Of a stretch of DNA of 64,000 bases, positions 1 to 64,000 are shown one piece after another. A program made the position numbers and the translations under genes. Every line of letters starts with the position of its first letter. Position 1 is the first letter of the stretch. The notes below the pieces were generated by a model. The model was not told the origin of the DNA, searched no databases, and saw nothing but the letters and a program-made list of their open reading frames with translations. This DNA comes from Antedon mediterranea (lineage: Eukaryota > Echinodermata > Crinoidea > Comatulida > Antedonidae): positions 3,764,288 to 3,828,287 of the forward strand of contig NC_092676.1 of the NCBI RefSeq assembly GCF_964355755.1, written 5' to 3'.

Positions 1-223
1 TTAGGTACATTTTTTGCACCTTTTATTGTTGTTTGATTTGATTCTACACATCATTGTGTTATTAACTAATGTATTGTTAAATGGTTGATCCTCAAACTAT
101 CAATTATAACTGCTAGATTTTTATATTGCAGATCTGTATAATAATTTTCAGAGTAAATCCTTGAAAAAATATTTTTCATTAAATGTTTGAAATTCAGTAA
201 AAAAATGTTCACTTTGTTCTCAG

Positions 224-388
224 ATTGATAAATGAAAGAACACACGACTTCCATCGAGTTGAGATGTCGGTTGCGGAGATCTATAACAACGAAATACGTG
301 ATTTGCTACACGGAAAGGCGAAGTCTTTAAAGCACACCATAACAATAGCTGATGATGGGTCATGTGATGTACCCTCATTAACACAAAG
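224..388 (+). CDS. KIF25: KIF25-like exon: motor core strand before switch I
   Basis: Acceptor ttgttctcag ends at 223; donor GTGGCT begins at 389. Encodes [20 protein letters not shown] and then [10 protein letters not shown], the kinesin strand/helix ahead of switch I. It enters with one base completing the previous codon and leaves two bases for an Arg codon finished in the next exon. The apparent start at 225 is a TTG inside the exon, not an initiation codon. Confidence 0.85.
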
Positions 389-3300
389 GTGGCTCTATTT
401 TATTTCAGCATACTTTGTCTTATAAATGTATTTGCATTAAGACATGAACCCAGCACTCTGATATTGGAAAACAAACTTAGGCGGAGCGCCATTATTCTTA
501 ATATTGACTTTGACTTTATGTTAAAATATTATTAATTAAAAAATTATGATTTCTATATGATATACTAAAATAGTGAAAAAATATAAGTGCAATATTACCA
601 GAAATGTTTTGGAATTAAATCAACGTAAAATAATAAATTTGTTTATGAATTTTATCAGAATGGTCCAGAATGCATCAGAAGTTGTAGATTTGGTGCATTA
701 TGGGATGCTGCATCGACATGAGGATGCAACATTGGTACATGCTCATTCCAGTCGTTCACATTTAATAGTAACGCTGACAATTACGTCCATATCAACTGGA
801 GTATCAACAGTGCCCTCTAAATCATCCAGATGTCACTCGCCCCTTCCACGGTCAAGAGCAGGTAATGTTTAAAATTCATAATTTTGACAATTTAATTTTT
901 TTTTTCAACATAAATCAAATAATATTTGAAATATTAATTTATTTCTAGGTACAATGACACCACCTCCAAATAGACGTCCAAGTTTAAAGATCCGTTCTCG
1001 CTCACCATCCCCCTCACGTTCAACCCCGCCACCAGACATAACAGGCGTCGTAAAAACCAAACTTCAGTTGGTCGATCTTGCTGGTAGTGAGTGTGTTGGT
1101 TTGTCGGGGGTTACGGGTGCTGCGCTTAGAGAGACGTCGTTTATCAACAGAAGCCTGTCCGCGCTGGCAGATGTTCTGGCAGCGCTTGCCGAGGATAGAT
1201 CGCATATTCCATACAGAAACAGTAAATTAACTCATATGCTTCAAGACACAATAGGTAAAACCTACTAGAAACGAGAAAGAGTTTACGGACCATGTCAACA
1301 TTATCTTAAGCTCTGTCTACACTATCAAACTTTATGTAACATTAAAATGTGATGTGCCCATATATGGACATGATGATGTCATATCACTACCATATTTGGG
1401 AATATCACTACCATATTTGGGTATATCACTACCATATTTGGGCACATCACTAGTTTGATAGTGTAGACAGAGCTTTGCTGCTGTTACTTTATTATTGTTT
1501 ACTATTATTAACCTATTTATTTAGCAAGCCTCATAAACGTCTACATAGAAGCGAACTATCATACATTACATTACATTATTAATTACTGCAGTAACTGCAG
1601 TAAAATCATTTTGACAGAATCCCTTAAATAATATAACAAATATAATCATATTGTTCAACTTATTGAAGGACACATGATTTTAGTTTTTAATAAATATTAA
1701 TCAAATGTAAAATAAATTTGGTTTTTAATACCCTTTTATTATTACTAAATTGTAATGATATATAGAGACCATATAGGTAGAGGCCAACCTTAGACCTCAC
1801 CCCCAGTTGTTATTTAAGGAAAATTTGTTCCAAGAATTTATTATATTATCTTCATTTTCATGTTTCCATTGATGTTAAAAATTTAGATTATTTTTAACAA
1901 AAAATAATGTTAATTTTTATGAAGGTGGCGATGCGAAACTACTTGTAATGTGTTGTGTGTCTCCTGCGCAACGGTTTATAACCGAGAGCCTTCAATGTCT
2001 AGGATTTGGAAGTCGTGCTCGTCAGATTCAACGAGGTCCGACCAAAAAGCGCCCTCAATCAGGAGTCACAACTGGTATGTTGACTATCATAATAATATTA
2101 AATTTTGATTTCTTAAGATTTAAAAAATATTTGTTTTTTGTTTTTGTTTCAAATCTGTATACCTGGAAATATTATTATTTTCTCTCAAAATTGTATTTAG
2201 TTCCATACCTGACTCTGTTGTAATAAAACACATGTTTTTAATTTATATAAACAATATTTTTATTTTTATTTATATTATTATTTTATTAATATTATATACC
2301 ACCAACATTACAAATGAGAATCAAAATCATATTAAGGCATTTAATGAAAATGCAGACCGTCTTAAAATTATGTGACATTTTTTCGAGAAATCTGTTATAT
2401 CATTTTTTTAATATAAACTCATTTTGTAATGTTTATTTTTGTTTATGACACATCAGTAAAGCTGACAAATAAACTCTTGAAAGGTAAATGATAGTAGTTG
2501 ATGCATGGTTGTTGTTACCAGGAGACTATGAGAATGTATATTACATCATCCATATAGCATGTATTGTTTGAATGCGCAACAAAGGGTACAAGCACCCCCC
2601 GTCCCCATCTCCCTATGTTTGGTGTAATTGTGGCTAACTCAATACATTTGAGTCCTCCGTGTCCATATGGTCTAGGAACTTTATAAATGTTTGCAGGTCA
2701 TTTCTTTTAACATACAGCTATTTAATTTGTAACAATTGTCGTATTCGCTTTGGACTTTTACCATTGAGTACAGTTTTTCTGTTGAGTTATTTAACAGAGT
2801 ATTGTGAGCGTTGTGATTGTTCTTAACGAAATAGCTTGCGTTGTCAACGTTTTCTATTCGAATGACGTTCTGTTGAGCAAACATTTACAATTTGAATACA
2901 AAAAGTACTCAAAGAATCTTTACGTTGGCAACGAAAGTTCCCATTCGAATATGAAAATTGTGTATTAAAATGTGTTGATCATGTCCTTGAAGAGCCTTAT
3001 CACTCCAAACAATAGAGGGCACTATTATTTATTACAAATGAATACTGATGCCATTTACCAGTTAACTGGAATATACTGCACAGTACTTGGATTAGATTTA
3101 ACTTATAATCTTATTGGGTCCTGGTATGATGGTTGGCACACTATGATAAAGTACCTACCATAACATGCATTCCATAGCTTAAATGTTCTAAATAAATAAG
3201 GCTAGTTATTTTAACTTTTAAAAATGTCCTTAATAATGCTTGAATGAATACTTTTATGAGCATGTCTTATAATGTCTGCTATCTATCATTTTTGAGCATT

Positions 3301-6300
3301 TTCATCATATTTTATAAGTTTTTTTTCTATGTGAAGTGAAACTGGGTTGCTGAGAACATAACTGATTTTTGAATTCTAAGCTTTGTACTGTCGCTTTGTT
3401 AGTTAACTTTGGAAAGTTAACTTTGTTATCGTAACTTCCATCCTGTGTCGAGTCATAACTTACTGGACATTAGCAAACCAATGTAAAGAAAAGTTGAGAA
3501 TGTGTCAATGTTTCGATTGTTATAGTACAACTGTCTTCTGCAATAATAATAAGTTTAGATGAATTTAAGCAAGAATATGTCTAAAGTGATTGGTCCACCA
3601 CTAGAGATACTATTAACTCTAATCTAACATAAATGTACACCTGCCAACTTTCACGCATAATGTATGACTATGAGTCTCACGCATGAGGGCCGATTTTTTA
3701 TGCCTCACACATACGTAGCTGTTTCTCACGCATCCATACAAAATATTCAGAAAAACATTATTTTGAAATTAACCTATTAGCCTATTTTAAAGAAAATATT
3801 GCCTAGGACTACACTTTAATTAATTAAAGCATAATTAGCCTAGGCCTATGTTTATTTGTATTTTATGGTTGAGGTAGTACATGAAGGCGACGAAAATTCA
3901 GCGAAAAATTAAACATAGAGGGCGTATTTCACAATTATTTTGAGTTATTATAACATAGAAGGCGCTATATACAATTTGAATTTAATAATGTCTCACGCAT
4001 TGGCCACTTAAAAAGTTGGCAGGTATAAATGTGAACCATGTATAACCTTTTATAAACAATTTACTAACTTTACCCAACATATATTCTCATAAATAAATGA
4101 AATAATGATATAAGCTTTATAAAAATCTAACTTTATTAAAACTATATTTACATATAATGCCTAATTGTTTGTTTGTCTTAACTATATTAACAATTTATTT
4201 ATTAAAAATGTATTTCACATATGTGTGGATGGTATCCACATATGGTCTTAGAACGCTTTGGCCACCAGAATATAATGCAAAATATAAAATGGTTTTTACA
4301 GTGCTACCCTATCATTTTGAAACTGCATTACTGTACAGGCTTAGATAACCATATTAAAGTTTATTACAAAGTTGAATTTTGATATTTGTTTTTTTTATTA
4401 TAAAATGAAACATGATATTTTTTTTCTTCTTATCATAGGTGTGATTTCATCCTGTGACTCATCTCCAGCTACAACCCCACGAGGGCGTTCTCGTTTCTCG
4501 GGTTTTCCAGGTAGTTCATGTACAGTATTCATTTAACAATCAAATACAATTTCCTTGCAATTATACATACAATTACATTAAGTTCTCAGAAAATAAACAC
4601 TTTTGAACTAGCCTTACAGTGGCCTATGCTTTCCTTGAATTGTAGTTTTTAGATTACATGTAACAGTTCTGTCCAATTTAAACATAAATACGATTTCTTG
4701 GTGTTTTTAAAGTATTATAACTCTTTTACAATATGTTTAATTCATATAATCTTTTCTTCTCTATTCTTCTGACTTTCAGACATTTTTTAATTCCACTTAA
4801 TCAATTATAATTTCAAATAATGTATGTGCAATTAATATATAATAATAATTACTACATATAATGATTACTACATATATAGTGCATTGCACTAAAGCCATAA
4901 TTCATTTAAAAATGAAAATAAAATGCCAAAAAATTCAGTTAAAAGATGACTTTTTAAAGCTGCCTTAAGTATAATATTAATTCTATAAATATGTACTTTT
5001 ACTTTTTTGCTGTCAATATATTTCTGAAGGATTGCCAAGTTCAAACAGTCACTCAATGATAAACATTTTTTATTAGTTTGCCTGTCAAATTGTGATAACT
5101 TGAAGATGATATTATTTCTCTTGAATTTATAATTGTGGATGCAACACAGCCAGTCACTCAAATGCTAAAGCAAATATATAATAGTTTCGGTTTTTAATAC
5201 AGTAGAATCCTGTATTAAAGGACAATTTGACCGAGGACCATATTTTAACAACGTATTTGGGATGTACATATGATTTCATTAAGGATATCGCCGCACGCAC
5301 TCGCCATACAGCTGTCTCCGTAAATTTCTGTGACATCACAGGTGCATCGCACAATTTACGTCATGAGTTTTCTGGCAAAGTCTGCCAAATCGCGAAAATT
5401 TCTAGTAAACACAATAAATTTTTAAAAACATAAATGTTATTTTTATTGTTTCTTTTGCTTATCTGGACTCATTAAGTACATTTTGTGATGCACCTGTGAC
5501 GTCACAGTAATTTATGGCCACGGTTGTATTGCGAGCTCGTGCGGCGATATCATTAATCTCGCGATTGTTCTGAAATCATATGTACATCCCTAATGCGTTG
5601 CAAAAATATGGTCCTCGGTCAAGTTGTCTTATAAGGGGTCACCTTCGGGCCCATCAACTTATCCTTAACAGTTGTGTCCCCTGAATATTATTTGGCTGTA
5701 GTATTAAAACATATATTTCCTGTTTTTTCTCGGGAAAGTCTCCTCTAAATATGGGTTCTATATTGTGTTATCGATATTAATATAAAAGGTATCAAATTAA
5801 ACTTTTCTTTAATAATTTCTTTACAACATCCAAACTATGCATCAAAGTAGCTCTTATGTCACATTTTAAACGAATCACAAATGTTGCTGTTATTTATAAC
5901 AATCATTCTTATATAATGTGTTTTGTAATATTCTTTTTCTACTTTGCATGCTGTATGTGTTTTAGTGTCTTTAGCTGTAGATAAATCTGAATTTAAACAA
6001 CCTCTTCCAAAAATCATTGTGTGTGAGTATTGATGTTAGTACTTGCTTAATACGCTTCAACCTGCAAACTCATCTAGCTAATTCTCAGTACAGTATTATA
6101 GGCGAATTCTTGGATACAGCATCACATATGTATCACATGTGTCTGCTGTATTACAGGCCAGCATCCCAAACTTTTTTATAATACAGGCATCACATGTGAT
6201 ACATATGAGACACTGTATATAGAATTTACATATGATACAGTACATATAATAACATACAATTCAGATAATCAGGTCAATTATTGTTAATTCATTTTACATG

Positions 6301-9300
6301 TTTTGCAAAATAAATAGCATTTTTCATTTTTATTGGCAAGTTCTTAATTCTCTTCCATTTTTCCTTTTAATAATACTGTCACTGACAAACATAAACATAT
6401 TGACATGATAAATGATTATTTGTCTAAAGAGCTGCTTTTTCTCTCGTCATTCCTTTGGGATTTTGGAACAACAGACGCATAACTTTGCCGATTTTGGCGC
6501 ATACTTCCTTTTGAAAAGTCAATGTCGGCGTAACTGACACGTGAAGCATTTGATGTCTTATTATATTTTCCGTTGCTCTTAACATTCGTAAAATCAATAT
6601 TTGCGTAGCTGATTCTATAGTCTGTTGTTGGCTCATAATCATTTGCTTGATTTTCATTGGCTGTTCTCTGTGATTTAGGAACCACTGCCGTATATCCATT
6701 GTTAGTTTTATTATCGTTTATTTTAAGCTTTGATGCTTTATCATCTATAACAAAATCGAATGAAGCACGTTTAGTTTCTTTGACCTTTCTATCCGACACA
6801 GGAAAAACATTTGTGTACCCGAAACGTGAATTTTCTATTTTATTTACGGAAAGTCCTTTAATTTCGTCAACCATATTGTTTTCAGTTTTATTATCTTTTG
6901 AATTCGTTGACATGTCAGGGTTTCGTTTTGACTTGGGAATAACCTTGGCGTAACCCAAGCGAAGATCTTTCATCTTCTCAGCTGATGGTTTATCCGTCAT
7001 CTCTAAACTTAAGCAGAAATCTGAGTGAATGGACTTGGTCTTATTTTCTTTATCACCACGCTTAGATCGGGGCACAACAGAAGCGTACGTTATAACAGAA
7101 GGTTGTTTTACATCTAGCATAGCAGTAATATGTTCTTCCGTTGCCGCATGAATGGTGTTACGAACCGATTTCACCTGCGGCGGTTTGGCGTTTGGTTTTG
7201 ATATAACATCCTGTTTATCTACGTTGAGTACAATATTAGCGTAACCGGTGGACGCTTTCGGTTTATTTGCTATTGGAGCGGCTGCCTTATGTCCATTGTA
7301 TCTCGCATTTACAGCTACAATTGAATTACTATTTGTTAGTCTTGCGTTTGTCTCGGTTGTTGTAACATTCTGATAGAGGGAGACTCTATGCTCTTGTGTT
7401 CCTAATTCAATTTGCTCTATATTCGTGGTATCATCTGTAACAACACTGCATGTTACCGCATACCTAATCTCACTAGTTTTCTTCTTATTTTTTCTTCTTT
7501 TACAACAACCAAACGTAAACAGACTCGTGACAAGTATAAATCCAATGCCACCGAAGAGTAGGCCTAGGATCATCGCAAACTTTGTTGACTCAACATCCGA
7601 CTTATTTTCATAAGGAACCGTTTGTCTGCCGTCTGCGCTATACGTTGGCTTAACAGTCGTTGGATCATTCTTTGTAATCACTATCATATCGTTTCCAACT
7701 CCTACCGAGTTACTCGCGATGCACGATAAAGCTGATCCCGTTGAAACAGTATCGGGAACTGTGATAAGAAAAGTGGAATAATCCTGTATGATGTAGCTAC
7801 TGATTGGTATCAGAGGATCAACAATCCATGTTGGTATTGCGCTAGGTCGTGCGTCAACCTTGCATTCGTACGATAACATTGATGTATGTCGCAACTGTAC
7901 TGTCGGTGCGTAATTAACTGCGAGTTTATCGACATAACAGCTTCGAGTCTCTCCTGTTGATTGTTTTGTCGCGTTACATACAAACTTGGCGTTATGATCG
8001 CTTCTATTTATCATGAACGTATATAGGTTAAATACGTACCTTCCCGGCGACACGATAACATCATCCCTTCTCCATGTAAAGTCAATGCCAGATTCACTTT
8101 GGCTTAATTGGCATAAGATACGCATAGTCTCACCTTCCGAAAGACTTGCGCCCTCATTCAATCTTGCGCACTTTGGCTCCGAAAACGTCCAAGCGATTGA
8201 TACCTTTGTTGAACTGTACAAAACTTTAGCGTCATTTTTATCGAATACATTCAGGTAAAATTCTAAATATTCATAATCGACGGGAGCCTTGAACACAAGA
8301 CTATAATTATTTCGCTCTTGCGAGATTGTAAAATAATTTTTAAAATCTTCGGTGATGAGTTTATTCCGACTGATAATATCGTTATCTGCACCTTTCATCC
8401 ACTTAACCACATGCTCCTCAGTCAAACCGCTGATTATGCACTGTATAGTAATGGATTCGTCGGGAAATGCTGAAATCGTTTTTGCTGGCGTTGTTATAAA
8501 CACAACGTTGGCGATAGTATGACATTGTAGCATAACAAAAGCAAAGATTACCTTGTAAATGAGTACTTTTGGCCAAGTAAACATGGTGAAAGTATTTTTT
8601 TATACTTAAAGAAAACAAAATATGTACTTTTTAACCTTTTGAAAACAGGTATTTTGTATTATAATTTCTTCTGTTCCATAAAATCTTTATAATCAATTTA
8701 AATCCTTTTTGAGTTGTTCAGTTTTAAACAAACTCATTTTCTTGAACTTTATTTCTTGATTTTCCTTTCATAGTCTGCTGTAAAGTGTATTCAAAATGGA
8801 TGTTTTTATTTAAACTTGCAATTTGTATACACTGGCTTGTTGTATAATTATGCTATCCACAACATAAGGTCCTTCTTATGCACATACTGTGTGTATTTCG
8901 CCAAACAGTTTCGCGTCAAATAGTGTCCATCAAATATCAATTAGGTTCTTTCAACCGACGCTTTGCTTTTAACAAAGGAAGTCTATCTTCTTTCACACAT
9001 GTACAATATTACAAACTGCATAATTAATTCCATAAATAGTTGATTTCTGTAGAATTCCTGTACACCATATCTACAGCAACTAGGTGTACCCAATCCATGT
9101 TACATTGTCAGAAACTGGCTGCTATTGTTAAAACACTCAGGAGATGGCCTCTCTCTAAACAATGATACAATTCACTTCTTATAGCCAGCTTCCTCTATGT
9201 CATCTGAACTTAGTTGGAAATCTGTAAAGTTAATTTAAAACAAGACTAACGAAATTGACTGACTGACTCAGTCAGACTACGATTGCGGCATTAGTCACTC

Positions 9301-12300
9301 TGTATCTTTATCACGGTCTACTTATTTCCCTTCAAAATTTTATTAAAACTTTCGTAACTTTACGTGAATCACTGTTCTCGCATATCTTTTGATTGAGTCT
9401 ACAAACGTTTATTAAAAGTGTTTTATCCGGTGTGGATAAATTTAGAAACCTGACAGGAGGATCATTATACTAATCTTTATTCTAATAGAAACTGACAAAG
9501 GTATTAAACATTTTTCATGTTGCCAATTAATATCAGATCTTAATTTTTTCAAAATGAATCTGAATAGATAGTACTCATTTTGCTAAATTGAAAATACATC
9601 TTTTTACATAAAACGGAAAATTACCTTTGATTTGTTTTATCTTCAAACAATTTTAATTAAAATTTATCAATTTTTAAAAATAATTAATGCTGGTTTATAC
9701 AATTATTATAGCCTGCCATTTCTGTTCAATCAACCACAAAATATGCGAGAAAAATGACTTACCTGTAGGCCTAATGTACCCCTAATCAAACTGTTGAATA
9801 TTCATCATGTCACTCATAAATATTCATGACCATATAAACATAACTGAAAACTATGTTTCAAAATAATTATGTTTAAATTCCCCAATAAACAGGAATACTG
9901 TACTAATAACAAAAACTCCTGTGGCTTGTTGAATAAACTTTTCAAAAACATACTAGTGGTTAACTGTACGTTCTACGTTAAAGTAGATAAAATATGCTTG
10001 ATCCAGCCTTGAAAATTCACCAATTGCGTTGATTCTCAGGAAAGGAGTTGAAAAGTCTCTAAAAGTTGGGATTACACTGCCCAAGGCCAGTGTGTGTCAT
10101 CAGTGTTGTTGTCATTCTGTTACTTATTATTATTTGTGTTGTCTAATCTGTCATGTAATTCAGTTAAAATGTTTATTTCCGCTGTTATTTGCGTGTTTAT
10201 TTATTATTATTTATACTGGGTAGCCCTTTAGTCAAAGTGTGTTCTCCCAGAGTGCCCTGTGTGTGAGCTAGTACACCGAGGTGTCCCCTACTCGCTTCGA
10301 AAGATGTACTAGGCTCTTTAAAGTGCACATGAACCAGATGTGTACACTGGACCTACTGTTTATAGTCCTTTCCGAGAAGACTCATTCAGAACCATGGAGC
10401 AAGTGAGCCTTGTTATGGCTACGTAGTTACGTTTCCACTGCCTTAACCCCACGGCCACTCACTCGCTTGATTTATTACCTACGTCAAGGAGGTTATGTGA
10501 TCACTCTGTTTTGTATTTTCAGTTTGTGTTTTGACCAAATGTTCACCGTAAATCTTAGTCCATAGAAGACCCTCTAAATTATAGAGATACACAATCAGTC
10601 ATGTGATCTACGCATGATGTCAAAAACGCTTTTAGTTATATCTTCAAAACCGAAAATCAAAAAGGCTAAACAATTTCAAGTTACAAGAATCGTACCATGC
10701 CCTCTCAGTTCAGTAAATTTGTGTTAAACACAACCATTCTTGTATGTATTTTAACCTGAGTCAAAGTTCCGAAATTATCTGTGTTTAGAGTTTTTTTGTC
10801 TTTCTTTTATTTACCCAAAAATAAACATAAACATTGTAAACATAAATAACACATAATACAGTATTTCAAAGGAAGGGCTAAAAAATACTCAGAACTAATC
10901 AAGTTCAAGTTTTTAGAACAAGTTATCAATTTGTCCAATTTTACACACACAATAAGATTATTAGTATGCCTACTATTATATATATTTTTTTTAATTCCAA
11001 ATTTAGAATGTTCTATACACTGAAATGTGTGGTTTACAATACACAATGGGCGTCTTAAGAGCTTATACTGAAGAGTTATTTCTACAAAATTCATAATAAT
11101 TTGTTGCAGATGTCATGTTTGATGATTCATGGTGGTCAAACAATTGCTGTTATAGTTAATTAGTCAACAGGATACTCCTTTTATAAAACTGATAATAATC
11201 AGGTTTTTGAGTGGATGTGTCAATTGATGGGTGCCATGCTTCACCTCATCATGTGATTGAAATTGGCATAGCGCTGAAATTTTATTTCTGTGACCCAATT
11301 GTGATCCAAAATTACTGCCACTCGATGACTAGATAAAGTTCTGTTGGAATTTCGAAACCAAATATGTTTTTAATTAGATTAAAATTATTATATGTTCTGT
11401 CAATAATTAGTTTGTCTTGGTGATGACATTCTATTTCATCACCAATTAAACTTCTGTATTTGGATTGTTTTGTTAGAATTCTGTTAAAATATTGACAATG
11501 GTTTGGGAGTGTTCTGTTGAACTTCTGTTAACATATTGGGAATCTTCTGTTGAACTTCTGTTAACATATTGGAATATTCTGTTTAATTTCTGTTAACATA
11601 TTGGGAATGGTCTGTTGAACTTCTTTTAACATATTGGGAAGTTCTGTTGGTTGAACTGCTGTTAACATTGAGAATGTTCTGTTGAACTTCTGTTAACATA
11701 ATTTGAATGTTCTTTTGAACTTCTGTTAACATATTGAAATGTTATATTGAACTTCTGTTAACATTATTGGGAATGTTCTGTTGAACTTCTGTTAACATAA
11801 TTGGAATGTTCTGTTGAACTTCTGTTAACACTATCTGGAATGTTATACTGTATTGAACTTCTGTTAACATTATTGAGAATGTTCTGTTGAACTTCTGTTA
11901 ACATATTGGGAATGTTATTTTGAACTTCTGTGAACATTGAGAATGTTGTGGTGAACTTTTGTTAACATATTGGGAATGTTCTGTTGAACTTCTGTTAACA
12001 TTGAGAATGTTGTGGTGAACTTTTGTTAACATATTGGGAATGTTCTGTTGAACTGCTGTTAACATTGAGAATGTTGTGGTGAACTTTTGTTAACATAGTT
12101 GGGAGTGTTCTGTTGAACTTCTGTTAACATATTGGAATTTTCTGTTGAACTTCTGTAACATTATTGGGAATGTTCTGTTGAACTTCTGTAACATATTGGG
12201 AATGTTCTGTTGAACTTCTGTTAACATATTGAGAATGTTATGTGGAACTTCTGTTAACATATTGAGAATGTTCTGTTGAACTTCTGTTAACATATTGGGA

Positions 12301-15300
12301 ATGTTCTGTTGAACTTCTGTTAACATTGAGAATGTTCTCTTGAACTTTTGTTAACCTATTTGGGAATGTTACGTTGAACTTCTGTTAAAATATTTGGAAT
12401 GTTCTGTTGAACTTCTGTTAACATTATTGGGAATGTTCTGTTGAACTTCTGTTAACATATTGAGAATGTTGTGTTGAACTTCTGTTAACATATTGGGAAT
12501 GTTCTGTTGAACTGCTGTTAACATTGAGAATGTTTTGGTGAACTTTTGTTAACATATTTGGGAATGTTATGTTCAACTTCTGTTAACATTGAGAATGTTG
12601 TGGTGAACTTTTGTTAACATATTTGGGAATGTTATGTTGAACTTCTGTTAAAATATTTGGAATGTTCTCTTGAACTTCTGGGAATGTTCTGTTGTGCGTA
12701 GTAGAGCAGGAGACAAAGCTAATTACAAACTTTCTTCACTTCTCCGCGCCACTTAAATGTTTCGTTCAAAAGACAACCTTGAAAGTCTCGAGTAATTGTC
12801 TTCTAGAGTAATCGTCTTGCTGGATGATTTCATTTGCGCATAATCAAAACTTTGAGACATTTCTACCTTACATACTTCCCTCTCAGTTGAGTAATCACAT
12901 GGCGTATGGTAAACCTTATTTAGTCGTGCTTCCTAGTAGAATAAAAACAATTTAGAAAATTGTTATCGAACATTGTCAAATTATTATCCTTCTAATCCTT
13001 ATAAGTAAATGTGTCAAAAACATACCGCTATTTTTCATCATGACATCATTTCCATAATCTTTTTGTCCTTTATGCTTTTTTTGCTTACTAACTCATTTCC
13101 TTAATTTACTTCTAATTAATTAAATTAATCAATTTAATTTAATTAATTGATATTTACTAATACCTCTTAAATCATTACTGTTCTCATCCTCTATGTAACT
13201 ACTTAATTAGAGCAGTAATTAGCACTAACTCGTTAGCTGATGTTCACATGCTTTTTTTGTCTATTGTATGCCCTCTTCTTATTTCCATACTTTATATCAT
13301 TCAGTTGTATTATAAACACACACAATAACTTTATTTTGTCTTTTGTTGTCGTAAGTTCTTTTTCAGTTCAAATGCAGTAGAACCGCTCTTTAAGAACACC
13401 TATAGGGGCCCAACAAAGTGTTCCCTTAATTATTATTCTTTATTTGGTCCAATATAAAAAAATGCATCACAAATTCCTCTTATATACACTGCAGAGATAG
13501 TAACAAATATTCATACAAAATACAAATCAATATAAAATCACATATAAAATATCAAAAAGTCTACGATCCAGGTGTTCTCTCCATGAGTTAGCGTTGGACA
13601 AGTTTGTTATAGGTGACAATAGACTCTGGGACAAATGATTTATTATAGCGTTTAGTACAGGGGGTGGTCTGTTTGGAAGATTATACGATTTAGTACAGCT
13701 TCGAGGCAGACGGATACGAATATTAGATGGAAGAAAAGTGTATTTCTTATGGAGGGGGTGGTCTGTTTGGGGGAGTATACGTTTTACCAAGGAGAGAACA
13801 CCTGCATCATAGATAGAGGTTGTCACCTGAATATGGGTTTGCCATAGTGAAAACAATATATTGTCTCTTTTTCAATCATTTACAAATGCCGAGTAGCGGT
13901 GTCCTAAAAAGAGGTGTGTCCCAAAGGAGGGGTTTTACTTTATTGTTTGTTTATTTCTGTTTTTATCTTTTAATTTATGCACAAGTTCAGACCATCTGAA
14001 ATGACGGAGGGATTAAAGAATATATAGAAAAACATTTACCATCCAAATTCCATATCACCATTATGGGTGTGAAATGAAATGGGGTTAAATTTTAAATTGT
14101 GACAGGTATGAGAGTGTTATGGTTGGTCTTATTTATAGCCAAGGAAAACATGTCTTATACCCAGTTGGATAATTTTGTATACAAATTATTAAAGATGTAT
14201 TGTCCCCCAAAATGAAAAATTAAGTTTAATTAAATCAGACTTTGAATAGGTTATTTTTAAATTTTAATAAGGTTAGTCACTTCCGTAAAAAAAAAAATGG
14301 AAAAAGAAATACTGATTTCATTTAAAATGACAAAATAAATGATAAAATCAACAGAAAATGGCAGCCAATTTGACTATTTTTTGCTTTAAATTACATTTTT
14401 TCAGGTAAATACTGTTTTTTCAATCCAATTTTTGGTCAAAGTGGATTACTATTAAGTGACATGAAAATTGCATATTAAAAAAAAGGAAAATTTTTTTTGG
14501 GGGGGGGATAATACATCTTTAAGTATTTTAGGGTGTGCCTATAATACTGTACATATTATATTTTATTATTTAAAGGGATATGGCTGGTATATCTGCACCT
14601 CTATGCACACCTGTCTCTGTACTCTACTACTTGTATCATTACTATTGTGTATCTTTCTTTTTATAGCTTCTATTGCACAATCGAAACAGGACATTATTCT
14701 TCCGATACCAGTTAAAGCCAAGAAACCGTCTAATATTCCAATTCCAAGAAGAGGTGAATTTATATCCCAACTTTAAGATAATGTTTAAAGTAGTTTTTTA
14801 CCTTTCCCAACCATTCCATGTACTCTCCGACCGCCTCTCCCCCCTCCCCTCCTCTCCCACAACCACCACACCCTATGTTTACCTTTTCACTTTATTATGT
14901 TATATCAATTTCTTTTAATACTATGTAATCTAAATCTAATCTAATTTACTACTATTGATATAACATGAATTAACTTTCATCCTAATTATAACTTTGACTT
15001 TATCAATTATGTGTTGCTAATAGTCAAATCATGACTGAACCCCTTTTTAAAAATGAACTTTTATTATTAGATGATAGTTTTTTCTTAATAAACATCCATT
15101 TAAAAATAATGATACTATCAATCATTGTTTGCTATCAAATATAAATAAATTTAAATATAAATCATTTTTGTAGGATGGAAAAAAAAAAGTTTAACCTATA
15201 TGGTTACAAATTCATAGTTTTTGCAAAAATATTGTTCAAATGATAAAAAAATATCATTTGCAGTATTTTTGTTGTAAGGTGGCCTGGGCGCGATATTTCT

Positions 15301-15595
15301 TTTCATACATAAGTTGGGGACCCCTCGTGAAAAAAAAAAATCGCGGCCTGGGCCCCCTAAAATTTGGAATCACGATGCACAAAAGATAGGACATTAGATT
15401 CACTGCTCAGTTCTACATATAATTTGCATGTCCCCCATCTCCCCTATTTCACAATCCCGACTCTAGTTCCTATTACATAAATAGTTATGCATTTCTTTAT
15501 TTTTTTCAACAGGGAACAAATCAGATGACCATCCACCGATCCCAACTGGACGTCGGTCACCTCGACCATCAAAGACTAAAATAACAAAGAAATAA
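224..15595 (+). CDS. KIF25: KIF25-like kinesin, 3' part of gene (8 exons in window)
   Basis: Microtubule motor of the KIF25 type (kinesin-14-like). Coding exons: 224-388, 659-861, 949-1254, 1925-2074, 4439-4510, 5966-6022 (less sure), 14667-14753, 15513-15595; together about 373 codons, phases agree throughout and the stop is TAA at 15593-15595. Visible motor landmarks: an [12 protein letters not shown] strand/helix, switch I HSSRSH, switch [25 protein letters not shown], and a neck [13 protein letters not shown]. From memory this order, including SECVGxSGVTG and QIQRGP, matches vertebrate KIF25 closely. The ATP-binding P-loop is not in the window, so the gene starts upstream. A Ser/Pro/Arg-rich insertion splits the motor between switch I and switch II, and a basic Pro-rich tail of about 100 residues follows the motor. 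A separate gene lies antisense in the intron before 14667. Confidence 0.9.
659..861 (+). CDS. KIF25: KIF25-like exon: switch I
   Basis: Acceptor tttatcag ends at 658, donor GTAATG at 862. Encodes [20 protein letters not shown] then [19 protein letters not shown], the switch I Ser-Ser-Arg-Ser-His motif and following strand. It continues into a Ser/Pro/Arg-rich insertion ([19 protein letters not shown]) that ordinary kinesin motors lack. Confidence 0.88.
949..1254 (+). CDS. KIF25: KIF25-like exon: insertion, switch II and alpha-4/5
   Basis: Acceptor atttctag ends at 948, donor GTAAAA at 1255. The first part finishes the insertion ([20 protein letters not shown]). Then come [14 protein letters not shown] (switch II), [20 protein letters not shown] and [18 protein letters not shown]. 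The microtubule-binding helices are complete and in frame. Confidence 0.92.
1308..1475. mobile_element. Family A MITE-like element, copy 1
   Basis: Left end AAGCTCTGTCTACACTATCA and right end its reverse complement (gatagtgtagacagagctt). The middle carries repeated half-sites of ATATCACTACCATATTTGGG type. No coding capacity. It lies in the KIF25 intron just after the switch II exon. Confidence 0.75.
1925..2074 (+). CDS. KIF25: KIF25-like exon: last motor strand and neck
   Basis: Acceptor tatgaag ends at 1924, donor GTATGT at 2075. Encodes [40 protein letters not shown] and KRPQSGVTT: the final beta strand and helix of the motor, then the conserved KIF25 neck. The motor domain ends here. Confidence 0.9.
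2075..4438. other. KIF25 intron, mostly unique AT-rich DNA
   Basis: Intron between the motor-neck exon and the first tail exon. Apart from the inverted-repeat element at 3638-4025, I see only AT-rich sequence; the short ORFs here have no coding character. Confidence 0.6.
3638..4025. mobile_element. Foldback element, family E (CCTGCCAACTT ends)
   Basis: The stretch begins ACCTGCCAACTTTCACGCAT and ends AAAAAGTTGGCAGGT, so the termini are inverted copies. TCTCACGCAT recurs near both ends and inside. About 388 bases, no ORF. Confidence 0.6.
4439..4510 (+). CDS. KIF25: KIF25-like exon: tail
   Basis: Phase 1-1 exon of 72 bases with a strong pyrimidine tract (ttttttttcttcttatcatag) and donor GTAGTT at 4511. 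Encodes [24 protein letters not shown], low-complexity Ser/Pro/Arg tail. Support is frame, splice signals and coding-like, CpG-containing codons. Confidence 0.65.
5215..5636. mobile_element. Foldback element, family G, long copy
   Basis: Left arm about 5215-5355 starts TTAAAGGACAATTTGACCGA. The right arm, about 5490-5636, is its imperfect reverse complement and ends TCGGTCAAGTTGTCTTATAA. Arms of about 140 bases both carry CATATGATTTCA-type and TGACRTCACAG-type blocks. Total about 420 bases, non-coding. A 136-base relative lies at 23455-23590. Confidence 0.7.
5966..6022 (+). CDS. KIF25: KIF25-like candidate microexon: tail
   Basis: A 57-base phase 1-1 block between acceptor tatgtgttttag (ends 5965) and donor GTGAGT (6023). 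Encodes [19 protein letters not shown]. Its phase matches both neighbours, so it could be constitutive or a cassette exon. No similarity is recalled for this stretch. Confidence 0.5.
6110..6235. repeat. Short inverted repeat with TATCACATGTG core
   Basis: Left arm around 6112-6153 (atacagcatcacatatgtatcacatgtg) is mirrored by a right arm around 6182-6222 (atcacatgtgatacatatgagacactgtat). It could form a cruciform. It lies between the KIF25 microexon and the antisense Ig gene. Confidence 0.5.
6329..6334 (-). terminator. Candidate poly(A) signal of the Ig receptor gene
   Basis: TTTATT on the + strand reads AATAAA on the minus strand, 82 bases after the minus-strand stop at 6416-6418. Position is typical for a 3' end signal. 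Confidence 0.4.
6416..8584 (-). CDS. Single-exon Ig-superfamily receptor with multi-ITIM tail
   Basis: A 722-residue type I membrane protein from one uninterrupted ORF. Residues 1-25 are a signal peptide. Three Ig-like domains follow: D1 about 27-130 (C49, W62, no partner Cys on strand F), D2 about 138-222 (C158/C203, plus C139 and C216), D3 about 226-305 (C241/C288). N-glycosylation sequons occur at N93, N193, N204 and N327. The single transmembrane helix is about 336-359, uncharged, followed by [10 protein letters not shown]. The 360-residue tail holds nine YxxV/I motifs (Y404, 448, 500, 545, 590, 631, 660, 685, 702). SLYQNV, ITYASV, LGYAKV, ISYANI and VSYADI fit the ITIM consensus, and TGYANI fits the ITSM form. 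Such motifs, once phosphorylated, recruit SH2 phosphatases, so an inhibitory adhesion or immune receptor is inferred. I recognise no ortholog. It lies antisense in a KIF25 intron. Confidence 0.85.
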   Translation of the reverse strand: MFTWPKVLIYKVIFAFVMLQCHTIANVVFITTPAKTISAFPDESITIQCIISGLTEEHVVKWMKGADNDIISRNKLITEDFKNYFTISQERNNYSLVFKAPVDYEYLEFYLNVFDKNDAKVLYSSTKVSIAWTFSEPKCARLNEGASLSEGETMRILCQLSQSESGIDFTWRRDDVIVSPGRYVFNLYTFMINRSDHNAKFVCNATKQSTGETRSCYVDKLAVNYAPTVQLRHTSMLSYECKVDARPSAIPTWIVDPLIPISSYIIQDYSTFLITVPDTVSTGSALSCIASNSVGVGNDMIVITKNDPTTVKPTYSADGRQTVPYENKSDVESTKFAMILGLLFGGIGFILVTSLFTFGCCKRRKNKKKTSEIRYAVTCSVVTDDTTNIEQIELGTQEHRVSLYQNVTTTETNARLTNSNSIVAVNARYNGHKAAAPIANKPKASTGYANIVLNVDKQDVISKPNAKPPQVKSVRNTIHAATEEHITAMLDVKQPSVITYASVVPRSKRGDKENKTKSIHSDFCLSLEMTDKPSAEKMKDLRLGYAKVIPKSKRNPDMSTNSKDNKTENNMVDEIKGLSVNKIENSRFGYTNVFPVSDRKVKETKRASFDFVIDDKASKLKINDNKTNNGYTAVVPKSQRTANENQANDYEPTTDYRISYANIDFTNVKSNGKYNKTSNASRVSYADIDFSKGSMRQNRQSYASVVPKSQRNDERKSSSLDK
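8585..10230. other. Intron of KIF25, upstream region of the Ig receptor
   Basis: AT-rich DNA with no convincing coding exon on either strand. On the minus strand TATAAAA occurs about 15 bases before the receptor ATG, too close to serve as its TATA box if the 5' UTR is of normal length. The receptor promoter is presumably here but cannot be located. Confidence 0.4.
10231..10465 (-). mobile_element. tRNA-derived SINE, family C, copy 1
   Basis: Reading the minus strand gives a degraded tRNA-like head (GAGTGGCCGTGGGGTTAAGG), then a body with GACTATAAACAGTAGGTCCA and GAGCCTAGTACATCTTTCGA. The same order occurs at 31853 and 35887. This copy is the most diverged. Confidence 0.65.
10466..11479. other. 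KIF25 intron, no feature recognised
   Basis: AT-rich intronic sequence without coding signals or an obvious repeat. A 95-codon minus-strand ORF at 10807-11094 has no domain character. Confidence 0.5.
11480..12690. repeat. Tandem array, ~33-bp GTTAAC-containing unit
   Basis: About 35 imperfect head-to-tail copies of a unit close to GAATGTTCTGTTGAACTTCTG followed by TTAACATATTGG, each with a GTTAAC palindrome. Units vary by small indels (31-40 bases). ORFs here on the minus strand are by-products of the repetition. Confidence 0.9.
12691..14188. other. KIF25 intron with diverged repeat fragments
   Basis: Contains a fragment of the TAGAACC...CTATAGGGG...ACACC type (13378-13430 and 13890-13935), a module that recurs across the window. 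The 109-codon minus ORF at 13527-13856 lies inside this block and may be a transposon remnant; no domain is recognisable. Confidence 0.4.
14189..14522. mobile_element. Foldback element, family D, copy 1
   Basis: Begins TTAAAGATGTATTGTCCCCC and ends with the inverse GGGGGGATAATACATCTTTAA. 334 bases, AT-rich interior, no ORF. It ends 144 bases before a KIF25 exon. Confidence 0.7.
14667..14753 (+). CDS. KIF25: KIF25-like exon: basic tail with SxIP motif
   Basis: Acceptor cttttttatag ends at 14666, donor GTGAAT at 14754, phase 1-1. Encodes [20 protein letters not shown] then SNIPIPRRG. The tetrapeptide SNIP (14729-14740) in a basic, Pro-rich setting fits the SxIP signature by which many proteins bind EB1 at microtubule plus ends. 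Confidence 0.75.
15513..15595 (+). CDS. KIF25: KIF25-like terminal exon
   Basis: Acceptor tttttttcaacag ends at 15512. Encodes [26 protein letters not shown] and a TAA stop at 15593-15595. A poly(A) signal AATAAA lies at 15628-15633, so the 3' UTR is probably very short. Confidence 0.8.
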
Positions 15596-15627
15596 CTCTA
15601 TACTTCATAAAAGAGCTAAATTATTGC

Positions 15628-15633
15628 AATAAA
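15628..15633 (+). terminator. KIF25-like poly(A) signal
   Basis: Canonical AATAAA 33 bases after the kinesin stop codon. Just after it, at 15636, a TIR element of family A begins, so the cleavage site probably lies at or inside that insertion. Confidence 0.55.
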
Positions 15634-15635
15634 GT

Positions 15636-15796
15636 AAAGATCTGTCTACACTATCAAACTAGTTTGACAAAAAGTTGTGATGTGCCCAAATATGGTAGTG
15701 ATATAGCCAACTATGGTAGTGATATGACATAATCATATCTATATGGGCACATCACATTTTTTTGTCACATACAGTTTGATAGTGTAGACAGAGCTT
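15636..15796. mobile_element. Family A MITE-like element, copy 2
   Basis: Starts AGATCTGTCTACACTATCAA and ends AGTTTGATAGTGTAGACAGA GCTTA, with the internal CCCAAATATGGTAGTGATAT motif in the opposite orientation to copy 1. It lies immediately beyond the KIF25 poly(A) signal. Confidence 0.75.
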
Positions 15797-16028
15797 AAAG
15801 TTTAAATTGTATGGTACATGTAGGTGCTAGATTGTTTAGATTTTTCTTTCCTTTTTCCTGTTTTTTTTACACAGATTGACCATATTTGGTATTTTGATTA
15901 ATAGGAGTACAATAGAAGGCTTATTGTATCCATATATGCTCTGTCTCTAATAATAAATATGTGTATTTATATTATATATCAAAGACTGTGTTGTCAAAAT
16001 AGTTTTAGTCATATAAGATATAAAAGTC
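15797..16028. other. Intergenic DNA between KIF25 and chimaerin
   Basis: AT-rich spacer between two mobile-element copies. No gene signal seen. Confidence 0.4.
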
Positions 16029-16582
16029 TTAAAGATGTATTGTCCCTTGAAACACAAAAAAATGATGGTCAAAATATTCTAAATTTAAATTGGCCATATC
16101 AAAGTAATATTAAAGTTATTCACTTTAAGTCGAAAATTCGAGCCAAAACAACAAGTTTACGTAAATAACAGGTAAATTAGTTTGATAACATTTCGTCTGG
16201 AAAATTGTCGCGAGCGAAAGTAAACAAAGATTTCAAACCACGAGTACGCATATTGCATATGCTAATTAGGATTATTTACAACTCGTCACAGTTGAGAAGG
16301 TATTTTCACACAGATCGTAAAGAAGTTTTATGAAATATGCATACAGAGTAGCGAAACAAGCGCGTTTCATTATGGGATATGTTTTGATGGAAAACTTTGA
16401 CTGGAAGTCAAAGTTATTTTTTAGACAAAAAAACGTCTGTATTTTAGTTAAATGATTTTTTTTTCGACAAATTTTTGGTGATAGTTAATAACTATTATGA
16501 TACTTCAAAATGACCCACCTTTTTTCGAAATCTTTTATTTTTTATTTTTTTGGGATTAGTCAAAGGGACAATACATCTTTAA
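16029..16582. mobile_element. Foldback element, family D, long copy
   Basis: TTAAAGATGTATTGTCCCTT at the left and AAGGGACAATACATCTTTAA at the right. 554 bases, which makes it the longest family D copy. The interior contains CpG-bearing sequence (TCGCGAGCGAAAGTAAAC) absent from copy 1. No long ORF. Confidence 0.7.
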
Positions 16583-17039
16583 CAAATTCAAGAGAGTATA
16601 TGAAGTAGCCAAAACAACTAGTGGAACACTGTATTGGTCCGAAAATGGTCCCTTAACATAATTCAATACCAAAGATATTGATATCTGCTTGATTTGGTGC
16701 TATTCTATGTATTTCTAAAATTAAATGGTTTTACTGTGATAATTTCACCTTGATTTTACACTTGTGTGTATATGTCTATGTATGTTTTACAATAAAACTT
16801 AAAATAATATAAATCTTCACTTGTATTTATTTCTATATTTTTGATGTGATTGGTTTTATAATTAAAAAAGATAAACAACTTTATGATTTTTAATTTTATT
16901 CAAATTTTATGATGATGTTGCTTTTGTATAAAAAAAATAAGGTCTTGTTAGAACACTACGTTAAATGTGCTTCTGCATATCGTATGGCTAGAACGATAAT
17001 TTTTATAATTGCAATATTTCCTGTCTGTAAAAAAAAAAA

Positions 17040-17984
17040 AAAAAATGTTACTGCGTATACCATTTGAGCGTGTTGGTAACGCGTATCGGAAGTGCGTAAC
17101 GGAAGTGCGTGTTGCGTCAATCGCGCATATATCTGACCTGTAAACTGCTATGAGTCGGATGTCGGCGGCAAAAACGTGTTTAACTTTTTAATGCGAATGG
17201 AGTGTGGTGTTGAGGGAGAGGTAAATGAAGGTGTTTAAAAATGTTTGCAAATAATTAAAACGTTTTGAATTGTTGGCAAAATTATACTACAAATATTATA
17301 CTATGTTTATATGTTACGTTGCCTAAGTATCGGAATTCCCCTGTTGTCATCTTTTATAATCCATTACCGGCCTCTTGAACTTGAGCCAAATGACGTTATG
17401 CCTGATTCTTGGAATGGCACTATAGTTATTGTTTAAAGCGTATAGTTTTTGATTTCGTATACACATTACACAGTATTACACATGCATATACTACTAATAA
17501 TATTACTAATGGTGGTTACTTTAATGCGTATATCGTAGAAAAGATGAAGGTTAGAAGAGTCGAACCGTCTTTTCTATGCCTACCAAATAAAATTAGAAAC
17601 GACCCTTGCGGCCATGTCTTTGTTTTTCCTAATTGTAGGAAAAATTGTATTTATGATAAATGAGCTCATTTGTCCGTGATATAGCCAAAGCAATTTATTA
17701 AACTTCTAAAATACCGGCACAAAAACCGATAATACGGTACCATTTTTTTTAATCGAACACGAAACTTTTCACACTAAAAAGTTTTAGATCTTTCTTTTAT
17801 TTTTGTTCTTTGGCGCCCTCTACATGAATGCAGTTTCCAAAACATAGTGTAGAGCAAATAAACCGGAAACATTTTCAACAGTACAAAGAGATAGGTCATG
17901 CGGAAGAAAACATTTTTGGGACTCCGTTCAGAAATATAAAAACAAATCAAAAACGGCTGACAGATACAAAAACAGAAATAAAAT
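17040..17984 (+). promoter_or_regulatory. Probable chimaerin promoter and 5' UTR region
   Basis: From about 17045 to 17180 the DNA turns locally CpG-rich (TAACGCGTATCGGAAGTGCG, GTGTTGCGTCAATCGCGCAT, GATGTCGGCGGC), unlike the AT-rich flanks. Two GGAAGTGCG blocks resemble ETS sites. The chimaerin start codon follows at 17985. The promoter assignment is inference from composition and position; the transcription start is unknown. Confidence 0.4.
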
Positions 17985-18015
17985 ATGGCCAATATGAATG
18001 CATACATAGAGAATC
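17985..18015 (+). CDS. CHN1: Chimaerin exon 1 (start)
   Basis: ATGGCC at 17985 with A at -3 and G at +4, nine bases after an in-frame TAA stop. Encodes [10 protein letters not shown] and ends phase 1 at donor GTAAGT (18016). A second in-frame ATG is at 17994. An overlapping ORF from 17828 in another frame splices into a stop and is rejected. Confidence 0.7.
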
Positions 18016-21000
18016 GTAAGTAATTTCATAACGTACATTTCTAAGCCCATCTGCTAGGCTAGTCTGGTTAGGTACGTATCGTACACAGTAGGTATGGTCG
18101 TGTTGTCTTCAGATGTGTGTGAGCATATAGAGATATATTGTACTACAGTATTATGAATTGCTCTATGTTATGGTGTTAGAACGTAAAACTGAATCTATTT
18201 AGACAGGCGTCGACTACGGAAACAGCAGTGTAGGCATGTGTTTTTGTATTATATTTTGTGCAACGACATTTCTTTGTTAACTGCGAACCATTTACAGATT
18301 TTTCTTCATTGAATTGAAAAATATAAAATAACGGTATGGAATATTTATTCCTCCCCCACAACAAAACAATTTTTTATCGGGAAGGTGAGAGGTGTGGTTT
18401 CAGATGTCTGTCTGTACACTCTTTTGTTTATTTAAATAATATTATTTCTGTTTATTTTTAGGTGGTAGTAATGACGACCCAGAACCAACAATGTGGAAGT
18501 CGTATTGTAAGTATTTTAACCTAAAAATGATCGCAAATTTGGCCTGGATTTTTTTTTTATTTTTATATAGTAAAATCACCAGTGATATAACCATAAACAA
18601 ATTAATTCAATATCCTTAAAGGCGGCAATCCAAACATATAAACAAGATGCTTAGACATAAAACAAAGTCTAAAACAAGTCCTTGTGGAGTTATACTTTTT
18701 TGTATTGAAAAAAATTCCTGACATATATATATATATATATATAGTACATTGTCTCTGTCGACTATTCCAAATTATATATAACACCTAACTAAATTTCTGT
18801 CCTTTGATTTGACGATTGTGGGTCACATGGCATAGTACGCACTATTGAACGAGTAACCAAGCATCTTACCCACCAAGCTGTATATAGCAGATTGTCTCTG
18901 TCGACTGTTCCAAATTAGACAAAGTCTGTTCAGATGGGTCATAAAACACATATATGCCACCAACTTTAAAAAATTCTCTCTAGCTGATGATATCAGTGAA
19001 TTGATGTGCCCATATACGGTCTTTTTTAAACAAATGATGTGGTACTCTCACAGATGATCATCTTTCCAATAAAATCACATTATTTGTCGCTGCTCTTTAA
19101 AGTAGCCAATTCGTCTTTGTTTCTATTTCTGTATAACTTCAGTTTCTATAAGCAAAAAAAAAAAAAAAAAAAACTGTTGATCACCAGCACAGAAACCGAA
19201 ACTAAAAACAAAGATTAATCAAGTATATTGTAGTTATCTTATTTCAATGCATCTTTTATACCTATCATTAAATCTTAATTTAACCACAACTTCAATTTCA
19301 CTTTGCTTCTCACAGATTTAGTTTAGATACCAGATTTCATAAATTGTGTTAAAAGCTTTGTCCACACTATCAAACTTTATGTGACACAAAAATGTGATCT
19401 CCCCATAATGGACATGATGATGTCATATCACTACCATATTTAAGCATATCACTACCATATTTGGGCATATCACTATATCATTATTTTTTTCAAACTAATT
19501 TGATAGTGTAGACAGAGCTTTAAATTAAAGTTGACACACTGTGAAAGACTACAGATGTGTATTTTATATCTGTTATTTCTCCTGAGGTTATCCATCAGGA
19601 AACCGTTGCCTCATTGGGATGGATCAGATAGGCTCACTAATCTCCGGAAACTAACCATTAAAAGAACAATAGCCTAGTTACTCTTTTAATATCAAATTAT
19701 TTACATGGCAGGTTCATTGGGGATTCCTAGAATAATATAAACAGTATTTCTTTCAGATATAATACCAAATATGAATAAAAAATCTTGATAAAATACAGAA
19801 TTTAAAATGTACTATATAAACGCAAGTATAAGACATGTATACAGTCTGACATATTGGTATGCTATTTGCTTTTTACAATATGGCCAAACATTGTACATGA
19901 GGACACACTATTTGGAGGAAACTTTGTTGTGGACCAAACAAGGCAAAATTTATGTTTTAACACTAAAGATCGACTCCTGAAACGAACAAATATATATGTT
20001 AACAGTACGGTCTACTACCCCTACTTTAGTGGACACCCATATTCAGAGGACCTTTCCTTTGGAACAAACAAGGCGAAATATGTTTTAAACCTTACATAGT
20101 GGACACTTATATGAAGAGGACACTTTCCTTTGAAACGAACCATATGTTAACACACTGCTGTCTACCCATACTTTAGTGGACACTCATGATATTAAGGAGA
20201 CTCACAGAACAAAATATATATGTTAACACTACGGTCAACCCCCAATTTAGTGGACACTCATGATATTAAGGGGACACGTTCCTTTGAAACGAACAATATG
20301 TAACGCACTGCTGTCTACCCGTTCTTTTTAGTGGACACTCATGATATTTGGGGATCGTTAGGACCAATGGTGTTACCCTTTTTAATAGGAATTCTTGTGT
20401 ATAATTTATAATAAAAATTAATGATGTAAATATTTTAGTTATATCAGATTATTGGTAAAAATTATAATACACATTGAAATATGCGCACTTTGACAAATTA
20501 AGAGTGCTTTTCGGACCCTTGTATTGTATCTAAGTAGATTTTAAAAGTTTTGAGTTACAGGAAAACTCTGTTTAACAGGCTCTAATGGGAATGATAGTGT
20601 GTAAGTGTTACTTACTTCATTACAAAACTAGGAAATGTTTTGTAGACAATACAAGGAAATAAAGTCTGGCGTTTTGAGTTTTGAAAAATAAGAACAGTCA
20701 ATGGCAATATCCTGCAGTGATTAGGGATTTGTGTGCAATCAAGCGTGGCGTAATTATTACAGTAAATTGTTATTATTATTATTATAACCTTTTTTCTATT
20801 TAATTATTTGAGATTATGTGCAATATTTGTATGTGGAATAATTATAATATGAAATTGTTGGATTTATTAATAGTCATAGTATCTTTATTTGTCAATTAAA
20901 ACTGAAATTAACAGAAATTTTCTTTGAAAAACTGGCATATCATCATATGAATTTAAAAATAAAAACAGTAAAAATACACAGAAAATTGCACAACACAGAA

Positions 21001-24000
21001 ACAACACATCGGTTGGATAAAAGATTAAACATTAATTATTATATAATAATGATTCAATATTGCACATTAGTGGTAATTAAAATAAGTTTATATGTTTACA
21101 GAATACAGAAATTTATTGGTCCAAAAGGAAATTCGTTTCGTTGAAAAGCTCTCAAATAATAAAAATTACAAGAGTACAATTAACTTAATTTAATGTAGGA
21201 CCATATTTGCTTGAAAAATCACCCATTATTACTAAATCAAACAAACAGATATATATAAGATATAAGCTTATACCCACAACTATAATGTATTTGACAAGAA
21301 AATTTACAGTATGTTAGTAACCCAACCTGCAGAATTGTTACGTTTTATTTTAATATCATAAGATTTTTTTATTTATTTTTACCATATTTAATGAGGATGA
21401 TCCATTCAGCAATTGCTGATCATTAGGGACCCTCAGAGTTTCACAAGACAAACATATACAAGAAGCTCTACATAAACAAAGTCTTATTAAAGTCTTTGAG
21501 AGTGGAGTTGTAATTTTGTCCTTAGAAAAAATCCTGACATGTGACGTGGGCTTGAACCCAGGACCCTTGGAGTGGTAGCCAAGCACCAAGCCACAACTCC
21601 ACTCTAAATTTGTTTTATTCTTTTTATGTAAATATTTCTATGTCAAGAGTTTCTCAATGGTTATTTTTATTTATAACTTTTAGGTGATCCTGCCTCATTG
21701 ATTTACTTTGTACCGTTTTCATGTCTTTGTACTGTATTTGAAAATTGGCGAAATAAATGATATGATAACATACTATGTGTTGGTCCCCAATTATAAGTTC
21801 AACTTTGTATTTATTTTCATAAGTTTATCATAAACCCACCTACTATGAAGTGAAATATGTCCACTCCTCAAATCAAACTTCATATAGGCCACCAGGATGG
21901 GCAAGTAGTATATATTAATTTTAATAACCAGATCTTAATCTTTGTGGTAAGAAGGGTGGAATTAAATTCCTTTGATGTCATCTGAAAAAACAATTGTTGG
22001 AATGTCATCAGGATGTGTGGGAATAAAGAAGAACTGCGGTCACAAAGAATTATTGTCGTCACTAAAGTTTACCTTTAGTGCTAGGCAGTGTATAGTTTTG
22101 TATTAAGGATTTACTGTGTAGGCCCTATATTATAGGTTATAATTTAACCTTGAAATAACTCTTTATTTTAATGAATTGTTTTCTGTGGTTTGGTTTCTAT
22201 TGAAATGATAAAATATTTTGTGATGTCAGTCAATCTCTGTCATATTTTATTGTATTGTTATATAAGTGTTTGTAACAAGTGAAGCATTTGTAGTTGTTGG
22301 AACTTTATGGATATATACTGTACACCTTTAGCTATGATCTCATAGAAAATTGGTATATTTTGGTCAATCAACTACCTGTTTATATTAGGATTTGATTTGA
22401 TTTTTTGGGACATACTTGTCTGAAACAACTATATTGAGAGATAAGAGAATTACACAAGGATAGAAAATTGCTGCCTTTTATTTGTGATTTATAAAATCTG
22501 CGAATTTTGGTTGAGTTTATTGAAGAATAATGGTAGGCTACTTCTAGACTAATAGCTACTGATACAATTTGTACAAAAGCAAAACAACAAGAAATCAGAA
22601 GATAAAGTTGTACAAAAAAAGAACAAATCATTTTTTATTCAAATTAAGGACACAACAATGTTGATTTGAAAAATTTAGTGATTGAATAAATCTAAGAGGA
22701 AACATCAAGAATATATTCTAGAAGCAATTTCAAGTAATATTTTATCGAGGAGTTTATTTTCTTACTAGCGGTACTGACTTTAAACATTTTCAAGATAGCA
22801 TTTTTTTTTTTTTTCTTGATTGCCGTAATTAAAGAATATTTTTACATATTGTACTTTTTAATGTGAACCTGGTTTACGTCACATAAGTACAAGATGTTAC
22901 ATAAAGATCAACGCTGGAAATCTCTAAAGAATTTAAACATTGGTACAATGACTGTTAATAGGTTACAAGGGATATCAGTAGCAATTAAGTGTAAGTTTAA
23001 ATTCTATTGTTTTTGTTTCTTTTTCTTTTTTAACAAAGCTCAAAATATAACATATTCATTTTAAATTGTCTCGCTATATAAACTTTTTTTTTGTGGAAAA
23101 TTTAAGTTAATTTGTTTGTTTGTTTGTTTTGACCATATTTAATGAGGATGATCCATCCAGCAATTGCTGATCTCATTAGGGACCCTCAGAGGTTCACAAG
23201 ACAAACATATACACAAGATGCTCTACATAAACAAAGTCTTATTACAAGTCTTTGGGAGTGAAGTTGTAATTTTGTCCTTAGAAAAAATCCTGACATGTGA
23301 CAGGACCCTTGGAGTGGTTAACCAATATGTTTTAAAATGACACCCATATTTATGACACCCCTATTAAAGGGAACAGTTTGTTTGGTTCCAAAATTAATAG
23401 AAATTCTATAATAGGTGTAGGGGTATAATGACACCAGTATTTTATTAAAGGACAACTTGACCGAGGATATTATATTTTAACAACGTATTAGGGATGTACA
23501 TATGATTTCAGAACAATCGTCGCCGTACAGCCGTCGCCGTAAATTGCTGCGACGTCAAAAATATGGTCTTTGGTCAAGTTGTCCTTTAAAGTATAGCTGT
23601 TAAATGATATTATTTTTGATCTATCAATTTGAAGTGTATAATAAGATTTTCTAAAGCATCCAACAATGGGCGTGGATCAGATAGTCCCGTCGGAAGGCAA
23701 TTAATTGTCCCTAATTATATTAATACTCGATAGGATATGATGAATTGGTTTGGGAATAATTGTTTTGGTATGGTTTAGTAGCAATCAGAAATTACTGAAT
23801 ATCATTTAGTCATTTTAAAGGAAGTTAGAATGAAAGGTTGTGGCATTTAAGAGACATAAATATGTTTCCAATAATAATTAATGTTATTATACTGACAAAT
23901 TAGCTTAATTCTGTTGTAAAATGGTGTTTAGGTAATCTGTAACTGATTAAGTGAATTGATATTGGTAGTAGGCTACTTATATTTCATTTATGCATGCAGT

Positions 24001-27000
24001 CACATTTGTTTTGTTTTTTTTTGTTTTTTTTTCGCTGGAAGTTATTTTACTTCTTTCTCCGATCCCAGAAACATTTACTGTTACCATTTAAGTTATTGTA
24101 AATGTAAGCTGCTTTTATTTCTTGAACTGTTTCTAAATAAATGTTGAATGAATTATTTACGTACTTTACTTTATTTAAGGGTACGTCATTCGGACCCAAT
24201 ATCCTTTTAATAGAGGTTTCCCAGGAATAGGTTTGGCCATATTGTTTAAACTCCTTATATTGATTTCTCGGTAAATTTATTGTATCTTCAATTGGGTGTC
24301 CCCTGAATAAGAGTTGGCCTATAGTGTTGTTGTTTCCTCTTGTTCATATCTTTTGAAAGTGGCCCTCTAATAGAGGTGTCCTGTTCATAGATTTGCCAAA
24401 GAATGGGTTTTCTATTGTATTTTAAACACTAGTGTACCAAAGAACTATATTGTATTTTAAATACTACCTGTGCACAGAGGTTTATTGAGCACACAGCATC
24501 AAACATCTAATGCACAGACAAGATGACACTGGCAGGTCTTGAACCCATGCCATCTCACGTGCCAGTTTTATGCCTTTCCAGTGTGCCATCTGGCTAAAGA
24601 TACGGTGACAATGTACAGTGGTGGCAACGTCTGTTTAATGCCATTTTAAGTGGTTTGTCATCGCTCAAATTATTGATTTGAAAGGCAAGAATTAAAGTTA
24701 ATTAAATTCATATCTATCTTCACGTTAACGACCCTTTAAGTATGACACTTTGCTTGTTCAGGTAGGAAAATAAAATTGGCTTGTTCACTTTCCGAGATTA
24801 ATAACCTTCAGAAGTTCAAGATCTTTTAGCTCCTTAAATATTGCTGTAGTTTTTCAAAATATTCCGTTGTGTTTTTACATACAATTATTAAGTATTATCT
24901 ATATAAAATTTAATTTAATATAATTATAGATTTTGCTACTGGCATCAGTAGTTTTAAAAAAATCAGCAGTTAAAAAAATAGATTAAGGGCATAGTTTGTT
25001 ATGCGTACAAACAGTTTACAAACCAAAATAATTTAATTTTGAAACTTTATATCAGCAAATATGTCAACAATATTTTATTATAACTTACTTAAATTTTGTT
25101 TAAACGTAGTAATAATTAATAAATCCCAAACTGATTTTCATTTTCATAAAATAAAAAAAAAAAAATAATTTCAGTCAACAAATTCCCTATCGTAAGAAGT
25201 TCACAGAAATGCCTCTGTTCCACGGATGATAAGGTCTCTCGAGGCATAATAACGCACTTAAAGCGTATTAATTAGTACCGTGAAGCTTCGACCAGAACCT
25301 ATTCACCTGTAAATATAGAATCATGACACAAAGAGATTGCAAAACACTGTGATATTTGGCAACATATATTTGTTATTCACAGTGTTTGTCCTTGTATTGT
25401 GCGTCATATCAATTCCCGAATATCACCCATTTCTTCGAGAAACATCATTAGAGGAAGAGAGGAGGCACAGATGATCTTATCTACGAAAATTTGGGAGGCG
25501 TACCATATTTAAGAACGTCACTTTTTGTGGGGGTTGTTTGGAGCATGTGTCTGCTACTCACTGATAGGAAATTATGAATCATGATTTTCTTAACCAAGTC
25601 ATCTAAGTTGATTAGCTGTTGTAGGAAACATCTTTTGCAGTGGTGGCTGTCGACTTGTCATTTATAACGGAAATCATGAAGGAAAGAAACTTTAGAAAAG
25701 CGGACAAGCAGACCGTTTAAACGATTGTCAAACTATCTGATAATCTTCGGTATAAAATTCAACAAACATTCCTTATTTGACCCGCACAAAGTGAAAATAC
25801 GGTTATGAGAATCACGGAATATTTTACAAAATGAACGGACTCGTTGATTTCAAAATGAAATCGTCTGTGTTTATGGAAACGTCTTTTTTGAATTGCGGCG
25901 CTATTGTGTTGAACTCGTCGTCGTTCGCTAATAACCCCTTGCTGCACACGTCACACTGCCAGTGCAATTGGTGTAAAGTGGATTTACGAAATTTTTATTT
26001 GAGAAAGGACAAAGTTCGATTTAAACCTAAGTGTAGGTAGAATTACGTTGCAGAATGTTGTTTTTTTTCCATTTCTAGATTGTATTTGATGTTTTTAATG
26101 AAGTATTGTATTTTGTTTCTAGAATAATAGTTGTTTTCTTCATCGAATGTTTTTATCATAAAGGTTTTTTCTGTGAACTTTAACCTCATATGTACCTGTA
26201 TTTTTTAGAGTATTACTCGTTAGTTGTTAGTTTGCTAGTAACTGATTTTAATGAACAATTTGTTTTTTCATTTCTAGATTGTATTTGATGTTTTTTATGA
26301 AGTTTTATCTATTTTGTTTCTAGACTAATAATTACTTTCTGTTCAGTGTCATCAAATGTTTTTATCATAAAAGTTAAAAGGTTTTTCTTGTGAACTTTAA
26401 TCTCATACATCTATTTTTTGAGAGACGTTTAACATTGTGTGTTATTATTATGTTAGCTTAAGTACTGATTTTAATGAATAATTTGTTTTGATTTTCTAGA
26501 TTGTATTATATGCAGTATCATCAAATGTTATTCATCGTAAACATTTTTATTTTTTTTATTTTAACCTCATACACACCTCCATTTGTGATAGAGACATTCA
26601 ACATTTTGAGTGTTACTATTTTGTTATCTCTAGTACTGATTTTAATGAATACTTTGTTTATTTTTTTCAGTATATCAGTTACAATTAAAGGCGCCGAAGC
26701 CTATGAAAGTTATATGTAAAACACCATCTCCTGGAAAACCACCATACTACGGAAAAGAGTAAGTACAGTATTACATTTTACATTTTTACAATTTTTATAT
26801 TTTGGTATATATTATTTTCTCTTTAAAGCTCTGTCTATACTATCAAACTTTATTTGACAAAAAAAATGTGATGTGCCCATATATGGACACAATGATGTCA
26901 TATCACTACCATATTTGGGCACATCACATTACATCACATTTGGGAAAATAAAGTTTGATAGTGTAGACAGCTTAATGCACGTTTTATTTGTTCTTAATTG

Positions 27001-30000
27001 TTGTTATTGTCTTAATTATAATAATTACGTCAACTGTTATAATTTTTATCATCATTATTATTATCATCATTATTTATAATCAATATTATCATTGTCATCA
27101 TTTATCATTATCATCATTGACATAATTTATTGATATCATGATATCTTAATAATCATTGTCAACATCATCATTGTCATCATCATCATTATCATCATCATCA
27201 TTGTCATCATCACATCATCATTATTATCATCATCACATCATCATCATCATCAACATTATCATCATCATCATCAACATTATTGTCATCATCAACCTCATCA
27301 TCATCATCATTGTCACCAACATCATCTCATCATTGTCACCAACATCATCATCATTGTCATCATCATTATCATCATTGTCATCATTTTATTTTCGTTATCT
27401 TCATCATCATCATTTTTGTCATCAAAATATTCTTTCAACATGCATCACTAGTGACATATTTCCCAATATTGTCACATAACCTTTGTAATCTCACCATCAT
27501 CATTTATTGTCATTCAATTATCATCTTTGCCGTCAACATGTTTGTACAGAAACTGGTTCACTATCCATTCTACTACAAACCAGTTCAATCTACATCATCA
27601 CTCATTGTATGCAGCAATGATAGTTACAAATCCACTTAATGATGTACATACAGCCTAAAAGCCATCCATCAACAATCAATCCCTTGTATATAGCAAGGCC
27701 TTGTTGTAGGGAATGCCAATCGAATATGAAGCCTGTGGGATTTTGTATGCTGCTCAACTAAGTTCATTATCTCAGTCAAATTATTGATCACACTCTAAAG
27801 TACACTCATACAACTTTAATTCCTACAAATTGACCCAGATGAGGTCATTGGACTACATTGTATAATCAATATTTATAAATCAATCATTATTTTTTTATTT
27901 ATTTGTTCATTTTTTTGCAACTTTCCAGGTGTTAAACCAAAAGTATTTTTTGAACAGTCAATCAAAAAAAAAATCAAAATCAACATTTAATTATTTATCA
28001 CACTCTAAAGTACACTTATTATACAACTTTAATTCCAACAAATTGACCCTAGATGAGGTCAATGAACTACATTAACCTGTATGATGAATATTCATAAATC
28101 ATTCACAATTTTTTTTTTTTTCATTTTCTTGGAAATTTTAAAATCTATAGACAAATTTTAGAAAATAAATAGCATGTTTGAACGAAAGCCTCTATTGAAC
28201 AAATCTCCAAAACAATTTTATCCCCTGAGTGTCCATAACAATCTGAATTGCTCTATCATCTGAATGATTGATTGCCCTAATTTGATGTCATAATGATTAC
28301 ATTTCTCATCATTAATATTTATAAAGTAAATATTATAAATATTATAGGATTTCATAAAATTCTGATAAGTCAACGCTATATTCATGAACAAACAATTAAA
28401 GACAGATAAAGCCTGGTTCTCAATTGGACGTAACGCAAGTAAATTGACCAATCACAAGCAACAGTTCGGATGATCCATCATATTGTGCAGTGTGCTTTTA
28501 CTTGGGTTGCATTCAAATGGAAACCAATGTTTGATTAAAAGGTGAAAGGTGAATAAGAAATGATTTCAAATTTTACTGGATCAAAAAATTACTTTTTAAA
28601 ACATATTAGCAGGAGTACATACCTAGTTATCCCACCCACTCTCAATCCCGGATGTTTTTATGTCTGATGGGGGACACACAGACAGACTCTATTTGAGAAT
28701 CTGAATACACTGCGCCAACCTGGTACTGATTAAAGTGGCTTTAACACTTGTTCCGCCCTGGCTCCGGCAAATAAAGTTGTGTCTCAATGTTTCGTTTTGG
28801 TGATGCGCCACTTGCTTGCATCAATCCTTTAACTTGATATACATGTATGACATGTCATGAAAACTAAAAAGTTGTTAACGCTGTATGCGCAAACTTGACC
28901 CGAACTTGAGTTGGAGCTGAACATGAGAAGGTGTGAAGACCCGTAATACTCTATGTGAACTTAGATAATAATCTATTGTAACAGACAGTAAGACAATATA
29001 CCATATTCCCATATTGTTTACTCATCAGTCTCTTGGGCCAGATTAGCCGCTATCCCTCATTTAAATACTTTGCTAGCGGCACAATGTATTATTTCTAAAT
29101 GTTATAAGTTAATCAATTAAAAGAGAAATGTAATTAGCTATGAGTTCAAAACAGATCAAGCGTGTAGTACATTACTGCTTATGAAGAGCAGTCGTTATGA
29201 TTCATGATGGTTTGAGAAAGTTGAACTCGTAAATGAGTCTTAAAGTCTTTAACCTAGAATGCTGTCATTAGAGTTTGTTCAATATTTGAGTAATTGGGTC
29301 ATGTTTATTTGCCATATTTAACAGATTTTAGCTGTGAGCACACACACTAGAGTTAAGTGTGCATAAGTGGATACAAAAAGGGACAGCCTAGAACCGTTCT
29401 TCCCCCAACCCCCAACCTTTTAAATTTTTGCAATGCCAAGTTAAGTTCAGTACTTCATTATCCAATCATGGAGGTATAAAAATATCCATGATCCAATGCT
29501 AAAGCTCTGTTTACACTATCAAACTTCATATATGGACATCATGATGTCAAATCACTACCATATTTGACACATCACACTTTTTATCAAACTAGTATAGTGT
29601 AGACAGAGCTTTAGGGCCTCGTGAAAATGTACCAAAAACTACAGGTATGGTAAACTGGTTTTGATATTGCCGTGGTTAGGAAAAGCTCAAAATACCAACT
29701 AAAATAGCATTTTTTTTTCTTCAAAAAATGAAAGAATAATTTCACTTGTTGTTTAGTTAAGAATTGCCAATCCATGGATGTTAAAGAGTTTTGAAAAAAT
29801 TTACAATGACCTTTAAAATGTCTGAACAACATAATGTAATTATTATATCTTCATTTGATGTAATCCTCGGATTATTAGATTATCTGATTATCTATTCCAT
29901 ATTAACTTTATATCCAGTTAATCCCCTTGACCAAGATAAAACAATATATAATAGAAATCATTAAAAACTAATTGTAGGACTTCAGAACTAATTGATAGTA

Positions 30001-33000
30001 GATGAAATGATATTGATTTTCATGGTCAGGGGCTGGTTGGATGTATAAGGTTATATAAACTAGCCTGTCGGGCTAGTAAATCAGTTTTATTACTAGCCCA
30101 AATTCAATTTTACTGACCATGAATACAAAACAAAAACAAATCTTGTTATAGGTGGTTGTTGTTGGAGTGGATCGAGTTGTAATTTGTCAATAGAAAAAAT
30201 CCTGACATATGACAGGACTTGAACCTAGGACCATTGAAGTGGTAGCCAAGCATCATAACCACCAAGCCAGTACAACTCCACTCCTAAATTACTTACGGTA
30301 GACTTACGTCCTTGAGTTACATCTAAATGGTAACCAAGCTGTAATATCATTCCATTTTTTTTATTCTGTTTTGAATTCAAGAGTAGAACAAAATTTGAAA
30401 AAAATTTTAAATTTTAATAATTCTTTTGGAAGTCTAAATCTGCTTTTCAGAGAGCTTAGAGCTCTGTAAAAATTATATATAATAAAGAAAATATACTTCA
30501 GATAATTACACTGTAATATTTGACAATACAAGTGTGCACATTATGTACTCCTTACACTACTACATTGATAGTTAATGCGTTTCAGAACATATTTACCATA
30601 AATAACTTTCATTACATAGTTATTAGCCGCCAGCAGCAATCGTTTGTACAATTTTGTTTGTTAGTTATACGTGTTAAAGGAAGGTCACAACAGCTTTTTA
30701 ATACAAAAAGTGAATTATAAACTAAAATATAGTGAGCATATATTTTACCTTGATATAAATAACAAAGAAAAAAACAAACATTTTTACCTTGATAAACAAA
30801 ACATTATTTAATTCTCTGTATTTAATTCAATATGTAAATTTAACCACAAAAATTAACCACAAATAAATGCAAAATAATTGTGGAATGGTTTATTTTAAAT
30901 GTAAGAATAACAAATAATACTACATTTTTTTTATGTAAACTTTGAATTATTTTAAGCGTGGTTCCTACTAGCGACGCAACGCTTGGACGTAACGCAACGC
31001 AAATGAATTGACCAATCACAAGCGATGGCTTATTCGCTTGTGATTGCTGTCTATAACTTCGCTTGTCATTGGTTAAAACGCTTGCGTTGCGTTTACGTCC
31101 TTGCGTTGCATTCTAATTGGAACCAAGCTTTAGTAGTTGAATGCAGTGTACTCACTGCTTTTATAATAAAAACCCCAACCATCAAGAACAGGAGGTCTGC
31201 AGGTCGGGTGCCAGGGTAGTTTTCTGGAATCTGGGTTCTAGTCCGATCTTACTGCAGTAACTACATTTTGTTTACGTTTTTAACCGATTTACACAAAATT
31301 TATCAAGCTTGTTTCAGGTTTAATCATGCACTGTTTGTTACAGTGACTGGCTCAGAATCTTGTGTATTGAAAAACATTACTTACAACCATACGTTATTGC
31401 AATAAAAAAAATTAACTTTCTGCAGTAACTGCAGTAGAATAATTTTGCCATGATCCCTATAATTTTGCCCTTATATAAATTATAAATTGTAACATTTACT
31501 ACTGCAGTAGAATAATTTTGGCCTTATTTATAAATTGTAACATTTACTACACTGTGCATGCAAATAATAATTATTTAAATATATTATTACTTGTACACTA
31601 ATGTTTTTAAGTGATTTATTGCATATCACAAATAAATTGAAACCAAACCTTTTAAAGAAAGTACAAATACATTTCTGTTGACATTTGCCATGATTTGTTA
31701 TTCCATTTAAAAATAAGTATTGAATTTATGAAAAATTAACAGGAAAAAGAATTATGTAATTTATGTGTTCCAGTTACAGTAATCAAACTATGATCTACAA
31801 AATTATTTATTTGTTGTTATTTAATTTCTACCAATAATAGTTGTGTATTGTGTGAGTGAGTGGCCGAGCGGTTTAGACAGTGTAACCGTAATTGCATAGC
31901 CATAACATCAGCAAGTGTTTGAGGCTCACTAGCTCCGTGGTTCTGGTGGTAGAATTGGTCTTCTCAGTGTACATATCTTATCTAGCTAATGTGCACTTTT
32001 AAGAACCTCGTACATATCTTTCGAGATGAGTAGGGGGTTACCCCGGTGTACTAATACTACACACAGCCACTGTCGCAAACACCCCTCCAACAAAGTTCTA
32101 TATTTGTGGATGCATGGATAAGTGAAAATCTAAATGTGATTAATTGCTTAATTAATGAAATGGGAATAAAAGAGTTGAAACCATCACTGAACAAAGTGAC
32201 TCGATCAAAGAAAAATTGATTAACGAGAGGGGGAGCTTATTTTTTTAGGCTTTTCAGTCTTTGTTACTAATTGTTTTTAAGTATCTGTCACCCTTTGGTG
32301 CTTTATATTTTGTTAATTTTACTCATTTATTCTTGAGAATGGTTCCACGATGGTTTTGAAACGTCAATCTTTTTGTCATTAAATCTTATTTTAAAGTAAT
32401 ATTGTAATGATGTGATTATTAAATTACCAAGTAAATTTGATAATAACATTTCCAAAACATTTTGAATATTACAGAATCTCAGGCAGTAAAACAAAAATAC
32501 AAATGACATTCATTATTTAATGTTTGTTCACTATTGATTTGAACCTGTGACCTAATTACATCAACACTAGCATTAATTGACTGCACCTACCACGCAACAA
32601 TATTCATTTTACATACATAACATGATGCTGTATTATAAATTACAGATTACATATAATCTATTCCATAAAAACATCACATTTAATGCTTTGCGTTCCTAAA
32701 AGCTATTTTATTTTATCGCATTCCGAAAGATATTCTTGATGAATCATAATTTTTTAAACATTATCTTCACATCAGGTATCACGGAGCCGTGTCACGAGAT
32801 GTTGCTGATTGGTTACTGCAAGAGGCAGGCGAGGGGAGCTACCTTGTCAGAGAAAGTCAAAGAGCTCCTGGTAGCTACACATTAGGTTTAAGGTGAGAAA
32901 AAATATTAAATGTTTATCTACAAAACTCACATTTACACCAAATCAAGTAATTTATAATTTATCTAAAAGCTTATCACATATAAATAGTCGTACACCCATG

Positions 33001-36000
33001 TAAAGTTTGGTTGTGGCATTCATATGGTTTTACAAAGACATGATGGCAGTATCCATATATAGCCGTAGTATGCCCATATAAAGTCTTTATATGGGCATAC
33101 TATGGCTATATATGGATACTGTATGGGTAATATCATGGCAGTATCTATAGCCATAGTATGCTCATATAAAGACATGGTAATATCATGGCAGTTTCTATAT
33201 AAAGCCACAGTATGCCCATATAAGGACATGGTAATATCACGGCAGTGTCCATATATAGCCATAGTATGCCCATATAAAAAAGACATGGTAATATCATGGC
33301 AGTATCCATATATAGCCACTGTACCATAATGAAAATTGTATGGCAATATTTATATAGCCATTGTATGCCCCAAAAATGGTAATATTGTGGCAGTAGCTAT
33401 AGTATGACCGTATAAAGACATATTTAATATCATTGCTGTATCAATATATCCCTTGTATGCCCATATACATATGCTTTGTCTTTTAAGGCGAGCGAGTGCG
33501 ATCACTCACCTAACACACTCCTAAACTCCCATAGTGCGATTTACAAAACAAAACACTTGAATTTGGTAAACTTCTACACCAACATACAAACAGCACACCT
33601 ACAGCATCCCTGAATGTATTGAGGGGTTCAATCTGTAATGCACCTATAATTTTCAAAAGACAAGGCCTGCCATATATAACATCAAAGAATATATATCACA
33701 AGAATGAGTATTCCGCGATTTTTGCATGAGAAATTTGTATCAGAGAGCTCCAGTGAGTGATGCCCGCCCTCATAAGGGCGGATGTATACATACTAAATAA
33801 GACTTGATTTAATAGATATTATACATGTCACATTAAATAGAATTATGATAATAGTTTTTGCAATTGTAAACTATTCTATAATACATATTTATTAACAAAC
33901 TAGTGTACATTCACTTTTACAGACAATTATTTACTAACATGCTAAGTTAGTTCACAAAAAAGGCCTAACACAGCAACACCAAAAATCAACGAATCGTTAC
34001 TCAGCACGGCCTATTCTTTACCATTGCCGTGTACTACTCTACGCCCAGTAAATTAAGTATTGTTTTTATGATATAAATTAGTATAAAATACATTTTATTA
34101 ATAGGACAAAATGTTAAATGTCATTAACATTTATTTGTTTTACCAGAAACAAGTTAAATATAGGAATATTATTAAACTATCCTTCGTGAAAACGCGTAAA
34201 CAACAACACGCCCGGTCACGCTATCGTAGCGCCCGGTTGATAAAGCAAACCGTTTATACGGCAGTTTTTACTAAATAAATTGCATAAAACAAACAATTAA
34301 ATATCCAAATAGTATTTAACATGATGTTGGCATGTAGTCGATAACATTTTTTATCATGAAAATACTACCGGTGGTCTAGCCTTTGATTATTGAAACCGTC
34401 ACAAAAAGTTGTATACATCCCAGATACATCCACACTTATGGCGGCGCCCTACCACATGGACAATATTACTGTTACAGGGAAAATCGCGGATTACTCATTC
34501 TTGTGATATATATTCTTTGATAACATATATAAATACTGTATGATGATGTCATCTTGCCCTTAAAAGGCATACTTATTTTGTTAAATGTGATTTCCTTGTA
34601 CAATAACCTAGTGTATTGTGTCACCTTCAACCACTTGATGATGGCTGCATACCTATGAGATTAATACCAAACACTGATGTATTGTTTTAAATAAGATAAA
34701 TGACTTATTTGTTTCTTAATGAGCTCATGCTTGAAATATTCTCTCAAAGGACAGTAATAGAATACATCTTTAAAATGAGTAAACCATTAAATGCATTTTC
34801 CTGTTGATCGATATTGAATGTAAACTATAGAGGGGGCATGGATAAATTAGTTAGGACTGCATGCTTAGACTCAAGGGTCTGCAACATTTATTTCCAAAAT
34901 ACATAGCCATTTGCCTGCGGTATAAAAACATTTTAATATATAAAATTATAAGCAATATTGAATTAATTATTTTTTTTTTTTTGTTCAAAGAATATTAAAT
35001 GTAGGAATAATTTTCATAATATTTCTGGAAGATACTAAAGTAATGAAATTATTGTTAATTTATTATATCACAATCTACATTGAAGTGATCTTTTGGTATA
35101 AAATTTTAATTTTTTTTTGTAGGTATGGTGGTATGACGAGAAACTATAAACTGTTCTATGACGGAATGCACTACATAGCAGATAAACGGTTCAACTCAAT
35201 GAACGATTTGGTAGAGGACGGACTAATCCACTTTTATATGGAGGATAAGGCAGCTGATTATATTAAAGTAAACAATGGAATATTCTATTTTTTTATATTA
35301 TTTATTTTTTCTTTCATTCTCAATGGTCCCTTTAAGAGGTAATGTCAACTGAAAAAATAATTCTAAATTTTTTTTTTAATATGCCATTTTAATGTTACAT
35401 AATAAATATCCACTTTGGCAAAAATTGTATCGAAAAACAATTATTTACCTGAAAATCTTAAATTTAAAGCAAACAATAGTCAAATTGGCTGCAAGCAAAT
35501 GGGTTTTTGGTTGAATTTAACTATTTATTTTGTCATTTTATACTACTTTTTTTGTGTTTTTTTTTCTACGGAAGTGATTAACTTTATTCTTTAATCTTCA
35601 TTTTTCATGTTTTTGAGGAACAATATATCTTTAAACAATAGTAAAAAAAAGGTAAATAATTTTATAACTTTTTTTAAAGGTCATGGATGCTGAGCCAATC
35701 TACGATAAACATTCAAAATATGCAACCGTGCGATTACCACGGCAACGGAGCTCGGTGGACAACATGGACCAACACCACAACTTTAGTAGCCACAGGTTAG
35801 AAGACGAAAGACCACCGGAATACAACAACCAATCAGTGGTTGGTAATAGTTTTGATTTATATATACATTTATACTTGGTAACCTCTTCAGTCAAAGACTG
35901 GTCTCCCAGAGGGGCCCAGTTATGATCAGTAGCTGTGATGTACTAATACACCGGGGTGACCCCCTACTCGTCTCGAAAGATGTACTAGGTTCTTTAATGT

Positions 36001-39000
36001 GCACACGAGCTAGATGTGTACACTGGACCTACGGTTTATAGTCCTTATCCGAGAAGACTCGTTCTACCACCAGAACCATGGAGTGAGTGAGTCTCGAACC
36101 CCTGCCGATGTTATGACTATGTAATTACGGTTCCACTGTCTTAACCGCTCGGCCACTCACTCATTTAAAGATTATTTATAAATATGAAATGGAAAAATAA
36201 AAAAATAATAATGTATGAAAGTAATTGTTAATTTTCAGTGGAACTTCAAGGAGATAATAATAGATGCTGTGGATCGCCTTCTTTTCTTAAGTGAATTTCA
36301 GAGTTACTATATAGTATCTTAGTATTTGAGTGCTGATGTATCTGATTGAAACAGCTACAAATACAGTCCATTCTCTGTGGTACAACTCCTCAATTGCAAA
36401 ACCTACTGTATCTTGAAAAGTTCCTCTAGGGGCCTACTAAGGAAAAATCCCTTAGATATGAAAATTGTCTTAAGCTCTGTCTACACTATCAAACGTTATG
36501 TGACAACAAAAATGTGATGTGTCCATATATATGAAAATGATGATGTCATATCACTACCATATTTAAGCGTATTATCACTACCATATTTAAGCATATCACT
36601 ACCATATTTGGACACATCACATCATATATGTTTGTCTGTACACTAATGTTTATCTATGTTAACAGGTTGATGGAACATATATACCCGCTGATAAAATAAT
36701 AGTGCCTAGAACCGCAGAAGAAATTGTAGTACAGTATGAAAAGGCTCATAATTTTAAGGTATTATTAATATTAATCTTTAATTTATATATGAATTGTTTA
36801 CACATAATAGAAAAAAATTAATTCAGTATTGCAAATTGTATACAGTATTTATTTTATCAGTTTATTAGTATTTTCACGCTGCTGCTCTAGCCCGCTACGT
36901 CCCATTAGGACTACTCAATCAGAAGCTAAAGCAAGCAGCAGTTACAGTTCTAAGGACGACAGTTTTGCGAAAATGGAAACTCCACTATAATTTATAGATT
37001 TCCAGCTGCTTAGACCCAAAAAACCGTCTGCCTAAGAGTCTATTAGGACATGTCATGCTGAAATTACAAATCCCAAAGCATTTCTGGTATTTATCCCATT
37101 TGACTATAAAACTGACTTTTGACTGTAATTCACTGTCAGATATTCATTGAATTATTATCGAAACAGTTTGTGTTTGTAATAGGTAAAATTACTATTATGT
37201 GACAATAAAATGACACATTCAAAAACATTTGAAATAAAAATATTTTTCAATAAGCGAGTAGTGTTTTTTGTAAGAAATATTTCTTGTTTTATATATGAAC
37301 GTGATGATAATGATGATATCATATATCACTAACATTGGCTGCACTACAGTACACTGACGAAAATGACCTCTTGAAACACCATTAATTAAAATGTACCAAG
37401 CCCACCCTGGAATAAGCCCATCCTGAAATAGGCCCACCCTGGAAAAATCCCATTTTGGAATAGGCCCACCTTGGAATAAGTATTCCCTATTAATTCTTCA
37501 TGTTAATTATTTCTTGTTCATTTTAGGTGCATACTTTTGGGCTACATTGGTGCGAATATTGTGGCAACTTTATGTGGGGCCTTATTGCTCAGGGAGTCAA
37601 GTGTACAGGTATGGAGAAACCATTAATTGTCTAATGAATTTTTAGAATAGCATTGCAAGTAAATCCAGTAGAATCCCTGTTAAGTTGCTTTCACACCACG
37701 CCCGGATTCGGTCTGGTGCCCGCAGAAAAATATCGTAGAAAATGGTTTCAGTGGTAAAGCATAGGATCGTTCCCATTACATTCATACGATTTGAATTCGT
37801 ACACTCAGACTCCGAATTCGGAGAGATGGATCAAGAAGCTACTTGTTGTTAACAATGAGCATGAATGACCTCGCGGATAACCGAATTCCTTTTGTGCTTG
37901 ATGTGAAAGCTCACTTAAGGGGACATCTTTGTTACCTAACATAGGGGTTGCCATAGTTTTATGATATATATTTCACCGCGTCCGTTTCTTGGGAGAGTGT
38001 CCCCTTAATAGAGATGTCTCCTGAATAGGGGCATTGTCCTAAAGGTAGCGTTCTACTGTATTACCAGTAGAGGAACAAGTGTTTTGTTTGTTTCCGATTA
38101 CCTTCTAAATAAATTCTTTAAGTTTAGCCAAACTGGTAGACACTAAACACTAAATGCTGCCGACAATCATTTATATTAATAATTCAATAATTCAAGTGTT
38201 TAATAGCAAGTTTGTAAGATCTGTTTAGATTCATTAGTTACATGCTTTTTTTGTATTTATTGTATAATTGTATGTGAATCAAAATATAAACCAACCAACT
38301 AAATTTCATTTTTACTTCATTGTTAAAATGACAATTAATAATCTCGTATTGTAACACTACCACCAATCCATATTGAAACTATTTTTCGTTGCTAAAAAAT
38401 AAATATTTGTCATACACAGTATCTCTGTTTATTTAGTGAAAATAATGATTTTTCTTTCATTAGATTGTGGTCTGAGTGTACATAAGCAATGTTGTAAGCA
38501 GATTCCGCAGGATTGCATGCCAGATAAACGCCTTATCAAACGAGTTTATGGTATTGACTTGACCACGTTAGTGAAAGCTCACAATACAACTCGTCCAATG
38601 GTTGTAGACATGTGTATAAAAGAGATTGAATCTAGAGGTAAGATTAGCATACAGGTGTGTGTCTAATTATAGAATATGAAGGTTAGATTTGCATACAGGT
38701 GTGTGTCTAATTATAGAATCTAAGGGTTAGATTTGCATACAGGTGTGTGTCTAATTATAGAATCTAGAGGTTGGATTTGCATACAGGTGTGTCTCTAATT
38801 GTAGAATTAAAGGTTGGATTTGCATACAGGTGTGTCTCTGTAGAATTAAAGGTTGGATTTGCATACAGGTGTGTGTCTAATTGTAGAATTAAAGGTTGGA
38901 TTTGCATACAGGTGTGTGTCTAATTATAGAATATAAAGGTTGGATTTGCATACAGGTGTGTCTCTAATTGTAGAATTAAAGGTTGGATTTGCATGTAGGT

Positions 39001-42000
39001 GTGTTTCTAGTTATAGAATCTAGATATTTGATTTGCATACAGGTGTCTCTAATTATAGAATATATCTGTAGGATTTAGTCCACACAAAAAATTTAAAAAA
39101 ACATTTGTAAGAATTAAGTAAGAGCGCCCTCTATGACATAAGTCTCATTTGATAATAGAAGATTAACAAAAACTAATGTTTTAAAATTCTGTTTTGCAGG
39201 TATGGATATTGAGGGTATATACAGAGTGCCAGGAATGCTGGACGATGTTGACTATATTCAACACTCTTTTGACAATGGTTAGTTATTGATAACATTATTT
39301 TAAAAATATAATTATATAAATCCAAAGGCAAATTACTAAAAAATTTGGGGTTTTAGAGGAAAATTGATTTTTATGTTGTAGTGAGTAGGGAGCCTTGTCC
39401 ACTTAGGAATACGATTAGTATCTGAAAACTAGATGTATAATTTCATTTTGTATGTATAATGATAATTATTTTGTTTTAGATAACGAAAATGCAAAGATTG
39501 GTCCTGTCGATGTCTCCGATATAAATGCTGTAGCAGGCGCCTTCAAACTGTTTTTACGCCAACTGCCAATCCCTCTTATACCATTTGAACTATACGAAAA
39601 GTTTATGAATGCAGCAAGTAAGTTTTTTACAAATTACTAACAACTTAGGGAGTGAATTCAACAAACTAGAGGGTGATTTACTAACAACTTAGGGAGTGAA
39701 TTATTAACAAACTAAAGGGGTGAATTACTAACAAGCTAGGGAGTGATTTACAAACAAGTCCGGGAGTGAATTACTACCAAGCTAGGGGGTGAATTTTTAG
39801 CAATCTAGGGTGAATTCCTACAAACTAGGGGGTGAATTACTAACAAGGTAGGAAGTGAATATTTCCGATACTCCATAAATTTACCATTTAGGCTCTACTG
39901 CTTAGCCCCTTTTGGTTACTAAATGCATTAGTGACACCAGCTACAGCACTTTTGAAAGTGCCTTGAAATACCCATTGATATATACTATTAGATCGATAAT
40001 ATTTTGTAGTAGCATCCTCTATGTTTTGATGTATATTTAAACAACATGGTTTGGTCAGGGAGTTGTTTTATAATGTCTCGATATTTCATTTTTCAAAGTT
40101 ACGCCTCTACGTAATTATTCGGAAAAGCTATATATGTCATTTGTATTGTGTAGTAGAGAGACATTCGATAAATACCTCCCTCTAATATAAACAATGACAT
40201 ATTCAATAGCATCATCCCTTTTTTATTAACTGTAAATATATCCAATAAATGAGATTGCTTTAAAGGTCTGTCTACACTAGCTTCACAAAAAAAAAGTGTG
40301 ATGTGCCCAAATATGGTAGTGATATGCTTAAACATGGTAGTGATATGACATTATCATGTCCATGTATGGGAACATCACATTTTTCACATAAAGCTTTGAT
40401 AGAGCTTAATATTTGAAAACGCTTTGGAAACTACCAATATTAATATGAAAAATGTTGGGGACAATGATTATGAATTATGAAATGACATGTGTATACATGT
40501 TATATTTACATATGCTCATCACAATAGAAATTATTTTTTTTATTGTTACTGTGTCTTGATATTGTTAACACAATGAGAACACTATGTTATGTTATTTCCT
40601 TTGTCCTAAATTTAAATAGAATTTGAAATGATATAGCATATTTACAATGTTATCACAATAGATCTTGTTACATTTAGCGTAACTTGAAATATTTTTTTAC
40701 ACAATGTGTAGAAGATTTTTACCAGATAATTCGATCACTATCCTTTTATAAAAGGTTGCAATCCTGTTCACAAGAAAAAAACATATACTCTGCAAATAAA
40801 TAAACGTCTTTGGGAGTGTTTTATTTTTGTTTTGTCTTTAAAAAAAACTCCTATACCTCGCAGCTACAGATACAACTCACTGTATTACATGTTATGTTTT
40901 TTTTTACCTAAGAAAAATTCTAACATCTGGCAGGATTTGAACCCAAGAACCTGGCAGTAATCAGTTAATTTGATTGATTTCAGAAATTGAAAAATTCATT
41001 TTCTCGAAAATTAACAATAAAAACATTAAAAATTTTAAAAATTTCAAAAGGCAGAACAAAAATATAAATATCATTTGATTGAATTGTGTTTAGTTGATAT
41101 TAAAAGATTTACTATTTAGATTTTGTTGTTATATATTTCTACCTCCTGTTGCTAAGCTCATATTTGTTGCAGAGGCTCCTCAAGACTAAGGCTGTGCCTT
41201 GTGAGGAGAATATTGAATAAAAAAATATATATAATTATATATATAAACACATCAGGCAAAGAACATTAATTCTAAACCGCCCGGTGATATACTGAAATTT
41301 AATTAATTAAATTGAAACGATAAAGATAGAGATATCCAATCTGCAGACAGTACTGTTTCGATCTTATTAGATCTCGTCAGTGCAGCTCAGGTTTTGAAAT
41401 GAAATGTACCGCAGACGGAAATAGCACAATATATAGGATGAGCCAGTTATGCGGGACATGGCACATTGAGCTATGTCAGCCAAATAGCAGAGCCATGAAA
41501 GTGACCACTCTGTTTTGAAGGACAGTGTGTTACAATGCCATCCATCATCTTAACCATTATCTACAACTCACTGTTACAATGTCGTTTCTTTTGTCCTGAA
41601 TATCAATTTATTAATAAGAAGAAAGAGAGTAAAAATATACTTTTATCATTTCTTCACAATACAATAATATAACTCACAATATATTTCATCTACTTTACAA
41701 CTGAATATAAACACCCTGTTAATGTGTATCTCTTTGTCCTCAATCTTAATTCAATGCTAAAGCTCATCAGTAAAATGCTGCCTGTGAGTAATTATGAATT
41801 ATTCATAAAAATGATGGGGTTCCCAGATAAGAAAAATCAATAGATTTCTATGGATATTGTGTCTTGTTAATGGCTTTTTAAAGTCGTAAACTGTTAGATA
41901 TTCAGCCTTGTGTATGTTATGTGCATTATGAGTATTAACTATAGTAATTTATATTCTAACAAGCAACTCATATTATTTATTTCTTTTTTCTATAACAGAA

Positions 42001-43105
42001 TAATTGTTATAGTTGTTATACCATATCATTGATACAAATATTTCTATTTACTATTACTATTACTTACATCATGGAGTAATTATTATTCCATATTTATGTC
42101 AATGCTTAAGTTATTAAAATTATGTACTTATGTCACAGATACTAACATATTAATAATAAATGCTGGTTTAACTTTTTTTTCTCTCTTTCGTGGGTGTAGC
42201 CCACTTTTATTAATTCTTTTATTCTGTGACAAAGATATTAAAAATAACTTGTTTAACTTTAAAATAATAATAACATTTTATGTGGAACATGTAGGAATGG
42301 TTAAATGGCATTGGTAATACTTTTTCCTCCGACACATTAAAACAATTTAACATAATATCACAATTAAAGTGCTTATCATTGATATTTATTTATTTATAAT
42401 AATATTATAATAGATATTAGATTTTTTGATTAAATATATATTTTTTACAGAAATAACCAATGAACATGAAAGGTCAGACAGCATATACAATGCCACTAAG
42501 GAATTGCATAGTATCAAACAAGCCCACTATCAGACTCTTAAATGCGTTACTGATCATCTCAGAAGGTAGGCAAACTATTTTATCTTAAAGATGTATTGTC
42601 CCCCAAAACACGAAAAATAAAGAATAATAAAATCCGACTTTTAATAAGCTGTTTTGCAGTTTAATAAAGTTATTTACTTCTATAAAAAAAATTATTATTT
42701 TTTCACTTATAAAAAAGACAAAATAAACAGTTTATTTTAACCAGAAACTCATTGTCTGACAAACATTTTGATTGTTTTTGCTTTGAATTACATTCAGTGT
42801 ATAATTTTGATATAACATAATGTTAATTAAATTGTGTAAATCAAGTCTCTGATTTTAATCAATTATGGATTTGTCCTTGGTTTATATACACAAAACTAAT
42901 TTTCCAAAATAATATTTTTTAATACAGAGTTAGTCAACATCAAGAGAAGAATAAGATGAGTGTAGAGAACATAGCAATAGTATTTGGACCAACAATATTC
43001 CGTTCCCCCGACGACCAATCTCTCAACAACCTCATCCTTCTTCAATTTCAGAAAAAAGTTGTTGAAATGTTTCTGGAAGAACACGATAAAATTTTTGATA
43101 AATAG
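17985..43105 (+). CDS. CHN1: Chimaerin: SH2-C1-RhoGAP protein
   Basis: Rac-GAP of the chimaerin family. Thirteen coding exons: 17985-18015, 18462-18506, 26671-26758, 32776-32892, 35123-35267, 35680-35838, 36666-36758, 37527-37608, 38464-38637, 39200-39277, 39480-39617, 42451-42565, 42928-43105. They sum to 1443 bases, 480 residues plus stop; vertebrate chimaerins with SH2 are near 460. The SH2 domain (55-142) has YLVRES with R80 as phosphotyrosine-binding Arg. The C1 zinc-finger (223-271) has all His/Cys ligands. RhoGAP (about 285-475) carries arginine finger R320 in GIYRVPG and the [13 protein letters not shown] Asn. The N-terminal WKSYLYQLQ matches the start of SH2-containing alpha2/beta2-chimaerins. 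The start is fixed by an in-frame TAA at 17979 and ATGG context. The symbol is approximate: this is probably the single invertebrate ortholog of CHN1 and CHN2. Confidence 0.92.
18462..18506 (+). CDS. CHN1: Chimaerin exon 2
   Basis: Acceptor tttatttttag, donor GTAAGT at 18507, phase 1-1. Encodes [15 protein letters not shown]; the MWKSY is the conserved start of alpha2/beta2-chimaerins just ahead of LYQLQ. Confidence 0.85.
18615..18785 (-). mobile_element. SINE family B fragment
   Basis: Shares with the better copies (21381, 23131) the order CAATCC...CAAACATATAnACAAGATGCT, AACAAAGTCT, AGTCCTTGTGGAGTT and AAAAAATTCCTGACAT. The tRNA-like head is lost, replaced by an (AT)n tract at 18722-18743. 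Confidence 0.45.
19353..19520. mobile_element. Family A MITE-like element, copy 3
   Basis: AAGCTTTGTCCACACTATCA at the left and TTTGATAGTGTAGACAGAGC TT at the right, with three ATATCACTACCATATTTGGG-type units inside. No ORF. Confidence 0.75.
20010..20355. repeat. Imperfect tandem array with TTTAGTGGACAC units
   Basis: Four to five diverged units of about 75-85 bases, each with TTTAGTGGACACTCATGATA, TTCCTTTGAAACGAACAATA and CACTGCTGTCTACCC. The GGACAC motif links it to the CCTATTAAGGGGACAC module found elsewhere in the window. Confidence 0.65.
21381..21605 (-). mobile_element. tRNA-derived SINE, family B, full copy
   Basis: On the minus strand: GTGGAGTTGTGGCTTGGTGC (A-box-like TGGCTTGGTG), then GGGTCCTGGGTTCAAGCCCA (B box GGTTCAAGCCC), GTCAGGATTTTTTC, and a tail containing TGAGGGTCCCTAATGATCAG. 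The internal Pol III boxes mark a tRNA-derived SINE. Confidence 0.75.
23131..23325 (-). mobile_element. tRNA-derived SINE, family B, head-truncated
   Basis: Nearly identical in order to the 21381 copy (ATGAGGATGATCCATCCAGC, TTAGGGACCCTCAGAGGTTC, AAAAAATCCTGACATGTGAC). Most of the tRNA-like head is missing beyond AGGACCCTTGGAGTGG. Confidence 0.65.
23455..23590. mobile_element. Foldback element, family G, short copy
   Basis: TTAAAGGACAACTTGACCGA at the left and TTGGTCAAGTTGTCCTTTAA at the right, 136 bases in all. The interior has paired GTCGCCGTACAGCCGTCGCC blocks. It looks like an internal-deletion form of the 5215 copy. Confidence 0.7.
24450..24605 (-). mobile_element. Candidate tRNA-derived SINE head
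   Basis: The minus strand reads TAGCCAGATGGCACACTGG (A-box-like) and, 40 bases on, CATGGGTTCAAGACCTGCC (B-box-like). Only one copy is visible, so it could be a single degraded tRNA pseudogene rather than a SINE. Confidence 0.4.
25831..26032 (+). CDS. Candidate alternative first exon of chimaerin
   Basis: An ATG ORF of 67 codons ([20 protein letters not shown]...) in a locally CpG-containing stretch. If it uses donor GTAGGT at 26033 it ends phase 1 on T, the same phase and base as exon 2, and joins exon 3 in frame to give LYQLQ. This would be an alternative N-terminus from an internal promoter, keeping the SH2 domain. The evidence is frame and splice compatibility only. The sequence does not resemble the vertebrate alpha1 N-terminus as I recall it. 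Confidence 0.3.
26041..26670. repeat. Three diverged ~200-bp tandem units ending in acceptor-like tracts
   Basis: Each unit has ACTGATTTTAATGAAYAMTTTGTTT, a pyrimidine run, TCTAG or TTCAG, then in the first units ATTGTATTTGATG and ATCAAATGTTTTTATC. The final unit ends in the true acceptor of chimaerin exon 3 at 26669-26670. Earlier copies give acceptor look-alikes near 26078, 26279 and 26500. Confidence 0.75.
26671..26758 (+). CDS. CHN1: Chimaerin exon 3
   Basis: Acceptor atttttttcag, donor GTAAGT at 26759; enters in phase 1 and leaves in phase 2. Encodes [29 protein letters not shown], the linker that leads into the SH2 domain in all SH2-type chimaerins. Confidence 0.9.
26826..26973. mobile_element. 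Family A MITE-like element, copy 4
   Basis: AAGCTCTGTCTATACTATCA at the left; AAGTTTGATAGTGTAGACAG CTT at the right. The interior holds a single CATATCACTACCATATTTGG unit. It lies 67 bases past a chimaerin donor. Confidence 0.75.
27040..27440. repeat. (ATC)n microsatellite tract
   Basis: About 400 bases of ATC/TCA trinucleotides interrupted by ATT, GTC and AAC. It gives long Ser- and His-rich ORFs in several frames, which are artefacts. Confidence 0.9.
28405..28530. mobile_element. Family H foldback element, degraded copy
   Basis: Left end AAGCCTGGTTCTCAATTGGA with CGTAACGCAAG and TTGACCAATCACAAGC; right end GGGTTGCATTCAAATGGAAA CC. Inner parts are diverged relative to the copies at 30952 and 57721. 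Confidence 0.5.
29502..29612. mobile_element. Family A MITE-like element, short copy 5
   Basis: AAGCTCTGTTTACACTATCA ... TATAGTGTAGACAGAGCTT, flanked on both sides by TA. 111 bases, the shortest full copy, with one CACTACCATATTTG unit. Confidence 0.75.
30160..30286 (-). mobile_element. tRNA-derived SINE, family B, head region
   Basis: Minus strand: GTGGAGTTGTACTGGCTTGG, TTATGATGCTTGGCTACCAC, GGTCCTAGGTTCAAGTCCTG (B box GGTTCAAGTCC), TCAGGATTTTTTC. The body that follows in the 21381 copy is mostly missing. Confidence 0.65.
30952..31132. mobile_element. Family H foldback element, intact copy
   Basis: TTA, then AGCGTGGTTCCTACTAGCGA, GACGTAACGCAACGCAA and TTGACCAATCACAAGCGATGG; the second half is the reverse complement and ends GGAACCAAGCT then TTA. 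A 3-bp TTA duplication with long terminal inverted repeats suits a PIF/Harbinger-type MITE. Confidence 0.75.
31853..32088 (+). mobile_element. tRNA-derived SINE, family C, forward copy
   Basis: Head GTGAGTGAGTGGCCGAGCGG TTTAGAC holds an A box (TGGCCGAGCGG); GTGTTTGAGGCTCACT sits where the B box is expected. The body has TTCTGGTGGTAGAATTGGTC, AGAACCTCGTACATATCTTT and GGGGGTTACCCCGGTGTACT. The head resembles Leu/Ser tRNA with a long variable arm. Confidence 0.75.
32776..32892 (+). CDS. CHN1: Chimaerin exon 4: SH2 first half
   Basis: Acceptor cttcacatcag, donor GTGAGA at 32893, phase 2-2. Encodes [20 protein letters not shown] then [21 protein letters not shown]80 in YLVRES is the phosphotyrosine-binding arginine, so the pocket looks functional. 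Confidence 0.92.
33026..33480. repeat. Tandem array, ~55-bp CATGGTAATATCATGGCAGT unit
   Basis: About eight imperfect copies of TATGCCCATATAAAGACATG, GTAATATCATGGCAGTATCC and ATATATAGCCATAG. Inner words resemble the CCCATATATGGACATGATGA core of family A elements, so the array may descend from one. ORFs on both strands are by-products. Confidence 0.8.
33476..34560. mobile_element. Possible ~1.1-kb non-autonomous DNA transposon
   Basis: A near-perfect inverted pair of about 43 bases, 33680-33723 (CATCAAAGAATATATATCAC...) and 34480-34522, is separated by about 760 bases. GTATACATC words add further pairing at 33781 and 34411. Outer limits (TTTTAAGGCG and CCTTAAAAGG) are tentative. No ORF of transposase size. 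Confidence 0.5.
35123..35267 (+). CDS. CHN1: Chimaerin exon 5: SH2 second half
   Basis: Acceptor ttttttttgtag, donor GTAAAC at 35268, phase 2-0. Encodes [48 protein letters not shown], matching the chimaerin pattern YRLFHDGKHFV..KRFESIHDLV. A pseudo-read-through beyond the donor is not coding. Confidence 0.92.
35330..35636. mobile_element. Family D foldback element, inverted copy
   Basis: Right end TTTGAGGAACAATATATCTT TAA is the inverse of the family D start; the interior has TAGTCAAATTGGCTGC and TATTTTGTCATTTTA like copy 1 at 14189. The left border is uncertain. Confidence 0.5.
35680..35838 (+). CDS. CHN1: Chimaerin exon 6: SH2-C1 linker
   Basis: Acceptor ttttttaaag at 35679, phase 0. Encodes [59 protein letters not shown] aligns with the NPIYEH of vertebrate chimaerins. 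For the full-length frame the exon must end at 35838 with a weak donor GTTGGT. A better donor, GTAATA at 35843, would shift the frame into an early stop. Confidence 0.75.
35887..36162 (-). mobile_element. tRNA-derived SINE, family C, best copy
   Basis: Minus strand: GAGTGGCCGAGCGGTTAAGA (A box TGGCCGAGCGG), CAGGGGTTCGAGACTCACTC (B box GGTTCGAGACTC), CCATGGTTCTGGTGGTAGAA, CCTAGTACATCTTTCGAGAC, GTCACCCCGGTGTATTAGTA. The Pol III boxes are intact, so this copy is probably the youngest. It starts 45 bases past a chimaerin donor. Confidence 0.8.
36239..36294 (+). CDS. Candidate alternative terminal exon (SH2-only chimaerin)
   Basis: Acceptor gttaattttcag ends at 36238. Joined to the 35842 donor it reads [18 protein letters not shown] and a TGA stop at 36292-36294. 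The resulting 645-base CDS is in frame and would give a 214-residue protein with only the SH2 domain. No canonical poly(A) signal is seen close by. Confidence 0.25.
36472..36650. mobile_element. Family A MITE-like element, copy 6, damaged
   Basis: Left end AAGCTCTGTCTACACTATCA is intact and is followed by three ATATCACTACCATATTTRAG units. The right terminus is degenerate (GTTTGTCTGTACACTAATG). It ends 15 bases before chimaerin exon 7. Confidence 0.6.
36666..36758 (+). CDS. CHN1: Chimaerin exon 7: linker into C1
   Basis: Acceptor atgttaacag, donor GTATTA at 36759, phase 0-0. Encodes [31 protein letters not shown]; YEKxHNFK is the conserved entry to the chimaerin C1 domain and H223 is its first zinc ligand. 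Confidence 0.88.
37527..37608 (+). CDS. CHN1: Chimaerin exon 8: C1 domain, first half
   Basis: Acceptor gttcattttag, donor GTATGG at 37609, phase 0-1. Encodes [27 protein letters not shown]. Compared with the VHTFRGPHWCEYC of vertebrates as recalled, one residue and the loop proline are missing, so the spacing from H223 to C235 is 11 residues instead of the canonical 12. Confidence 0.92.
37609..38463. other. Chimaerin intron 8
   Basis: Contains a diverged inverted pair (TTGCTTTCACACCACGCCCG near 37685 and TGATGTGAAAGCTCAC near 37900) and a CTTAAGGGGACATC...CCCCTTAATAGAGATGTC module. No exon seen. Confidence 0.4.
38464..38637 (+). CDS. CHN1: Chimaerin exon 9: C1 second half and RhoGAP start
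   Basis: Acceptor tttctttcattag, donor GTAAGA at 38638, phase 1-1. Encodes [58 protein letters not shown]. The remaining zinc ligands (C255, H260, C263, C271) are present, followed by the strongly conserved LTTLVKAH of chimaerins. Confidence 0.94.
38638..39062. repeat. Tandem array, ~42-bp unit, starting at a splice donor
   Basis: About ten copies of GGTTGGATTTGCATACAGGT plus GTGTGTCTAATTATAGAAT. The first unit overlaps the exon 9 border (GAATCTAGAG|GTAAGATT), and a later unit near 38760 repeats GAATCTAGAGGTTGGATT. Copies have GGTTGG in place of the functional GGTAAG. Confidence 0.85.
39200..39277 (+). CDS. CHN1: Chimaerin exon 10: RhoGAP arginine finger
   Basis: Acceptor tctgttttgcag, donor GTTAGT at 39278, phase 1-1. 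Encodes [26 protein letters not shown]320 in GIYRVPG is the catalytic arginine that enters the Rac active site. Confidence 0.93.
39480..39617 (+). CDS. CHN1: Chimaerin exon 11: RhoGAP core
   Basis: Acceptor ttttgttttag, donor GTAAGT at 39618, phase 1-1. Encodes [60 protein letters not shown] corresponds to the RhoGAP ALKLYFRDLPIPxI signature. Confidence 0.94.
39625..39865. repeat. Tandem array, ~24-bp GGGAGTGAATTACTAACAAR unit
   Basis: About ten imperfect units of TTACTAACAAGCTAGGGGGTGA, beginning a few bases after the exon 11 donor. Unrelated in sequence to the array after exon 9. Confidence 0.8.
40263..40407. mobile_element. Family A MITE-like element, copy 7, diverged
   Basis: AAGGTCTGTCTACACTAGCT at the left; the right end AAAGCTTTGATAGAGCTT has lost part of the repeat. 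Inside is CCAAATATGGTAGTGATATG in reverse orientation to copy 1. Confidence 0.65.
40785..40965 (-). mobile_element. SINE family B fragment
   Basis: AAACGTCTTTGGGAGTG, AAGAAAAATTCTAACATCTG and GGCAGGATTTGAACCCAAGA follow the family B order. The B-box complement is recognisable; the rest is diverged. Confidence 0.4.
42045..42362. repeat. Dispersed duplicate, member 1
   Basis: Shares TCATGGAGTAATTATTATTC, GCTTAAGTTATTAAAATTAT, CAGATACTAACATATTAATA, CTTTTTCCTCCGACACATTA and AACATAATATCACAATTAAA with 43581-43815. The two members flank the last two chimaerin exons. A C/T-rich stretch present here is missing from member 2. Confidence 0.8.
42451..42565 (+). CDS. CHN1: Chimaerin exon 12: RhoGAP
   Basis: Acceptor atattttttacag, donor GTAGGC at 42566, phase 1-2. 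Encodes [38 protein letters not shown]; AHYQTLKxxxxHLRRV fits the helix that holds the second conserved RhoGAP basic residues. Confidence 0.9.
42585..42830. mobile_element. Family D foldback element, 3'-truncated copy
   Basis: Starts TTAAAGATGTATTGTCCCCC only 20 bases past the exon 12 donor. Inner words (AAAAAGACAAAATAAA, TTTTTGCTTTGAATTACATT) match copy 1, but I see no inverted right end. Confidence 0.55.
42928..43105 (+). CDS. CHN1: Chimaerin exon 13 (terminal): RhoGAP end
   Basis: Acceptor ttttaatacag ends at 42927. Encodes [59 protein letters not shown] and TAG at 43103-43105. [13 protein letters not shown] carries the conserved RhoGAP asparagine. The C-terminal tail is two or three residues longer than the vertebrate DxLF end. 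Confidence 0.94.
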
Positions 43106-44030
43106 TTTTGATAAAATGTGTGCTAAATATTTCTGGAGGAACTTTGGGAATTGTAGGGATATTTTTGCCTTGTTGTGGTCAAAGGTCAGGGTTCACAATC
43201 CTGGTAAAAGTTAATGATTCATGATCCTAGTTACAGTAAAAATTGTTTTTATTCATGGTCACAGTTCAAAAGTCATGCTGATATCAGTTCAGAGTTCATG
43301 TCCAGGTCACAATTCAGTTTTTCATAATCCATGTCACAGGTCAGAGTTCATGATCCTAGTCAAAGTTAATGACTGTTCCTAGACCTGATGAATGCTTCCA
43401 AGGTCCTTTAAAGTTAATAATATAAAGTACTGATGTATTTCTTATCATTTTGTGTTTTGTAAAATGCAAAGGTTGGTTAATTAATCTATTTATTCATATT
43501 TAATTGTTTAATTACTATTTTGCTTTACAGTTTTATTTTTTATTTCTATTACCAGGAAATAGTGAAATTTCCTGGTCTGGTATTACTTACAACATGGAGT
43601 AATTATTATTCCATACAACGCTTAAGTTATTAAAATTATGTACTTATGTTTATGTCACAGATACTAACATATTAATAATAAATGCTGGTTTGACTTTAAA
43701 ATACTTAGATCAATAACATTTTATGCGGTACATGTAGGGATGTTTAAATGGCATCAGTAATACTCTTTCCTCCGACACATTAAAACAATTTAACATAATA
43801 TCACAATTAAAGTGATGGTGGCATGGTGCTTACCTTCTAATCCAAATGTTAAGGGTTCGGTTCTTGAAATTACTAGTTCTTGTGGCGATAATACCATTAA
43901 GTCATTATGAAACATCCTCCGATTCAACTCACTTTTAGATGGCTGAAGTTAATAAAATAATATTGAAAAAATTGATAGCAATATTTGCATATAATATGGA
44001 GCCAATTGCATTTGTATAATATTGTACATT
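43106..44030. other. Chimaerin 3' UTR and flank
   Basis: A run of diverged GTCA-containing repeats (TTCATGATCC, GTCACAGTTCA, GGTCAGAGTTCATG) at 43170-43400. Then comes duplicate member 2 (43581-43815), whose AATAATAAAT could give a poly(A) signal near 43675. A tRNA-like fragment (TGGTGGCATGGTGCTTACC ... AAGGGTTCGGTTCTTG) is at about 43816-43872. Confidence 0.4.
43581..43815. repeat. Dispersed duplicate, member 2
   Basis: Same order of blocks as 42045-42362, shorter by about 80 bases, same orientation. It may be a non-autonomous mobile element or a local duplication. Confidence 0.75.
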
Positions 44031-45105
44031 TGTGTCTATATGCCTATGTTCAACATACAGTGTGTCTATATGTCTATGTACAAAACATAGTGTGTCTATA
44101 GACCTATATTCAACACATAGTGTGTCTATATGCCTATGTTCAACACATAGTACATCTATATGCCTATGTACAACACACAGTGTGTCTATATGCCTATGTA
44201 CAACACACAGTGTGTCTATATGCCTATGTTCAACACATAGTGTGTCTATATGCCTATGTACAACACATAGTGTGTCTACATGCCTATGTTCAACACATAG
44301 TGTGTCTACATGCCTATGTTCAACACATAGTGTGTCTACATGCCTATGTTCAACACATAGTGCATCTATATGCCTATGTACAACACATAGTGTGTCTAAA
44401 TGCCTATGTTCAACACATAGTGTGTCTATATGCCTATGTACAACACATAGTGTGTCTACATGCCTATGTTCAACACATAGTGTGTCTACATGCCTATGTT
44501 CAACACATAGTGTGTCTACATGCCTATGTACAACACATAGTGTGTCTACATGCCTATGTTCAACACATAGTGTGTCTACATGCCTATGTTCAACACATAG
44601 TGTGTCTACATGCCTATGTTCAACACATAGTGCATCTATATGCCTATGTACAACACATAGTGTGTCTAAATGCCTATGTTCAACACATAGTGTGTCTATA
44701 TGCCTATGTACAACACATAGTGTGTCTACATGCCTATGTTCAACACATAGTACATCTATATGCCTATGTTCAACACACAGTGTGTCTACATGCCTATGTT
44801 CAACACATAGTGTGTCTATATGCCTATGTTTAACACATAGTGTGTCTACATGCCTATGTTCAACACATAGTGCATCTATATGCCTATGTTTAACACATAG
44901 TACATCTATATGCCTTTGTTTAACACATAGTGTGTCTACATGCCTATGTTCAACACATAGTACACCTATATGCCTATGTACAACACACAGTGTGTCTATA
45001 TGCCTATGTACAACACACAGTGTTTCTACATGCCTATGTACAACACATAGTGTGTCTATATGCCTATCTTTAACACATAGTGTTTCTATATACCTACAGT
45101 ATATT
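44030..45105. repeat. 30-bp minisatellite, ~36 units
   Basis: Very regular head-to-tail units of TGCCTATGTTCAACACATAG plus TGTGTCTATA. Because 30 is a multiple of 3 and stops are absent in two frames, it makes a 365-codon ORF (decapeptide CLCSTHSVST) and an overlapping 237-codon ORF (YVQHIVCLHA). I see no promoter, splice signal or domain, so a protein-coding role is unlikely. Confidence 0.93.
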
Positions 45106-45354
45106 CAGGGATATCTCTGTGATATGTAAATACAAACGCTGCTTTAAAAACTATACAGACGGCAATCTTTAAACATTAAAAGCTATACACATCATTATAT
45201 GTCTGTAACATCAATGCAACATTAATGTTGTTTTTGTATTGTTTTTTGTAATCGGCTACTGTAAATTTTTCTTCAAAAGAACAATCTTTCCGAAATTAGG
45301 ATTAGTCTATTATGGGTGTGTATCCCCCTCTTCATGTTTATCAAATGTTTGTAC

Positions 45355-45470
45355 ATAAGTGACACATACAGTATTTGTGCAGTGGACCATGCAGTATGTG
45401 TTCAGTGAGCCATGCAGCATGTGCAATGAACCATACAGTATATGAGCAGTAAACCATGCAGTTAATAGAT
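45355..45470. repeat. Short tandem CCATGCAGTATGTG-like repeats
   Basis: Four or five loose units of about 24 bases (GCAGTGGACCATGCAGTATG, TCAGTGAGCCATGCAGCATG, AATGAACCATACAGTATATG). Confidence 0.6.
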
Positions 45471-46600
45471 GGGGCTTTTCTGATTAAATGGTTTAACATG
45501 TTTTTTTTTTGTAAAAACATGGTATGCAATTTTTACTGTGTATATTGTGTGTGAGAGTATACGAATCATACATTATTGTAACTACGCCTTTAAATGTAAA
45601 TGGGTCCTAACAAATGGGGTAAACATTGTCTGATCAACTTTGATTGACCCTCCAGTTTTACATCCATTCTAGAGGTTGGGTGACAGTGTATTGTTCGTTT
45701 TATGATGTCATACGAGTACTAATTATACGATAAATGTGCTGTTTTAATTTATGCAAGCTTATTGTGTGTGCTCATATATATTATCATTTTTGTAAAATAT
45801 TACTTTATTCATTTTGTTTGTAATATTAATTGTTGTTATGGAAAAAAAGGTAATATACAATCTAATAATAATTCCAAGCCTCATAATAATAATATAAAAA
45901 AGATTATTTTTTTAGTGTATGATATTCAAACTTTATTATTATTAACTAATTAGGTTAAATATATTTTGTTGCTTTAAGATAGCAGATATTTTGTATAATT
46001 TTCCTTGCTAACTTATTATATAAAGTATTATCAATAATATAATGTAATACAGTAATATATATTATGGCTGAATGTATAATCAAGCAACTCCTCTGCACGT
46101 CGTAATGTGCCATTTCCCCCTTCTTTTCTATGTGTACAGTTTATAAAATAAAACTTGGGAACTATGTACCGGTAATAAACAACGTTCTCAATTCCAATAA
46201 TTAGTAATTTTAGCCCAGTTTTTAATAGATAAATTATTTATGTATATATTTAACCTTTTCAATTTTAAAGAAATTTATATATGTTTATTTTTGTTTTTAA
46301 ATATTTGTTAAGATGATGATATGAAGCCAGAGAATTATGCAAATGAGAATTCTCCATTTACAGTGCTAAAATGACTATGGGCGGCCATTAGGGCCAAAAA
46401 TAAACAAAAGTCAGTGCTAAATGACACCTCATTCTGTTTAAAATACACATTTCGTATGTTAAATTTGTAGTACTGTATGTTTTTTTTTTCATTTTCATCA
46501 TAAACGTCAACTGGACACAATAACCACTCAACCACAAAATAAATATTCCATGAACTAAAATTATTTGTGAGATCATGGTAGGACCTAAATCCTTTTTTTT
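45471..46600. other. Intergenic DNA, no feature recognised
   Basis: AT-rich; the minus-strand ORFs at 46335-46649 have no domain and lie next to repeats. Confidence 0.5.
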
Positions 46601-47535
46601 TTCGCGTATGAGCGAATACCAACCACCTTAAACACCTTGGTTGGCGCATGAGTGACTACGTAACGGCTCAATTTGCGCAGGAGTGGCTACAAACCACCGG
46701 CGGCCATGAGTGACATCTACGTACCAACTGAGTTTGCGCACGCGTGACTATGAGCCACCGCCTCAGTCCGCCCATTGAGTTACGATTACGTATTATCAGT
46801 TTGCGCGCACGATCTGTGATAAGGCATCTAAAATTATCAGTAAGAACAACAACTCCCCAGTAGGCCTACCACCCACTTATTTGATAATCCATTTGACCCA
46901 CACGTAGCTAAGCCGATAGTGCAATATGGTTATTATCCACAGGCCTAAAATTCCGGGTTTCCAATACACAACAAAAAAATGTGACTGACACGCTCGTGAG
47001 CTTTGTTCGAACGTTAATACTCTATCCTTTTATTACACGAAAAGAAAAGGAACAAACGTGCGCCAGGTTGTGACAACTGAACCGTAAAAAATGCCTTGTA
47101 AAAGCATTCTTCCTCGTAAGGAGGTACCCGTCTCCTAATCACCACCTACCTAGACGAGGAAGTTCTTTTGTTCTTTATGGATTTTACCCACGTGACTGAA
47201 GTGAAGTTGAGTGAGTTTCCACGTGCTGACTATCGCCAGGCCTCGTCTGATTGGTTGATTCTGAACAAGCCGATTAGTGTCACAAACATTAAGCGTCCGA
47301 TATCAGCTTCGCTCGTGCCTGTTGTTGTATAATTCAATAGGTGTCGTTGTATGTCGTTTTACTATTTTACGAATCCTTTGCAGTACCCGAATGAAACAAC
47401 TGTCCCCCGTTACAAAGGAATTTGCATACGGCTACCAAGGCATCGAGAATGTAGATACCCATACCCGCATCATTAAATTGAATGCAATAACTATTGTAAT
47501 TGTTGGGAGCTTACACTGGATTTGATACTTAAATA
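46600..47535 (+). promoter_or_regulatory. CpG-containing promoter region of the bHLH-Orange gene
   Basis: Base composition shifts to CpG-bearing DNA. Loose ~80-bp repeats of GAGTTTGCGCACGCGTGACTA type lie at 46630-46770. Two perfect E-boxes, CACGTG at 47189-47194 and 47220-47225, are 31 bases apart and about 310-350 bases ahead of the start codon. Promoter assignment is inferred from position and composition. Confidence 0.5.
47189..47225. promoter_or_regulatory. Paired CACGTG E-boxes
   Basis: ACCCACGTGACTG and TTCCACGTGCTG, spaced 31 bases centre to centre, about three helical turns. DEC/clockwork-orange proteins and CLOCK-type activators bind this hexamer, so auto-repression of the gene downstream is a reasonable guess. 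Confidence 0.5.
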
Positions 47536-47609
47536 ATGACTTCTGTTTCAATCTTGCGATACGATACAGCTATATCGCAGCAAAGTGTTGGACTTAACTC
47601 AGACATTCA
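47536..47609 (+). CDS. bHLH-Orange exon 1
   Basis: ATG with A at -3 and an in-frame TAA at 47530-47532. Encodes MTSVSILRYDTAISQQSVGL NSDI and leaves two bases at donor GTAAGT (47610). No motif recognised in this N-terminus. Confidence 0.75.
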
Positions 47610-50600
47610 GTAAGTTGATTTCGTTATTTATATAAAAATCCTTATTATTATTCGTTTAATAATATCATGTAAATATTATCAAATATGTCTACAAACGGGT
47701 CATTTTACTGTTTCTTCGGTGGCACGGGTATATTCTTACGAAAGCATGGTAGATGATGCGAGTAAGGCTGAGTCAGTGCTTTGTATTCAAAGTGTAGGTC
47801 AAATTTAAAGTGGGTTAAATTAAATCGGGGAGATTTCTCTTGTTATACGAAACTATGTTAAAGTATAGGCCTACTGCTGGGTTTAATTGTCCGCATTATA
47901 ACTGGATGGTAACATTTTACTTAAATACTATGGTGTAAAAGGGTATGTTAAAACTCATGAATCATGGAAATCGGAAGATGTTTTGAATTGAATAATTACG
48001 TAATTTTAATTTTCTGGTAATTTCTGAATAATGGCATTAAATACCCTTTGGCAAGGTTGTGATCATCCAGTTCATAAGTGAGTGTGTGTGTGTGTAATTG
48101 TAGCAATATCCTACAGAGAATCTATCGTGTAATAAAGTACAACCCATCCTTTGAGAAACCCCTATTCAGGGGACACTCAATCTATTCATAGAGATCACTA
48201 TAATATCTCTATGATCTATTAAAGGGGACACTTTCTCAAGAAACAGACGAGACTGAAAGGTTTATTTGGGTCCCAAAGGTTTTGCAATTAAATAATAATA
48301 TGTTCTATTGTAGTCAATGACAATAGTTATTTTCTTATCTTATCTGAAAATATGATTATACAATTCCTATATTAAATACATCACCTTTTGTTATTGTTTG
48401 TGTTATAATGATAACAAAGGCTGTCTCGCAAAGATATATACGAACGTATTCAACAACAATGAGTGATTTATTGCTTTGTGCTATTGTTTCTGTGCAGTGA
48501 GTATTACATGTATTGAAAAGAATATCTTGCCCTGTGGCGTGAATTAACGACCCGTTTATTCATGGGGATAATTCGCAATCGCGGCTAGAGTAAATATTTT
48601 TAATTAGTTACATAATTGACTGCTCAATCAGTTATCGTTATTGTTTATAAAGCTATTTTAATAATGATGTCATTTTGTGGGCCTTATTGCACGTATGGGA
48701 TACTTTATGTGGAAACAAACGAAGGACAATAATATGTGGCACAATTCGAGGATACCCCTATTAAGGGGACACGTTTGGCCCCCGAAGTTGTCCTCTTAAA
48801 TAGAGGTTGAGGTTCTTTACTGTAGGCCTATATCATAACACAATGCAGTTAACGGTAATAATAATTATATAATCATTATTATAAATTATACTAATTAGCT
48901 TTCGATTGTATTTTAATCGTTTATGTTTATTTATAATGATTTTCTTGTTTATCAAGGACTCTTTTTCTTCTTTTTTTTCTTTTTTATCAAGAACTCAGTC
49001 AAGTTATCTATCACCGATGGAAGACAAGACAACGACACGAAAGAGAAAGGTCAGTATTGAGGGTCATCAATGCACGTAACCATAGTGATTACGCGTCGTT
49101 TTCCCACTAGCAGTAACTCAATCTCCGTAACCGTTGATATAAAATCATCATAATATCATAAATTTCCGATATTACGTGTCATTTGATATTACGGACCCGT
49201 GTGTGACGCATCGTTATTAAAATAACAGAATCGTTGGATTTCTTCAGAAGGCGGTGTTTAAATATCGTGACATTCTCAAGGTGTTAATGGATAAAGAATG
49301 CCTTAGGACGTTTGAACAAGTCGAACTTAGAATATTATTAAAAATGCAGAACGTTAGAATATTCATATACCTATTCGTGTTACTTAGAAAAAAACAGGCG
49401 CGACAGAGCAATGTTGAATTGACTCTTCCCTATGAGACACTATACTTTGATATCTTTACACATCGTCTAGCAAAATGCCCTTTGTTATAAAATACTACCT
49501 CATGCTTGGTTCTGGCAATTCCTTGCCGTTCGTATTATTGTAGGCTATTGTCGTATAATTATTGTACATATTAGTAATTGGATTTGTACGTTTCACAAGG
49601 CAATAGTGATTACCCGAGTGAATGTCCATAAAACACTCGATCGATACGATTAGAAATTCGCATATTTTAAACCATCTTGTGTTGGTCTTACATACACGAC
49701 CTGTGGGCCAATAGCAATATGTCTTTCTTTATATTTAATACTCGCAATTACTTAAGTTGTATCAACCTCGGGACAAAGGAGGTTAGGCTAGGGTATATTC
49801 AATCCATTCATCGGCTTGACAGTGATGAAAGAGGTATGTACTATATAGCATTCATGTTTAAGTAGGATTAGGAATAGAAATAGCTATGTGAGAGAGAAAT
49901 CCAGTCTTTGTTTTCAATCTCACATACTGTACATTATAGAAACGAACATTTATTTACAAGGAACTGGCGAAACGATTAATTGTGTCGAATTTATACTCGT
50001 GGCCATCTGTTCTCTCTTTAAGCACGTGTGTAAAAGAACCCAATCAAATTAACAATTTTTAAGAGGCCTTTTATATTCTCAAGACACCAATAATTTGTAT
50101 AAGTCTACAACCACAATAGTTGCAATAATGCTAAGCAGTGTAATTACAATTGTATATATTATATCTCCTATATTATCGTTCAATTGTTATTTATATTATG
50201 CAATTTTCTAGTTATAGCCAAGCCTATTGTTGTATTCGTTTCATAACTTTCCATTTCAAAACAGTCTCACTATCCATATTGTTTTTATTAATAATGTTTA
50301 AACATTAAAATAATAAATAAACCACCTGTTCTAGTATATATATAGGCCTATTTAGCATAGATTTGTAACAGTTTTGTGTGTTCCAATTCTTAAGTCCATT
50401 TTGTCGCGTACGATACAGAAGCGCGTACGATACGGAAGCGCGTACGATACAGAAACGCGTATGATACGGAAGCGCGTACAATACAGAAACGCGTATGATA
50501 CGGAAGCGCGTACGATACAGAAGCGCGTACGATACGAAAGCGCGTACTTGTGGAAACGGAAGCGCGTATGATACGGAAGCAAAACGCGGATCACATGTGT

Positions 50601-53600
50601 GGAAGCGCGTACTTGTGGAAACGCGGATCACAGGTGTATTGCTATTGGAAGACAACAACTTAAATTGCCTGGAATTTGATGATCTAAATCACTTTAAAAA
50701 TGTATAAACTTATGTATAAACCATTAAATAAACTGTAACCTAGGTCTAGTAATAGTATATCGAATGTAGCCTATATAAATATATAAATTATTGATAATCC
50801 ATGAAGAAAACGTGTTCGCAATTTTGATTTCTTTTGGACGTTCGCGAGCGGCCTATCTTTTAATTGCTATCCTGCTACAGTAGGAACTTAGAGAGCTACC
50901 TGTGCTTTTATTACAGTAAATTACGCTTTATTGTGATGAGATATATGCGATCCTGTCGTGTTCTCCTATTATCTCACTGATTATTAACCGTGCCATTAAT
51001 TCTGCTATGGTAATCACAATATTGATTCTGTACTTTATTCGTTAAATAATGTAACATTGAAAACAGTTTCATTCATTCATCACACGGAATTTCTTGTCCA
51101 ATTTAGCGTTATGGACATTTTTCGTTTTCTTTATTTAAAAGCAACCTATCCATAATCTTTCGTCACATTTTTTCGACGACAAAATATGCAAGTAATTATA
51201 CAGTTGAGTTAATCTGTGCATAATGGTGCTGAGTTAGTTCTGGAATTTGTTCTCAAATATAATTGCAATTTACACATATTTACACATAATATATCCTATT
51301 AAACCAAATATGATACTCATTATTTTTGTTATTTCCGATATTGTTAAACTTAACTATAAACCTGATAAATTAGTTTCATAATTTTTTAATTAATTGTTTT
51401 AATTAATTTATCATGTGCTGTCCACCACCGTATCTATTTATACAATTAGCCAGTGACGTCACAAAACGACACAATGTTGGCGCGCGTGCACAAAAGTCGT
51501 GACAATTCTAAACTCGCATGTCACGTGTCTGAACAAAATAAATCTCGATTTTTTAATAGTAATTTACTCATATTAATAACCGTTTCAAATATAAAAATAA
51601 TCATTATAAATACTGACTATGCCTATATACATTGTCAATTATAGTTTGCTAACGAGATACTACGCTATTTTTCATTTATTACTTCAATGTTCGCATAGTT
51701 GGGAATATCTTTGTTAGTTGCTTATTTATGACTTTCACGTATTCAGCCATCCAATATTCTCAACCACTCACTAGGCCTACATGTTTTATCTACCCTGTGC
51801 GTTCAGTACCGTACACTTACTCTCTAGAGTATGCATATTCTGCAATTAAGTATTCAAAATATTCCACAAAAAGTGTGCTTGTCACATTAAATGTTTTATT
51901 AGCACCATGTGGGCTGTACACACGGCGACCGGACCTACATAAAACGCTCGATTCTAAATAAAAAACGTAAGGTGTCTATTTGTTAAATCTATTCATCAGT
52001 ATTAAGTTATTTGATTCGTTTATATAATCCGTGACGTCATGAATTATCGCCGCTGAATGATACGATAATGCAATAATCTTTTGTATTGTATTACCTGCTT
52101 CAAGTAAACGTAAGTTTGTGTATAATTTGCTATTACCATAAGCAATTAGCAATTCGATGCCAAATTTTCACAATTAAAGACGAGTATAGTAAGTATCGAA
52201 TTTTTATTGGAATTGCAATATTTGATCACCTTTTGAAATAATCGTTATGATATACTTTCGCTTCAGCTAACTTCTCATCGACTTGTGGAGAAAAGGCGGC
52301 GTGATCGGATCAACAAGAGTTTGCACGAGCTGCGGGACATCATCCCAAAACTGACCAGAACAACGCAGGTATGTACGAATATAAGTAGGCCTCAGTGCCG
52401 TATCTTGACTCGACAATACCGGGTAGCAATGCTACCGGGTACTGACTATTTACCGGGCTATTTACATAACATTTTTAAAAAAGTCCACAAGGTAAGAAGA
52501 GTTCTCGAATTGCGAAATGAGACATTTTGAATCTCACCAAAACTCTTCTTTCATCAGCGCCGCCCGCCATTAATGTCCTAAACCAACTGTCACTCTCATT
52601 ACAACAAAACGCCGTTTATACATTTTGTTTATACATTTCTGAAGAGGGTCTACGAAGATTGAATCTTTCCTAGGTACAGGTAGGACCTAAACGCGTCTAA
52701 ATCTGTTGCAATGCGTTGGAAAAATAATTCGAGATTGGACCTTGACGTGTTTCGAAGTCTATTCTAACTTATGCTTGGTTTCCACTAGGACGCAACGCAA
52801 GGACGTAACGCAAGGACGTAACGCAACGCAAAGTGATTGGACCAATCTCAAGCGATGGATTATTCGGACAGTCACGTGTGATTGGTCAGCTCGCTTGCGT
52901 TGCGTCTACGTCTTTGCGTTATATCTTTGCGTTACGAACCAAGCTTAAACGCGCTTGTAAAACGGCACACAAAATGTAGGCTATTTGCGTTCGCCACACG
53001 TCTAAGAATGCGTTTTGTGAAAACCAAGATTTAAGTACATTACTGCCTTAGGTACAATTGCAAAGTTATTACCCGAAGAACGATTGTGTTACTAGAATCG
53101 TATTCAAACTAGCTACTCAGACTTCTAACACGTATCATGTCATGCTGTTTGAGTAGCAATAAATATACGAATAATAGTTTTTACTCTCGCATACTAACAA
53201 AGCGAAAAGGTTCTTATTACGTTGGTAAAAGAGTATATGGTTATTTAACGCTGAAACTGAACGTATTACAAATCAAAGTAATTTTATACTTTTAATGTTC
53301 ACTTATTTTTTCGTGGAAACCCGATGAAATGGCTTCGAAGTATTGCAGATATTGAACATAGTCCGTGAAAAAATGCAACACACATGGTTGGAAGTAATAA
53401 TGTTTACACTGAATCTCTTCCATTTTGAATGCATTTTGAGCACAATATTTTTAGAACCATGCATTATACTACCTTTGATTTAAACTGCTTTTTGTGGTAA
53501 TTATTTTGCGAAGTGGAGTTGTTGTGGCTGGTGTGTAGGATGCATGGCTACCAATCCAAGGTTCCTGGGTTCAAGTCCCATCATAAATGTCAGGATTTTT

Positions 53601-56600
53601 TTTAATGACAAACTACAACTCCGCTCACAAAGAGGAGAATAAGAATTTGTTTATGTAGAGCATCTTGTGTATATGTTTGTCTTGAATTACCACCCTTAAG
53701 AGTTTGGTTATTGTTATCCATGGCAATTTGTCTAAATAATATAAAAACAAAACAAAAACAACATAAATATTGGGGAGAAAGTGGAAGTGGCCGAAAGACT
53801 TTTGAGCACAACATTTTTTAACCATTCATTATAGTATAATTAGGAATCATCGCTACTGCAGTAACCTACTACTTTGTATTCTAACTGCGTTTTTACAGCG
53901 ATAATTAAAATATTGGAGGAGAGAGAGGCGGATGGTAGATGTATATGTGTTTAAACTATATTTTTTAATCGGACTAATGGAAGTCGTTTGAGCGTAGTAT
54001 TCTTTTTAACAATGCATTATAGTATAATTAGGAATTATCTTCGCTACATTACCTCTTCGTATTCAAACTGCGTTTACAGCGATAATAGAATATATTACGA
54101 CTGTTGGCCTTAGAAAACAGCTCGTGTAATTATTACTTAAATCAAATTCATATCGTATACTTGATAAGTGTCAGCACTACACTGCACATCATATATTCCA
54201 TTACTTGACTGAGAAAATAGTTTTCTTATTACGTTAATCGTATTTGAGATGCGTCACTATCGCGTCATCAGCCTGTCGTCATGCGTTATTGACGCACGTT
54301 CTGAATATCAATGCGTTGTCTATCGTACGTGCAAATATTACATAATGTTCTCGTGTAAGGTTTAATACTCGTATTTGAAAAAAATATGTATGTTTGTTTG
54401 GCGTGAAAGTGGTTCATTTTCACCGTATTCTGTTAATATGCTAAATTATTCTCCTTTATGACGTTGTTAGAAGGTAAATATACGGTAACTGTAGTCTGCG
54501 ACCTATTGTATATACACTTTAGTTATCGTGTGTGTGTGTATTGGACTCAAATCAATTAGTTGATTTCGAAAATCAATTGTGACAAATCAAACAAATGTAA
54601 CTCTATCTCTGTCAAATCATTTCGAATTTCAATATTACCTCAATCATTGACCATTCCCCGCACCACCACCCGCCACCCAAAAAAGTAATATTTTTAAAGT
54701 CGATTCACTTTATCTGATGATGTTAGATGTATGCATTGAAATAGCGGAAAACAGATAAATGATGGCAAAACAATTTTAAATATACAATAAAAAAAGTCAA
54801 ACGGATGATTTGATAGATGGATGAATGAATGAATAGATTGGTTTATGGCAAGAAGAGATTTATTGATTGGCCCCCCTAGTTATGTTATTATTGTTATTGA
54901 GAATATTTGAATGATTCTGATGATGATCGGTTAGTATAGGAAGGGGTGAGGGTGGTAACGAATCAACGAATATTATGGGATGATGTACGGCATTAATGGT
55001 TGAGTAACTTGCCGAGGGGCGGGGCTAACACAGCAAAAGACTTCAGTTGAAAGGGACAACATAAAGACGGATGTATGGGTATTTGTGTGCATTGTTAAAA
55101 CTGATAATTATATCGCGTGCAGGTGCGCGTACAGGTGCGCGTATATCCGGATGAGCGTATTGATGATGTGGAATTGCTTGTTATCGTCTTTTCTCTATTC
55201 TGTCATTTCCTTCCGTTTCTGTTATTGCATCTTCCTTCCACCATTGTGTGTCACCATGAGCAACACAACTGTGCATCACTCAAGGTGTAATTTCCCGTTA
55301 TTCATTCATAAATTTAGTTATTTACTTTCAATGCATGCTACTACTTAATAGGAAACAACGATAATATTGACTGAGACAACAATTGTTGTCTCAGATATTG
55401 ATACGTTGTATACGGGGTGCCGTTCGAGGCAAAATTATAAACATAACTGATGAAACGCGCAGGACAAAGCGGTGTGACTCTAACAGTATGTGGCGTATTT
55501 GGCGACGTGGCATAACTGTTTATTCCAACATTATAAATTATAATTTCAAATTGATTTCAATGTTACATAGGTCTAACCTATTAAAATGTAGGATATTACG
55601 GGGACACCTTCGGGACCGATCGAAGTAGCGCCTTAGGTGTGTACATTGGATAGGGGGTTTCCGTTTAGTGTTAAAACGTAATTTGCTCCTTGTTCGTTTC
55701 ACGGGAAAAATATCCCTTGTAGTACATCCTCTGCATAGGTTTGGACGGAAAAGTTCTACTGTAGGCCGCGCCTATAGGGGACACTTTCTTGGAAGGCGTC
55801 CCCTTAATGGGCGAGGGGTTTTATGTTACAGTAGGCCTAATACTATTGCACAGTACAATACTGGGCCACCCTGGATGAGCAGAATGCAAACGTGATATTT
55901 AGGTGTGTACAACCGGAACACTTCCATTTAAATGGGTCTGCATTACGTCCTTGGTTAACCCAATTAGCTGCATCACTCTTTGGTATAAGAAATATACCGA
56001 ACAGGTGCTATATGATAGATTAGATTAAAATTAGCCATTGTTCGCGTGTCAAGGGTGGTACTGATTTCTCGCAATATCCTATTGGAAGACCATCCTTACG
56101 TCTGTATTATTTATATATATAAGTACTCGGCACCATGTAGGGACTATTACGTTTGTTAAAAGACGTTAATAAATAGCAACGCTCTCCCCGGGCTCCAATT
56201 TAAAAAAATATTTATTTTTATTGATTAGGGAAACACCAGGATTGTGGAACACTACGTGGTACAAATTATAGGGCCCATTTAGGCTTAGTTTTACACGGGT
56301 AAATCAAAGTTATATTGATATATAGTGATATTACCTGGCCCGTGTGACACCAACTTAAGGGTCTTTCACACCTGTTCCGGCACGGTTCCGGTCCCAAGAA
56401 TCGAACGCCAATGTTTCGCTTTTACGACGCTCTACGCGGCTAAGCGCCAATCGATATGCGCGTAGCCGCGTAAAAATGAAACATTGACGTCTGATTGAAT
56501 TTGCCGTACCGTAACCGTGTCGGAACAGGTGTGAAAGACCCTTTATCCGGATAAATATACAAGTCTGAAGAGGCCCCACAGAGAGAAATTAAAACTATTA

Positions 56601-59600
56601 CATAAATAAACATATAGTTCCTTCCCCTCAATGTTGCAAAACGTTTGTCAATACTATCTGCATTATACTGATATTTTTGCCATTAATGGATTTTAATTTT
56701 TCACCTGCTAGAGCCGGCTGCAGCTGATCATCCAATCTACCTATAAGGCTATACTTATTAATCAGTAGTTGCTATTGTTAATTATTCCCCATGAGTAGGC
56801 CTAGCCGCTAACTTAACTTTTGTTATTAACGGTAACCCAAGCATTATATCGCTCTTTTGTGTAGGCCTAGCTATTTCAGAAAGTTGTACAATACGGTCCA
56901 TTGTAAAACATATCGTTACAACAATTCAACTAGATAAAAGGAATGAAGTTTTCTATGGTATTTATTTTCGCCCGGTATTAATATTATATGAATACAAATT
57001 CTTTTGTTTAATTTCACACTTAATCTTAAAGAACGTTATGGATTGTTTTTTTTTTATAAAGGCTGTCCATTCTGACTGGGTATGCATAGGGCTGACAATA
57101 CGCCACACTGGTTTTGAACAGTGGACTATCGTCGAAATAATCGCTTTTGAATTGGTTAATTATTAATTTTTAACAACCACAAACTATTAATATTGGGCCT
57201 ACTCGATCAAGCCTATGAGTGAGAGTCGGTCAATCGGGTCATAAATAAAATAAAGACGTGATTTGTTTGTTTGCATTTATTTGTTTAATTTATTAAAATT
57301 GTGTCTTCTTACTTTAGACGTTTAAAAATGACAAGGTGGAACTTTTACAAGCAACCATTGACTATCTAAATGAGAATGGAAAGAAAACTCCGTCCCAATT
57401 GAGAGTAACGCAACATACACTGAAGGGAACGCAACCAACGATGAATGTAACGCAACATACACTGAAAGGATCGCAACCACCGGTGAATATAACGCAACCT
57501 ACAGTGAACGTAACGCAACCAACAGTGAATGTAACGCAACCCACACTGAAAGTAACGCAGCCAATACAAGGTTTGTATAACGACACGTGACGTGTCGATC
57601 TACCACAAATCAATGCAATAGATTGAGGAGAGAGAGGGTAGGGACGCTGCCATTCTGTCCTATCTCCCTACCCCTCCCCCCACCTTCCCGACAATGCTTA
57701 CAAAATATTGGCATTACAATAAAGCGTGGTTCCCACTAGCGACGCAACACAAGGACGTAACGCAACGCAAGTGAATTGACCAATCACAAGCGATGGCTTA
57801 TTCGCTTGAGATTGCTAACTGTCTATAACTTCGCTTGTCATTGGTTAAAACGCTTGCGTTGCGTTTACGTCCATGCGTTACGTTCTAGTGGGAACCAAGC
57901 TTAAACGAATACATATAATTTTCGAAATAATCGAATTTGCGCACGTATAAAGCTCAACTTTAGCACGCTATATTGTTTGCGTGTGTTTTGGTGTTAGTGA
58001 ACTTTTAGGCACACATTTGACCTCAACCTTTTTTAATACTTCCTCTATGTTTCCTACTAAACTAACATTTCCGGTTATCAAATCTATTTGGAAAAAGGTA
58101 TAGGCCTATTCGACCTAGTAATAACACAAAACCGTAAAATACAGTATTTAGGCCTACCGTACTATTTGAGATGATTAATTATTGATATTATGTATACTAA
58201 AAACTGTGAGGCCCTAAAATTACTTCAATAAGATCAGGATTTAAAAATCTCTCCGGAGTGACCGAAATAGTTAGGCCTACATTGATCCTATTATATCAAA
58301 CGGTAGCTTACTCATGAAATGGAATGGGCGCGCAGTGCGGTTTCCACTACATGGGTTGAAACATTAAAATGTACCCTCAATAAACAGTATAGCCATAGTC
58401 GATGTTATTCAAATATTAGTAAAATTAAAAATCGAAAGATTTCCACTGCATTGGCAAATAGAAATATGTGATGATGTGGTAAAATATTATCTCTAATATC
58501 GTCTGGTCCCTACTAATGTGACCTATTGCAAAAGTGCGTCAAAGTTGGTGACCAAGAGCTCGGCTAGTTCACATATAGAACAAAGATTACCAGTTTGTCC
58601 CACAGAACCGCGCCCAGATGTGGGTATTATAATCAACCTACTTCATCAGGACTGGAACCGTACATTGTGTGCCGTGTAAATACATTTAGAGCTGATCATA
58701 CATTAAAGTAGGCCCAATACTTCAAATTGTAGATTCAATGTCAACATCATTATCTAATCTAGCTTGCATCGTCACATATTTTGTAATCAGTAATTTTATT
58801 AATTCTCTCGAGGTTAAAAAAATTGGAATAAGCGTGGTTCTCACAACCTACGCGTAACGCAAGTGATTTTACCAATCACCAGTGATGGATTTAATATTCG
58901 AACTGCGTTTGTATAATTGGTCAACTAGCTTGCGTTACGCCTACGTCATTGCGTTACGTCCTAGTGGGAACCAAGCTTAATCGATGGATCACCCAACTGT
59001 TTGTGATTGGTCAAACTCATTTGCGTTGTACTTATTGTCAATGCGTTGTGTCCTAATGAAAAATCAAGCTATTTGAATCATAGAGGAAGTAACAATTCGT
59101 CGACCATTCCGGGTATTATGTACAATTCACAGACCTAACGTGACATGCTAACTTATATGACAGCGTATTTCGGTTCCGGCGTACTTGGAATTTTCATTTT
59201 ATTCTCAGAATACACCTATTAAGACACACCTTAAAAAAATGTTATGAATATTTATAAGTTTTAAATATTAATATTACAATATTATAATAGTATGATTAGG
59301 TCCTATCCAAAGTGTTGTTTAGCTTCCCTTCATATTTTATGACATGAATAATGATACTAATAGCATGCGAATTAAGTATTTAGTGTTTATAAATAAGAAT
59401 CCTTAAACACTTGTATGTTGTCTGATACTTTGTTGCGGAACTTCTGACAGCATTGCCTACAATGTTAACTTTGTCAAAATCTAACATGACACACGGCACC
59501 CATTACATTGCTACATGAGAGGCAGGGTATGTTCAATGTGTCGTTGAGGAGTCCTAGAGTGTTTCCTTGGTGTAGCATGATGCATAACCTCGCTTACTGT

Positions 59601-61512
59601 GGAGGTGTAATATATGCTACTTGGGGGAACCCCAGTGGAGTGTTGGACTTTTTAAAAAAACTTATTCGAAATCTATGATTCTGTTACTTTCTTTCTTTCC
59701 CTGATACATGACTGTTATCAGTCCGTTGTTTTTTTTTTCTCTTTTGTGGCGTAAACACCACTTTTATTCGCATTCATATTTTCTTTCATGTCATTACATA
59801 CAATCATAACATCCTTCAAACAGTACCGTAACATTTTTGAATTCCGTATTACCTCCTTTTTTTAATTAATCTTATATTTTTCTATACACTTACAAAAGTC
59901 CTTTGTCGTTTTGTTTTAGAACATCAATTCATATTAACTCGTATTTCCACTGACAGTCTTTCACAAGTCGCGGAAAAACTTTTCAAATCTTGGAAAAATT
60001 CATCACAACAAAAAAAGAAGATTAATAAGAATAATAGTGTCATGGCCAATAACATTTCAATTATGTCGGTCAAAACTTATGTTACTTACAGACTGAAAAA
60101 TAAATAATATATTATATTATAGGCTCCTATATGCTTATATAATCAAATCACATCCCTCCATTTTGGCTTGTTTAATGTCTGCGTTCAAATTAAAATACGA
60201 AAAAAGTGGGTACTCGATCCGTACGGTCCGCGGTCAAAAAGTTCCTTGAATACCCACGTCATAAGAAGTACACTGGTCAGTTGACACGCGTAGTGACCAC
60301 TAGATACTAGGTACACAGTTTATAAACATCTGTTAGGCATACACTTAAATCCAAGTAATATTTACATAAACCGTGTGGATGTGTTTACAAACGGTAATTG
60401 TGTTAATATATGACAACATGCGAATCAGGTTGTTAAATGCCTTGTCAACAAGCTGTTATATATTAATAATTCAAGCGATAAAGGTTGATAAAAGAAACAC
60501 GAAATGAAAGAACCGTACTCTTTTATTCATAATATTCTCGCCGTAAATACGCCTTTTAAGTGCCTTCAATGAGAAGGCTGACAAAGGCTTGAATATTTGT
60601 TCAAGTCGAATCACTTAAAAGATTGAATTCTTATTTTTAAGAATTAATATTGAATGACAATGGTCAGCTCAAGGCATGTTTTTTTTAGCTAAAAAGACGT
60701 GTTTCATATTTGTTGAAGGCGACTTAATTCAATCGATCATTTTTCGTATTTAAATCGAGTGTATAACTTATAAGTTTAGTTTAGTTTAAAGAGGGCGCAC
60801 TTTAATACATTTTCTTCTCAGGTTTTCTTCAGTTTTTGCATTGCCCCTTGATATTCCTGTGTATATTTTATATGAAAGTTAAAAAAATATTTTAATTTTT
60901 TTTTTAAATAAGAATTGGATTTTTATTTTTCAATCTTGATATTTCTTTGCAGATATGACCATGTGTACTCAATTGACGGATGTTAGTAACTCAACTATAG
61001 AAATCACAAGTCGATCCGATGGTTTTCGCGACTGTATGGAAGAAACAATTAGATATCTTATTGAAAATGAGGGATTCCCTTCTGAACATCCAGTAATCTT
61101 ACGCTTGAGGGCGCACTTACAGCAACGATTGGAACTCTGCGGACATAACAATGGACAAACACAGTTAACGAACCATACAGAGTGTATAAGTAAAACGATT
61201 CCAATGATTCCGCATGGAAGTCCAGCCATTCCGACCGGTGCTGTTGAAACCAGCGATAGACCACTGACAGACATTATGAAGCCTTTGACCATTGACACGC
61301 GGTATCAGTACGCCATACCGGAATCGATCAGCCAACACCTTACGCAGGACTCACAAAATAATAATAGCACCCTCAATCGTTGTTTGATCTCGAATAACAG
61401 TTTGCTGGCAGTTGTGCCTGAAACAAACGGATACAATGCAATATATCAGCCAATCAACAACCTTCGCTACTATATCCGCAACAAATGCACGCAACAAACT
61501 GTTCAACAGTGA
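47536..61512 (+). CDS. bHLH-Orange transcriptional repressor (DEC/CWO-like)
   Basis: Nuclear DNA-binding factor of 348 residues. Coding exons: 47536-47609, 48992-49049, 52267-52368, 57318-57570, 60953-61512; they sum to 1047 bases with consistent phases. bHLH domain about 40-98: basic region RKRKLTSHRLVEKRRRDRIN with the E-box-contacting Glu and Arg residues, helix 1 KSLHELRDIIPKL, helix 2 NDKVELLQATIDYL. Orange domain about 185-226: GFRDCMEETIRYLIENEG then HPVILRLRAHLQQRLEL. Between them lies a seven-residue repeat (TQPTVNV type, eight units). The basic region has Arg where HES proteins have Pro and HEY proteins have Gly. SHRLVEK resembles the BHLHE40/41 and clockwork orange branch. There is no C-terminal WRPW or YRPW, also as in that branch. 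The exact ortholog is unresolved. An in-frame TAA six bases upstream fixes the start. Confidence 0.9.
47610..48991. other. bHLH-Orange intron 1
   Basis: Contains CCCCTATTCAGGGGACACTC/CTATTAAAGGGGACACTTTC (48160-48235) and CCCCTATTAAGGGGACACG...GTTGTCCTCTTAAATAGAGG (48755-48810), two copies of the GGGGACAC module. No exon seen. Confidence 0.4.
48992..49049 (+). CDS. bHLH-Orange exon 2
   Basis: Acceptor ttttttatcaag, donor GTCAGT at 49050; phase 2 in, phase 0 out. Encodes QTQSSYLSPMEDKTTTRKRK; the final RKRK begins the basic region. Confidence 0.75.
49050..52266. other. bHLH-Orange intron 2
   Basis: Holds a 17-bp CpG-rich array, two perfect CREs (TGACGTCA at 51454-51461 and 52032-52039) and one CACGTG E-box (51522-51527). 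A 78-codon ORF at 49254-49490 after a CAG (KAVFKYRDILKVLMDKECLR...) is phase-compatible with exon 2 but resembles nothing I know. Confidence 0.45.
50405..50635. repeat. 17-bp CpG-rich tandem array
   Basis: About ten units of ACGATACAGAAGCGCGT with variants (ACGATACGGAAGCGCGT, ATGATACGGAAGCGCGT), ending in units with ACTTGTGGAAACGCGGATCA. The density of CpG and GCGCGT is far above the surroundings. Arg/Tyr-rich ORFs on both strands are by-products. Confidence 0.88.
52267..52368 (+). CDS. bHLH-Orange exon 3: basic region and helix 1
   Basis: Acceptor tttcgcttcag, donor GTATGT at 52369, phase 0-0. Encodes LTSHRLVEKRRRDRINKSLH ELRDIIPKLTRTTQ. This is the clearest bHLH sequence in the window. Confidence 0.95.
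52769..52948. mobile_element. Family H foldback element
   Basis: GCTTGGTTTCCACTAGGACG, then AACGCAAGGACGTAACGCAA and GATTGGACCAATCTCAAGCG; the inverse half ends TTTGCGTTACGAACCAAGCT TAA. Confidence 0.75.
53514..53700 (+). mobile_element. tRNA-derived SINE, family B, forward copy
   Basis: GTGGAGTTGTTGTGGCTGGT (A-box-like), GGTTCCTGGGTTCAAGTCCC (B box GGTTCAAGTCC), GTCAGGATTTTTTTT, then GTTTATGTAGAGCATCTTGT. This is the only complete family B copy on the + strand. Confidence 0.75.
56355..56545. mobile_element. Foldback element, family F, with TTA duplication
   Basis: TTA, AGGGTCTTTCACACCTGTTC, CGGCACGGTTCCGG ... CCGTAACCGTGTCGG, AACAGGTGTGAAAGACCCT, TTA. The two arms pair over most of the 187 bases, including GCGGCTAAGCGCC/GCGCGTAGCCGCG in the centre. 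TTA target duplication suits PIF/Harbinger MITEs. Confidence 0.75.
57318..57570 (+). CDS. bHLH-Orange exon 4: helix 2 and heptad repeats
   Basis: Acceptor cttactttag, donor GTTTGT at 57571; phase 0 in, phase 1 out. Encodes TFKNDKVELLQATIDYLNEN (helix 2), then eight seven-residue units of TQHTLKG / TQPTMNV / TQPTVNV type built from a 21-base coding minisatellite. Confidence 0.9.
57400..57568 (+). repeat. 21-bp coding minisatellite (TQPTVNV units)
   Basis: Eight tandem units with the core GTAACGCAACCAACAGTGAA. The unit length keeps the reading frame. The repeated AACGCAACC is reminiscent of the AACGCAACGC in family H elements 150 bases downstream, perhaps by chance. Confidence 0.85.
57721..57904. 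mobile_element. Family H foldback element
   Basis: AAGCGTGGTTCCCACTAGCG with GACGTAACGCAACGCAAG and TTGACCAATCACAAGCGATGG; inverse half ends CTAGTGGGAACCAAGCTT. This is the best-preserved arm pair of the family. Confidence 0.8.
57905..60952. other. bHLH-Orange intron 4 (remainder)
   Basis: Two further family H units (58829-59071), three TAGGCCTA words at 58101-58279, otherwise AT-rich sequence without exon signals. Confidence 0.45.
58829..59071. mobile_element. Family H foldback element plus a joined half copy
   Basis: First unit 58829-58980 (AAGCGTGGTTCTCACAACCT ... GTGGGAACCAAGCTTAA). It is followed directly by a right half (CGATGGATCACCCAACTG, TTGTGATTGGTCAAACTC, TAATGAAAAATCAAGCT). Confidence 0.65.
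60953..61512 (+). CDS. bHLH-Orange exon 5 (terminal): Orange domain
   Basis: Acceptor atttctttgcag ends at 60952; stop TGA at 61510-61512. The Orange domain GFRDCMEETIRYLIENEG.. is followed by a Thr/Asn/Gln-rich tail of about 120 residues ending NKCTQQTVQQ. The minus-strand ORFs over this exon are shadows. Confidence 0.92.
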
Positions 61513-61535
61513 CGAGAGCAGGTTTCAACTTGAAC

Positions 61536-61698
61536 TATGTAGCGCCGTACGTTATGGCATGGGTTCGGCCACAACAACCAAATATGGCTACATGAGGACT
61601 TGAACCAATGACACTGGAACAAAATTGTAGCACCGTACGTTATGGCGTGGGTTCGGCCACAACAGGACTTAAACCAACGACACTGGAACAAAATTTAC
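61536..61698. repeat. Direct duplication in the 3' UTR
   Basis: TGTAGCGCCGTACGTTATGG, CATGGGTTCGGCCACAACA, GGACTTGAACCAATGACACT, GGAACAAAAT occurs twice (61541-61625 and 61626-61694). The second copy lacks about 16 bases. Confidence 0.8.
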
Positions 61699-62596
61699 CA
61701 GTTCAAAAAACCGTAGTTTTTATTGCATTTTATCTGAACATAATTTGTTTGCATAAAATTGATAACATTGATTTTGTTACAAAGTTATTTTTTCACATTC
61801 GTTTTGTACTTATTATTGTTAACCAAAAGAAGAAACAATTTTTTGTGAGTAGTAGCTCATAAAAATATAAAGATCTAATGTTAGGTTTGTGAACAGATAG
61901 GTTGAGGCACAGTTGTACTGAACAATTCTCACATTATTTTATAAATATTATTTTATTATTATTTTGGGATATTGTGTATAGATTGATTGGATATCCTTCT
62001 AAAGTAAAATACTCAATCAATAAGTTTATAAATAATCAAAAAGTTAAAAAGAATATCGAATAATCCCCAACTGAATATCAAATAACCCCTAACTCATATC
62101 CCATGTTGTCCAGGAAAATAAAATCAATTTTTAAATTTACTACAGGACTAAAAAAAATGTAGTACCTTTGTTTTTATTTCAGTATTTTGCCTTTAATAAA
62201 AATACTCAAATTAGAAAGAGGATGGAGTGTAAAAGAAACCGGTATCAATAATTTACGATTACCAATATTTTCAAAATATTGGAATATTAAGAATTTCTGC
62301 TCTTTATTGAATAAACGTATTCAAAAATATTTTATATTTTTGTGTATTTTTCATATTTTCATTAAATATTAATAAGATTAAATTTACTATTAAAAATCAT
62401 ATAAAATATTATAAAAAAGTGATTGTATACCATGGAGCGGCTCCTTTGAGAGACCTCTATTAAGGGGACACTCACAAATCGAACAAGAGGAAATATGTTT
62501 TTTAACACTGCTACCAACCCCTATTAAGGGACACTTTGTTGGGTCTCAAAGCTGTCCCCTTAATAGAGGTTCTGCTGTATTTCAGTAAACTAGTTG
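61699..62596. other. Convergent 3' ends of bHLH-Orange and CRYL1
   Basis: AT-rich. AAATAAAAT at about 62115 may be the bHLH-Orange poly(A) signal, and TTTATT at about 62304 (AATAAA on the minus strand) the CRYL1 one. A CCTCTATTAAGGGGACAC / GTCCCCTTAATAGAGGTT inverted module lies at 62453-62572. Confidence 0.4.
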
Positions 62597-62817
62597 TTAC
62601 TTCTGTTCTACATCCATATCTTTCTTCAGCTTGGCGAGACCTAGGAGCCGTGCGTCCCTCCATTGATGTCTCTCCTCTAGCTTGTCGAGAGGTATCTGCG
62701 AATTCATATCCTTGACTATTTCGTTGAGTGCGGCACCGTCGAAAGTTGGCACTGGCCCAAAATCTGCTGAAACTGATTTCATACTTGACGCATATCGATC
62801 TATATAATTTTGCATAC
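62597..62817 (-). CDS. CRYL1: CRYL1 terminal exon
   Basis: Acceptor on the minus strand ends CAG at 62820-62818. Encodes the last 73 residues including [14 protein letters not shown]. Coding ends at 62597. Confidence 0.9.
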
Positions 62818-63854
62818 CTGGTGATGAATTATAAATGTAATATTATAAGAATATTAAATATTAATTCATTAATTAGCATGAATGCTTAAATGCTTTTGAC
62901 AGACTATTGACATTTTAGCACTACTTTTCCGTTTACCAACCAACCACCCTCCCACCTAAAAAAAAAACTCCACCCCGACCGTTTAAAACTAGTGTAACAG
63001 ATTATATAAGTGGCAACTAACAAATTGTAGTTACATCATTCATACTCTTTAATTATACGCTTAAATTGCTGGTAGCCAATTTATGTATGTTATGCACACA
63101 TTACCAACAGCTAAGCGTTCCATTAGAAGGACAAGGCTATGATCATGGCTAAACCTTCGCACAGCACTATCAAATGTTAATCAACTTTGAGAAAAGAGAT
63201 TATAATGCTAATATATAATTGCATTTTTGTATCGTATCACTTTATATTTGGATTCTCTCCTATCAGGTTTAATATCATGCTTGATAACATTACAGTAACT
63301 TAATCAGGTGTGACCTCTTGAACTCTCTAAAAACTAAATTCATTTTCTTGGTAAGAGGATTATAGATATCTTATATGGAACATCCATAGATTAACATCAT
63401 TAATGACTAATTTCAATATATAAAGTAATCTGATTATTTTGTATTATTAGGTTCTGTCTATCTAACAAATTAGTGTGATGTGCCCAAATATGGTAGTGAT
63501 ATTCCCTAATATGGTATAGTGATATGACATCATCATCATGTCCATATATGGGCACATCACATTGCTTTATCACATAAAGATAGTGTAGATAGAGCTTTAG
63601 TGGAGAAACTTAATATCGAAAATACAATCCTATTTGGGCAATTATGAAGATAAACGAGAGATCAGTAATTTATTTAAGCTACTATCAGCACTTCCTCATT
63701 TCAGAAATCGTGGAACCACCCCTGGATAGGAAAGGCTTGAAATTTTACCTTCAGCGTTAAGATGCATGACTTCAAACGGACCAAGAAAAGCGTAGCGTGG
63801 GCCTAGCCCAGCTGTCATTACCTTATCCACATCCTCAGCTGACATTACACCATC
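62597..63854 (-). CDS. CRYL1: CRYL1-like lambda-crystallin / L-gulonate 3-dehydrogenase, 3' part
   Basis: Two coding exons on the minus strand: 63854-63749 and 62817-62597, stop TAA at 62599-62597. They encode [35 protein letters not shown] and [26 protein letters not shown]... ending [23 protein letters not shown]. From memory this matches the human CRYL1 C-terminus ([44 protein letters not shown]). The enzyme is an NAD-dependent cytosolic 3-hydroxyacid dehydrogenase of the glucuronate pathway; this is its helical dimerisation domain. About 108 of some 320 residues are in the window; the NAD-binding part lies beyond the right edge. Phases (0 to 1, then 1) agree. Confidence 0.92.
62818..63748. 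other. CRYL1 last intron
   Basis: Contains one family A element; otherwise nothing recognised. Confidence 0.6.
63449..63597. mobile_element. Family A MITE-like element, copy 8
   Basis: Left end GGTTCTGTCTATCTAACAAA is damaged; right end GATAGTGTAGATAGAGCTTT is good. The centre reads GTGATGTGCCCAAATATGGT and CATGTCCATATATGGGCACA. Confidence 0.65.
63749..63854 (-). CDS. CRYL1: CRYL1 penultimate exon
   Basis: Minus-strand acceptor attcttag at 63856-63855 and donor GTAAAA at 63748. 106 bases, phase 0 to phase 1. Encodes [20 protein letters not shown], the most conserved part of the CRYL1 C-terminal domain. Confidence 0.92.
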
Positions 63855-64000
63855 CTAAGAATAATAAGAAGTTAAGAGCATTAGCAAGCAGATTAGCAGA
63901 CTAATCTGTACCAGCTTGAATAAGTTCAGATGCCTAAATACATTTTAAGCATCAATGGAGAATGATTGGTAAAAGACTGATAAGTACAACTAAAAGTAAA

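What the first reader, a model, noticed from the sequence alone, without database searches (positions are those of the whole stretch)
6416..8584. Undescribed Ig receptor with nine YxxV/I tail motifs in an invertebrate
The tail repeats two motif classes. Five copies follow Y[AT]xVxPxSxR (Y500, Y545, Y590, Y631, Y702) and three follow YA[ND]I (Y448, Y660, Y685); Y404 adds SLYQNV. Five sites match [SIVL]xYxx[ILV], the ITIM consensus. The transmembrane helix is uncharged, as in inhibitory receptors. Known ITIM receptors usually have one to four motifs, so nine would be a high-valency SH2 docking platform. The PxSxR extension is unfamiliar and puts a potential PKC-type serine beside each tyrosine.
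Basis: partly seen in the sequence, partly recalled or inferred. Interest (0 to 1): 0.78.

Follow-up and report, generated by a model that had tools for sequence, protein, structure and literature searches.

The report
Ig receptor with nine-motif tail
A gene in an unidentified animal encodes what looks like a cell-surface immunoglobulin receptor whose tail repeats nine short tyrosine motifs; it belongs to a large family of single-exon receptor genes in the same genome, some of which have swapped outer parts and signalling tails with one another, much like immune or self-recognition receptors elsewhere.

Summary
Window 6416-8584 (-) is one open frame of 722 aa: signal-like N terminus, three Ig domains, uncharged transmembrane stretch, 361-aa tail. 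Nine tail tyrosines fit Yxx[ILV] (shuffle mean 2.3; 1 of 20,000 reaches nine) and five fit the ITIM consensus. Five copies of YxxVxPxSxR are synonymously near saturation (pS 0.88) yet keep the pattern, so the copies are old and were maintained.

Three searches of the window's genome give 160 merged match places, most in long open frames. Nine is not the record: a distant family member has eleven. In 20 members (19 on C7, 1 on C2) tail class is uncorrelated with the D1-D2 tree (7 changes, the commonest shuffle value), and two well-supported sister pairs carry unrelated tails. A tandem-SH2, SHP-2-type phosphatase gene is present.

Best reading: a multivalent SH2-docking, probably inhibitory receptor from a reassorting single-exon family. 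Expression, phosphorylation, inhibition, ligand and species are untested; the tail has no second match in the genome and no orthologue could be searched.

The parts
6416..8584 (-). single open coding frame of the 722-aa receptor
   Evidence: G000:C7:3770706-3772871
8510..8584 (-). signal-like N terminus, residues 1-25 (boundary inferred)
   Evidence: hydrophobic segment after Met
8180..8509 (-). Ig domain 1, residues 26-135; C49 and W62 present, the near-invariant second Cys is L111
   Evidence: Pfam I-set 30-96; alignment A1
7907..8179 (-). Ig domain 2, residues 136-226, with C158, C203 and a further conserved pair C139, C216
   Evidence: Pfam Ig_3 147-206; invariant columns of A1
7631..7906 (-). 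Ig domain 3, residues 227-318 (C241, W253, C288); boundary inferred
   Evidence: conserved columns of A1
7511..7579 (-). transmembrane stretch, residues 336-358 (end inferred), uncharged
6416..7501 (-). cytoplasmic tail, residues 362-722 and stop
   Evidence: a query of residues 398-722 found no other match in the genome at E<=1
7373..7375 (-). Y404, SLYQNV
7241..7243 (-). Y448, YANI
7085..7087 (-). Y500, [10 protein letters not shown]
6950..6952 (-). Y545, [10 protein letters not shown]
6815..6817 (-). Y590, [10 protein letters not shown]
6692..6694 (-). Y631, [10 protein letters not shown]
6605..6607 (-). Y660, YANIDF
6530..6532 (-). Y685, YADIDF
6479..6481 (-). Y702, [10 protein letters not shown]

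Best explanation
A type I cell-surface receptor with a single-exon coding region. Three Ig domains bind an unknown ligand. Nine spaced Yxx[VI] sites in the tail are phosphorylated by a Src-type kinase and serve as a multivalent docking strip for SH2 proteins, most likely the genome's SHP-2-type tandem-SH2 phosphatase, with a mainly inhibitory output. It is a lone branch of a large single-exon receptor family, some of whose members have exchanged ectodomains and tails, so that one recognition module can be coupled to different outputs. Shown: the frame, the Ig domains by sequence, the motifs, their age, the family and its mosaics, the phosphatase gene. Inferred: expression, surface location, phosphorylation, SH2 binding, sign of the signal, immune or self-recognition role.
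For: Open frame and Ig domains. Motif excess over shuffles. The five YxxVxPxSxR copies differ at most synonymous sites (pS 0.88) while Y, V, P, S, R stay (pN 0.03) and the other five columns change (pN 0.48). The low pN at the five residues follows in part from how the copies were picked; the evidence is the age shown by pS together with the shuffle test. Uncharged TM. SH2 and PTP exon matches in order at C3:14097618-14104506, readable as N-SH2, C-SH2 and PTP exons; one SH2 exon hits SHP-2 structures at E 1.1e-38, ahead of SHP-1. An SH2 and a kinase exon 4.4 kb apart on one strand near C11:18.07 Mb. Spacings of 25 and 17 residues (Y660-Y685-Y702) suit a tandem-SH2 protein (recalled). 160 merged places. 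Tail reassortment.
Against: Four of the nine sites also fit the Grb2-type YxN (motif recalled). Yxx[ILV] also fits the endocytic YxxPhi signal (recalled). Most relatives' tails show no individual excess: 9 of 50 frames reach shuffle p<0.05. D1 of the target lacks a conserved Cys. No transcript, orthologue or polymorphism data. Positive selection is not shown: D1 omega 1.03 in the nearest C7 group, bootstrap P(dN<=dS) 0.43. No structure model of use.
Confidence: 0.5

Rival explanations
1. Multivalent adaptor scaffold with activating or adhesive output: the tail recruits Grb2, PI3K or PLC-gamma type SH2 proteins, as in nephrin- or SLAM-type receptors, rather than a phosphatase.
For: 4 YxN sites against 1.4 expected, 189 of 5000 shuffles as high. 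The best solved relative of the ectodomain profile is the adhesion receptor SYG-2, E 1.7e-36. Other family tails hold YVNNP and YEN-type sites.
Against: Five sites fit the full ITIM and eight have A or T at +1 and V or I at +3. The profile hit is broad (7,679 PDB sequences at E<=0.01), so SYG-2 says little about function.
Confidence: 0.3
2. The repeated YxxPhi sites are sorting signals for AP-2 and drive receptor internalisation, without phospho-signalling.
For: All nine sites fit Yxx[ILV], a subset of YxxPhi (recalled).
Against: Five old copies share P+5, S+7 and R+9 as well, which YxxPhi does not need; V at +3 is a weak Phi (recalled).
Confidence: 0.08
3. Chance motifs or a dead gene copy.
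For: No transcript evidence; the tail has no other match in the genome.
Against: 722 codons without a stop in AT-rich DNA; 1 of 20,000 shuffles reaches nine; old motif copies maintained.
Confidence: 0.03

Closest known systems
Botryllus schlosseri fester co-receptors (FcoR; PMC12065747, passages)
   Same: Large multigene family (53 loci there) of type I Ig receptors with long tails that can hold ITIMs, hemITAMs and a core Y-x-x-I/L/V motif.
   Different: FcoR have a sushi domain; none was found in the Pfam scans of the target or of 32 ectodomains. No sequence comparison was possible.
Hydractinia Alr genes (mentioned in PMC12065747 passages)
   Same: Invertebrate candidate allorecognition genes with ITAM/ITIM motifs.
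   Different: Sequences not held; ectodomain, gene structure and homology not tested.
Oyster CgIgIT2 (PMC11999971, passages)
   Same: Mollusc Ig receptor with an immunoreceptor tyrosine motif. The review text calls it ITAM and activating, yet cites a title calling it an inhibitory receptor.
   Different: Five Ig domains against three here; homology not tested.
Vertebrate paired Ig receptors such as KIR, LILR, Siglec, SIRP (recalled)
   Same: Similar ectodomains on different tails; ITIM tails with uncharged TM.
   Different: Those genes have introns (recalled). Here coding regions are single-exon and both exchanged tail classes hold Tyr motifs. Short tails occur in L010, L083, L086 and L089 (30, 6, 12, 20 aa); basic residues in the hydrophobic stretch were seen only near its N-terminal edge, in L009, L048 and L083.
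SYG-2 / nephrin-type adhesion receptors (PDB 4ofy)
   Same: Best solved relative of the three-Ig profile.
   Different: Broad Ig similarity only; tail not compared.

Membership tests
ITIM-bearing inhibitory Ig receptor | Ig ectodomain and a single uncharged TM, type I order | tested here: met
   by sequence:
ITIM-bearing inhibitory Ig receptor | at least one [SIVL]xYxx[ILV] in the tail, above chance | tested here: met
   5 sites, mean 0.6 in shuffles, 3 of 20,000 as high
ITIM-bearing inhibitory Ig receptor | cognate tandem-SH2 phosphatase in the genome | tested here: met
ITIM-bearing inhibitory Ig receptor | phosphorylation, SHP/SHIP recruitment and inhibition | not testable with these tools
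   needs bench work
ITAM receptor | Yxx[IL] x(6-12) Yxx[IL] | tested here: not met
   none in the target; present in 7 of the other 49 frames
Botryllus FcoR | sushi domain among the Ig domains | tested here: not met
   none in the target at E<=1 nor among the 12 Pfam families matched by 32 ectodomains at E<=0.01
Hydractinia Alr | homology of the ectodomain | not tested
   sequences not held
Oyster CgIgIT2 | five Ig domains | tested here: not met
   three by sequence; homology not tested
Single-exon Ig receptor family of this genome | ectodomain similarity and C49, W62, C139, C158, C203, C216, W253 | tested here: met
Single-exon Ig receptor family of this genome | near-invariant second Cys of D1 (common, not defining) | tested here: not met
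   the target has L111

The most novel reading that the evidence does not exclude
The genome carries a germline-diversified recognition system (allorecognition or immune) of about 160 or more single-exon Ig receptors. Ectodomains and SH2-motif tails are modules exchanged in frame by recombination, probably within the conserved D2-D3 block since exon shuffling is impossible, so that similar recognition domains are tried with different outputs. The target is a long-standing high-valency inhibitory member.
Probability: 0.3. Interest if true: 0.82.

Novelty: new variant of a known kind. Interest (0 to 1): 0.6.

Why it matters
[quoted passage not shown] A single-exon family in which tail class is independent of ectodomain phylogeny would be a clean natural experiment on how recognition and signal sign are coupled. 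Single-exon genes can be amplified and expressed directly, and the SHP-2-type partner gene is located for binding tests.

Tried and rejected
Structure: AlphaFold2 of the ectodomain without an alignment gave mean pLDDT 38 and was not used; no fold search was run. Species: COX1 was not found in the held genome. Of 15 contig ends read, 8 are N and 1 of the other 7 shows CCCTAA repeats. 11 contigs exceed 22 Mb. Three cheilostome bryozoan assemblies also have 11 pseudomolecules but sizes of 339, 784 and 235 Mb, against 354 Mb here (search listings), so I name no species. The in-window SH2 match is a chimaerin-type gene, not a shown partner. Positive selection on D1: an early partition gave omega 1.15; with corrected domain boundaries 1.03, P 0.43, and 1.00, P 0.48 with two more members, so unproven. 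'Nine motifs is exceptional': rejected (L087). Stops listed inside matches of the C3:18.83-18.91 Mb array: in the two fetched copies with listed stops (L099, L101) the frame runs through the tail and the stops follow it, so no sign of recoding.

Rows dropped. 52 of the 53 matches were fetched (C3:12635048 was not). Of the 56 frames matched, 6 without a TM were left out, leaving 50. L011 and L026 gave no Met, leaving 48; L020 and L048 have short ectodomains, leaving 46 for the tree. Of these 46, 32 were aligned as A1. The tree uses 20 of the 22 members of the two tail classes (L020 and L048 left out). The groups were chosen by me from the tree. 20 further loci were picked by me, mainly for long frames, arrays or remote chromosomes.

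Full report
Observation. The frame at 6416-8584 on the minus strand runs from ATG to stop over 722 codons. It has a hydrophobic N terminus, two Ig domains found by Pfam and a third seen in the family alignment, an uncharged transmembrane stretch with a basic stop-transfer, and a 361-residue tail. Of 20,000 tail shuffles one reaches nine Yxx[ILV], three reach five ITIMs and none reaches eight Y[AT]x[VI].

Age of the motif without orthologues. No relative of this genome is held, so the orthologue test could not be run, and residues 398-722 have no second match in the genome at E<=1. Within the gene the five YxxVxPxSxR copies can be compared with each other. At Y, V, P, S and R the proportion of synonymous differences is 0.88 and of non-synonymous 0.03; at the other five columns 0.78 and 0.48. 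The copies were picked by these five residues, so their low non-synonymous value is partly built in; the informative part is that the synonymous sites are near saturation. In the searched tail DNA the only repeat of 15 or more bases is one 21-base pair, 180 bases apart. The copies are old, and their residues were kept or regained. This does not say which partner reads them.

Family. A search of the window's own genome (354 Mb; 11 contigs of 22-41 Mb and seven small ones) with the target gives 53 matches, 52 of them in open frames of 342 aa or more and 4 with a stop inside. Searches with two relatives give 97 and 70, with stops inside 16 and 1. Merged, these are 160 places. The tool calls its counts lower bounds; against that, a few genes may count twice and the most remote matches may be other Ig families. 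The largest arrays are C3:18.70-18.91 Mb (54), C11:15.81-16.13 (20), C3:11.85-11.90 (19), C7:3.66-3.77 (14, the target at its edge) and C7:2.41-2.47 (12). In 46 of 52 fetched loci a Met, an ectodomain of at least 230 aa, TM and tail lie in one frame; in 45 of these the Met is followed by a signal-like segment (not L022). C49, W62, C139, C158, C203, C216 and W253 are invariant in the 32 aligned ectodomains, and the target lacks the near-invariant D1 Cys. On a midpoint-rooted tree of 46 ectodomains, shown without support values, the target is a lone branch beside the C7 groups.

Tails. BLAST of 48 tails (links at E<1e-6) gives three classes of 22, 11 and 11 and four singletons, the target among them. 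Yxx[ILV] totals 109 in 50 tails against 63 from shuffles; singly 9 of 50 reach p<0.05, the target most strongly, and most C3 tails show no excess. Among 20 further loci L087 has 11 such sites in a 465-aa tail against 2.9 expected. L087 was found with the C11 relative L027 (E 1.3e-34), not with the target itself, so it is a distant family member.

Reassortment. Of 20 members (19 on C7, L007 on C2), 4 (L005, L008, L040, L043) have a best ectodomain partner whose tail gives no BLAST match. L005 is 99-100% identical to L004 from 200 bases upstream to about codon 23 and 81-94% to about codon 263, then 44-63%. L043 is 93-99% identical to L009 from 186 bases upstream to about codon 87 and 72-87% to codon 237; from there to codon 387 it is 73-89% identical to L025 and 40-56% to L009, after which both are low. 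L043 has its TM at residue 248 and so appears to lack D3. On a D1-D2 tree of the 20, the two tail classes need 7 changes, the commonest value in 2,000 label shuffles; the sister pairs L005/L004 and L043/L009, of opposite class, have support 0.995 and 0.982, while several other nodes are weak. In three C3 groups dS falls from D1 (0.36-1.28) to TM plus tail (0.10-0.14), with tail omega 0.04-0.15, as expected if tails are homogenised and constrained while outer domains diverge (interpretation mine). In the nearest C7 group D1 omega is 1.03, against 0.59 for D2 and D3; in the two groupings of the C7:2.41-2.47 Mb array D1 is 0.66-0.72. Positive selection is not shown.

Partners. The SH2 search gave 53 exon-level matches. 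At C3:14.0976-14.1045 Mb three SH2 matches are followed by PTP matches; the translated pieces read as N-SH2, C-SH2 and PTP segments, and one exon hits SHP-2 structures at E 1.1e-38, ahead of SHP-1. An SHP-2-type enzyme is therefore encoded. No binding test was possible.

Mechanism. My best reading is ligand binding by the Ig domains, phosphorylation by a Src-type kinase, and multivalent recruitment of the SHP-2-type phosphatase through Yxx[VI] pairs, with an inhibitory result. The main rival is an adaptor scaffold, since four sites also fit YxN. A sorting-signal reading is less likely, because the five copies share residues out to +9.

What is known. Seven full-text searches on ITIM or Ig families in invertebrates, intronless ITIM receptors and bryozoan allorecognition showed no title or abstract start on such a single-exon family. 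I saw only listings: 20 of 21, 15 of 18, 0 of 0, 20 of 92, 8 of 11, 4 of 4 and 15 of 84 papers, in a library that lacks most subscription journals. The nearest described systems are Botryllus FcoR and Hydractinia Alr (PMC12065747, passages) and oyster CgIgIT2 (PMC11999971, passages). PMC13326412 was seen in passages; the other bryozoan genome notes only in listings.

Verdict. Function, expression and species remain open.

Noticed in passing
window 32777-32932 and 34962-35342 (+): Exons of a chimaerin-type gene (SH2 match; N-chimerin 3cxl at E 1.3e-14 for the second piece). Ordinary.
   Followed up: yes
window 43935-45129: Minisatellite-like stretch with open frames on both strands (389, 369 and 243 aa; repeats such as RHVDTLCVEH), probably not a gene.
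   Followed up: no
L016 (C7:2439086-2441536): Relative with 33 tail tyrosines in a repeating set of sites (YSQM/PDYKECE/NEIYEGGV/VYSEEE, about eight rounds).
   Followed up: partly
L087 (C7:807373-810579): 902-aa frame with 11 Yxx[ILV] sites in a 465-aa tail.
   Followed up: partly
L083, L086, L089, L010: Family-like frames with very short tails (6, 12, 20 and 30 aa). L083's hydrophobic stretch begins IRIRI. Possible partner-dependent or non-signalling forms.
   Followed up: no
L010 and L019 (C7:3.696-3.731 Mb): Longer ectodomains (about 450 aa) with an extra segment before the TM.
   Followed up: no
L009, L011, L012, L043: One search lists one stop inside the match for each of these four; some copies may be pseudogenes.
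   Followed up: no
G000 C5 and C6: 153 PTP-domain exon matches, with dense runs near C5:7.6-8.1 Mb and C6:26.3 Mb, suggesting an expanded phosphatase family.
   Followed up: no
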